Shown: piece after piece, positions 1 through 39,858 of the stretch
Numbering within the stretch: the stretch's first letter is position 1
Layout of the letters: every line of letters starts with the position of its first letter
Program-made: the position numbers and the translations under genes
Source of the DNA: an uncultured Clostridia bacterium
Lineage (GTDB): Bacteria > Bacillota > Clostridia > TANB77 > CAG-508
Reading direction: 5' to 3'
Length of the DNA: 39,858 nucleotides
NCBI GenBank assembly: GCA_944386675.1
Contig: CALXBY010000014.1
Span: forward strand, 1-39,858
The notes under the pieces: model-generated
Databases searched by the model: none
What the model was told of the DNA's origin: nothing
The model's input: only the letters and a program-made list of their open reading frames with translations

Positions 1-73
1 ATCCAGATTGGCATACAAAAGTTTATTCTTATATGGAAATGTTATATAATAGACTTAGCTAAAAGGAGTCATT

Positions 74-910
74 ATGAGAAAAATTAAAATTAAACATCAT
101 AAAATTGTTTTTACAATTTTGATATTAATATTATGTATATTATCATTTTTGTACTATGATTTGATTTTTAAAACAAGTTATGCAAAAGATGAATTTACAA
201 ACCAAGTAGTAAAAGTCGCTGAGCAAAATGAAAATCCAATATTTAAAATTCAAAAAATTATTATATATAGTAGTGCAAATGCTATAGATAAAAGTGAGAA
301 CGAATCTTTGCAAGATTTAAGTATATTACAATATAGCGATATTGCAATATACTTAGATAACACTAGTACAGTTTATGATATTACAAATGAAAACACTGTA
401 AAAGAATTATATATTGATAATATCAGCATCTCTACTGGTTCTGATAAAGGTCATCAATATATAAATTATAAAAATGCATTAGACTTTGCCAAATATAAAG
501 AAATTGAAGAAGCTAAAAGTGATAAGATAGAATATAACATTATTAATACCAATGATGAAAATAACAATACAGACTATGCAACACCAACATTTTACACAGA
601 TTGTTCAAATCCTATCACTTTAGAATATATGAATGAAGACATTATTACAAATTATGCAGCATCTTCTGATTCAAATACAATTTCTTTTAATGGAAAAGTA
701 TTACAAGAAGCTGGCATTAATCTAAAAGATGTTAATTATACTTTGAATTTTACAATTAATATTATAAATAATTTAAATGAAAAATTCATTTGTCCTGTAA
801 GACTTAATGTTGATTTAAGTGGAAATGATGGTGGTATCTATAAAGGTTATAAATATGATAATACTTCTGTTTCAGGATATGAATATAATTTTATTAAGAT
901 TGTAGAATAA
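74..910 (+). CDS. membrane-anchored protein of unknown function
   Basis: A 278-residue protein starting at an ATG 7 bases after AAAAGGAG. Residues 1-9 are basic and about 10-30 form one hydrophobic helix, so an N-in signal anchor is likely with the rest outside the membrane. The outer part is rich in Asn, Asp, Ser and Thr. Near the C-terminus are a stretch of beta character and a Gly-rich turn (N-D-G-G). I recognise no family or catalytic motif. It stands alone on its strand, converging on the metal ATPase gene with which it shares a terminator. A TATAAT at 45-50 could be the -10 of its promoter, but the -35 is poor. That it is real is well supported by the ribosome site and length; its function is unknown. 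Confidence 0.75.
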   Translation: MRKIKIKHHKIVFTILILILCILSFLYYDLIFKTSYAKDEFTNQVVKVAEQNENPIFKIQKIIIYSSANAIDKSENESLQDLSILQYSDIAIYLDNTSTVYDITNENTVKELYIDNISISTGSDKGHQYINYKNALDFAKYKEIEEAKSDKIEYNIINTNDENNNTDYATPTFYTDCSNPITLEYMNEDIITNYAASSDSNTISFNGKVLQEAGINLKDVNYTLNFTINIINNLNEKFICPVRLNVDLSGNDGGIYKGYKYDNTSVSGYEYNFIKIVE

Positions 911-914
911 ATTA

Positions 915-968
915 AAAATCGATTACTGAGCCTTTCCCAATATAATTGCTTCCTCAGTAATCGATTTT
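915..968. terminator. bidirectional terminator between convergent genes
   Basis: A perfect 16-bp stem (915-930 with 953-968, core ATCGATTACTGAG) closes a 22-nt loop. A-rich sequence precedes it and T-rich sequence follows, so it can stop transcription of both the gene on its left and the ATPase gene on its right. Confidence 0.85.
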
Positions 969-973
969 AATTT

Positions 974-2836
974 TTATTTAAGTGCTCTAAATGAATTTAA
1001 TACTGCTAAAACTGTAACTCCTACATCAGCAAATACAGCTGCCCACATAGATGTTAATCCAAATGCACTTAATATCAAAACACCAATTTTTACAATTAAA
1101 GCAAAACTAATATTTTGATATACAATTTTTAAAGTCTTTCTAGATATTTTCATAGCTGTTGCAATTTTAGATGGTTCATCTGTCATGATAACTATATCTG
1201 CTGCTTCTATCGCTGCATCTGACCCCAGTCCTCCCATAGCAATTCCTATATCAGCTCTTGCTAATACTGGTGCATCATTAATTCCATCACCAATAAATGC
1301 TAGTTTTGCTTCTTCATTCTTGTTTTTTAATAACTCTTCCACTTTATTTACTTTGTCGACTGGAAGTAATTCACTATATACAATATCTAAATTCAATTCT
1401 TGATTAACTTTTTCTGCTACATCTTTATTATCTCCTGTTAACATAACCGTCTTTCTAACACCTGCTTTTTTCAAGTCTTGAATAGCCTTTTTAGAATCTT
1501 CTTTTATTTTATCACTAATTAAAATATATCCTGCATATTGTTTATCAATTGCTACATAAACAACCGTCCCCATTTCATTTATTTGGTCTATATTTTCTAA
1601 TGATAAATCCTTCATTAATTTCATATTTCCACAAGCGACTTGCTTTCCATCAATTTTACTAATAATTCCTTTTCCTGCAATTTCTTTACTATCAACAATT
1701 CTCTTTTTGTCAATTTCTTTTCCATATGCTTTTTGTATAGAAATAGATATTGGATGGTTTGAATAGCTCTCACAATATGCTGCTAATTCTAATAGTTCAT
1801 TTCTATCTATTCCATTTCTATTAATAATTTTTTGTACATCAAAAACACCTTTTGTTAATGTTCCTGTTTTATCAAATACGGCTATTTCTGTTTTTGATAA
1901 TAACTCTAAATAATTACTTCCTTTAACCAATATTCCTTTTTTAGAAGCTGCTCCAATACCACTAAAAAAGCTAAGTGGAACAGATATAACTAATGCACAT
2001 GGGCATGATACTACTAAGAATGTAAGTGCTCTATATACCCAATCTAGCATATTTGTTTTGGTGATTATTGGTGGAATAAATGCAATGATTAATGCCAAAA
2101 ATACAACAATTGGTGTATAATATTTTGAAAATTTTGTGATAAAATTTTCTGTTTTTGCTTTTTTATTGCTCGCATTTTCAACCAAATCTAATATTTTACT
2201 TACGGTTGATTCTCCAAATTCTTTTTCTACCTTTATTTCTAATACACCATTTAAATTAATACATCCACTTAATATATTATCATCTGCCTTTACTTCTCTT
2301 GGAATAGATTCTCCCGTTAATGCTGCTGTATCTAACATTGAATTTCCATCTAATACCTTTCCATCTAAAGGAACTTTTTCACCTGGCTTTATAACAATTG
2401 TATCTCCAATTTTTATTTCTTCTGGTGACTTTTTCTCGATTTTTCCATCTATTTTCAAATTTGCATAATCTGGTCTAATATCCATTAAACTTGCAATTGA
2501 TTTTCTAGATTTTTTCACTGCATAGCTTTGGAAATATTCTCCTACTTGATAGAATAGCATAACAGCTACTGCCTCTGGAAATTCTTTAATAGCAAAAGCT
2601 CCAATGGTTGCAATACTCATTAATAAATTTTCATCAAAAAATTCTCCATGAAAAATATTTATAACTGCCTTTTTAACAACATCAAATCCAACAATTAAAT
2701 AACTTAATACATACAAAATAATTTGTATTATTGATAATGTATTTTCATCTATATTCATAAAATTTATTTTTTCTATCAATATAGCTATTAGAAACATAAT
2801 AGCTGATATAATAATTTTTCTTAATCTCTTTTTCAT
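974..2836 (-). CDS. cadA: P1B-type heavy-metal ATPase (Cd/Zn/Pb exporter, CadA-like)
   Basis: A 620-residue P-type ATPase that pumps divalent soft metals out across the cell membrane. Motifs in order: actuator loop T-G-E-S (about 175), the membrane metal site C-P-C in S-C-P-C-A-L-V-I-S (about 280), the phosphorylation loop D-K-T-G-T-L-T (about 322), and the hinge G-D-G-I-N-D-A-P (about 520). The last helix has the D-x-G plus N-S-F-R-A pattern of the Zn/Cd/Pb subclass (P1B-2) rather than the copper subclass. Unlike classical CadA it lacks an N-terminal metal-binding domain; that domain is a separate small gene just upstream (gap 15 bases). Likely repressed by the CadC-like protein that starts the operon. 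The family is secure; the metal is inferred. Confidence 0.95.
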   Translation of the reverse strand: MKKRLRKIIISAIMFLIAILIEKINFMNIDENTLSIIQIILYVLSYLIVGFDVVKKAVINIFHGEFFDENLLMSIATIGAFAIKEFPEAVAVMLFYQVGEYFQSYAVKKSRKSIASLMDIRPDYANLKIDGKIEKKSPEEIKIGDTIVIKPGEKVPLDGKVLDGNSMLDTAALTGESIPREVKADDNILSGCINLNGVLEIKVEKEFGESTVSKILDLVENASNKKAKTENFITKFSKYYTPIVVFLALIIAFIPPIITKTNMLDWVYRALTFLVVSCPCALVISVPLSFFSGIGAASKKGILVKGSNYLELLSKTEIAVFDKTGTLTKGVFDVQKIINRNGIDRNELLELAAYCESYSNHPISISIQKAYGKEIDKKRIVDSKEIAGKGIISKIDGKQVACGNMKLMKDLSLENIDQINEMGTVVYVAIDKQYAGYILISDKIKEDSKKAIQDLKKAGVRKTVMLTGDNKDVAEKVNQELNLDIVYSELLPVDKVNKVEELLKNKNEEAKLAFIGDGINDAPVLARADIGIAMGGLGSDAAIEAADIVIMTDEPSKIATAMKISRKTLKIVYQNISFALIVKIGVLILSAFGLTSMWAAVFADVGVTVLAVLNSFRALK

Positions 2837-2851
2837 AATGTCACCTCTTCT

Positions 2852-3073
2852 CTAAATCTCTTTTAATGTTGTATCAGGTTCTATTTTTTTCACTACTTTT
2901 TTAATTTCTTTTTCCACTTCTTTCTCTTTTCCATCTTCTATTTCTACAATCATTTTTTCTGTCACAAAACTTACTGAGCATTCTACAACGCCTTCTATAT
3001 TTCTAACAGTTTCTTCAATTTTTGCTGCACAGTTGGCACAATCTAAATCTTCTAATATATAATTCTTTTTCAT
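2852..3073 (-). CDS. stand-alone heavy-metal-associated (HMA) domain protein
   Basis: A 73-residue ferredoxin-like metal-binding protein with the C-A-N-C motif at residues 12-15 (loop D-L-D-C-A-N-C-A-A), replacing the usual G-M-T-C-x-x-C. I start it at the ATG at 3073, because AAGGAGGA sits 8 bases before it; the longer in-frame version would overlap the regulator gene and lacks a ribosome site. Its place between regulator and ATPase, and the absence of an HMA domain in the pump, suggest it delivers metal to the pump as a split-off domain. A run of Glu and Lys precedes the C-terminus, probably the last helix and strand of the fold. Confidence 0.85.
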   Translation of the reverse strand: MKKNYILEDLDCANCAAKIEETVRNIEGVVECSVSFVTEKMIVEIEDGKEKEVEKEIKKVVKKIEPDTTLKEI

Positions 3074-3086
3074 TATAAAATCCTCC

Positions 3087-3449
3087 TTATTCTTTATTAA
3101 TCGTGTGTAAAATTCCATTTTCTATAATATGACGCGTACATGTATCTGATACTGAATAATATACATTTTTTCCATCTCTTCGATATTTTACTAAATTTGC
3201 TTCTTTTAATACTCTTAGTTGATGTGAAATTGCTGATTTTGTCATATTCGTTAATACGGCTAAATCACACACACACATTTCGTGAACATCTAACGCCCAT
3301 AAGATTTTTATTTTTGTATTATCGCTAAATATTTTATAAAAATTTGCTAAAGCATCTATCTTTTTATCAGATAACATATGCTCCTTTACTGTATCAACAA
3401 CATCTTGATGGATACTATTACAATCACACATTTCAATTCTTGCAACCAT
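3087..3449 (-). CDS. cadC: ArsR/SmtB-family metal sensor repressor (CadC-like)
   Basis: A 120-residue winged-helix repressor. Cys59-Val60-Cys61-Asp62 lies at the start of the helix that carries the alpha3N metal site in CadC, and Cys8 and Cys10 supply the extra N-terminal thiolates typical of Cd/Pb sensors. The recognition helix (K-S-A-I-S-H-Q-L-R-V-L) and the wing (Y-R-R-D-G-K-N-V-Y-Y) follow. The start at 3449 is set by GGAAAGGAG 6-7 bases upstream; the longer frame would begin in the operator. First gene of a three-gene operon with the HMA protein (13-base gap) and the ATPase. It should release the two operators upstream of it when it binds metal. Family and site are strong; metal preference is inferred from the cysteines. 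Confidence 0.92.
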   Translation of the reverse strand: MVARIEMCDCNSIHQDVVDTVKEHMLSDKKIDALANFYKIFSDNTKIKILWALDVHEMCVCDLAVLTNMTKSAISHQLRVLKEANLVKYRRDGKNVYYSVSDTCTRHIIENGILHTINKE

Positions 3450-3472
3450 GTTTTTCTCCTTTCCATATATAG

Positions 3473-3532
3473 TTGAATGTATATTCAATCATCTTTTACT
3501 ATATTATAGTTGAATAATTATTCAATTGTCAA
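3473..3532 (-). promoter_or_regulatory. cad operon promoter with two ArsR-type operators
   Basis: On the minus strand TTGACA (3532-3527) and TATAAT (3508-3503) are both consensus, 18 bases apart. The spacer contains a perfect 16-bp palindrome, TTGAATAATTATTCAA (3510-3525). A second copy with the same TTGAAT/ATTCAA arms lies at 3473-3488, just after the expected start point, 37 bp centre to centre. A dimer on each would block polymerase binding and escape. Confidence 0.85.
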
Positions 3533-3550
3533 TATATTTTTTATATTTTA

Positions 3551-3579
3551 TTGACAAATTTATTTTATTATTATATTAA
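3551..3579 (+). promoter_or_regulatory. promoter for the NUDIX gene
   Basis: TTGACA (3551-3556), 17 bases, then TATTAA (3574-3579). It faces away from the cad promoter and leads into the AGGAG of the NUDIX gene. Confidence 0.55.
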
Positions 3580-3614
3580 TGTTTTAGTATCTATACAAAT
3601 AGGAGATGAAAAAT

Positions 3615-4064
3615 ATGGTTAATGTTGTTTTAGGAATCGTAGAAAAAGAAAATAAAATATTATTAGTTAAAAGAGAACGTGGTGATTTTGCTAATTTATG
3701 GGCTATTCCTGGTGGCAAAGTCGAAGAATCTGAACATTTAGATACTGCTATTATGAGAGAAATGCATGAAGAAATTGGAATTCCTATGGATTTTGTAAAA
3801 TTATTAGGAACTGCTACTGAAATTATGCATGATAAAAATGCTACTAGTTTTTTATATATTTGTCTTTTAAATATGAAGAATGAATCAGTCATTTCAAATC
3901 CTGAATTTGAAACCAAATGGTTTACCATAGATGAAATTAAAGAAGCTGATAACATTGTAGAAAGTGATAAAATGTTTATTAATCAATTTTATTTTCGTCA
4001 TGATAAAAATTATTTGAAGTTAGATTGTTATTGTGATAACAATGGAAAATATTATTGGAAATAA
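3615..4064 (+). CDS. NUDIX hydrolase (MutT-like)
   Basis: A 149-residue NUDIX protein. The box is complete: G-G-K-V-E-E-S, then R-E-M-H-E-E-I-G, giving the Glu ligands for Mg2+ that cleave nucleoside-diphosphate-X bonds. The N-terminal half (strand, then K-R-E-R-G-D-F, then W-A-I-P-G-G-K) is typical of the MutT/ADP-ribose subgroup. An ATG at 3606 touches AGGAG directly, so I start at 3615, where the spacing is 9 bases. The substrate cannot be told from sequence; clean-up of oxidised nucleotides is the usual role. It stands alone, with its own promoter. Confidence 0.85.
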   Translation: MVNVVLGIVEKENKILLVKRERGDFANLWAIPGGKVEESEHLDTAIMREMHEEIGIPMDFVKLLGTATEIMHDKNATSFLYICLLNMKNESVISNPEFETKWFTIDEIKEADNIVESDKMFINQFYFRHDKNYLKLDCYCDNNGKYYWK

Positions 4065-4360
4065 AATTTTATAAAGCTTATATTCAAAAATAGTATGTAT
4101 AATCTTTTATATTGGAGGCGACAGCTAGAAAAGAACCAACTTTAAAGCCTTTATTTCTGCATAGTTTCGGACATCTACTGTTTAGATTTGTTGCAATTTT
4201 ACTGCAACCAGATAATTTATATTTTATTTATACTATAAATTAATTGTAAATTTTTACTATGTTCGCTTGTTTTTTAGTGTAAAATATTGTAATATGTTGG
4301 CAACCTTTTCATTGACAGAAAGGCAATCCTTACTCAAGGGTGGAAAGGGGGTTACATACT

Positions 4361-4462
4361 ATGTCATCATACGACTTAATCTTACGATTAATTGAAATGT
4401 TACTTGCTGAAATAGATAAGAACTACCAATTAAGAGATGAAAAGATGAATGACAAAGACTAG
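4361..4462 (+). CDS. small ORF, 33 residues, unknown
   Basis: ATG preceded by GGAAAGGGGG at good distance, 33 codons, then TAG and, 18 bases later, a strong terminator, so it has the layout of a real mini-gene. The product begins M-S-S-Y-D-L-I-L-R-L-I-E-M-L-L-A-E-I, an amphipathic helix with Leu/Ile on one face, and ends charged (R-D-E-K-M-N-D-K-D). It is not hydrophobic enough for a membrane toxin. The start region recurs in altered form at 4594-4617, perhaps a decayed second copy. It lies inside the tRNA-Cys relic. No family recognised. Confidence 0.5.
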   Translation: MSSYDLILRLIEMLLAEIDKNYQLRDEKMNDKD

Positions 4463-4480
4463 GTTGCATACATAGTCGAA

Positions 4481-4516
4481 AGCGGAAACAAATTGCAGTT
4501 TGTTTCTGCTTTTTAT
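4481..4516 (+). terminator. terminator after the 33-codon ORF
   Basis: AGCGGAAACAAA pairs with TTTGTTTCTGCT (12 bp with one G-U) around a 6-nt loop, followed by TTTTATT. Confidence 0.8.
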
Positions 4517-4691
4517 TGTTATAGACAACAAAGTCGGATTGGTTTTCTATTTTAGCATAAAAAAAGTATGTGTAATTGCAGTTACACACACCAGTTACAT
4601 ATATGTCTCATACGACCTATGACACATTTGCTTAAGCTAAATATATAATAACATCTTTTCCTGTATTTGTCAAATATTTTTTAATTCAAAT

Positions 4692-4766
4692 TGGAGGCGA
4701 CACCCGGATTCGAACCGGGGATCAGAGTTTTGCAGACTCGTGCCTTAGCCACTTGGCTATGTCGCC
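4692..4766 (-). tRNA. tRNA-Cys (GCA)
   Basis: A 75-nt cloverleaf with encoded CCA. The acceptor stem GGCGACA pairs with TGTCGCC, followed by the U73 discriminator expected for Cys. Anticodon GCA sits in the loop C-T-G-C-A-A-A. The T arm is CCCGG/CCGGG around TTCGAAT. It is nearly identical to the second tRNA-Cys at 8583-8656 apart from compensated acceptor-stem changes and one extra D-loop base. Confidence 0.97.
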
Positions 4767-4810
4767 ATATATTAAATTATATGCTCTACTTTTTTAAATA
4801 GAACAAAAAT

Positions 4811-4856
4811 TGGAGCGGGAAACGGGGCTCAAACCCGCGACCTCTGCCTTGGCAAT
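4811..4856 (-). pseudogene. 3' half of a split tRNA-Gly (GCC)
   Basis: Reads from the anticodon loop (TTGCCAAGGCA) through variable loop, T arm, the 3' acceptor strand TTCCCGC and CCA, but has no D arm or 5' strand. Its acceptor strand is the exact partner of GCGGGAA at the start of the 5' half at 8781-8827; joined at the shared 11-bp core (4845-4855 and 8786-8796) they give a standard 76-nt tRNA-Gly. It is the displaced 3' fragment of that gene. Confidence 0.85.
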
Positions 4857-4993
4857 GAAACACTCTAATGTTTATATAATTTTATATGAGGTCATTTGGC
4901 ATTACTTTGTACCTAACAAATATAGCAGAAAATCAACAAAAAGTCAATATTTGCTACGCAAAAAATAATTTCAAAAATTTTTAAGTAAAAAAA

Positions 4994-5072
4994 TTTTTTT
5001 AGAAATTTTTTAGAATTTTTTTAGAACTGTTTTAGAACTATTTTTAGAACTCAAAAAATAATTTTAGAACTG
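4994..5072 (+). repeat. array of TTTTAGAAC repeats, left side (possible integrase arm sites)
   Basis: About six direct copies of a 10-15-base unit, T-run plus TTTTAGAA(C/T), begin 138 bp from the left junction. Three copies of the same unit lie after the integrase relic at 8521-8556. The same motif at both ends of one insertion fits arm-type binding sites of its integrase. Confidence 0.5.
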
Positions 5073-5129
5073 TTAAAACTAGATTATCTATCTAATATGT
5101 ATATTAAAATTATAGGAGCTTATTTTTTT

Positions 5130-5249
5130 ATGATACAATTTATTATTGGTTTATTTATAGGGGCTAATATTAGCTTTTTTATATGCTATCTATCTTTTTA
5201 TATATATAGATTGATAATTTTTTTTTTTTTTAGTATACTTTTTACATAG
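5130..5249 (+). CDS. small membrane protein, DUF3789-like, possibly frayed at the 3' end
   Basis: A 39-codon ORF with TAGGAG 11 bases before its ATG. It begins M-I-Q-F-I-I-G-L-F-I-G and continues as one or two hydrophobic helices. The opening resembles DUF3789 mini-proteins found in conjugative transposons of Firmicutes, which usually have a charged tail; here the end runs through a 14-base T tract into Phe residues, so the original tail may be lost. Its place just inside the left junction fits an element gene. Assignment is by resemblance over few residues. Confidence 0.4.
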   Translation: MIQFIIGLFIGANISFFICYLSFYIYRLIIFFFFSILFT

Positions 5250-5307
5250 ATAATATGTTCTATTTCAATAATATAATACACATCTACAATTTAAAGGAGA
5301 ATGTTCT

Positions 5308-6885
5308 ATGAAAAATAAGAAAAATATACTAATAATTGTATTTTTTTTAATATTACAAACTATAATTTATATTTTTGTTGCAAAAAATAAATCTTACCTA
5401 CATATTGACGAAGCTTATTCTTTTGGCTTAACAAATTATGATAAAATTGAAATTCAAGATAATAAAGATTTTTATGATACTTGGCATTCTAAAGAATATT
5501 ATGAAGATTATTTAGCTATACAAGAAGATGAAAAAGGTAATTATAAACCTGTATATGAAAATCAAAAAAATGATGTACACCCTCCTCTATATTACTTGTT
5601 ACTTAGATTTTGTATGGAATTTTCAGTAGATCATGTTTCTATCTGGCCAGGAATAATTCTAAATATAATTATATATGCTTTTATTACAATTTTCATGTAT
5701 TTAATTTTAAGAAAATTACTTAATAACGAAACTTCTTCAGAAATAAAAGCAATTACTTTAGCTTTTATTTCTTCTATTACATTAGCATCTTTAAGTACAG
5801 TAATAAATATTAGGATGTATGCTCTTTCGACACTCAATATAACTATAACCACTTTTTTACACATGAAATTATTCGAGAGCAATAAGGCAAATTTAAAATT
5901 ATTAATGGCTATTACAATCAATTCACTTTGTGGTGTACTTACACATTACTATTATTTATTCTATTTAGTTGCCTTATATTTAATTTTTTTACATAAATAT
6001 ATTAAAGAAAAACGATTAAAACAATTACTATATTACACTTTATCATTACTTGCTGCAGGAGTATTATCTTTACTTATATTTCCTTATTCTATTCAACATA
6101 TGTTCTTTGGGTACAGAGGACAGGGTGTAATTAGTAGTTTTAAAAATATATCCGAGATTTTTCCAAGTATCTTCATACAAATATGTAATATTAATCGTTT
6201 CATATTCAGTAACACATTACCTATTATTTTGATTGTAATGATTTTATTACTAATTTATAATAAAAAATACAAAAAAACTACTTTTAAAATTACTAGGCAA
6301 TCAAGAGAAATGTTGAAAATAATCTATATACCTACTATTTTCTTTTTTTTAATAACTTCCATAGCATCTCCTTGGAAAGTTTTAAGATATTTTGCTCCTG
6401 TTTGTGGATTGATATTTATACTAATAATATTTTATTTATATGAACTAATGCAATTTACTATTAATAAAAAAATGTGTAATATATTAATCTCTATAATGCT
6501 TTGTATAATTTTAATTTCACCATTTGTCTTTAGTTTAAAGCCTGAACTTTTATATGATAATAAAAAAGAAATTGTACAACAAATGAGCAATGAATTAAAT
6601 TTACCAACAATATATTGTTTTAATTCAAAAGCTAATGGATTTTTAAGTGATATTTTTATATTTTCAAAACTAAACGAATCTTACATAGCTAAAGATATAC
6701 AATATACTGAATCTAATATAAAAGAAATAGTAAAAAATAAAAATATTTCTAAAGGTATACTTATTTTTATTAATGACGGTCAGAATAATCAGCTTATAAT
6801 AGATACAATAAAACAATCTTTAAATCTAACAAACTGTGAGTATTTACAAAAACTAAGTTCTTGCGATGCTTATTACATACATTAA
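5308..6885 (+). CDS. membrane glycosyltransferase, GT-C/GT39-like
   Basis: A 525-residue integral membrane protein with a Lys-rich start, a first helix at about 7-25 and roughly ten more. The first outer loop has the acidic pair D34-E35 in H-I-D-E-A, where GT-C enzymes hold the metal and catalytic acid, and about residue 90 is H-P-P-L-Y-Y, a frequent second marker in the PMT/ArnT group. The last 110 residues form a soluble outer domain. Such enzymes move a sugar from a polyprenyl-phosphate carrier to a lipid, protein or wall polymer outside the membrane; the acceptor is unknown. AAAGGAGA precedes the ATG. It lies alone within the tRNA-Gly insertion, so it may be cargo that changes the cell surface. 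Confidence 0.75.
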   Translation: MKNKKNILIIVFFLILQTIIYIFVAKNKSYLHIDEAYSFGLTNYDKIEIQDNKDFYDTWHSKEYYEDYLAIQEDEKGNYKPVYENQKNDVHPPLYYLLLRFCMEFSVDHVSIWPGIILNIIIYAFITIFMYLILRKLLNNETSSEIKAITLAFISSITLASLSTVINIRMYALSTLNITITTFLHMKLFESNKANLKLLMAITINSLCGVLTHYYYLFYLVALYLIFLHKYIKEKRLKQLLYYTLSLLAAGVLSLLIFPYSIQHMFFGYRGQGVISSFKNISEIFPSIFIQICNINRFIFSNTLPIILIVMILLLIYNKKYKKTTFKITRQSREMLKIIYIPTIFFFLITSIASPWKVLRYFAPVCGLIFILIIFYLYELMQFTINKKMCNILISIMLCIILISPFVFSLKPELLYDNKKEIVQQMSNELNLPTIYCFNSKANGFLSDIFIFSKLNESYIAKDIQYTESNIKEIVKNKNISKGILIFINDGQNNQLIIDTIKQSLNLTNCEYLQKLSSCDAYYIH

Positions 6886-7078
6886 TATATAAATCTATTA
6901 TTTGTTCTACAAGATAGAACCTTTTTCTACAAATTAAACTTATTTATAATAGTGCAAAATTATTAAGCCATAATCAATATTATAATTTAGTTTGAATATG
7001 TTGAATTGTATGTAATATATTCAAATGTGTTTATCGCTTACATTTTTTGTAAAAAAATTGAAAAATTTGTAAAAAATG

Positions 7079-7107
7079 TTGACTGTTATGTAAAATTTTG
7101 GTAAAAT
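7079..7107 (+). promoter_or_regulatory. strong promoter for the secreted-protein gene
   Basis: TTGACT (7079-7084), 17 bases, TAAAAT (7102-7107). Just upstream TTTGTAAAAAA occurs twice, a possible control site. About 130 bases of leader separate it from the start codon. Confidence 0.7.
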
Positions 7108-7240
7108 CATATATGCATTTCTAGAAAGAAATGCAATCTGTGATTATTACTATGGGAGGACATTATCAATCTTTCTATGGTAATAATATAACTTGCTGTT
7201 GCTTTTATTTTGTATAGGTGAATCTGAAAGGAGCATTTAT

Positions 7241-7681
7241 ATGAATAAGATTAAAAAAGCAACTATGGCTCTCTGTCTCTCCATGGCTTTATTACTGGGA
7301 CTGAGTGCAACAGCCTTTGCGGCTGAACCGGCAACTACAAAGTCGGTGACAGAAACAGTATCAGCATCGTCTGTCTCTCAACGTTCCAACAACTATGGAT
7401 ATGGTGTGGCAATTAATTCGTCAAGATGGACAACATTTGCAACTTCTACAACAGGATTTAACTGCTATGTGTATGTCTATTCTCTGAATGCGTACCCTGG
7501 TGCGACTACACATATTCGTATGCTTGGAAAAAATGGCAATGTTTTATGGACAGCATATGATGCAATGCCGTTTCGGAGCGAAAATAACTTCTGGTGTGGT
7601 CCCGATGTATACACCATTCAGGCAATGACTTCGTCGGGTGGTTCTAGTATCTACTCTCATCAGGGTCAGCCTAACAATTAG
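7241..7681 (+). CDS. small secreted protein of unknown function
   Basis: A 146-residue precursor. I start at the ATG at 7241, preceded by GAAAGGAG; an earlier in-frame start at 7193 lacks a ribosome site. The N-terminus (M-N-K-I-K-K, a Leu/Ala-rich core, then A-T-A-F-A-A) is a textbook signal peptide with cleavage after about residue 27. The mature part of about 119 residues is rich in Tyr, Ser, Thr and Asn, has two Cys (about 74 and 119) that could form a disulphide, and looks all-beta. Codon use is clearly more GC-rich than its neighbours (many GCG, CCG, GTC), pointing to recent transfer. It sits in the tRNA insertion with its own promoter. A bacteriocin-like or adhesive role is conceivable but unproven. 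Confidence 0.8.
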   Translation: MNKIKKATMALCLSMALLLGLSATAFAAEPATTKSVTETVSASSVSQRSNNYGYGVAINSSRWTTFATSTTGFNCYVYVYSLNAYPGATTHIRMLGKNGNVLWTAYDAMPFRSENNFWCGPDVYTIQAMTSSGGSSIYSHQGQPNN

Positions 7682-7747
7682 GAGTAACTTTATAACTTAT
7701 TAACATGTGAATAGCATCTATATAAAATGATGCAACAGCAAGGGGAA

Positions 7748-7772
7748 AAGGTGTTCTTTCTTAGGACACCTT
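7748..7772 (+). terminator. probable terminator after the secreted-protein gene
   Basis: AAGGTGTTCT pairs with AGGACACCTT (one G-U) around a 5-nt loop; followed only by ATTCTATATT, so weak as an intrinsic terminator. Confidence 0.5.
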
Positions 7773-7823
7773 ATTCTATATTATAATTTCTATGAAATCT
7801 AAAAGCACTCCATGGACTGCTTT

Positions 7824-8243
7824 TTATTCTGATTGCTTCAATGTATAATTAACATTAAAAGCTTCCTCAAAAAAATCTAAGTTAAAGACATCCTTAAAAT
7901 TTGAAATACACTTACACTCTAGATTATACCCTAATGGCATTAAGTCGCGAAATATACGATTTATAACATAGCCTAAGTTATTGTTAGCATGTGGAAATCT
8001 TATAATAAAGGTAATATTTTCTATATTGGTATTTTGTATCTCTTTTAAAATAATCTATGAATTAGATATATTTTGAAAGCTAATCACAGGTAAATTTAAG
8101 CCATCTCTTATAAGATACCCTAATATAAAGCTATCAGTTAATATCACATTTGTTGTATCTGCAGATATATTACCTCGCTTAATATAATTTTTAGTAGCTG
8201 TACAATAGACATTATCTTCACCTGACCATTTTACTAAAAGATT
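7824..8243 (-). pseudogene. decayed reverse-strand gene, possibly from a mobile-element TOPRIM-type protein
   Basis: The minus strand is open for 139 codons except for one TAG at 8055-8057. It has no start codon or ribosome site at its upstream edge, where it collides with the integrase relic, so the 5' part is lost. Readable pieces are W-S-G-E-D-N-V-Y-C before the stop and I-I-R-F-P-H-A-N-N-N-L-G-Y-V-I-N after it, followed by an acidic tail. The H-A-N-N-N-L-G piece loosely recalls the D-x-D-x-A-G region of DUF3991/TOPRIM proteins of conjugative elements, but the acidic residues are missing. The pseudogene call is firm; the family is a guess. Confidence 0.45.
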
Positions 8244-8460
8244 TCAACAATTAGCTATCGGAAAAGCTTTAAAGAAAATAAGATTACATGACCTTAGACA
8301 TAGTGTTGGAAGTTTATTAGCATCTAAGAATATTAACTTAAGACAAATACAAGACTTTTTAGGACATGGAAGTATAAAATCCACTGAAAGATATTCTCAT
8401 TTACAATATGAAAGTAAAGAAAATTCTATTGACGTTTTAGAAAGTAGTATTTTTTCATAA
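8209..8460 (+). pseudogene. C-terminal fragment of a tyrosine recombinase (integrase)
   Basis: In-frame from 8209 to TAA at 8458-8460, 83 codons. It carries the second half of the catalytic domain: P-D-H-F-T-K-R-F, then H-D-L-R-H (His and second Arg), L-G-H (third His) about 24 residues on, and the nucleophile in T-E-R-Y-S-H-L. The core-binding domain and first catalytic Arg are absent and a TAG lies just upstream, so it is a relic. It is followed by a hairpin, arm-like repeats and the tRNA-Cys 3' end, the normal position of an integrase next to its attachment site. Confidence 0.9.
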
Positions 8461-8465
8461 AAAAA

Positions 8466-8495
8466 GTATTTACTTATTCGCACTTAAGTAAATAC
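8466..8495 (+). terminator. hairpin after the integrase fragment
   Basis: GTATTTACTTA and TAAGTAAATAC form a perfect 11-bp stem with an 8-nt loop, starting 5 bases after the stop codon. The T-run is weak. Confidence 0.55.
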
Positions 8496-8520
8496 CAAAT
8501 TAAAATATAAAATTATTAAA

Positions 8521-8556
8521 TTTTTTTTAGAATTTTTTTAGAACTTTTTTAGAACT
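8521..8556 (+). repeat. three tandem TTTTTTAGAA(C/T) repeats, right side
   Basis: Three head-to-tail copies of the unit seen at 4994-5072, between the integrase relic and the tRNA-Cys 3' end. See that entry for the interpretation as arm-type sites. Confidence 0.5.
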
Positions 8557-8582
8557 ACACTTTTGTCAAGAGAACTGCTGTT

Positions 8583-8656
8583 TGGAGGTGCCACCCGGAT
8601 TCGAACCGGGGATCAGAGTTTTGCAGACTCGTGCCTTACCACTTGGCTATGGCACC
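8583..8656 (-). tRNA. tRNA-Cys (GCA), second copy
   Basis: A 74-nt cloverleaf with encoded CCA and anticodon GCA. The acceptor stem is GGTGCCA/TGGCACC where the other copy has GGCGACA/TGTCGCC, so pairing is conserved by compensating changes. The anticodon and T arms match the copy at 4692. Third unit after the tRNA promoter at 8842-8870 and inside the right junction of the insertion. Confidence 0.97.
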
Positions 8657-8681
8657 AAGTCTTACAGCCTCAAGACTTTTG

Positions 8682-8755
8682 TGGAGCAGGTAACGAGAAT
8701 CGAACTCGTAACTAATCCTTGGCAAGGATTCATTTTACCACTAAACTATACCTGC
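8682..8755 (-). tRNA. tRNA-Gly (GCC), intact
   Basis: A 74-nt cloverleaf: acceptor GCAGGTA/TACCTGC, anticodon arm AATCC-TTGCCAA-GGATT with anticodon GCC, T arm ACGAG/CTCGT, encoded CCA. Its sequence differs from the split tRNA-Gly (GCGGGAA type), so it is a different isoacceptor gene, not a rebuilt half. It lies 25 bases after the 5' half and could replace the function lost by the split. Confidence 0.97.
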
Positions 8756-8780
8756 AAAAAATGTGTAATTCTAAAATAAA

Positions 8781-8827
8781 GTCGTTGCCTTGGCAAGGCA
8801 GCGCTCTATCAACTGAGCTATTCCCGC
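8781..8827 (-). pseudogene. 5' half of a split tRNA-Gly (GCC)
   Basis: Starts GCGGGAATAGCTCAG, has a complete D arm and anticodon arm with anticodon GCC (core 8786-8796), then leaves tRNA sequence after ACGAC into TTTATTTTAG. The T arm and 3' acceptor strand are missing; they are found at 4811-4856. It lies directly behind the tRNA promoter, so this half should still be transcribed, as the 5' leader of the tRNA-Gly and tRNA-Cys that follow. Confidence 0.88.
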
Positions 8828-8841
8828 ATTTTGCAAATACT

Positions 8842-8870
8842 ATAATAACAAATATATTGGCAAAAGTCAA
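8842..8870 (-). promoter_or_regulatory. promoter of the tRNA cluster
   Basis: On the minus strand TTGACT (8870-8865), 17 bases, TATTAT (8847-8842), with the 5' tRNA half starting 15 bases after the -10. A near-consensus stable-RNA promoter. Confidence 0.75.
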
Positions 8871-8894
8871 GACTTTTTTTAAATCTCAAGTCAT

Positions 8895-8933
8895 AAATGC
8901 AAGAAATTAGCTTATCAGCAATTTCTTGCATTT
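8895..8933 (-). terminator. terminator of the topA/spermidine-synthase-like unit
   Basis: A perfect 14-bp stem (AAATGCAAGAAATT with AATTTCTTGCATTT, 11-nt loop) starts 4 bases after the stop codon of the minus-strand gene on its right. It also separates that gene from the tRNA promoter. Confidence 0.75.
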
Positions 8934-8937
8934 CCTT

Positions 8938-10404
8938 TTAATCTCCAATTGGTGCATAATCATCTGTAACAATTGGCTTATCACTTGAAAAATCTTTTAT
9001 TTCATTATATAATCGCCCACTATATTCTTTTTCTTTTTCAGTATTGATATTTTGACTTCCTTTAATTCCAACTAAAATCAAATTTTGTTCTTCATCATTT
9101 GGTCTATCTGGATTTACTTTAAATACTTTTACATCATCAAATACAGCTTTATATGTACTATATTCATATTCAATAAAATCTGTTTTATCTCCTTCAAGTG
9201 ATGATATTATATTTGTAATAACTATTCCATTATTATTTAAACTATTATATGCTTTTTGCATAGCTTCATAAGTTGTTAATTCGAAAGGTGCATTTAGTCC
9301 TTTAAAAGCATCAATAAAAATAGTATCATATTTCTTCTGGTTATAATTTAAGTAACTTCTTCCATCTTGTGTAATTAATCCTAAATTTGGATTATTTTTA
9401 TCAAGCCCAAATTCTTCTTGTGCAATTTGTGTCATCGTTTCATCTATTTCTACAACATCAATTGTTTTATCCGCATATTTTTTCAAATAATGCATTGGAT
9501 AAGTGTATGCTGCCCCACCTATCATCAATGCATCTTTTGCTTCTTTATTATAATATTCAAATAAATCATAATAATATAAGTATCTTGCTCCCATTTCACC
9601 AGTTTCTTGATTTATATAAGACTCCAAACCAGTATCTACTTGTAGTGTTTTATAAGTATTTTCTCCTACATTAAGATTTGTCACCCATATTCTACTATAT
9701 TCAGAATCAACATCTCTTGTTATTTCAGGGTTTTTTATTTTAAATAGATATCCTCCTAACAAATTTAATCCAACAATCATAACTAGCTCAAATACGATTA
9801 AGATATAATATTTTTTATCTTTTTTACTAAATAAATATACAGATAATATCCATAATAAAATACAACATACTAATATAATATTTCTTACACCTAAATTTGG
9901 TATTAATATGAATCCTGCAAAAAAAGTACCAAAAATGCTCCCTATTGTTGATAATGATGATATTTTTCCTGATGTTGCACCTATATTATCCATACTATTG
10001 TTTTTTATTTTTACTGCTATTGGAGATACTGTCGCTAACAAGAAACTTGGTATTCCAAAAGTTATTGTTGCACATATAATAGCAACAAATACTAAATTAC
10101 TTGAAAGCTTTGATAACACATCTATAAATTCTACTTCTAGTATAGGAATAAAACTTGTTGCAATAGCAGAAATCAACAAAAAATTTGATAACATTCTTAT
10201 ATCATTTTCCTTATTTTTGTCTGCCATTTTCCCACCAAACCAATATCCTATACTCATACTTGTTAACATGATTCCTATAATTGTGGTCCATATTAGATTA
10301 GAACTTCCTACATATGGTGATAATACTCTTGCTGCAATCAGTTCTAACATCATGGTTAATGCTCCACTTAAAAATACCGTCATTTCTAATTTATATTTAC
10401 TCAT
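8938..10404 (-). CDS. fused membrane domain / spermidine-synthase-like protein
   Basis: A 488-residue two-part protein. Residues 1 to about 215 contain around eight membrane helices of the type found in fused MFS/spermidine-synthase proteins, opening with G-A-L-T-M-M-L-E-L-I-A-A-R. The C-terminal half has the SpeE-like Rossmann fold: I-G-G-A-A-Y-T-Y-P (nucleotide loop), V-V-E-I-D (acidic residue), Q-D-G-R-S-Y-L and I-F-I-D-A-F. True spermidine synthases have a D-x-x-x-x-D polyamine site that is not obvious here, so the substrate is uncertain and 'polyamine aminopropyltransferase' should be treated as a family label. It lies 48 bases behind topA and is probably co-transcribed. Confidence 0.85.
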   Translation of the reverse strand: MSKYKLEMTVFLSGALTMMLELIAARVLSPYVGSSNLIWTTIIGIMLTSMSIGYWFGGKMADKNKENDIRMLSNFLLISAIATSFIPILEVEFIDVLSKLSSNLVFVAIICATITFGIPSFLLATVSPIAVKIKNNSMDNIGATSGKISSLSTIGSIFGTFFAGFILIPNLGVRNIILVCCILLWILSVYLFSKKDKKYYILIVFELVMIVGLNLLGGYLFKIKNPEITRDVDSEYSRIWVTNLNVGENTYKTLQVDTGLESYINQETGEMGARYLYYYDLFEYYNKEAKDALMIGGAAYTYPMHYLKKYADKTIDVVEIDETMTQIAQEEFGLDKNNPNLGLITQDGRSYLNYNQKKYDTIFIDAFKGLNAPFELTTYEAMQKAYNSLNNNGIVITNIISSLEGDKTDFIEYEYSTYKAVFDDVKVFKVNPDRPNDEEQNLILVGIKGSQNINTEKEKEYSGRLYNEIKDFSSDKPIVTDDYAPIGD

Positions 10405-10452
10405 ACTTTTTCCTTTTTTATCTTTTACTTTATATTCCTTCTTTTTTAACTA

Positions 10453-12564
10453 TTACTTTGTTGTTTTTTTCGTTTTTGTTGCTGCTTTCTTTGTTTTTCC
10501 TTTTGCTGTTGCTTTTTTGGCTGTCTTTGTCTTCCTTGTGCTTGTATTTGTTTTCTCAAATTCTGCCTTTTCTTCAGGATTCCATTTTTCTCCTACTTTT
10601 GGCTTATTCCATGAAATATAATCACATGATTTTGGATTATTTTCACAAATATAATAATTTCTTCCTCTTTTTGTTTTTCTTACTTGTACTGTTGCCCCAC
10701 ATTTCGGACATGGTACATCAATGGTCTCTATAATTGGTTTTGCATTTTTACATTCTGGATATCCAGGACAAGCTAAAAATTTTCCATATCTTCCATATTT
10801 ATATACCATCATTCTTCCGCATTTTTCACATTTGATATCTGAAACTTCATCAACCATTTCTACATGTTCTAATTCTTTCTCTACCTTTTCTACTTCTTCT
10901 TCAAATGGTCCATAAAATTCTCGAATCATCTTTTTCCATTTTTCATGTCCTTCTGCAATCTCGTCGAATTCATTTTCTATTTTTGCAGTAAATTCTACAT
11001 TGATAACATCCGTAAAATTTTCTGTCAATAATTTATTTACCACTTTTCCCAATTCTGTTGGATATAATTGTTTCTTCTCTTTTTCAATGTATCTTCTTTC
11101 TAATATAGTTGTAATTGTTGGTGAATAGGTACTAGGTCTTCCTATTCCTTTTTCCTCTAATGCCTTTACTAAGCTTGCTTCTGTATATCTTGGTGGTGGT
11201 TCTGTAAAGCTTTGTTTTGGATTTAATTTTTTTAATTTTACTTCTTGATTTTCTTCAAGGTCTGGAAGCATTCCTTCTTCCTCTTTTTCTTCTTTGTCAG
11301 TACCTTCAACATATAAAGTCATAAATCCTTTAAATTTCAAAACTTGGCCATTTGCCTTAAAATCATATTCATTTGCTTTTATATTGACATTCATTGTATC
11401 AAAAATAGCTGGTGCCATTTGACTTGCTAAAAATCGATTATATACTAATTTATATAGTTTATATTGGTCATTTGTTAAACTATTCTTTATGCTATCTGGC
11501 TCAATATCTATATAAGTTGGTCTAATTGCTTCATGCGCATCTTGTGCATCTTTTTTTGTTTTATAATATCGATTCTCATAATAGTTTTCACCATATAATT
11601 TTGTAATTTGTGTTTTTGCCACACTTCTTGCTTCTTCAGATATTCTTGTTGAATCTGTTCTCATATATGTAATTAATCCAACAGTTCCTTTTTCAGGAAT
11701 CTTTACACCCTCATATAATCCTTGTGCTATAGACATTGTTTTCTTTAAGGTAAAACCTAATTTTCTTGAAGCCTCTTGTTGCATTGTGCTTGTTGTAAAT
11801 GGAGGAGCAGGTGTTCTTTTTTTCTCACCTTTTTTAACTTCACTTACAATATATTTTGCATCTTTTATATTATTTAAAATTACTTCAACCTCATCATTTG
11901 AATGGATTTCTAATTTTTTTCCATCTTTTCCATAAAAATGAGCTTCAAATTCTTTCTTTGTTTTGACATCTTCTAAATCTGCATAAATATTCCAGTATTC
12001 TTCTGGTATAAATTTTTCAATTTCATTTTCTCTATCTACTATTAACTTAACGGCTACAGACTGTACTCTTCCTGCAGATAATCCTCTTCTTACTTTTTTC
12101 CATAAAACCGGACTTATTTTATAGCCTACAATTCTATCTAAAACTCTTCTTGCTTGTTGTGCATCTACTAAATTAACATCAATATCTCTAGGCTCCTTAA
12201 TCGCTTTTTGTACAGCATTTTTCGTAATTTCATTAAAAGTTACTCTTACAATTTTCTGTTTTTCATCTTCTAATATTTTGGCTAAATGCCATGCAATTGC
12301 TTCTCCTTCACGGTCAGGGTCAGTTGCAATATATATCTTTTTAGCTTGCTTTGCATCCTTTTTTAATGATTTTATTAAATCTCCCTTACCTCTAATATTT
12401 ATATACTCTGGTTCAAAATCATGCTCTATATCAATTCCCATCTTCGATTTTGGCAAATCCCTAATATGTCCCATAGATGCGACAACCTTTGTACTGCCAC
12501 CCAAAAACTTTTTTATGGTATTAGCTTTTGCCGGTGATTCCACTATAATTAATTTATCAGCCAT
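10453..12564 (-). CDS. topA: DNA topoisomerase I (type IA)
   Basis: A 703-residue type IA topoisomerase that relaxes negative supercoils. The N-terminal TOPRIM domain starts I-I-V-E-S-P-A-K-A and holds the acidic motif D-P-D-R-E-G-E. The catalytic Tyr lies in Y-M-R-T-D-S-T-R near residue 300. After G-R-P-S-T-Y-S come two four-Cys zinc ribbons (C-E-K-C-G ... C-P-G-Y-P-E-C and C-P-K-C-G ... C-E-N-N-P-K-S-C); Lys/Thr-rich residues form the last 40 or so. GGAGG stands 9 bases before the ATG. Length and order match clostridial TopA. Its own promoter lies at 12611-12639. Confidence 0.98.
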   Translation of the reverse strand: MADKLIIVESPAKANTIKKFLGGSTKVVASMGHIRDLPKSKMGIDIEHDFEPEYINIRGKGDLIKSLKKDAKQAKKIYIATDPDREGEAIAWHLAKILEDEKQKIVRVTFNEITKNAVQKAIKEPRDIDVNLVDAQQARRVLDRIVGYKISPVLWKKVRRGLSAGRVQSVAVKLIVDRENEIEKFIPEEYWNIYADLEDVKTKKEFEAHFYGKDGKKLEIHSNDEVEVILNNIKDAKYIVSEVKKGEKKRTPAPPFTTSTMQQEASRKLGFTLKKTMSIAQGLYEGVKIPEKGTVGLITYMRTDSTRISEEARSVAKTQITKLYGENYYENRYYKTKKDAQDAHEAIRPTYIDIEPDSIKNSLTNDQYKLYKLVYNRFLASQMAPAIFDTMNVNIKANEYDFKANGQVLKFKGFMTLYVEGTDKEEKEEEGMLPDLEENQEVKLKKLNPKQSFTEPPPRYTEASLVKALEEKGIGRPSTYSPTITTILERRYIEKEKKQLYPTELGKVVNKLLTENFTDVINVEFTAKIENEFDEIAEGHEKWKKMIREFYGPFEEEVEKVEKELEHVEMVDEVSDIKCEKCGRMMVYKYGRYGKFLACPGYPECKNAKPIIETIDVPCPKCGATVQVRKTKRGRNYYICENNPKSCDYISWNKPKVGEKWNPEEKAEFEKTNTSTRKTKTAKKATAKGKTKKAATKTKKTTK

Positions 12565-12610
12565 TTAGACTTTCCTCCATTTATTTTTCAAATATTTTTC
12601 CATATATAGT

Positions 12611-12639
12611 ATTCTAGCTTAAAAGAACACAATTTGCAA
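12611..12639 (-). promoter_or_regulatory. topA promoter
   Basis: TTGCAA (12639-12634), 17 bases, TAGAAT (12616-12611) on the minus strand, about 40 bases before the ribosome site. Confidence 0.65.
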
Positions 12640-12705
12640 GTTTTTTACAATATTTTGTCCTTTAAACTCCTTTGCTCTCTCTAGTAAGAATTAAAATTTT
12701 CCAAA

Positions 12706-12740
12706 AGGTTGCCAAAATGGCACGTCCCCTTTGGCAACCT
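12706..12740. repeat. GGTTGCCAAA hairpin with GTCCCC loop, copy 1
   Basis: A perfect 11-bp stem (AGGTTGCCAAA/TTTGGCAACCT) with a 13-nt loop containing ACGTCCCC. A second copy is at 19956-19990. It lies 3 bases after a minus-strand gene and is followed there by TTTT, so it probably ends that transcript. Confidence 0.75.
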
Positions 12741-12742
12741 CA

Positions 12743-13060
12743 CTAAAATAATTCTTTACTCAAGTCTGCTAATACATCTTCCACACCAATAGGTGTAACT
12801 TCGTTCTCTTTGAAAATTTTCAATATTTTTTCTACTTTTTGCTCATCATTTGATAAATACGTTATTTCTTTATTTTCTATTTTTGTATTGCTTGGTATAT
12901 ATTCTGTTTTAATTACTGCTATACCAAATTTAGCATTTTCCTTTTTTATAAACTGATCTTCATTTATTTTTTTATAATACTCTAGTTTTATAGGATACTC
13001 AATTCCCGCCTCCATTAATTTTTCTTTTTCTATAAATTTCCCACCAAAAAAAGTTCTCAT
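12743..13060 (-). CDS. DUF6514-like protein
   Basis: A 105-residue protein with alternating strands, an acidic middle and the C-terminal helix N-E-V-T-P-I-G-V-E-D-V-L-A-D-L. That ending resembles the V-S-P-x-H-L-x-D-V-L pattern of DUF6514, a small family widespread in Clostridia with no known function. AGGGGAGA lies just before the ATG. Its own promoter (13093-13121) and a hairpin after the stop make it a single-gene unit. Soluble, no signal peptide. Family assigned from memory of the C-terminal pattern. Confidence 0.6.
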   Translation of the reverse strand: MRTFFGGKFIEKEKLMEAGIEYPIKLEYYKKINEDQFIKKENAKFGIAVIKTEYIPSNTKIENKEITYLSNDEQKVEKILKIFKENEVTPIGVEDVLADLSKELF

Positions 13061-13092
13061 TTTTATCTCCCCTTCTTCATTCGTACTTTTTC

Positions 13093-13121
13093 ATAATACT
13101 ATGAAGATATCGTGTTTGCAA
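13093..13121 (-). promoter_or_regulatory. promoter of the DUF6514-like gene
   Basis: TTGCAA (13121-13116), 17 bases, TATTAT (13098-13093) on the minus strand. The remaining intergenic stretch, 13122-13340, is about 80% A/T and shows nothing else I can name. Confidence 0.65.
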
Positions 13122-13340
13122 GAACTTTTCGTCGCAATATTTTACATATTTCTACCATTTTTTATTTTATCTTCATCTTTTCGATTTTAAATTTTTAAAA
13201 ATAGTTTTTTTACTTTATTTTCATTTCTTTTATTTACAATATTCGATGGATTTAGACACTCGCTTTATTGTATACTAATTTTATAATTTACAATTTGAAT
13301 TTTATTTTCGGATTTCTTTTTTAATATTTATTGTATTTAA

Positions 13341-13379
13341 AAATAGTAGTAATTATTTTTGTTTTCATTACTACTATTT
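13341..13379 (-). terminator. terminator after the DnaB-like gene
   Basis: A perfect 13-bp stem AAATAGTAGTAAT/ATTACTACTATTT around a 13-nt T-rich loop, 14 bases past the stop codon of the minus-strand gene on its right. Confidence 0.8.
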
Positions 13380-13392
13380 CTTTTACTATTTT

Positions 13393-15150
13393 TTAATAAA
13401 TTTCTTCTTCATTTCCTGATTGTTTTAGTCTTAAATATCCTAATTCTTCCCAACTATTATATGCTAAATTTAATCTAAATACTAGTTTTGGTTTAGGTCC
13501 AGCTCTATTTTTATCTACTACACAAGCATAATATCTTACATCTGGATCTTGAAATTTTTCTAAATCATAAAATGTAGTATCAACTTCTTTTAAAGAATAT
13601 TCATAATCTTGTAAATGGTCTCTATTAATTTGTTTTATTAAACATAGTGTGTCCAATACTTCTTTTACAGTTCTACTTACAGCCAAATCATTTACATCTA
13701 AGTTTATTGGTAAAGTAGATGACTCTGTTAATTGTAATGATGAACATATAAATATTTCAAAGTTTTGGGCTATATTAGATAATATTGTTGCCGTTTTCTT
13801 TAGTTCTTCGCTATTTCCAATATTAGCTGTATCTGTTTTTAATGTATCATAAAATACATACTCTATTTTTTCTTTATAATAATAGTTTATAATAACCTTT
13901 TTTAACTCATCATTTGTATGGTCTGTTATATTCATAAAGTAAATAGAGTTATTGATTTCTTTATTAATCCAATCTGTTACAGCAATTACCCTATTAAATT
14001 CTGATGATTCTTTTTCTAATCGATTTACAAATTCTTCTTGTGTTTCATTCTTTTCTTTTAGGATATGCCCTTGTTCATCAACTTTTACTTTTTTAGGGTC
14101 ATCAGCTTTAAATTGTAATCCCAAAATTTCATTTTCTGTTATACTTATTTTTTGTCCATGAATTTTTTGAATTTCAGGGTTATTGACAATTGTTGTTATC
14201 AAACATAACTTCATTTTTTCTTCTGACATTTCGTTTGAAATAATTAAAACTTTTTTCTTATTTACAAATGCTGTATATGCTGCTAAATTAATGGCAAATC
14301 TACTTTTTCCTGAGTTAGAAGGCATTGCATATGCCATTGTTTCTCCTTTTCTAATTCCTTTAAATACCTTTGTAAGAATTGGAAATGGTAATGATAAACC
14401 ATTTGATAAATTACTAGAACCTTCTTCAAGAAAACTTGTTAAATTCCTATTTAATATAGTCTGCTTAAATTTATCTGTTACAGTTACTTGATTTACTGCA
14501 GCTTCTACTTCTTCTACTGACATTTGGGAATATAATTCATAATGAATAATTTCTATGATTTTATCTTGTATGTTTTTGACTGGATTTGTTGTATATGCTC
14601 TTCTTAAAACAAATAGTTTTTTCAATTCTGTATATATTTTTTCCATGTCATAGCCTTTATTTTTTACATTTTTCTTTAATTCTTTTTTAAAATTATATAC
14701 TGCTTCTGAATCTTTTGAAAAATTAAATCCTTCTTTTGCTATTTCTGGTGTGTATTTTCCTCCCTCTGTAAATAATACACTTTTATATACATTTAATATT
14801 TTGTCATCTTCAAAATAACATTCTTTATATAGAAAGTAATACCTAGAAATAGTACTTGGACTTTCTAATAATAATCCCATATATATACTTTCTAATTCTG
14901 GATTACTTAATTCTTCAGGAAAAATTCCTTCATTATTTTCTTGTTCTTTTCTTTTTTCTTTTACGTCTTTTTTTTCTAATTCCTCTAACTCTTCTTCATT
15001 CTCATTATTTAATTCTTTCAACTTTGTTAAAGCTTCTTTATATTCCCCATTTTGTACCGCAAGTTTTATCTCTGCCATTTTCTTTTTATTTTTTTCTGTA
15101 ATTGGTATTTGTTCTATCATCTCATATATATTTTTTTCAGTTTCTGTCAT
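13393..15150 (-). CDS. DnaB-like RecA-fold ATPase with unique N-terminal half
   Basis: A 585-residue protein. Residues 1 to about 80 are a Glu/Lys-rich coiled coil and 80-240 are helical with no family I know. From about 255 it has the replicative-helicase C-terminal fold: a Walker A loop P-S-N-S-G-K-S near 275, then V-L-I-I-S-N-E-M-S (DnaB 'E-M' motif), V-F-Y-D-T-L as Walker B, and a C-terminal R-A-G-P-K-P region matching the DnaB arginine finger loop. The normal DnaB N-terminal domain is missing, so it is a relative rather than the main replicative helicase. A 17-base gap to the MBL gene upstream indicates co-transcription. Confidence 0.7.
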   Translation of the reverse strand: MTETEKNIYEMIEQIPITEKNKKKMAEIKLAVQNGEYKEALTKLKELNNENEEELEELEKKDVKEKRKEQENNEGIFPEELSNPELESIYMGLLLESPSTISRYYFLYKECYFEDDKILNVYKSVLFTEGGKYTPEIAKEGFNFSKDSEAVYNFKKELKKNVKNKGYDMEKIYTELKKLFVLRRAYTTNPVKNIQDKIIEIIHYELYSQMSVEEVEAAVNQVTVTDKFKQTILNRNLTSFLEEGSSNLSNGLSLPFPILTKVFKGIRKGETMAYAMPSNSGKSRFAINLAAYTAFVNKKKVLIISNEMSEEKMKLCLITTIVNNPEIQKIHGQKISITENEILGLQFKADDPKKVKVDEQGHILKEKNETQEEFVNRLEKESSEFNRVIAVTDWINKEINNSIYFMNITDHTNDELKKVIINYYYKEKIEYVFYDTLKTDTANIGNSEELKKTATILSNIAQNFEIFICSSLQLTESSTLPINLDVNDLAVSRTVKEVLDTLCLIKQINRDHLQDYEYSLKEVDTTFYDLEKFQDPDVRYYACVVDKNRAGPKPKLVFRLNLAYNSWEELGYLRLKQSGNEEEIY

Positions 15151-15167
15151 CAGTTTGTCCTCCTAAG

Positions 15168-15782
15168 TTATATCAAAATTTTTACTTCTTTATTTTGTAC
15201 TAGTTCTTTAAATTTTATAGCATCTGTTTTATCACCAACAATACTACCATAATGTGTTGGAATAATTTGTTTTGCATCAATTTGATTTGCCAATTGTGCT
15301 GCCTCTTGATAGTCCATTGTATAAGTTCCACCTATTGGTATAAAAGCAATATCACATTTTATATCTTGAATTTCTTTTATATTATCTGTATCCCCTGCTA
15401 TATAATATTTTTTGTGGTTAATTTCAATTATATATCCAACCCATTTATTTTCTTTAGGATGAAATGCTTTATTCTCATTATAAGCATATGTTGTCAAAAA
15501 TTTTAAATTTCCTACTTGATATTCATTTTCTGGCTCTACAACAAATATATTTTCTTCCTTAAAAAATTCTTTTGCTTTATCTTCTATATCTTTTGTTATA
15601 ATTAACTTTGTATCTTCTTTTCTAACTTTTTCTATATCCTCAGGAGAAAAATGGTCATAATGTGTATGTGTACAAAATACATAATCTGCATCATTATAGT
15701 CTTTATCCACTTTAAATGGATCTATATATATAATTTTACCTTCCTCTATTCTTATACTACTATGACATAATACTTCTATCAT
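15168..15782 (-). CDS. MBL-fold metal hydrolase (UlaG-like)
   Basis: A 204-residue single-domain metallo-beta-lactamase-fold protein. The metal ligands are visible: H-T-H-Y-D-H at 39-44, G-D-T-D near 125 and the final His in P-T-H-Y-G-S. The short form with D-P-F early on is the UlaG/YtkL type, which includes lactonases, phosphodiesterases and many orphans. GGAGGAAAAA precedes the ATG. First gene of a two-gene unit with the DnaB-like ATPase; that pairing might hint at a nucleic-acid substrate, but nothing in the sequence shows it. Confidence 0.85.
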   Translation of the reverse strand: MIEVLCHSSIRIEEGKIIYIDPFKVDKDYNDADYVFCTHTHYDHFSPEDIEKVRKEDTKLIITKDIEDKAKEFFKEENIFVVEPENEYQVGNLKFLTTYAYNENKAFHPKENKWVGYIIEINHKKYYIAGDTDNIKEIQDIKCDIAFIPIGGTYTMDYQEAAQLANQIDAKQIIPTHYGSIVGDKTDAIKFKELVQNKEVKILI

Positions 15783-15846
15783 TTTTTCCTCCTTTATTCT
15801 AAGTTTATCATTTACTTAAGGCTTCTCTTCTCATGTAACTAATGCT

Positions 15847-15875
15847 AATATATCATAAAAAATTTTTATGTACAA
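15847..15875 (-). promoter_or_regulatory. promoter of the MBL/DnaB-like unit
   Basis: TTGTAC (15875-15870), 17 bases, TATATT (15852-15847), minus strand. Confidence 0.55.
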
Positions 15876-15895
15876 TACAAATCTCTCGTTTCTTC

Positions 15896-17116
15896 TTATT
15901 TTACATCATCTTTTCTAAATTTTATCAAATTTTCTACATCCATTTTTCCAGCTCTCGTTATCAAATTATATCCATATTTTTCTTTTAATTTATCTATTGT
16001 TTTATCTAATTTTTCTTGTTTTTCATTTTTATCATCATTAAATAATGAAATTTGCATTTCCTCTTTATCTGTCAAATCATCTACCCTAACTCCTATTAAT
16101 CTTATTGGCGTTCCTTTTATGTACATCTGTTCTAAGAGTTCTTTTGCATGATGATATATTTCTTTCGTATTTGCAGTTGCATTTAACATTTTTCTTTGAT
16201 GTGAAGTATCTACAAAATCCTTATTTCTTAATTGGACATTTACGACTTTTGCCATCATTTTTTCTTTTCTTAATCTATATGTTACCTGTTCAGTTAATGC
16301 TAATAATATTTCTTCTAACTTTTCAATATTAGAAACATCTTCTGGTAATGTTACAGAATTTCCTATTCCTTTCGGTTTTTCTTTCAAATACTTTACTTCT
16401 GAATTATCTATACCATTTGCATATTCCCACATCATAATTCCATGTTTACCAAATTTATTTTGTAAAAGCTTTTTATCTGTCTTTGCTAAATCGCCAATTG
16501 TTCTAATTTGCATATTGTATAACTTAGGGACTGTTCTTTTTCCTAACATAAATAATTCAGATACTGGAAGTGTCCACATTTTATTTGGTATTTCATTTTC
16601 AAAAAGTGTATGCACCCTGTCTGGTTTTGTAAAATCTGATGCCATTTTTGCTAGAAGTTTGTTATGAGCTACTCCAACATTTACTGTAAATCCTAATTCT
16701 TTTTTTACTCTTTTATTTATTTCTTTCCCTTTATTTAGCAGAGTATCATTCATCAAATATTGTGTCATATCTAAAAAACATTCATCTATGCTAAATCTTT
16801 CAATTTTATCTGTATATTCTGATAATAACTGATATAACTTATTTGAATATTCTCTATATACTTTAAAATTTGAAGGAAAAATTTTTATACCTGGACATTT
16901 TATTCTTGCCTGATAAATTGTCTCTGCAGTTTTTACACCACATTCCTTTGCCTTCATACTTTTTGCTAAAACAATACCAGACCTTTTTGATTCATCTCCA
17001 CCAATAACTGCTGGTATTTCTCTTATATCTATTTTGCTACCTTTTTTTAACATATCAATTGCTGTCCAACTTAAAAATGCATTATTTACATCGACATGTA
17101 ATATCTGACGTTCCAT
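15896..17116 (-). CDS. dinB: Y-family DNA polymerase IV
   Basis: A 406-residue translesion polymerase. Catalytic residues: D9 in H-V-D-V-N-N-A-F and the acidic pair in F-S-I-D-E-C-F-L-D near 107. The steric-gate region (N-A-F-L-S-W), the helix-hairpin-helix with I-R-T-I-G-D-L-A, and the little-finger domain (S-V-T-L-P-E-D) follow in normal order. The end carries Q-I-S-L-F, a good sliding-clamp binding motif, near residue 366. A single gene behind a consensus promoter; no LexA box is evident to me. Confidence 0.95.
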   Translation of the reverse strand: MERQILHVDVNNAFLSWTAIDMLKKGSKIDIREIPAVIGGDESKRSGIVLAKSMKAKECGVKTAETIYQARIKCPGIKIFPSNFKVYREYSNKLYQLLSEYTDKIERFSIDECFLDMTQYLMNDTLLNKGKEINKRVKKELGFTVNVGVAHNKLLAKMASDFTKPDRVHTLFENEIPNKMWTLPVSELFMLGKRTVPKLYNMQIRTIGDLAKTDKKLLQNKFGKHGIMMWEYANGIDNSEVKYLKEKPKGIGNSVTLPEDVSNIEKLEEILLALTEQVTYRLRKEKMMAKVVNVQLRNKDFVDTSHQRKMLNATANTKEIYHHAKELLEQMYIKGTPIRLIGVRVDDLTDKEEMQISLFNDDKNEKQEKLDKTIDKLKEKYGYNLITRAGKMDVENLIKFRKDDVK

Positions 17117-17131
17117 ATTATCACCAGTTAG

Positions 17132-17160
17132 ATTATAGAATATATGTTTGGTTTTGTCAA
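17132..17160 (-). promoter_or_regulatory. dinB promoter (consensus)
   Basis: TTGACA (17160-17155), exactly 17 bases, TATAAT (17137-17132) on the minus strand, about 15 bases before the start codon. Confidence 0.85.
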
Positions 17161-17284
17161 TGTTTTTGTTTTTATAAATTTTTACTTTTATTTTTATATT
17201 TTTCAGTATATAATAGTTTTTGAATCAAACTAAAGAAAATTTCTTGATTTAGAACATAAGAAAATTATATAGGAGGTACGAAAT

Positions 17285-18172
17285 TTGAATAAACTTGTTA
17301 TTATCGGTTGTGGAAATGTTGGTATGGCTTATGCCTATTCTTTATTAAACCAATGTTTAGATATAAAAGAACTTATTTTAATAGATGTTGATGCCGAAAA
17401 ATTATATGGAAAAGTTGCTGATTTAAATCATAGTATTTATAATTTAAATACTTCGACTAAGGTTATACTTGGTAATTATTCTAATTGTCAAGATGCAGAT
17501 ATTATTTGCATTACTGCTGGCCCTACTCAATCAGATGTAAAAAGTTCTAGAATGGAAGATTTGCATAAAGCAAATTCTATCATAAAAAACATCATTTCTG
17601 AAATCAATAAAACCAATTTTTCTGGAATTTATTTATTAGCAACAAATCCATTAGATGTTATGACATATGTAACATGGAAATATGCAAATTGTAATCCATT
17701 AAAAGTTATTGGTTCCGGAACACTTCTAGATACTGCTAGATTAAGATATATTTTATCTGAAAAATATCATAAACCAATAACAGAAGTAACTGGTCTTGTT
17801 TTAGGTGAACATGGAGATAGTCAATTTATTCCTTGGTCTACAGTCAATATAGAAAAATTACCAGAATCAGAGATGATAGATATAGAAAATAGAGTAAAGA
17901 AAGCCGGATTTGAGGTTTCAAAATCTCAAGGATTTACTGCTTATGGTATTGCATCTGCCTTAAGCAGAATTACAAGAGCTATTCTTTTTGATGAAAAAGT
18001 TTGCTTACCTGTTTGTTCTTATTTAGAAAACTATGGCATTTTTACAAGTACACCATCTATTATTGGTAAAAATGGTATTGAAAAATCAAACACACTTGAT
18101 TTAGAAAAAAGTGAAATTTTAAAATTAGAAAATTCCGTACAAGTTATAAAAACAGCAATTGGGAATTTGTAA
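17285..18172 (+). CDS. ldh: L-lactate dehydrogenase family protein
   Basis: A 295-residue NAD-dependent 2-hydroxyacid dehydrogenase of the LDH/MDH fold. Nucleotide loop G8-C-G-N-V-G13; T-N-P-L-D-V-M; D-T-A-R-L-R with the substrate Arg; catalytic His in G-E-H-G-D-S near 178. The mobile loop reads A-G-P-T-Q, with Gln as in lactate enzymes, but then S-D-V-K-S-S-R instead of K-P-G-E-T-R, so a relative such as L-2-hydroxyisocaproate dehydrogenase is possible. Start is TTG, 7-8 bases after AGGAGG; there is no nearby ATG. TATAAT at 17209-17214 is a likely -10. It would regenerate NAD+ in fermentation. Confidence 0.85.
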   Translation: MNKLVIIGCGNVGMAYAYSLLNQCLDIKELILIDVDAEKLYGKVADLNHSIYNLNTSTKVILGNYSNCQDADIICITAGPTQSDVKSSRMEDLHKANSIIKNIISEINKTNFSGIYLLATNPLDVMTYVTWKYANCNPLKVIGSGTLLDTARLRYILSEKYHKPITEVTGLVLGEHGDSQFIPWSTVNIEKLPESEMIDIENRVKKAGFEVSKSQGFTAYGIASALSRITRAILFDEKVCLPVCSYLENYGIFTSTPSIIGKNGIEKSNTLDLEKSEILKLENSVQVIKTAIGNL

Positions 18173-18187
18173 GTAATTTTAATATAA

Positions 18188-18228
18188 AAAACTAGGTTAG
18201 ATTTTATTCTCCACCTAGTTTTCTTTTT
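18188..18228. terminator. terminator overlapping the end of the convergent SDR gene
   Basis: AAAACTAGGT (18188-18197) pairs with ACCTAGTTTT (18213-18222), then CTTTTTT. The right arm is also coding sequence for the last residues of the minus-strand gene. Confidence 0.8.
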
Positions 18229-18962
18229 TGTGCCATATAAGCAAACTTACTAATAATTGTGGTTGGTAATAATTTTGCTCCAATCCTTGCAATTTTTACA
18301 TCAAGCCCTGGAACAATATAAAATTTTCCTTTTTCTAATTTTTTAATCGCATATTTAGCAACTTGCATACTGTCTGCCTCTCTTAAGTGAAAGTCTACAT
18401 TTGCTACTTTATTAAAATTTGTATCAACAGGTCCTGGACATAGTATACTAATTTGTACACTTGAATGTTCTTTCTTTAATTCTTCTCTAATTGCCTCAGA
18501 TAATCTAACTACATAATTTTTGGTTGCATAATATGTTGCCATCAATGGACCTGGCATAAATCCTGCAATTGATGCAACATTTAAAATTTTTCCACTATTT
18601 TTTTCTTTCATATCTTTTAAATATAATTTTGTTAATATATGATATGCTATAATATTTGTTTTTATCATATTAATATCTTTTTCTAAACTTGTTTTTGTAA
18701 AGTTTCCACAATCTCCAAATCCTGCATTATTAATTAAAATATCCACATCTTGTACTCTGTTGTGGATTTCTTTACAATTTTCCTCATTACTTAAATCCAT
18801 AGACAAAATTTCTATTTTTGTATCTTTTTCTAATTCTTTTTTTACTTCTTCTAGTTTTGTTACATCTCTTGCAACTAGTACTAATTCATCTGCTTTTTTA
18901 GCTAAAACTCTTGCCATATCTTTTCCAATCCCTGATGATGCACCTGTTATTAAAATTTTCAT
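18204..18962 (-). CDS. short-chain dehydrogenase/reductase
   Basis: A 252-residue classical SDR. T-G-A-S-S-G-I-G at 6-13 binds NAD(P); N-N-A-G near 79 stabilises the sheet; the catalytic Ser lies in V-A-S-I-A-G and Tyr/Lys in Y-Y-A-T-K. The basic residue pattern after strand 2 (A-R-D) suggests NADP(H). C-P-G-P-V-D-T is the usual loop after strand 6. The C-terminus is basic and somewhat hydrophobic. Substrate unknown; the nearest well-known relatives (YqjQ/DltE type) are general oxidoreductases. Confidence 0.9.
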   Translation of the reverse strand: MKILITGASSGIGKDMARVLAKKADELVLVARDVTKLEEVKKELEKDTKIEILSMDLSNEENCKEIHNRVQDVDILINNAGFGDCGNFTKTSLEKDINMIKTNIIAYHILTKLYLKDMKEKNSGKILNVASIAGFMPGPLMATYYATKNYVVRLSEAIREELKKEHSSVQISILCPGPVDTNFNKVANVDFHLREADSMQVAKYAIKKLEKGKFYIVPGLDVKIARIGAKLLPTTIISKFAYMAQKRKLGGE

Positions 18963-19099
18963 ATAAAATACCTCTTTTTATTATTTGTTTTTTTCTTAAT
19001 TTTATTATACTTTTTTCAGACTTTCAAGTATTTTATATTTACATCCCCTATAAATTATTTTCTATTATTCTTCTCACTTTTAGTACAAGATAAGCAAAA

Positions 19100-19151
19100 A
19101 ATAAGTATTAGAAAATTATTTATTTTTCAATAAATTCTTCTAATACTTATT
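19100..19151 (-). terminator. terminator after the coiled-coil membrane protein gene
   Basis: A 14-bp stem AATAAGTATTAGAA/TTCTAATACTTATT, extended inward by AAATT/TTTA pairs, lies 64 bases past the minus-strand stop codon. Confidence 0.7.
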
Positions 19152-19214
19152 ATCTGTTTCATATATTTTTTTATAAATATAGTCCATCTGTTGTGACAAT
19201 CTACATATTCAAAA

Positions 19215-19931
19215 CTATTTCTTATCTTTTTTTCTACTAAATTTATTAAATAGCATTCCAACAGCATGAACAATTTTCGTTGATTGACTATTGGCAACAT
19301 TTTTTCCTAATGCCTTTCCACCAACTGTTAAAGCAGAAACTAATGCACTAAGTAAAAACTGTAAATCAAAATCCAGTCCAAACTGGTCTGCAATTTTTAC
19401 AGCAATTAATGCACTTATGGCACCACTTAATACTCCACATATATCTCCTATAACGTCTGCACAAATATTTGCTACTCTAGGTGCATTTCTAATTAATTTT
19501 ATAGAATCTTTAGAACCTTTTACTTTTTTTGTTGCCTTTGCATGGAATTCATGCTCATCTGCAACAGTTACTGCTACACCTATAATATCAAATATAATAC
19601 CTACTAAAATAACTGCAACTAGAATTAATATTGCTGGTATTAAGCTTAGATTTGATACACCATTTGTTGATATATATGAAAATACCATAGATAAAATAAA
19701 AGTCATAATTGATACTTCTATAAACCATTTGATATTTTCGTCTTTCTTTTTCTCTTTTTCTTTCTTTCTTTTTTTCTGCTCTATTTTTTCTTTTACTTCT
19801 TCTATTTCTTTTTCATTCTCTTTTTCTGTCTTTGCATTTTCTTGTCTTATTGCTTTTTTCATTTCTTTTTTTACTTTTTCAGATTCCTCTTTACACGGTT
19901 TTGCTTTTTCTTTTTTTGTTTTCTCTTCCAA
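19215..19931 (-). CDS. coiled-coil membrane protein, function unknown
   Basis: A 238-residue protein in two parts. Residues 1 to about 68 are almost wholly Lys/Glu and should form a long charged coiled coil. The rest has about four hydrophobic helices (roughly 72-90, 98-122, 160-185, 190-210) with the conserved-looking patch D-E-H-E-F-H-A-K-A-T between helices two and three. Clostridial proteins of this shape are often labelled CorB-like (Mg/Co), but no CBS domains are present and I see no transport motif. GGAGGA-like sequence before the start is weak (AAGAAAGGATAG). Single gene behind the large RNA. Confidence 0.7.
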   Translation of the reverse strand: MEEKTKKEKAKPCKEESEKVKKEMKKAIRQENAKTEKENEKEIEEVKEKIEQKKRKKEKEKKKDENIKWFIEVSIMTFILSMVFSYISTNGVSNLSLIPAILILVAVILVGIIFDIIGVAVTVADEHEFHAKATKKVKGSKDSIKLIRNAPRVANICADVIGDICGVLSGAISALIAVKIADQFGLDFDLQFLLSALVSALTVGGKALGKNVANSQSTKIVHAVGMLFNKFSRKKDKK

Positions 19932-19955
19932 TTTCTAATCTATCCTTTCTTTCTT

Positions 19956-19990
19956 AGGTTGCCAAAATGCCCTGTCCCCTTTGGCAACTT
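19956..19990. repeat. GGTTGCCAAA hairpin with GTCCCC loop, copy 2
   Basis: AGGTTGCCAAA pairs with TTTGGCAACTT (one mismatch); the loop has CTGTCCCC where copy 1 has ACGTCCCC. About 30 of 35 positions match the copy at 12706-12740. It lies between the structured-RNA terminator and the gene at 19931. Confidence 0.7.
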
Positions 19991-20011
19991 TTAGCTCATC
20001 CCTAATATTCA

Positions 20012-20653
20012 AAAGAGGAAATGCTCGAGTTTTCCCAAGATTTCCTCTTTATTATTTTTTAGTTTAAGATGGCAAAAGTCTAAGTAAATTTTACAGTTTA
20101 GGTCTGGTCGAATTTCTCTATTTCCCGCATAACATTACTGTTATTGCCGTTTCCGTTTAAGGGAAATATCTATAAAATTATAGACACCAGATCGCCACTT
20201 AAATCTGTACCTTAATCCAAAGACTTCTATGCTTTTGTGAAAGCAAACATTCTAGAAGTTTTCCTTAACACACTTATATAAGTTTATTAGTCCTTTTTGC
20301 AAATGAAATTTCATAAGTACAGTAAAACTAATTTGGCCAAAACTATGTTTTACTAATTATTTAATCCCAATACATTCACTCAAGACAGGCTACTCTGTGC
20401 ATTTTGTGTCTTGGCACTCAACACAGGTTACTCTTAAATTATGTATAAAAAGATTCATTTACCATTAATTTAAGCCTCCACGAAATCAGGGAATCTTATA
20501 TATGCCATTATATAATACCCTAATCTCTTACTTCCTGAACACACACAAACTTGGCGTTTCGCGCACATTCAAGAAACTTCAACGATTTGCCCTTTAGTGG
20601 ATTTTTAGCCCCACCCTCATAAACTTAAGCATGACTAGAATAATGCACCATCG
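20012..20653 (-). ncRNA. large structured non-coding RNA, family not assigned
   Basis: No reading frame over 60 codons occurs on either strand from 19940 to 20830, yet the sequence is less AT-rich than ordinary gaps here and densely paired. A consensus promoter (20660-20689) and an 11-bp terminator stem (20012-20022/20040-20050) frame about 640 nt. Helices read directly: 20194-20203 with 20063-20073 (one bulge) enclosing 20186-20191/20103-20108 and 20161-20167/20120-20126; a stem-loop 20223-20235/20240-20259; an 8-bp stem 20321-20328/20347-20354; and interleaved pairs 20433-20441/20466-20474 and 20450-20456/20491-20497, a pseudoknot. I find no RNase P signature (GAGGAAAGTCC), no tmRNA tag and no SRP core. 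Size and complexity recall ROOL, OLE or GOLLD RNAs. Confidence 0.75.
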
Positions 20654-20659
20654 ATATAT

Positions 20660-20689
20660 ATTATACAGTATCTAGTATAAATATGACAA
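20660..20689 (-). promoter_or_regulatory. promoter of the large RNA
   Basis: TTGTCA (20689-20684), 18 bases, TATAAT (20665-20660), minus strand. The predicted start is about 20653. Confidence 0.75.
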
Positions 20690-20831
20690 ATTTCATTTAT
20701 GTTATATTTTACCAATGAAATATTTTCTTTGTTTCTAGCATTTCTATTTTTCATTCTTTCTTTTATTTTCTCATTTTTTCATTTATTTTCTCGTTTTTCT
20801 AATATTATGTATTTTTTATTTTTTCTTTATC

Positions 20832-21407
20832 TTAATATCCTATAAATTCTTTTAATTCTTTTTTTGTTTCTTCAAAATCTCTATCATTTTGAATATTTTT
20901 TACTTTTATATTAGGATATTTCTCTTTTATTTCTTCTGCCATTTCTAAATAAACTTTTTGTTGGTTAATACTATTTTCTGCTTCAAATTTTGAATTCTTA
21001 AATGTCGCTTTGTCTTTTCTATCTAATCTTGCATTGTATTTTTCAACATCTTTTAAATATAAAGTTATGTAATATATTTCAAAATCTAATTTACTAAATT
21101 CTTCTAATAAATTCTCATATACATCTGTAAATGTATAATCTTTTTTTCCTAATCTACAATAGTTTTCTTCTGTAAAAAATGTTCTGTCAAATACTAAATT
21201 GATACTTTTATTTTCCATCTTTTTTATATATTCTAATAAATTTATATACATTTCTTCTGCTTTTTTCTTTCCCTCTTTAGAACTATCTGAAGTTCCACAT
21301 AATCTATATAAATTTGTATAACTTAATGAATATCTTAAAAAATCTGTTACTGTGGTTTTTCCTGCACCTTGTGCACCTTCTACTACTATTAATTTTGAAT
21401 TTGCCAT
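20832..21407 (-). CDS. deoxynucleoside/thymidylate kinase-like P-loop protein
   Basis: A 191-residue P-loop kinase. Walker A is G-A-Q-G-A-G-K-T-T at about 10-18. V-F-D-R-T-F fits the D-R-x base-binding and catalytic motif of deoxynucleoside and dTMP kinases, and R-L-D-R-K-D-K-A is a plausible Arg-rich lid. It probably phosphorylates a (deoxy)nucleoside or its monophosphate; which one cannot be told. AAAAGGAGA precedes the ATG. It lies 44 bases behind the 44-residue ORF and shares its promoter. Downstream to 20690 is T-rich with no further gene. Confidence 0.75.
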   Translation of the reverse strand: MANSKLIVVEGAQGAGKTTVTDFLRYSLSYTNLYRLCGTSDSSKEGKKKAEEMYINLLEYIKKMENKSINLVFDRTFFTEENYCRLGKKDYTFTDVYENLLEEFSKLDFEIYYITLYLKDVEKYNARLDRKDKATFKNSKFEAENSINQQKVYLEMAEEIKEKYPNIKVKNIQNDRDFEETKKELKEFIGY

Positions 21408-21451
21408 TTTTGTTTCTCCTTTTAGATATTTTTCCTCTTCTGATTTATTAT

Positions 21452-21586
21452 TTATTGTCTATTTTTATTATCTTCTTCATTATGTTCTTCTTTTTTCTCT
21501 TCCTCTTTTTTCTTTAGCATATTATTAATAGAATTTAAAATGTCCTCTGGACTCTCATCAAAATCATCTTTCATAACATGTAACAT
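21452..21586 (-). CDS. small acidic/charged protein, 44 residues
   Basis: ATG 7 bases after a perfect GGAGGAG, behind a consensus promoter, so a real gene. The protein starts M-L-H-V-M-K-D-D-F-D-E-S-P-E-D-I-L-N-S-I and continues as a helix of Lys, Glu, Asn and Asp with no hydrophobic core. It is in one transcript with the nucleoside-kinase-like gene and could be a small partner of it; nothing in the sequence proves that. No family recognised. Confidence 0.6.
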   Translation of the reverse strand: MLHVMKDDFDESPEDILNSINNMLKKKEEEKKEEHNEEDNKNRQ

Positions 21587-21613
21587 TTGTATTCTCCTCC
21601 TTTAGTTTTTTTC

Positions 21614-21642
21614 ATTATACTACTACCTATTTTCAATTTCAA
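21614..21642 (-). promoter_or_regulatory. promoter of the 44-aa ORF and kinase unit
   Basis: TTGAAA (21642-21637), 17 bases, TATAAT (21619-21614), minus strand. Confidence 0.75.
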
Positions 21643-21747
21643 TATTTAAATTTAATCTTTATTTATAGACTTTTTTATTTTTTTATTATAAACTAATCTA
21701 TGTATTACAAAAAATTTTAATTAATATAAGAAAGGATACATTTTATT

Positions 21748-22959
21748 ATGAAAAATATATTTAAAGAATATGCAGCAAATAGTAGTCATCCAGATTGGGA
21801 AAATATATCTCAAAGAAAGAAACCTCTACTTACAAATTCTGAAGATATAAGAACTGTATTTGATAGAGATTACACAAGAATTATACATTGTAATGCTTAT
21901 AGACGATTAAAACATAAAACTCAAGTATTTTTTTCACCTGAAAGTGACCACATCTGTACTAGAAGTGAACATGTTTCTCATGTAGAATCTATTAGCTATA
22001 CAATTGCTAGTTATCTAGGATTAAATACAGAATTAACAAGAGCTATTTCTGTTGCTCATGATATTGGTCACAGTCCTTTTGGACATGCTGGTGAAAGAAT
22101 TTTATCTGCAATTTCTCAAAGAGATTTAGGCTGTACTTTTTGGCATGAAAAAAATGGTTTGGATTTTGTTGATTCTATAGAGTTATTGGAAAACAAGGAA
22201 AGATTCAAAGATAATTTAAACTTAACTTATGCTGTTAGAGATGGTATTATTTCTCACTGTGGTGAAATTGATGAAAATTCTTTAAAACCTAGAAAAGAAT
22301 TTATTGATTTAAGTACATATGTAAAACCTAATCAATATTCGCCATATACTTGGGAAGGCTGTGTTGTAAAAATCTCTGATAAGATTTCTTATATCGGAAG
22401 AGATATTGAAGATGCTATTTCTCTAGGAATCATTGATGAACATTTAGACGAATTACATACCCTATTACATTACGATTCACCAGAGAAAAAAATAAACAAT
22501 ACGATTATCATCAATTATTTAGTATGTGATTTAGCTAGAAATTCATCTCCTGATAAAGGATTATGTTTTTCTGAAGAAGCTTTTGATTTATTAAATAAAA
22601 TCAAAGAATTTAATTATAGGAATATCTACTTTTCTGATAGAATACAACCTTCTATAAAATATTTTGAATTAGTTTTAAATGAAATTTATGATACATTAAA
22701 ATCTTGTTATGATGGAGAAAATACGTTAAATAATTTGCATCATAAATTACGTAAAATCTCTTTAAAACTATATGATAGTTTTATGGGATTTTTGACTAAT
22801 TATTATGATTTAGGTAATCGTGAAGAATTAAAATTGATTAATGATGTTATATTTGATTTTCATAATGAGAAAGATTTTTATAAATGCATTATTTATTACA
22901 TTTCTGGTATGACAGATAAATTTGCTATTGAAATATATAATGATATTATTGGTTTTTAA
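21748..22959 (+). CDS. dGTPase-like HD-domain triphosphohydrolase
   Basis: A 403-residue protein of the deoxyguanosinetriphosphate triphosphohydrolase family, which removes triphosphate from dNTPs. R-D-Y-T-R-I-I-H-C and R-R-L-K-H-K-T-Q-V-F are family markers; the metal ligands are His in T-R-S-E-H-V-S-H, His-Asp in V-A-H-D-I-G-H and a distal Asp in K-I-S-D-K-I-S-Y. H-S-P-F-G-H-A-G-E follows as in Dgt. Length fits the shorter Firmicute branch. The start has AAGAAAGGA 10 bases before it. Its opposite neighbour also handles deoxynucleosides, a possible link. Confidence 0.9.
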   Translation: MKNIFKEYAANSSHPDWENISQRKKPLLTNSEDIRTVFDRDYTRIIHCNAYRRLKHKTQVFFSPESDHICTRSEHVSHVESISYTIASYLGLNTELTRAISVAHDIGHSPFGHAGERILSAISQRDLGCTFWHEKNGLDFVDSIELLENKERFKDNLNLTYAVRDGIISHCGEIDENSLKPRKEFIDLSTYVKPNQYSPYTWEGCVVKISDKISYIGRDIEDAISLGIIDEHLDELHTLLHYDSPEKKINNTIIINYLVCDLARNSSPDKGLCFSEEAFDLLNKIKEFNYRNIYFSDRIQPSIKYFELVLNEIYDTLKSCYDGENTLNNLHHKLRKISLKLYDSFMGFLTNYYDLGNREELKLINDVIFDFHNEKDFYKCIIYYISGMTDKFAIEIYNDIIGF

Positions 22960-22988
22960 AAAGGGTTTCTTAAAATGAAACCCTTTTT
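22958..22988. terminator. shared terminator holding both stop codons
   Basis: AAAAGGGTTTC and GAAACCCTTTT pair perfectly around a 7-nt loop. The dGTPase stop touches the left arm and the sensor-kinase stop codon lies in the loop, so one 31-base hairpin ends both convergent genes. Confidence 0.85.
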
Positions 22989-24436
22989 TCTATGTCTTGT
23001 TTTTGTATATCTTCTTTACGATATGATGATATTTTATATTCATTTTGGTTATCGAAAATAACTTTTATTAATTTTGTAAAATTATCTTTTGATGGTTTTC
23101 CATATTCATGAATAACTAGACTTGCTTTATATTTTCTTAAAGTATCAAATGTATTCATAAATCCCATTCCTGTACCACCATCTTTTTCATGGGTTGTACT
23201 TGGTTTAATTCCTAAATTTATTAATGTTTTTATTTCAAATTCTATACCAGAGTCATAAATGTACACACTATAAAATCCATCAATTAATCCTAATCTTACA
23301 AGAATATTTTTATTGATATTTTCAGAATGATTAATTGCAATAATTGCATTTTTTATATGATCTGCTAGCAAAATTTCTAAATCTGATTTTTGTATATATT
23401 GATTTACCATATGATGTATATTTCCATTTATTTGTAATTCGAAATCAATCTTGTTCTTAATACATTCTGATTGCATGTATTTTAGCATATTATCTATTTC
23501 CGGAATATTTGTTTTATCTATCTCTATAGCTGTATTTTCATTTTGTATTTCTTTTGAGATAGTTTCTAATTTACTTTTTATATTATTTTCTTCTACTATT
23601 TCATTCTTCAATAATAATTGATTTAATTCATACTCTAAGGATTTTTGTTTATGTGCTATTGAATGATTGGTTTTATTAAGTCTTAGATTTTCTTTTTCTA
23701 ATTCTTCTATTTCTTTGTCTTTATTTTTCAGTTCTTCTTTTATATCATTTGTTTCTCTTTCTTGTAGTTTTTGTTTATAGTATAACTGTAATGACTTTTG
23801 GATAGTGATGAACATGATGATGGAGAAAATGATAAGGCTAAATCCAAATGTATTACTACTAATAATATTATAATTTGATAACATTGTAATACAAAATAAT
23901 ATTATTATACTAACATTTAAAATTAAAATATCTATATTTTCATTTCCTATATTTTTCTGCAAAAAAGAAAAGCCTCTTTTGAATCTTTTTATGTTGAAAA
24001 ACAAATAAATTAATATTGGATAAATAATTGATATTAAAAGCAATCCAAAACTTGTATTATATAAATTTAATAACATAATTGGTACAAATGTTAAAATTAC
24101 ACTTATAGAAAATATACTATAATTTATACTCAATGATATCACTGTTACTAATAAAGAATAGGCAAATCTTTGCTTATTTAACAATACAAATACTACGTTT
24201 ATTAGCAAAATCATAAAAATTATGTTGTATGAAAATCCAAGAATATTCTTTATAAATCTACAAATCACAACAATAATAATCATACTAATAAAGACTATAA
24301 AATTATTCTTCCAACTATTTTTTATTTCTTTATTTATAACTTTAAAATTTGTATAGTAAGTAAGAATACATATGTAAAATGTCTTTATTATATCTTCTAT
24401 AGTCTTGATATCTCCTAACCCCATTATAAAATCCAT
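22970..24436 (-). CDS. GHKL-type sensor histidine kinase
   Basis: A 488-residue membrane sensor. I start at the ATG at 24436, with AAGGA 8 bases upstream; an in-frame ATG at 24463 has no ribosome site. About six to seven helices occupy residues 30-215, then a long coiled coil (about 220-270) leads to N-H-S-I-A-H-K-Q, the likely phosphorylated His, and a GHKL ATPase domain: N-box with H-I-K-N-A-I-I-A-I, then D-S-G-I and G-G-T-G-M-G-F. This is the AgrC/CitA-like class that often senses peptides. A 16-codon ORF and a hairpin lie just upstream, and a Spo0A-like regulator is 1.2 kb upstream on the same strand. Confidence 0.85.
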   Translation of the reverse strand: MDFIMGLGDIKTIEDIIKTFYICILTYYTNFKVINKEIKNSWKNNFIVFISMIIIVVICRFIKNILGFSYNIIFMILLINVVFVLLNKQRFAYSLLVTVISLSINYSIFSISVILTFVPIMLLNLYNTSFGLLLISIIYPILIYLFFNIKRFKRGFSFLQKNIGNENIDILILNVSIIILFCITMLSNYNIISSNTFGFSLIIFSIIMFITIQKSLQLYYKQKLQERETNDIKEELKNKDKEIEELEKENLRLNKTNHSIAHKQKSLEYELNQLLLKNEIVEENNIKSKLETISKEIQNENTAIEIDKTNIPEIDNMLKYMQSECIKNKIDFELQINGNIHHMVNQYIQKSDLEILLADHIKNAIIAINHSENINKNILVRLGLIDGFYSVYIYDSGIEFEIKTLINLGIKPSTTHEKDGGTGMGFMNTFDTLRKYKASLVIHEYGKPSKDNFTKLIKVIFDNQNEYKISSYRKEDIQKQDIEKRVSF

Positions 24437-24481
24437 TTTCATATTCCTTTTTTTATATTTCATTTATTATATATAAAAATA

Positions 24482-24523
24482 AAGAGATAATCAATAAATA
24501 TTTTTATTTATTAACTATCTCTT
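24482..24523 (-). terminator. hairpin between peptide ORF and sensor kinase
   Basis: An 18-bp stem with two mismatches (24482-24499/24506-24523), followed on the minus strand by TATTTTTATAT. It could end the peptide transcript or attenuate the kinase. Confidence 0.65.
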
Positions 24524-24542
24524 ATTAAAATTCCTTTTTATA

Positions 24543-24593
24543 TTATAACCAATAGCTAAGCCATTTCCACATTGCATTAATCCAATCTGCCAT
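24543..24593 (-). CDS. 16-residue Trp-rich peptide ORF
   Basis: MADWINAMWKWLSYWL, with AAGGTGG 8 bases before the ATG and a terminator-like hairpin 20 bases after the stop. Four of 16 residues are Trp, placed so that a helix would be amphipathic; no leader or cleavage site is present. It precedes the GHKL kinase on the same strand. It might be a leaderless signal or surface-active peptide, or the product of an upstream regulatory ORF. The same unusual GGTGG ribosome site serves the small membrane protein at 27039. Very short, so chance cannot be ruled out. Confidence 0.45.
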   Translation of the reverse strand: MADWINAMWKWLSYWL

Positions 24594-24714
24594 ACCACTC
24601 ACCACCTTTTCTTTCGTACTATAGAAAAGTATTTCTGCTTTCTACAAATAAAAATTACCATCTCTTTATAAAAAAAAGACGGTAACTTCCTATTAGAAAA
24701 AATGGTAAAAAAAT

Positions 24715-24777
24715 GTCGAATATAGAAAAAAACATATCATAAATGTCATTTTTATTTTTTGACATCTATGATATGTT
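24715..24777 (-). terminator. duplicated terminator, copy A
   Basis: A 17-bp stem (ACATATCATAAATGTCA with its partner, one mismatch) followed on the minus strand by seven T. The 63-bp unit recurs with only two differences at 25531-25593. This copy ends the KilA-N pseudogene transcript. Confidence 0.85.
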
Positions 24778-24802
24778 CATTTATATATTTTTTATTTCGT
24801 TA

Positions 24803-25387
24803 TTAATCTAATAATTTAGTATTATGATTATTGTTTAATTTTTCGATTTTTTTAATACCATTATTATTTTGCAAAATGGAATATTGTTCCTTAGCTATAA
24901 TATTTAATTTTTCTAATCTTTCCTTTTGCTCTAGACCTTCTTTTATCATTTGAGCATTTAAATTTTCTAAATTTACTAAAATTACTAGCTGAAGAATATT
25001 TGCATAATCTCTCATATTTCCATCTAGAGTAGGGTTGTTGTCTTTCCACTCTTTGGCAGTCATTCCAAATAGTGCAACATTTAAAATATCTGCTTCATTT
25101 GCATACACATATAATTTTTGCTTTTCAGTTAGTGTAGGAACTATGTCAATTTTAAACTCGCGGGATTCCGCTAGTTTAAAATTAGGATTTGAAAGTTCTT
25201 CCCATAGGCAATAAAAATCAAAAGAACTTTTATTACTCATCTATTTTATAATAACATCTCCAGGTGTTAAAGAATTTTTATATCGCGCTAAATCAGTTAA
25301 TGAAATATAGTCTACATCTCCAACTCTCATAACATTTACTAAATTATCTTTTACTTTCATTTGTGCTTTTATGATTTCATTTTTCAT
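24803..25387 (-). pseudogene. KilA-N domain protein, broken by a stop and a deletion
   Basis: From ATG at 25387 the frame runs 48 codons (I-S-L-T-D-L-A-R-Y-K, the KilA-N signature), meets TAG at 25241-25243, then continues in the same frame for 145 codons. At the stop, relatives have Trp (N-W-M), so TGG to TAG is likely. After L-W-E-E-L-S-N-P-N-F-K-L it jumps to the C-terminal region (T-L-T-E-K-Q, A-N-E-A-D-I-L-N-V-A-L-F-G), so about 100 central residues are missing. KilA-N proteins are phage and mobile-element DNA-binding proteins. Both lesions mark a dead gene, although the 145-codon piece has its own ATG. Confidence 0.8.
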
Positions 25388-25530
25388 AAATATTACTTCC
25401 AATCTCTAAAATCTCGCCCTTATTCAAAAACATATGTTTGTATATGTCAACTAAAAAATGAATATAAAATTTTTTTATTTTGTATATAATAAAAACTTCA
25501 TAACTTACTATTACAGAAATTAATAAAAAA

Positions 25531-25593
25531 GTCGAATATAGAAAAAAACATATCATAAATGTCATTTTTTATTTTTGACATCTATGATATGTT
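25531..25593 (-). terminator. duplicated terminator, copy B
   Basis: Near-identical to 24715-24777. It lies 18 bases past the stop of the Spo0A-like regulator, so it is probably the original terminator of that gene. Confidence 0.85.
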
Positions 25594-25611
25594 TATTTTT
25601 ATTATTTTTTC

Positions 25612-26400
25612 TTATAATTCTCTTTCTATTTTATCTACATAATAGTATAAGAACTCCATTGGTGTTGGTATTCCTGTTTCCGGATTTACTCTTGCTGTAT
25701 AATATTCTAATAAGTCATCTACTGCCGTTTTATTCCATGCATGTATAATTGCATTTTGAATACCGTTTGTAATTGTATTTCCAGATTTTTTATATATACT
25801 TGTTAAATACCTTATAACATTTGTATTATCTCCTTTGTTTTCTATTAAATATAATATTGCATCTTGTATGTATTTCCTTCCTACCATTTTTGATGGTATA
25901 CCAATTAAATCTAATTCTCTTGCTATACAATCTAATATTCTTTCCTTGTTATCTTTTAGTTCTTCTTTTAGAACTTCAATTGTTCTTTGTGGCTCTGTTT
26001 CTCTTAAAGTCATCATTTTATTTAAAACGTAATCAGCTGAATATCTAGGATGATTTTTATATAGTATAATATCTGCTCCATTTTTGTGAACAATATCATA
26101 TATTCTTTTAGAATGGATATGTGTTGTCACAATGATAATTGGTTCATAATTTAAGTTTAACTTTTTAATTTCTGATAAGAATCCCAAAGAGTCCGTATTT
26201 CCTGAAATGCTATTGTTTAATTCTAAATCTAATATTATTCCTTCCGGATGTTTTAATTTTACATATTTTAATCCTTCTACATCTGAATCTGTGATTCCAA
26301 CTATTTCTACATCTTTTCTGTTCTTTACACTATTGATAAAATTGTTACAATCATTTTTGTCATCTTCAATTATTAATATTTTCATAGTTTTCATTATCAT
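25612..26400 (-). CDS. response regulator with Spo0A-type DNA-binding domain
   Basis: A 262-residue two-domain regulator. The receiver has the acidic pocket E12-D13-D14, phosphorylatable D58 in I-I-L-D-L-E, Thr in V-T-T and Lys in Y-K-N. From about 145 comes a Spo0A C-terminal domain: L-I-G-I-P-S-K-M-V-G-R-K-Y, then Y-K-K-S-G-N-T-I-T-N-G-I-Q-N-A-I-I-H-A-W as recognition region. It differs from true Spo0A in the recognition helix, so it is a paralogue. AAAGGGTG precedes the ATG. The GHKL kinase downstream is the obvious partner and the divergent XRE gene shares its upstream region. TGTCGAA, a core Spo0A box, occurs at 24714-24720. Confidence 0.85.
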   Translation of the reverse strand: MIMKTMKILIIEDDKNDCNNFINSVKNRKDVEIVGITDSDVEGLKYVKLKHPEGIILDLELNNSISGNTDSLGFLSEIKKLNLNYEPIIIVTTHIHSKRIYDIVHKNGADIILYKNHPRYSADYVLNKMMTLRETEPQRTIEVLKEELKDNKERILDCIARELDLIGIPSKMVGRKYIQDAILYLIENKGDNTNVIRYLTSIYKKSGNTITNGIQNAIIHAWNKTAVDDLLEYYTARVNPETGIPTPMEFLYYYVDKIEREL

Positions 26401-26575
26401 ATGTACACACCCTTTCTTTTTTTCTCATAATATACCATATTTCGCTATAAAATACCATAATTCTACAAAATATTTTACCATATAGTTCAATATATTATAT
26501 TGTAAAATTTACACAGGTTTAAATGAAAAATCTAATAACATTATTTTTTATTCTTAATAGTAGGAGGAAAATTTT
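26401..26575. promoter_or_regulatory. divergent control region between Spo0A-like and XRE genes
   Basis: Contains three ACCATA copies in the same direction at 26434, 26454 and 26477 (spacing 20 and 23, about two turns), good candidates for binding sites of one of the two flanking regulators. AT-rich -10-like sequences lie on both strands, but no clear -35 is visible. Confidence 0.4.
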
Positions 26576-26923
26576 ATGGAAAGGTTTAATTTAGATGCAG
26601 AAAAAGAAGAACAAATTTTAAGAGGCAAAAGAATTAAGCACATTAGAGAAGATGAATTACATATGAATAAGACACAGCTAGCAAAACAAATTGGTATATC
26701 TAGTCAATTTTTAGGATTAGTTGAAGAAGGTAGAGGTAATTTAATGTATAGAAGTATTAGAAAACTTAGAGATTTGAGTGGACACTCTGCTGATTATATT
26801 TTATATGGTCTTGATGACAATGTTATAGATAAAACTAGAGAGCTTTTATCTACCTATAGCAATGAAGAAATTGAAAAAGCTATCGGTATTATTCATGATA
26901 TTGCTATTTTCATAAAAAATTAG
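26576..26923 (+). CDS. XRE-family transcriptional regulator
   Basis: A 115-residue protein with a Cro/CI-type helix-turn-helix at about 17-70: R-I-K-H-I-R-E-D, K-T-Q-L-A-K-Q-I-G-I-S, S-Q-F-L-G-L-V-E-E-G-R-G-N. The C-terminal 45 residues are helical and probably dimerise. TAGGAGG precedes the ATG by 8 bases. Divergent from the Spo0A-like regulator and followed after 115 bases by a small membrane protein. Ends in TAG, showing that TAG is a normal stop codon here. Confidence 0.9.
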   Translation: MERFNLDAEKEEQILRGKRIKHIREDELHMNKTQLAKQIGISSQFLGLVEEGRGNLMYRSIRKLRDLSGHSADYILYGLDDNVIDKTRELLSTYSNEEIEKAIGIIHDIAIFIKN

Positions 26924-27038
26924 TCGATTTCTTAAACTTTTTTGTGCTTTTTGTATTATTTTGAATATATTATATTGATTTTAATATATTACTTTACTAA
27001 AATATTCCATATACATACTGTAAAAGGTGGAATGTTTT

Positions 27039-27200
27039 ATGATTAGTAATTATTTGATTTACTTATATACCCTACCAAAAGAAGAACAACTTCAGCAAAT
27101 ACTTATACTGATTGTTTTCTTTTTTATGGCATTTATTGTTTGTTTTCTGATAGATTTTTTCAATTCAAAATTTTTTAATAAGAGCAAAAATAAAAAATAA
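27039..27200 (+). CDS. small single-span membrane protein, 53 residues
   Basis: ATG 8 bases after AAAGGTGG, 53 codons to TAA. The first 20 residues are polar (L-P-K-E-E-Q-L-Q-Q), 22-40 form one hydrophobic helix (I-L-I-L-I-V-F-F-F-M-A-F) and the end is basic, so the C-terminus should lie in the cytoplasm. It lies after the XRE regulator and before a good terminator. No family recognised. It shares the GGTGG-type ribosome site with the 16-residue peptide ORF of the same locus. Confidence 0.6.
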   Translation: MISNYLIYLYTLPKEEQLQQILILIVFFFMAFIVCFLIDFFNSKFFNKSKNKK

Positions 27201-27220
27201 TTTATTGTGTTATTGCATAC

Positions 27221-27272
27221 AAAAAAGCTAAATATTCATACTCTTTTAAGCACATGGATATTTAGCCTTTTT
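27221..27272. terminator. bidirectional terminator
   Basis: AAAAAAGCTAAATAT pairs with ATATTTAGCCTTTTT (14 of 15) around a 22-nt loop, between the small membrane protein and the convergent symporter gene. Confidence 0.85.
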
Positions 27273-27297
27273 AAATTATATATGTTTTTATTTTATT

Positions 27298-28557
27298 CTA
27301 ATTATTTTCTTTTTCTAACCAATCTTTTCCATCCACAATTCTTGTTACCATCATTGAAGATACTGTATCTCCTACAACATTTAACATGGTTGCTTGTGGA
27401 TCTATGATTGTTGCAATAATTGTTAATATTGGTAATGCTGCTACTGGATACCCCATCATAGAAATAATTAACATTTCAGATATGGTTCCTCCACCAATTG
27501 GTACTGCTGTAACTAATAAATTTGCTAGTAAAGCAATTCCTAATATTCCTAATATATCTCCTGCTGTTGCCATGCTTGTTCCAAATAAGCATACTAAAAA
27601 CATAATTTTAAATACAGAACCAATAATTGAACCATCTTTATGAAAGCTTGAACCTAATGGTATGGTTGTTTCTGCTATGTCATCTGGTACACCTATTTTT
27701 TTACTGCATTCTATATTAACTGGAATAGAAGCTGCACTTGAGCATGTTGCTAACGCTGTCATTGTTGATGGTATTGCATTCTTCCAGAATGCTTTGATAC
27801 CTTTTTTTCCTCCAGCTAGAAATGCATATACTGTATACATGATAAAATAAAATAATATTGCAATAATTGTATAATATACAAATGTTTTTAGATATCCTAC
27901 TGCTATTTGTGCTCCAAAGTTTCCTACTAAAGCTGCAAAATAACATCCCAATCCTATTGGTGCATAATACATGATAATTTTTATAATATTATGTACTATA
28001 GAATTTGCTGATTCTAAAAATTCCGTTACTGGTTTTGCTTTTTCTCCTGACATATTCATTGCTATTCCAAATATAATAGAGAATATCAATAATGCTATAA
28101 TGTTTTCTTTAGACATTAACTTATAGAAGTCATCAACTGTTAATAGTTGAACTGTTCTATCTGCAATACTTAATTCTTCTGTATTTTCCTCCTCTTCTGT
28201 AACAGTTTGCTCCAATGATGCTCTAATTTTCTCTCCATCTTCTGGTTCTACTAATTTTACAAAATAAGTGCTTAGTAATCCTATAAGCACAGCTATGATT
28301 GATGTAAACACAAATACACCTATAATTGTTACTATAATCTTTCCTAGTCTTTTAGGTGTTTTCATTTTTGAAACAGATGTTGCAATTGTTAAGAAAATTA
28401 GTGGAACCACGATTACCAATAATAAATTTAAGAATAAATCGCCTAACGGCTTTACGATAGTTGCTTTTTCTTTAAAAACAATCCCTGCGATTGCTCCAAC
28501 AATAATCGCAACTAAAAGAATTATTGTGGATTTGTAATTTAATAAAAATTTTTTCAT
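27298..28557 (-). CDS. dicarboxylate/amino-acid:cation symporter (DAACS family)
   Basis: A 419-residue carrier of the glutamate-transporter fold, with about eight helices and two re-entrant loops. The first hairpin tip is the Ser-rich C-S-S-A-A-S-I-P, and T-T-I-P-L-G-S-S-F-H-K-D-G-S in helix 7 contributes to cation binding. In place of the usual N-M-D-G it has H-K-D-G, also seen in neutral-amino-acid members. The final T-M-L-N-V-V-G-D with the substrate Asp is present. An acidic insert (E-E-E-N-T-E-E) lies around residue 120. It imports a dicarboxylate or amino acid with Na+ or H+; the substrate cannot be told. Confidence 0.92.
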   Translation of the reverse strand: MKKFLLNYKSTIILLVAIIVGAIAGIVFKEKATIVKPLGDLFLNLLLVIVVPLIFLTIATSVSKMKTPKRLGKIIVTIIGVFVFTSIIAVLIGLLSTYFVKLVEPEDGEKIRASLEQTVTEEEENTEELSIADRTVQLLTVDDFYKLMSKENIIALLIFSIIFGIAMNMSGEKAKPVTEFLESANSIVHNIIKIIMYYAPIGLGCYFAALVGNFGAQIAVGYLKTFVYYTIIAILFYFIMYTVYAFLAGGKKGIKAFWKNAIPSTMTALATCSSAASIPVNIECSKKIGVPDDIAETTIPLGSSFHKDGSIIGSVFKIMFLVCLFGTSMATAGDILGILGIALLANLLVTAVPIGGGTISEMLIISMMGYPVAALPILTIIATIIDPQATMLNVVGDTVSSMMVTRIVDGKDWLEKENN

Positions 28558-28619
28558 AATACTACCTCTTTTTCTTTTAAGGCAACTAAAAATATAGTCA
28601 TATTTCTAGGATTTTCTAC

Positions 28620-28648
28620 ATTATATATGATTTATGTACTTTTTTCAA
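28620..28648 (-). promoter_or_regulatory. symporter promoter
   Basis: TTGAAA (28648-28643), 17 bases, TATAAT (28625-28620), minus strand. Confidence 0.75.
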
Positions 28649-28740
28649 TCATTCTTTAGATTTTCTAACAAAAAAATCATTTTTAATACATATAATAATT
28701 CTAAATATCTTTTATTTTGTCATATAGATTTTATTTATAA

Positions 28741-28769
28741 TTGTCTTTTTCTTGTAAATTTGATATACT
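28741..28769 (+). promoter_or_regulatory. promoter placing the start point at the radical-SAM start codon
   Basis: TTGTCT (28741-28746), 17 bases, TATACT (28764-28769). The expected +1 is 28776-28777, the A of the ATG; no ribosome site lies between. Confidence 0.6.
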
Positions 28770-28776
28770 ATATTTT

Positions 28777-29775
28777 ATGGAAAATATTTATAGATATAAC
28801 AAATTAAATGAATATTATAAAAAGAAATTTGGAGAACGTGTTTTAAAAATTTGTGTTAATGGTCATTTTACTTGTCCTAATAGGGATGGTACACTAAGTC
28901 ATTCAGGTTGCATTTTTTGTAGTGAATGTGGTTCAGGAGAACATCTAAATCCATATAAAGATATATCTGAACAAATAAAAGATTATTTTAAAAGTTCTCG
29001 TTCTAATCGAGCCAATAAATTCATTGTATATTTTCAAAATTTTTCAAATACATATGATTCTCTTGAAAATTTAAAGAAAAAATATGATAGTGCATTAATT
29101 AATCCTAAAATTATCGGATTATCAGTTGCTACAAGACCTGATTGTATTAATGAAGATATTGTGAAACTCTTGCATTCTTATACAGATAAATACTATATAT
29201 CAGTAGAATTAGGTCTGCAAACTTCAAATGAGAAAATTGGTAAATTAATTAATAGGCAATATACAAATAAACAATTTACAGAAGCTATCAAATTACTAAA
29301 TAAATATCATATTGATGTCATTGCTCATCTAATGGTTGGATTACCAAATGAAACTTTTGAAGATATACAAAATACTGTAAACTTTATTAATAAGCATCAT
29401 ATCCAGGGACTAAAAATTCATAATACTTATGTAGTAGAAAATACTGTCTTGGCTGATATGTATGATAGAAAAAAATATGAACCTATTTCTTTAGAATATT
29501 ACTTAGATTGTCTGACATATATTCTTTCCCATATTTCTCCTGATATTGTGATTCATAGAATTTCTGGTGATGCTCCTAAAGATATATTAATTGCCCCTAA
29601 ATGGGATTTACACAAAAAGTGGATACTAAATGGTTTGGATAAAAAATTGAAAGAAGAAAATTTGTATCAAGGAAAAGATTTTTGTCAATGGGGACGGAGA
29701 TTTTTGACACTAAAATTGTGTCAAAAATCTCCGTCCCCATTGACACCCGTCCTCGAATCCATTTTCATATCATAA
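28777..29775 (+). CDS. radical-SAM protein of the YtqA/YhcC (TIGR01212) family
   Basis: 332 residues from the ATG at 28777; the in-frame TTG at 28741 is the -35 box, so I reject it. Cysteines C33, C45 and C48 (C-P-N-R-D-G ... G-C-I-F-C) are spaced C-x11-C-x2-C, the [4Fe-4S] site of this family. L-S-V-A-T-R-P-D, V-E-L-G-L-Q-T and M-V-G-L-P-N-E-T follow as in relatives, whose exact reaction is unclear to me. The ancestral end is probably Y-Q-G-K-D-F near residue 302; the last 30 residues come from a hairpin element (29683-29745) and flanking DNA and look unrelated. The end overlaps the convergent metallopeptidase gene by 11 bases. Confidence 0.9.
   Translation: MENIYRYNKLNEYYKKKFGERVLKICVNGHFTCPNRDGTLSHSGCIFCSECGSGEHLNPYKDISEQIKDYFKSSRSNRANKFIVYFQNFSNTYDSLENLKKKYDSALINPKIIGLSVATRPDCINEDIVKLLHSYTDKYYISVELGLQTSNEKIGKLINRQYTNKQFTEAIKLLNKYHIDVIAHLMVGLPNETFEDIQNTVNFINKHHIQGLKIHNTYVVENTVLADMYDRKKYEPISLEYYLDCLTYILSHISPDIVIHRISGDAPKDILIAPKWDLHKKWILNGLDKKLKEENLYQGKDFCQWGRRFLTLKLCQKSPSPLTPVLESIFIS
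29683..29745. repeat. 28-bp perfect inverted repeat (REP-like hairpin) inside a gene end
   Basis: Arms 29683-29710 and 29718-29745 are perfect reverse complements (outer end TGTCAATGGGGACGGAG) with a 7-nt loop. The motif GGGGACGGAG ... TTGACAC is a familiar type of dispersed bacterial hairpin. It is translated as part of the radical-SAM tail. It could also stop transcription from either side. Confidence 0.9.
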
Positions 29776-30499
29776 CCCTATTCACATTTTTCTTTAGCCA
29801 TTTATCTATTTCAAAATAGTTTGGTATATATATTTGAATTAATTGATAAAATTTATCACTGTGATTTGCATATGTCATATGTGATAATTCGTGAACAATA
29901 ATCGCATCTATTTTGTCTTTTGGTAACATGATTAACCTATTACTAAAATGAAGTGCTTTTTTACTTGGAATGCAGCTACCATATTTACTTGTTGCATCTC
30001 CTACCTTACACGTATTATACTCTGTTTTCATTTTCTGACTCCAATATGGTAATCTTTTTTCTAGATATTCTTTTGTTTTTATACAAAGAAATCTTTTTAC
30101 ATATTTATCAATAATTGCTTTATTATCTTCATTTTTTAAGATTTCTGGTATTTCTATGATAAATATCTTATTTTCTTCATCTAAGATAATTTTTAGTCTT
30201 TTTTTAGTGACATATTCTATTTGCACGTAAAAATCTTCACCTTTATAGCTTATATTTTCTCCTGTATACCAGTGTTTCATTTTGTCATTTTCTTTAGATA
30301 TAATTTTAAGATATTGCTCATAAATTTTTTCTTCATTTTGTTTTATAACTTCTAACATTTTTTTCTTTGATAAATATTTAGATTTGCTAATATTTAATAC
30401 ATTTCCTCTGAAATATATTTTTATAGAACTGGTATGTCTATAATTTCTAATAATCACCGGAATTTCTTTTTCCTTTATTTTTATATATGTGTTTGCCAT
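29765..30499 (-). CDS. YgjP-like metallopeptidase (DUF45)
   Basis: A 244-residue protein with the zinc motif H-E-L-S-H near residue 205 and a third His in A-N-H-S-D-K-F, the pattern of the WLM/YgjP group of predicted metal-dependent proteases. S-K-Y-G-S-C and L-H-F-S-N-R-L-I-M-L-P are also family blocks. The N-terminal 90 residues form a beta-rich part. Relatives are often beside nucleotide or DNA repair genes and some act on DNA-protein crosslinks; here it is the last gene of such an operon, 10 bases after the phosphatase. Confidence 0.88.
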   Translation of the reverse strand: MANTYIKIKEKEIPVIIRNYRHTSSIKIYFRGNVLNISKSKYLSKKKMLEVIKQNEEKIYEQYLKIISKENDKMKHWYTGENISYKGEDFYVQIEYVTKKRLKIILDEENKIFIIEIPEILKNEDNKAIIDKYVKRFLCIKTKEYLEKRLPYWSQKMKTEYNTCKVGDATSKYGSCIPSKKALHFSNRLIMLPKDKIDAIIVHELSHMTYANHSDKFYQLIQIYIPNYFEIDKWLKKNVNRVMI

Positions 30500-30509
30500 T
30501 TATAACCTC

Positions 30510-30977
30510 TTATTTTACGATGTTTTCCTTTTCTAAATAATTCAAAAATCCTATACATCCTTCTACAATATCCTGATAGGTAACTGCAAAGTTACCTGTA
30601 TACCATGGATCTGCAATATCTCTTGGATTTTTTGAAAAATCTAAAAGTTTATATATTTTATTTTCTTTATCATTTCCTACAATTTTTTGAATATTTCGGA
30701 TATTGCTTTCTTCCATTCCAATGATATAATCATATTTTTCATAATCTTGTTTTTCGATTCTTCTTGCTTTATGTCTTGTATATGGAATTTCCTTTTCATC
30801 TAATTTATCCTTTGTTCCATAATGCATATCATTTCCTATCTCCTCATAACTTGTAGCTGCTGAAGAAATATAGAATTGTTTTTCTAAACCTTTCTTTTTC
30901 ACCATATCTTTAAATATAAATTCTGCCATAGGAGATCTACATATATTTCCTAAGCATACAAATAATACTTTGATCAT
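30510..30977 (-). CDS. low-molecular-weight protein-tyrosine phosphatase
   Basis: A 155-residue LMW-PTP. The P-loop C-L-G-N-I-C-R-S at 8-15 supplies the nucleophilic Cys and the Arg; the general acid Asp lies in D-P-W-Y near residue 124, and Y-D-Y-I-I-G-M precedes it. Length is normal. Only 3 bases separate it from the HD gene upstream. It removes phosphate from Tyr residues; some relatives act on Arg-phosphate. No kinase gene is next to it. Confidence 0.95.
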   Translation of the reverse strand: MIKVLFVCLGNICRSPMAEFIFKDMVKKKGLEKQFYISSAATSYEEIGNDMHYGTKDKLDEKEIPYTRHKARRIEKQDYEKYDYIIGMEESNIRNIQKIVGNDKENKIYKLLDFSKNPRDIADPWYTGNFAVTYQDIVEGCIGFLNYLEKENIVK

Positions 30978-30980
30978 ATT

Positions 30981-31628
30981 TTATACCTTTCCTAATTTTT
31001 TTGCTAAATCCATCTCTGCTGCTATAAATTTATCTTTATTTTCTAGCAATTCTTGCATCCTGTCTAAATAATTTTTATATTTTTGATCTGGATAATACAT
31101 TTTTGCATATCCACCTTTTCCATATTTGCTTGATAATTTTTTATATGAATATTCTATTACTTGTTCTATTGTTGGGTTTTCAAGCTTATGTTTGTCTGCT
31201 TGATATAATATTGACCTTGTAAGCATATTTTCTACTGATGTTTCTCTGTCTGCTGAAGAAACAATTTTTCCATAAATACTTCTTGCCTCATATTCTAAGC
31301 TTGCTCTGTGGTCAACAATTGCTTCTGCAATAATTTTTCTTTCTTCTTCATTAAAGAATTTTTCCATTTCTTTATTTTGTTTAAATTTTTCACTTGATAC
31401 TTCTTCATGTTGGTCTGGATTCTCTCTATATCCAATATCATGAAAAGCTGCAATTGTATATACCATATCTTTATTAACATCTAAATGAAATTCATTTACA
31501 ATTTCAAAACTTCTATTAATAACCGTTTCTATATGTTCCTTTCCATGTCCTCCGACATTGTTTGCATCATATTGTGGTAATACATTTTTCTCAATATATT
31601 CCTCTAAATTTTTATTAATTTTTTCCAT
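30981..31628 (-). CDS. HD-domain phosphohydrolase
   Basis: A 215-residue HD protein. Metal ligands: His in G-H-G-K-E-H, H-D in A-A-F-H-D-I-G, a further His in D-H-R-A-S-L and Asp in S-S-A-D-R. This is the small YfbR/YqeK-like group whose members hydrolyse nucleotides. Third from last in the operon, 20 bases after the NUDIX gene. GAGAAGATAAT before the start is a modest ribosome site. Substrate not predictable. Confidence 0.88.
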   Translation of the reverse strand: MEKINKNLEEYIEKNVLPQYDANNVGGHGKEHIETVINRSFEIVNEFHLDVNKDMVYTIAAFHDIGYRENPDQHEEVSSEKFKQNKEMEKFFNEEERKIIAEAIVDHRASLEYEARSIYGKIVSSADRETSVENMLTRSILYQADKHKLENPTIEQVIEYSYKKLSSKYGKGGYAKMYYPDQKYKNYLDRMQELLENKDKFIAAEMDLAKKLGKV

Positions 31629-31648
31629 ATTATCTTCTCCTCTTTATA

Positions 31649-32176
31649 TTATTTTAAATATTTAATTAATGTTTCATACACTGGTTTTCTTTCTACTACT
31701 AAATTATTTAAAAGCATACCTTGTACTTCTTCTAAATCACATAATTTTACCTGTTCTACTTCACTTTTTTGAATCTTTATCTTTGCTAAATCTATTACTT
31801 CTGTTCTTACTAAATAAAAATCAAATATATGATTCGCATAAAAATTGTCTTTTACTTTTCTTTCTGTTTGATAAGTCAATATATATATCAAGTCCTTTTC
31901 CTTCAAATGAATTCCAATTTCTTCTTCCACTTCTCTAATAGCAGCTTCCATAGAAGTTTGTCCTGCTGATACATGCCCTGCAACAGACACATCCCATTTT
32001 CCTGGATTGGTTTCTTTATCTTTAGCTCTTTGTTGCATTAATACATGTCCTTCTTTATCAATGATTGCAATCACAACAATCCTGTGCCATAATCCTTTTT
32101 CATGTACTTCTTTTCTGGTTACAATTTTTCCTGTTTTTGTCCCATCTTCATTTAAAACATCTATTAGTTCTTCCAT
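31649..32176 (-). CDS. NUDIX hydrolase of the IDI-like (YfcD) type
   Basis: A 175-residue NUDIX protein starting M-E-E-L-I-D-V-L-N-E-D-G, the typical opening of the YfcD/isopentenyl-diphosphate-isomerase-like branch. The box is G-H-V-S-A-G-Q-T-S-M-E-A-A-I-R-E-V-E-E-E-I-G split over about 100-122. True isomerases need a Cys-Glu pair that is absent, so pyrophosphate hydrolysis is more likely. Fits the clean-up theme of the operon. Confidence 0.9.
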   Translation of the reverse strand: MEELIDVLNEDGTKTGKIVTRKEVHEKGLWHRIVVIAIIDKEGHVLMQQRAKDKETNPGKWDVSVAGHVSAGQTSMEAAIREVEEEIGIHLKEKDLIYILTYQTERKVKDNFYANHIFDFYLVRTEVIDLAKIKIQKSEVEQVKLCDLEEVQGMLLNNLVVERKPVYETLIKYLK

Positions 32177-32187
32177 GTTTGTTACTC

Positions 32188-32817
32188 CTATATTTCATAT
32201 TCTTTTAATCTATCTATATATATTTGTATTGATTGATTATTAATATCTTCTGGTTTTAAATTACAATATTCCATAATTTGTTTTTCTATTTCTAATCCAC
32301 ATTCTATCAACTGATTTGCTTTTTCTTCATTTGACCATACAGATAGTGGTTTATCTTTATATCTTTCCTTTGCATCTTCTAATCTTTCTTTTAAACTAAC
32401 TACACCATCTGGTGCTACTCTTTGGTCACAATAGGCACATATCTTGATTTCATAATTATCTAACTTTACTGTTTGCTCATTTTTTCTGGAACGTTTTCCA
32501 TCTAAGATTTCTAATTCTTTATCTGTTAAACCTTCTTTTTTTCCGATTATCATATTAATTTGATGGTCATTTGTACCATATTCTCTAACATATTTTCTTC
32601 TTATCTCTATAAAATCCTTATCTTGTATTTCCTCTTCTGGTATTTTTACCATATTTCCCATATCATGTAGTAAAGAAACTCTTGTAATTGCTTTTCTATC
32701 TATTGTTTTTCCTATCCAGTTGTCTAAAATCAAGTTTGTACAAGCTGCCACTCTTAGCATATGCATTTGTAGATTTCCTGGTAAATGATATTTATTATAT
32801 ATTTCTAAAATGTTCAT
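32188..32817 (-). CDS. HD-domain protein
   Basis: A 209-residue HD phosphohydrolase: His in M-H-M-L-R-V-A, H-D in S-L-L-H-D-M-G-N, and Asp in C-A-Y-C-D-Q-R-V-A-P-D. The middle (D-K-E-L-E-I-L-D-G-K-R-S-R-K-N) is charged and lacks the third His seen in many relatives, so activity may need fewer metals. It differs from the second HD gene of the same operon and is not a recent duplicate. It lies 11 bases upstream of the NUDIX gene. Confidence 0.82.
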   Translation of the reverse strand: MNILEIYNKYHLPGNLQMHMLRVAACTNLILDNWIGKTIDRKAITRVSLLHDMGNMVKIPEEEIQDKDFIEIRRKYVREYGTNDHQINMIIGKKEGLTDKELEILDGKRSRKNEQTVKLDNYEIKICAYCDQRVAPDGVVSLKERLEDAKERYKDKPLSVWSNEEKANQLIECGLEIEKQIMEYCNLKPEDINNQSIQIYIDRLKEYEI

Positions 32818-32871
32818 TTTTTACTCCTATTTTTATTTACAAATAAGATTTGTTTGATATCTTTATATTCT

Positions 32872-33282
32872 TTATTTTACTAAATCCAAATCACCATTTA
32901 TCACAACTGGTAAAAATCCTGCTATTTCATCATATAACATTCCTTCTGGAATATCATTATACAAATAGATTTTTTTATTCTGCATAAATGCCTCATATAA
33001 TTCTAGAAACGTTGCTCCACCTATATAATTCTTTTTACCATTTTTATCAAAATTTAATGTTAATACGGCATCCATTGTTGCAATTCTTTCTGCACTCATT
33101 TTTAACATTCTTTGTTTAAATTCAGAATGGGCTTCATTTCCCAAATCCCACGCCTTTTTCTCAGCATCTGGTTCATAATATGAATTTGGTAACTCTATAG
33201 TATGCCCCATCTCTTCTAATTTCTTTTTTATTGGCTCTATTCTATCATAAAATGCTTTACTACAAATAATTAATATTTTCAT
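32872..33282 (-). CDS. nucleoside 2-deoxyribosyltransferase-like protein
   Basis: A 136-residue Rossmann-like protein. It begins M-K-I-L-I-I-C-S-K-A-F-Y, and the block D-A-V-L-T-L-N-F ... Y-I-G-G-A-T-F-L-E-L-Y-E-A-F resembles the active-site region of nucleoside deoxyribosyltransferases, where the Glu is the nucleophile. The following K-K-I-Y-L-Y-N-D-I-P is also typical. Such proteins swap or hydrolyse bases on (deoxy)nucleotides. Assignment is from the fold pattern, not close identity. Confidence 0.65.
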   Translation of the reverse strand: MKILIICSKAFYDRIEPIKKKLEEMGHTIELPNSYYEPDAEKKAWDLGNEAHSEFKQRMLKMSAERIATMDAVLTLNFDKNGKKNYIGGATFLELYEAFMQNKKIYLYNDIPEGMLYDEIAGFLPVVINGDLDLVK

Positions 33283-33306
33283 GATTATTACTCCTTTTAT
33301 ATACTT

Positions 33307-33540
33307 TTAATTTTCTTCTACTAATTCAAATCTATATTTCTGCTTTACTTCTGGATATTTTTCATGATCTACCTCTGATAAAAACATATCCAATGGTCTA
33401 GCCCATATTTCATTATCTTCCTTATGTGTATAAATCACTAAATCCTCTTTTGTTTCTGAATGTTTAGCAATACAAATAACTTTATGAATAGTTCCTTTAA
33501 AATGTCTGTACACTTGTCCTGTTTTTACTTCTCTTTCCAT
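33307..33540 (-). CDS. DUF1653 domain protein
   Basis: 77 residues from the ATG at 33540, chosen because AAAGGAGGGAGA lies right before it; the longer frame to 33576 has no site and would overlap the gene upstream. [14 protein letters not shown] near the start and a later I-W-A-R-P-L-D-M-F are DUF1653 hallmarks. This small beta-barrel-like domain often occurs next to or fused with NUDIX and other nucleotide enzymes, matching this operon. No catalytic role is known to me. Confidence 0.85.
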
Positions 33541-33566
33541 AATCTCCCTCCTTTCATTATATAAAT

Positions 33567-34097
33567 TTATTCCCATATGCCTTTATTAATATATCTAATT
33601 AAAGCCATCATACAAGCATTTTCTGTTAAATCAATTCTAGATATTTCATCATGTGTTAAAATACTAATACCGCCTTTTCCCGTATTTAATCCATGTCCTT
33701 TAAATATTTTATCCATGACTTTTCCAAGTTCTGTACTTGTTATTTCATCAATATATTTTTCATCAATTGGAAATCCTTGACTTGTTCCTACACTTTGTTT
33801 TCCTTCTTTATTCTCAATAACTACTGCATTAATATCTATCCAGTCATCTAGTAAATTGGTTATTCCTGCTTCACTTGCTACAAAATAGTCTGCTTCAAGA
33901 TTATGCTTTTTCGCATATTCCTTTACATTTTTCACTCTATTTCTAGCACCTACGATAATCTCCTTGTTTATTGGTTGTGCACTAACTTCTGAATCAACTG
34001 CTATTCCTTCTATTTCTATATTTTCAAAATATCTCTCAAAAGCTCTTTTTACACCTTCTATTTTTCCCTGATTTTTTGTTCCCATCAGTATTCTCAT
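33567..34097 (-). CDS. inosine/xanthosine triphosphatase (YjjX, DUF84)
   Basis: A 176-residue protein of the YjjX family, which hydrolyses non-canonical purine NTPs (ITP, XTP). Family blocks: [11 protein letters not shown] at 6-16, N-R-V-K-N near 56, S-E-A-G-I, and [10 protein letters not shown]. First gene of the eight-gene operon, with a likely promoter at 34139-34166 and gaps of at most about 55 bases from here to 29765. Confidence 0.9.
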
Positions 34098-34138
34098 TTT
34101 GATTCACTTTCCTTTCACTTGCTATCCTATATGTGCCT

Positions 34139-34166
34139 ATTTTATCACGTATAAAATATATTGTAA
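34139..34166 (-). promoter_or_regulatory. possible promoter of the sanitation operon
   Basis: TTACAA (34166-34161), 16 bases, TAAAAT (34144-34139), minus strand, about 40 bases before the first gene. Confidence 0.45.
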
Positions 34167-34316
34167 ATATTGAAATTTCTGTTGAAATTTATCTAAATCC
34201 ATAATATACTTTGATTAACTATATATTTTTATTTAGAAAATTAATCTTATATTTACAAAATAAATAGATAATATCATAAAGGTTAACTTTCTATATAATA
34301 AGAAAGGATTTTTAAA

Positions 34317-35087
34317 ATGACAAATTCTTTAGATTTTTTAGATACAATTGTAGATGTTATCATTGATAGACCTATTGGAAGTAAACATTCTGAAAAATAC
34401 CCAAATCACATATATCCTGTTAACTATGGATATGTTCCAAATACAATAAGTGGAGATGGTGACGAATTAGACTGTTACGTATTAGGTATATTTGAACCTT
34501 TAGAAACTTTCAAGGGAAAATGTATTGCCATGATTCATAGAATCAATGATAATGATGATAAATTAATTATTGTTCCAGAAGGCAAATACTACTCAGACGA
34601 AGAAATTCGAGCTTTAACAGAATTTCAAGAACGATTTTTTGAAAGTAAAATTATTCGAAAAGATACTAATTTCGTATTTAGCAAAAACATCCCTGAACTT
34701 TCTGTAACCAATTTAGAAAATAGTCTTAAATTTTATAAAACACTAGGATTTAAAATCGAATATGAAAGAAAAGAAAACAAATTTGTATTTCTTTCAATGG
34801 GAGAAATACAATTCATGTTACAAGAAATTTCTGATAATGACAAATGGAAATTAGCTCCACTTACTTATCCATTTGGAAATGGAATCAATTTTCAATTAGA
34901 AGTAGACTCTGTTCATATGATTTATTCAAAATTAAAAGACGCCAATTATCCAATCACTTTTGAAATTGAAGAAAATTGGTATAGACAAGATAATAAACTA
35001 CTTGGAAATAAAGAATTTTTAGTCCATGATCCAGATGGATATTTACTACGATTTTCTGAGGATTTAGGTGAAAAAGAGGTGATTTAA
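34317..35087 (+). CDS. inorganic pyrophosphatase-like / VOC domain fusion
   Basis: A 256-residue protein of two unrelated halves in one frame. Residues 1 to about 112 match the short inorganic-diphosphatase-like family: V-I-I-D-R-P-I-G-S, Y-P-V-N-Y-G-Y-V-P, G-D-G-D-E-L-D-C-Y with the metal-binding Asp residues. From about 123, I-P-E-L-S-V-T-N-L-E-N-S-L-K-F-Y begins a VOC (glyoxalase/bleomycin-resistance-like) domain ending H-D-P-D-G-Y-L-L-R-F. The linker is only about ten residues and shows no frameshift trace. First gene of a three-gene plus-strand unit. Each domain call is good; the joint function is unknown. Confidence 0.85.
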   Translation: MTNSLDFLDTIVDVIIDRPIGSKHSEKYPNHIYPVNYGYVPNTISGDGDELDCYVLGIFEPLETFKGKCIAMIHRINDNDDKLIIVPEGKYYSDEEIRALTEFQERFFESKIIRKDTNFVFSKNIPELSVTNLENSLKFYKTLGFKIEYERKENKFVFLSMGEIQFMLQEISDNDKWKLAPLTYPFGNGINFQLEVDSVHMIYSKLKDANYPITFEIEENWYRQDNKLLGNKEFLVHDPDGYLLRFSEDLGEKEVI

Positions 35088-35852
35088 ATGCAAGAAAATG
35101 AATTAAAAAGATATGAAGATATTGGAAATTGGGACTTTTCAGATATTAAATATACAACATATCAAGAAACCAATTGGGATTTTTATGATGAAATAAAAAA
35201 ACACGCTAATTCTTCATCTCTACTTTTAGACCTAGGCACTGGAGGCGGAGAAAAAGCCTTATCTTTCCTTCCCGATGTAGGTATGATTATTGCCACCGAT
35301 TTTTCTAGAGAAATGATTAAAACTGCTAATGAAAACAAAAAAAATTATCCAAATAAAAAAATAAAATTTGTTTGCATGGATAACTTAAAAATAACTTTTC
35401 CAGAAAAATTATTTGATATTGTATCTGCAAGACATACTATGATAGATGCTAAACAAATATATAATGTGCTTAATGATAATGGATACCTAGTTATTGAAGG
35501 TGTTGACAAATATGATTGTTGGGAATTAAAAACACTATTTCACAGAGGTCAAGCTTTTCATGACCCAATTGCTATTAGTAAAATTGATTATGAAAATATT
35601 AAAAAAGCAGGTTTCAAAGAAATCAATATGCAAGAAATTATACAATATGAATATTATGAAACAAAAGAAGATTTATTAGCATTGCTATTAAAAACACCGA
35701 TTTTAGATGACTTTTCTAAGTTGAATACATCCAAAAATTTGCATAATCCATCAATTGAAAAAGATTTATTTGATAAATATGTATCCACACATACTACTTC
35801 AAAAGGTATTGAATTAAAACGCGTTTTGTATGCTATCGTTGCTAAAAAATAA
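35088..35852 (+). CDS. class I SAM-dependent methyltransferase
   Basis: A 254-residue methyltransferase. Motif I is L-D-L-G-T-G-G-G-E near 50, followed by I-A-T-D-F-S (acidic ribose ligand), V-C-M-D-N-L and F-D-I-V-S-A-R-H. The first 40 residues start W-D-F-S-D and N-W-D-F-Y, as in MerR- or YcgJ-like small-molecule methyltransferases. Its ATG follows the previous stop codon directly and the GAGGTGAT ribosome site is inside that gene, so the two are translationally linked. Substrate unknown. Confidence 0.88.
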   Translation: MQENELKRYEDIGNWDFSDIKYTTYQETNWDFYDEIKKHANSSSLLLDLGTGGGEKALSFLPDVGMIIATDFSREMIKTANENKKNYPNKKIKFVCMDNLKITFPEKLFDIVSARHTMIDAKQIYNVLNDNGYLVIEGVDKYDCWELKTLFHRGQAFHDPIAISKIDYENIKKAGFKEINMQEIIQYEYYETKEDLLALLLKTPILDDFSKLNTSKNLHNPSIEKDLFDKYVSTHTTSKGIELKRVLYAIVAKK

Positions 35853-35870
35853 TTTATAGGAGCTGATAAA

Positions 35871-36806
35871 ATGGTCGAAATCAAAGAATATGATGAAAAA
35901 TATATTGAGCAAATTTCAAATATCATTACAAGGAATTTGTTAGAAATTAATTCTAAAGATTATGGGATAGAAAAAATAAAAGAAATGGCTAAAGATTTCA
36001 CCGTAGAAAAATTAAAAACAACTCTTAAAAACAGAAAAAAAGTATTTATAGCAATAAAAAATGATGAGGTTGTTGGAACTGCTGGAATAGATGTTTCTTG
36101 GTACAATCCCGATGAATATTACATTTTAAGTGTCTTTGTAAAACCTGAAAATCATGGTGAAGGAATTGGCAAATTATTAATCAAAACAATTGAAGATTAT
36201 GCTATTCACTCTAATTTTAAAAAATTAATTATTCCAGCATCTATCACTGCACATGAATTCTATTATAAATTAGGATACCAATATAAGGATAATAAAAAAG
36301 TTTTAAATTCAGAAAATATGTATTTGATGGAAAAGACATTTTATTTGACATATAGAAAAATTGAAAAAGAAGAATTGCAAGAAACTTTAAATTTAGTTCG
36401 CATTGTTTTTGATGAGTTCGAAGCACCTTATTACTCAAAGGAAGGTATTGAATCATTTTATAAATTTATCCGTATGGATAACATATTAGAACAATATATG
36501 AATGGTTCTTTGTATTTTTATGGTTGTTTTGTTAATGATATTATTGTAGGAATGATTGCTGTTATGGATTTTGTCCACATTTCTTTACTATTTGTGGATA
36601 AACATTATCATAAGCAAGCAATTGCTAGAACTTTATTTGATAATGTTATAAAAAAATGCAAAGAAGAAATTTCTTCTTTAAAAACTGTTACTGTGAATTC
36701 TTCTCCTTATGCTGTTGGGTTTTATCATAAATTAGGATTTACTGATATTTCTTCTGAGCAAATTGTGGATGGGATAAAGTTTACGCCGATGAGGTTGGAA
36801 ATGTAA
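35871..36806 (+). CDS. tandem GNAT acetyltransferase
   Basis: A 311-residue protein with two GNAT folds. The first (1 to about 155) has V-F-V-K-P-E-N-H-G-E-G-I-G as its acetyl-CoA loop and ends A-H-E-F-Y-Y-K-L-G-Y. The second (about 160-311) has the weaker loop H-Y-H-K-Q-A-I-A-R and A-V-G-F-Y-H-K-L-G-F. Two-domain GNATs often have only one active half. TAGGAGC precedes the ATG, 18 bases after the methyltransferase. The three genes look like a small-molecule modification set, possibly for detoxification. The CRISPR array's old end starts 90 bases later. Confidence 0.9.
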   Translation: MVEIKEYDEKYIEQISNIITRNLLEINSKDYGIEKIKEMAKDFTVEKLKTTLKNRKKVFIAIKNDEVVGTAGIDVSWYNPDEYYILSVFVKPENHGEGIGKLLIKTIEDYAIHSNFKKLIIPASITAHEFYYKLGYQYKDNKKVLNSENMYLMEKTFYLTYRKIEKEELQETLNLVRIVFDEFEAPYYSKEGIESFYKFIRMDNILEQYMNGSLYFYGCFVNDIIVGMIAVMDFVHISLLFVDKHYHKQAIARTLFDNVIKKCKEEISSLKTVTVNSSPYAVGFYHKLGFTDISSEQIVDGIKFTPMRLEM

Positions 36807-36898
36807 TCAATATATATTTCAATCTATAAGCACTGATTAAATTTCTTTTTAAGTTATAATCCAAATTGATATATAAAAGCTTAATATAAAGCTTCTCA

Positions 36899-39287
36899 GT
36901 TTAAATACATATCATGTTAGAGTTTAACATAAATATCTACATTTAGAGCATTATCATTTATATAATTTAAATATATCCTATATTAAAGTTTAACCAATAA
37001 ATCTTTGTAATTCTCTAAACACAACACCAAAATTTAAATACATCTTATGCTAAAGTTCAACTGTTGTAATGATACTTTCATAATCAAAAAATCCCATATT
37101 TAAATACATCTTATGTTAAAGTTCAACTCTAGGAATTAGAGATACCGCAATCATTATCCCCAATTTAAATACATCTTATGTTAAAGTTCAACTTTGATTT
37201 CCTTTTACTTTCCTCTGAACAGATAAAATATTTAAATACATCTTATGTTAAAGTTCAACGGAAAAAGTAAAAGAAATGTTTTATTGTTCTAATTAATTTA
37301 AATACATCTTATGTTAAAGTTCAACTTTTATCACATTAAAAGACTTATTGCAACATTTTTAATTTAAATACATCTTATGTTAAAGTTCAACTAATTGATT
37401 TAGTTCATACAGACACAGGATATTGATTTAAATACATCTTATGTTAAAGTTCAACCTTTAGAAAATTTATAAAAGAAAGAAGGTAGAAAAAATTTAAATA
37501 CATCTTATGTTAAAGTTCAACTAACGCTTGAAAGGATGTTTGAAATGGCAAAAATAGAATTTAAATACATCTTATGTTAAAGTTCAACAACTTCTGTCTT
37601 TATAGTAACAAGAGGATGTAATACCATTTAAATACATCTTATGTTAAAGTTCAACTAATTGATTTAGTTCATACAGACACAGGATATTGATTTAAATACA
37701 TCTTATGTTAAAGTTCAACAAGATGAGCAAAAAGTAGGCGAAGAACAAGAAGTATTTAAATACATCTTATGTTAAAGTTCAACAGATATACGATCCATAT
37801 TTGTATTCTGGAAAATTATTTAAATACATCTTATGTTAAAGTTCAACCTATATGACTATTACAAATGTGACTATTGTGGAGAATTTAAATACATCTTATG
37901 TTAAAGTTCAACTCTAATTCATCTAATACCATTCTGTTTTCTAGCATTATTTAAATACATCTTATGTTAAAGTTCAACAAAAATGAGAGGAGACGACATT
38001 CATGAAAATGGATATTTAAATACATCTTATGTTAAAGTTCAACAATACCTGCAATTTCACTTCTTCTTAATCCAAGCAAATTTAAATACATCTTATGTTA
38101 AAGTTCAACTGCAGATGAGCAATATGGAAGAGTTATGTGGGAATAATTTAAATACATCTTATGTTAAAGTTCAACTATATCTCCATATCCAACTGTTGTT
38201 AACACCGTTGTATTTAAATACATCTTATGTTAAAGTTCAACCAATTTCCTTTTCTTCTGTACTCACATGTTACTCATTTAAATACATCTTATGCTAAAGT
38301 TCAACGTACATAATACAGCAAATGATGCAAGTGCAAACAAATTTAAATACATCTTATGTTAAAGTTCAACATAGTTGTTGTAACCATAGCTTCCAGTTAT
38401 CAACATTATTTAAATACATCTTATGTTAAAGTTCAACTGTATATCACTTCTTTTAGATTGTCTATCTCTACTATTTAAATACATCTTATGTTAAAGTTCA
38501 ACAAATATGGAGTAAAAGAAACATATGTAAATGGCAAATTTAAATACATCTTATGTTAAAGTTCAACTTGTAGCAATATTTATAATAATTCCTGCTATAA
38601 TAAGATTTAAATACATCTTATGTTAAAGTTCAACTTACATCTATCATCAATTTTGGAAGATACATAGATATTTAAATACATCTTATGTTAAAGTTCAACT
38701 ACAGAAAAAGCAATTAAAAACAATTCAAATAGTAGATTTAAATACATCTTATGTTAAAGTTCAACCGTAATGGTTTAGATGGTGTAATATTTGCAATAGA
38801 ATTTAAATACATCTTATGTTAAAGTTCAACAATTGTGTACTTCTTTCCAACCATCTGATTCTTTTAATTTAAATACATCTTATGTTAAAGTTCAACTGAA
38901 GAATTTAGAAAAGCCATTTGTCAATCTGGAAATTTAAATACATCTTATGTTAAAGTTCAACCTTGACATACGTATTAATATGGGCTTGTATTTGGAATTT
39001 AAATACATCTTATGTTAAAGTTCAACAGAATGCAGAAACAGGAACTTCGGCAAGGGTAGAATTTAAATACATCTTATGTTAAAGTTCAACAGAAAATTAA
39101 AGGAGGATATGTTTATGGAAGAAAAATTTAAATACATCTTATGTTAAAGTTCAACTTAATATACAAAATTTTCTGCCAAACATTGTTGAAACATTTAAAT
39201 ACATCTTATGTTAAAGTTCAACAATCTGTTTGTTTGTATCCATCACTATTTGTAAAGATTTAAATACATCTTATGTTAAAGTTCAAC
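36899..39287 (-). CRISPR. CRISPR array, 37 repeats and 36 spacers, probably type I-B
   Basis: The 30-bp repeat, read on the minus strand, begins GTTGAACTTTAACATAAG and ends GTATTTAAAT, the ending typical of clostridial I-B repeats. Spacers are 34-37 bp and the period 64-67. Repeats are identical except the first three from the left (5, 4 and 1 changes) and the one at 38276 (1 change). Decay at the left, and cas2 plus leader at the right, show transcription right to left with newest spacers near 39287. One spacer occurs twice (37392-37425 and 37656-37689). A still weaker repeat-like stretch may exist near 36835. The 92 bases between the GNAT stop and the first repeat hold nothing else. Confidence 0.98.
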
Positions 39288-39425
39288 CAAAGAAAAAATC
39301 AACATTCACACTATATATATTACTCAAAATCCCCTGAATAATCAAGCCTTTCTCATCATTTTTCCAGATGGCAATAATTTTTATGCTCTTTATATATCAG
39401 CCTTTTTATTATATAGCTGGAAAAT
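39288..39425 (-). promoter_or_regulatory. CRISPR leader
   Basis: The 138 bases between cas2 and the newest repeat are AT-rich and gene-free, as expected for a leader with the array promoter and integration signals. TTTTTCCAG near 39360 and CTGGAAAAT near 39417 form a 9-bp inverted repeat about 50 bases apart, a possible protein-binding or bending site. Confidence 0.7.
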
Positions 39426-39713
39426 TTATAAAAATATATCCTCTGTATTCTTTTCTACATTTCCTAATGTTGTTTCTCCAATTGTTTTAAAATCCATTAT
39501 TTTAATAATGGATATAAAATCCTTTTTCTTATCAATTATTTTTTTTAGTTCAAATTCCAATTCTAAAATTTGTGAGTTTGTCAATGGCCCTCTAAACACT
39601 GATTTTTGCCAGTGATTCAAATATTTTTTGCATTTTTTAAATACTTTATTTACTCTTCTTTCATCTACATCATAAAATAAAAATACGTAATTATAATTTA
39701 TTTGTTTCTTCAT
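39426..39713 (-). CDS. cas2: CRISPR-associated endonuclease Cas2
   Basis: A 95-residue Cas2. The first strand ends F-L-F-Y-D-V-D-E with the conserved Asp at position 15; H-W-Q-K-S-V-F-R-G-P-L is the usual second-strand block. It forms the centre of the Cas1-Cas2 spacer-integration complex. Its start codon is 1 base past the cas1 stop, and it is the last gene before the leader, the standard order of I-B loci. AAAAAAGGAG precedes the ATG. Confidence 0.95.
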   Translation of the reverse strand: MKKQINYNYVFLFYDVDERRVNKVFKKCKKYLNHWQKSVFRGPLTNSQILELEFELKKIIDKKKDFISIIKIMDFKTIGETTLGNVEKNTEDIFL

Positions 39714-39714
39714 A

Positions 39715-39858
39715 TTACTCCTTTTTTTCTAAGTCAAATGGACAAAATTCCTTTTTTTCTAAAATAAATTTTATTAATTTATATCCATCTAACTTTATTG
39801 CTTGTTTAAAAGTTATTTTTCTCTTCAATTTTGGATGTTCAAATGTTTGATTTATTCT
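39715..39858 (-). CDS. cas1: Cas1, C-terminal 47 residues (gene continues beyond the window)
   Basis: An open frame enters from the window edge and ends at TAA 39717-39715. It reads N-Q-T-F-E-H-P-K-L-K-R-K-I-T-F-K-Q-A-I, then L-D-G-Y-K-L-I-K-F-I-L and K-E-F-C-P-F, the familiar C-terminus of I-B type Cas1 (H-x-K-L-K-R-x-V ... E-A-Y-K-L-x-K). The catalytic residues lie upstream, outside the window. Cas1 is the integrase that inserts new spacers. The interference genes should follow on the minus strand beyond 39858. Confidence 0.9.
   Translation of the reverse strand, partial: RINQTFEHPKLKRKITFKQAIKLDGYKLIKFILEKKEFCPFDLEKKE

Follow-up and report, generated by a model that had tools for sequence, protein, structure and literature searches.

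Few bacterial RNAs are both large and elaborately folded, and the question raised by this locus is to which of them, if any, belongs an RNA on the minus strand near the middle of the 39,858-nucleotide stretch of DNA from an uncultured Clostridia bacterium that was analysed as a whole and is here called the window. A sequence-only reading had described there a large structured transcript in about 900 bases devoid of open reading frames, with its own promoter, a terminator and nested long-range helices, and had taken it for a ROOL-like RNA or a member of a new class. The claim of a non-coding tract holds, as no frame of at least 60 amino acids is found between 19938 and 20832 on either strand. 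Unless a strand is given, the features described below lie on the minus strand.

Identity and boundaries of the RNA

When the whole window was scanned with cmscan, minus-strand positions 20667 to 20053 scored 334.5 bits (E-value 8e-95) with the OLE RNA model (Rfam RF01071), the gathering score of which is 50; the match spans model positions 1-616 of 616 with few deletions, and bears out the large minus-strand RNA of about 600-640 nt that had been proposed. A significant match to a known Rfam class was thus found, although OLE can hardly be called an ordinary one. Among the other 115 OLE sequences aligned, identity to the window RNA ranges from 46 to 96% (median 76%), the nearest relative being that of locus L053 at 96%, and one OLE copy was found in the host genome, a metagenome-assembled genome (MAG) of 1.62 Mb and 75% completeness. 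That the RNA of about 600 nt is a complete member of this known class, and not of a new one, is virtually certain. The partners, the dimer and the phenotypes of OLE have been the subject of several studies (PMC11332333, PMC9723947, PMC12265935, PMC12286853, PMC12054373, PMC10898510).

The next gene after OLE is oapA (19215-19931, 238 amino acids, TTG start), which begins 121 nt downstream of the OLE match. Very probably, an uncultured Clostridia species, presumably an inhabitant of the gut, has here its ole-oapA locus, in which a complete OLE RNA, served by a promoter of its own, precedes the gene of its protein partner.

The size of the RNA, its elaborate fold, its own promoter and the lack of a reading frame are also what would be expected of a ROOL-like RNA or of a large RNA of a new class, and the earlier list of known large RNAs, which rightly included OLE, had been followed by a conclusion that named these two possibilities. 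A full-length OLE match beside oapA makes both scarcely conceivable. A permissive scan of positions 19900-20850 returned, apart from OLE, no Rfam family at E<=1, and ROOL, tmRNA, RNase P, group I and group II introns and SRP RNA are ruled out in this interval by the same result; as for tmRNA, ARAGORN found none in the window, and three tRNA genes only. ROOL RNAs, moreover, are described in phages and prophages, often near tRNA islands (PMC12286853), whereas the neighbours of the RNA in the window resemble ordinary metabolic genes and the three tRNA genes lie 11-16 kb away. ROOL and GOLLD resemble OLE in being large, ornate, self-assembling bacterial RNAs (PMC12286853), but neither has an Rfam match at this locus.

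With regard to the boundaries of the OLE transcript, the promoter was confirmed as a sigma-70-type site at 20660-20689, with the -35 element TTGTCA at 20689-20684, an 18-nt spacer and the -10 element TATAAT at 20665-20660; with 11 of 12 consensus matches, it ranks at the top of the 7 sites found (3.7 expected from shuffled sequences). The -10 element is constant in the window and 18 other loci, and the -35 element is variable (e.g. TTGTAA and TTGGAA). Transcription probably starts at about 20653-20652, since these positions follow the -10 element by about seven bases and stem P1 begins there. On the 3′ side, the 11-bp hairpin read earlier as a terminator is present at 20012-20050 (20050-20040 paired with 20022-20012, by direct reading), with a tail of four T only, and is probably a weak terminator; a terminator scan recovered its inner 6-pair stem and the tail (1 found, 0.2 expected). 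Some read-through into oapA appears likely because of the short T tail. Between this hairpin and oapA, a second inverted repeat (GTTGCCAAA ... TTTGGCAAC) lies at 19958-19988, of which the near relative L017 has only a partial and different version.

Secondary structure and loops of dimer contact

The segment 20652-20053 folds 3.5 standard deviations better than its shuffled versions, none of 100 being as good, and 139 of the 159 RF01071 pairs are standard in the window OLE, 15 being non-standard and 5 gapped. The structure was examined over a larger set of OLE sequences, made of 46 from the host family and 77 named OLEs (some records being shared between the two). After removal of L047, which is truncated, and of six named matches shorter than 540 nt, the 116 aligned sequences were reduced to 83 at <92% identity, the window included. 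Over these 83 sequences, 10,290 of 11,919 cells (86.3%) are paired, and both-side changes are found in 116 of 154 Rfam pairs, a statistic that is not corrected for kinship; covariation in homologues, which had been proposed as a check, is thus seen. Controls in which the partners were slid by 1-3 bases gave 37-49% of cells paired and 62-78 pairs with both-side changes, a comparison biased towards the tested structure, since the latter was taken from one of the sequences.

Stems P1, P2, P3 and P3.1, named in a published OLE description (PMC12265935), are absent from the Rfam model, in which both ends are unpaired, and are present in the window OLE; these names, as well as P5/P5.1 and P6/P6.1, were assigned by position. 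P1 joins 20647-20652 to 20068-20073 (489 of 498 cells paired, with compensatory changes), and is also part of the minimum free energy fold. P2 joins 20635-20641, which contains CUAG, to 20249-20255 (578 of 581 cells) and is nearly invariant among the 83 sequences, so that covariation is shown neither way. The 5′ strands of P3.1 (20633-20627) and P3 (20626-20619) occupy 20619-20633, and the 3′ strands of P3 (20287-20280) and P3.1 (20275-20269) occupy 20269-20287; 502 of 555 and 588 of 640 cells are paired in P3.1 and P3, respectively, with both-side changes in 7 of 7 and 7 of 8 pairs.

Of the three nested helices proposed initially, the middle one (20186-20191/20103-20108) and the inner one (20161-20167/20120-20126) both correspond to Rfam helices. 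The outer helix (20194-20203/20063-20073) is complementary in the window and fails over the 83 sequences, as part of its 3′ strand belongs to P1. Taken as a conserved alternative to P1, it is not supported in either form, with 569 of 827 cells paired in the bulged form and 403 of 581 in the unbulged one; the columns joined by some four of its pairs hardly vary, and for most of the others pairing is seen in between a quarter and two thirds of the sequences, with little compensation.

In the published structures, two OLE RNAs are joined through the A-rich loop L4, the loops of P5.1 and P6.1 and the palindromic L9.3, which alternates among GGCC, GAUC and AGCU (PMC12286853, PMC12265935). The corresponding elements of the window OLE are a P4-type hairpin (20596-20615), the A-rich loop of which, GCUAAAAA, is a dimer contact in those structures and is identical in 82 of 83 sequences; the P5/P5.1 hairpin (20531-20576), with GCC in its loop; the P6/P6.1 hairpin (20482-20527), with the GGC complementary to L5.1; and the P9 arm (20290-20386), with the palindromic UUGGCCAA, a kissing-loop site, at its tip. 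GGC is found in L6.1 of 83/83 sequences, and GCC in all ten L5.1 forms listed, which cover 80 of the 83. L9.3, among the 78 of 83 sequences listed, reads GGCC in 64, AGCU in 5 and the non-palindromic CGCC in 1, and is gapped in 8. The window OLE keeps all the dimer-contact loops, and from these the RNA would be predicted to dimerize.

The arm of the 3′ domain that carries P13 (20119-20168) contains the inner helix mentioned above (20168-20161/20126-20119), with 8 of 8 standard pairs, and carries a P13-type hairpin (20127-20147) with a GUAA tetraloop, the site of OapB in Halalkalibacterium halodurans. The P13 loop is of the GNRA type in all 83 sequences (76 GUAA, 5 GCAA, 1 GUGA and 1 GAAA). In J4a/5, near P5, where the kink-turn bound by OapC is expected, the commonest form is UCGUUGAAG (50/83). 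The weakest helix of the window OLE is 20474-20457/20449-20433, taken as P7, which keeps 11 of 17 model pairs. The length of the P7 hairpin (20474-20433 in the window) varies from 2 to 78 nt among the 83 sequences, with 42 nt in the window and a median of 21; P8 ranges from 15 to 34 nt, P9 from 56 to 122 and P13 from 20 to 22. At 32 and 97 nt, P8 and P9 of the window are at or near the family medians of 32 and 99.

Two further readings accept that the RNA is OLE and concern its present state or role. A decayed gene, lingering in a shrinking genome, would agree with the 15 of 159 non-standard model pairs and with the lack of OLE in 52 of 98 family genomes, which indicates that loss is common; it is very improbable for an RNA that spans all 616 model positions, is 96% identical to that of L053 and is followed by an OapA 95% identical to that of L052, with the promoter -10 element, the oapA frame and the conserved loops all intact. 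An OLE acting chiefly in cis, as the leader of oapA and not as a free RNA, receives slightly more credit and is still very improbable: oapA begins 121 nt downstream, and the short T tail of the intervening hairpin makes read-through likely, but the promoter and the hairpin bound a separate transcript, P1 joins both RNA ends, and OLE has been described as an abundant separate RNA found at the membrane with OapA (PMC9723947). The reading retained here is that of a complete OLE RNA accompanied by oapA.

OapA and the search for OapB and OapC

The window OapA is 95% identical to that of L052 and is not named by any Pfam or NCBIfam model above cut-off. In an alignment with 26 of 40 listed representatives (46 of 79 complete frames), D159 and D163 of its DxxxD motif are invariant in 27/27 sequences. 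At the N-terminus, some 65 residues rich in Lys and Glu are predicted as a helix in the model, ahead of the membrane core that holds D159-x3-D163. This extension is in frame, with substitutions, in the near relatives L017, L052, L053-L057, L059, L060, L061-L065, L066, L067-L069, L071, L072 and L086; at other family loci about 7-40 residues precede the OapA core. An in-frame TAA is seen in oapA of L017/L063 (same record, G042:C35) between the Lys/Glu-rich extension and an ATG before the membrane core, and may be a sequencing error or reflect a split gene or re-initiation. Elsewhere, OapA frames are broken or short in L007, L022 and L038, and in two pieces in each of G024, G049, G057 and G097.

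The monomer model of OapA is all-helical and of moderate confidence (mean pLDDT 74.8, pTM 0.51). In a Foldseek search of the PDB with this model no match reached E 0.001, and the six best, all weak, were proteins of the CNNM/CorB/CorC group (E 0.0066-0.38, query TM 0.36-0.48). The CNNM profile (PF01595) lists 13 OapA proteins of the family, all below cut-off (18.7-25.1 bits), and that of the window is not among them; a sequence-profile search of the PDB with OapA returned no CNNM protein and only LolE (E 0.014-0.031). No similarity was found between OapA and the CNNM protein of the host genome itself, in a comparison that is a weak test, with a single sequence on the CNNM side. The OapA core has a weak fold match to the MpfA/CorB/CNNM Mg2+ transporters, from which OapA differs in being short, without CBS and CorC domains, in having DxxxD and in working with an RNA.

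OapB and OapC are essential in H. halodurans, and the TANB77 and RF39 clades are largely without them (PMC11332333). In agreement with this, OapB, a small KOW protein, was not found: the 46 OLE genomes of the family had at most two KOW matches each at E<=0.1, in a search without the H. halodurans OapB as a positive control, and the host MAG, 75% complete, had no KOW match whatever. In G042, one of the KOW matches is L24, as judged by its neighbours, and the other a NusG-sized frame; the gene read as map adjoins infA there, with no KOW gene between them. A third KOW match was found only in G006, G013 and G084, all without OLE. As for OapC/YbxF, the three genomes examined (G000, G042 and G008) each hold one L7Ae match above cut-off, which in G000 and G042 lies beside genes read as ylxR and nusA, the usual place of YlxQ. 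In the same genomes, infA (PF01176) has no match in G008 (99% complete) or G000 and one in the related G042; its absence may be due to an assembly gap or to real loss.

From the work on H. halodurans and from cryo-EM, two OLE RNAs would form a dimer through the L4, L5.1/L6.1 and L9.3 loops; according to the published work, the dimer would then bind membrane-embedded OapA through P2 and P4a, and the resulting particle would adjust the handling of divalent cations, as well as growth under stress from cold, short-chain alcohols, Mg2+ or poor carbon sources. In the host lineage, the particle would be a reduced one, made of RNA and OapA and lacking both OapB and OapC, and the cell is equipped with a cation transporter of the MpfA/CorC type as well. 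By analogy, it is fairly probable that the OLE particle works in this way in the host; the functions measured in H. halodurans may not carry over, since OapB and OapC are essential there and were not found here. A more elaborate scenario is offered tentatively and is rather improbable: the particle would have been pared down to RNA and OapA with the loss of OapB and OapC, the P13 GNRA loop being kept because it takes part in an RNA-RNA contact in which OapB is ordinarily no more than a helper, the OapA extension now providing some of the RNA-protein binding that was lost, and OLE-OapA and MpfA perhaps replacing each other within the family.

Distribution in the family and the relation with MpfA

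Among 98 genomes drawn from the host family, OLE was found in 46 under stricter filters, by which weak matches are lost, and none in the remaining 52. OapA was found in 45 of the 98, all of them OLE carriers, the exception being G053, in which OLE lies at a contig end. The OapA start is at most about 360 nt from OLE in 44 of 46 family loci, and in G010 OapA is encoded about 1.8 kb downstream of OLE on the same strand. Similarly, among the 80 named loci of OapA, 77 have OLE upstream, 6 of them in the form of matches <540 nt, and the other three (L058, L112 and L129) are truncated where a contig ends. The genomes of the family set, of 1.1-2.0 Mb, are those of uncultured Clostridia. The distribution of OLE-OapA is patchy and varies between species of one genus; in the host genus, 2 of the 5 genomes in the set (G066 and G087) have neither.

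The window OLE resembles other full-length OLEs in the whole model, P1-P3, the dimer loops, the P13 hairpin, the adjacent oapA and its own promoter, and differs from them in that the host is not a known extremophile, that OapB and OapC were not found and that P7 keeps 11/17 pairs. With OLE variant 1, which belongs mostly to the TANB77 clade, it shares the small genomes of uncultured Clostridia in which OapB and OapC were not found, but the variant has shorter P7, P8 and P9, often without the P13 tip (PMC11332333), whereas the window OLE spans the model and has a P13 GNRA loop.

Transporters of the MpfA/CorB/CNNM type have been proposed as functional equivalents of the OLE particle, and OLE and MpfA tend toward mutual exclusion in published profiles, in an analysis that excluded the species with variant OLE (PMC11332333). 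If the host belongs to TANB77, as is probable, the present locus raises the question of OLE and MpfA in a clade of the sort that was set aside by that profiling. The host genome also encodes a CNNM protein of 454 amino acids, a size fitting MpfA. In the family, OLE with OapA is commoner where a CNNM/MpfA match is absent: CNNM above the Pfam cut-off was found in 30 of the 46 genomes with OLE and in 46 of the 52 in which none was found (Fisher p 0.0076; G095, the best CNNM match of which holds two stops, was counted as present), and genus g21 contains two genomes with OLE alone and two with MpfA alone. When OLE was shuffled within genera, p rose to 0.08 for the 98 genomes and to 0.18 when the 87 with a completeness of 90% or more were taken, and the trend may be the result of shared ancestry.

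Of the conserved bacterial RNAs with a biochemical role that is still unsettled, OLE is one of the largest. The class and its OapA partner are already in print, as are its occurrence in uncultured Clostridia of the gut and the absence of OapB and OapC in such clades (PMC11332333). The OapA extension and the fixed P13 loop in genomes where OapB was not found were met in no description in the literature covered, and no other candidate paper on OLE RNA with MpfA or TANB77 was found in the openly licensed literature. A family that seems able to dispense with both accessory proteins, with the P13 loop and the majority of the dimer contacts nevertheless fixed, could allow the RNA-OapA core to be separated from its accessories.

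Elsewhere in the window, a CRISPR array of the CRISPR-DR3 type extends from 37098 to 39287 on the plus strand, with 33 repeats above cut-off; the repeats starting at 38212 and 38341 are at double the usual spacing, so that one weak repeat may lie between them. The array is followed by a Cas2 gene at 39426-39713 on the minus strand.
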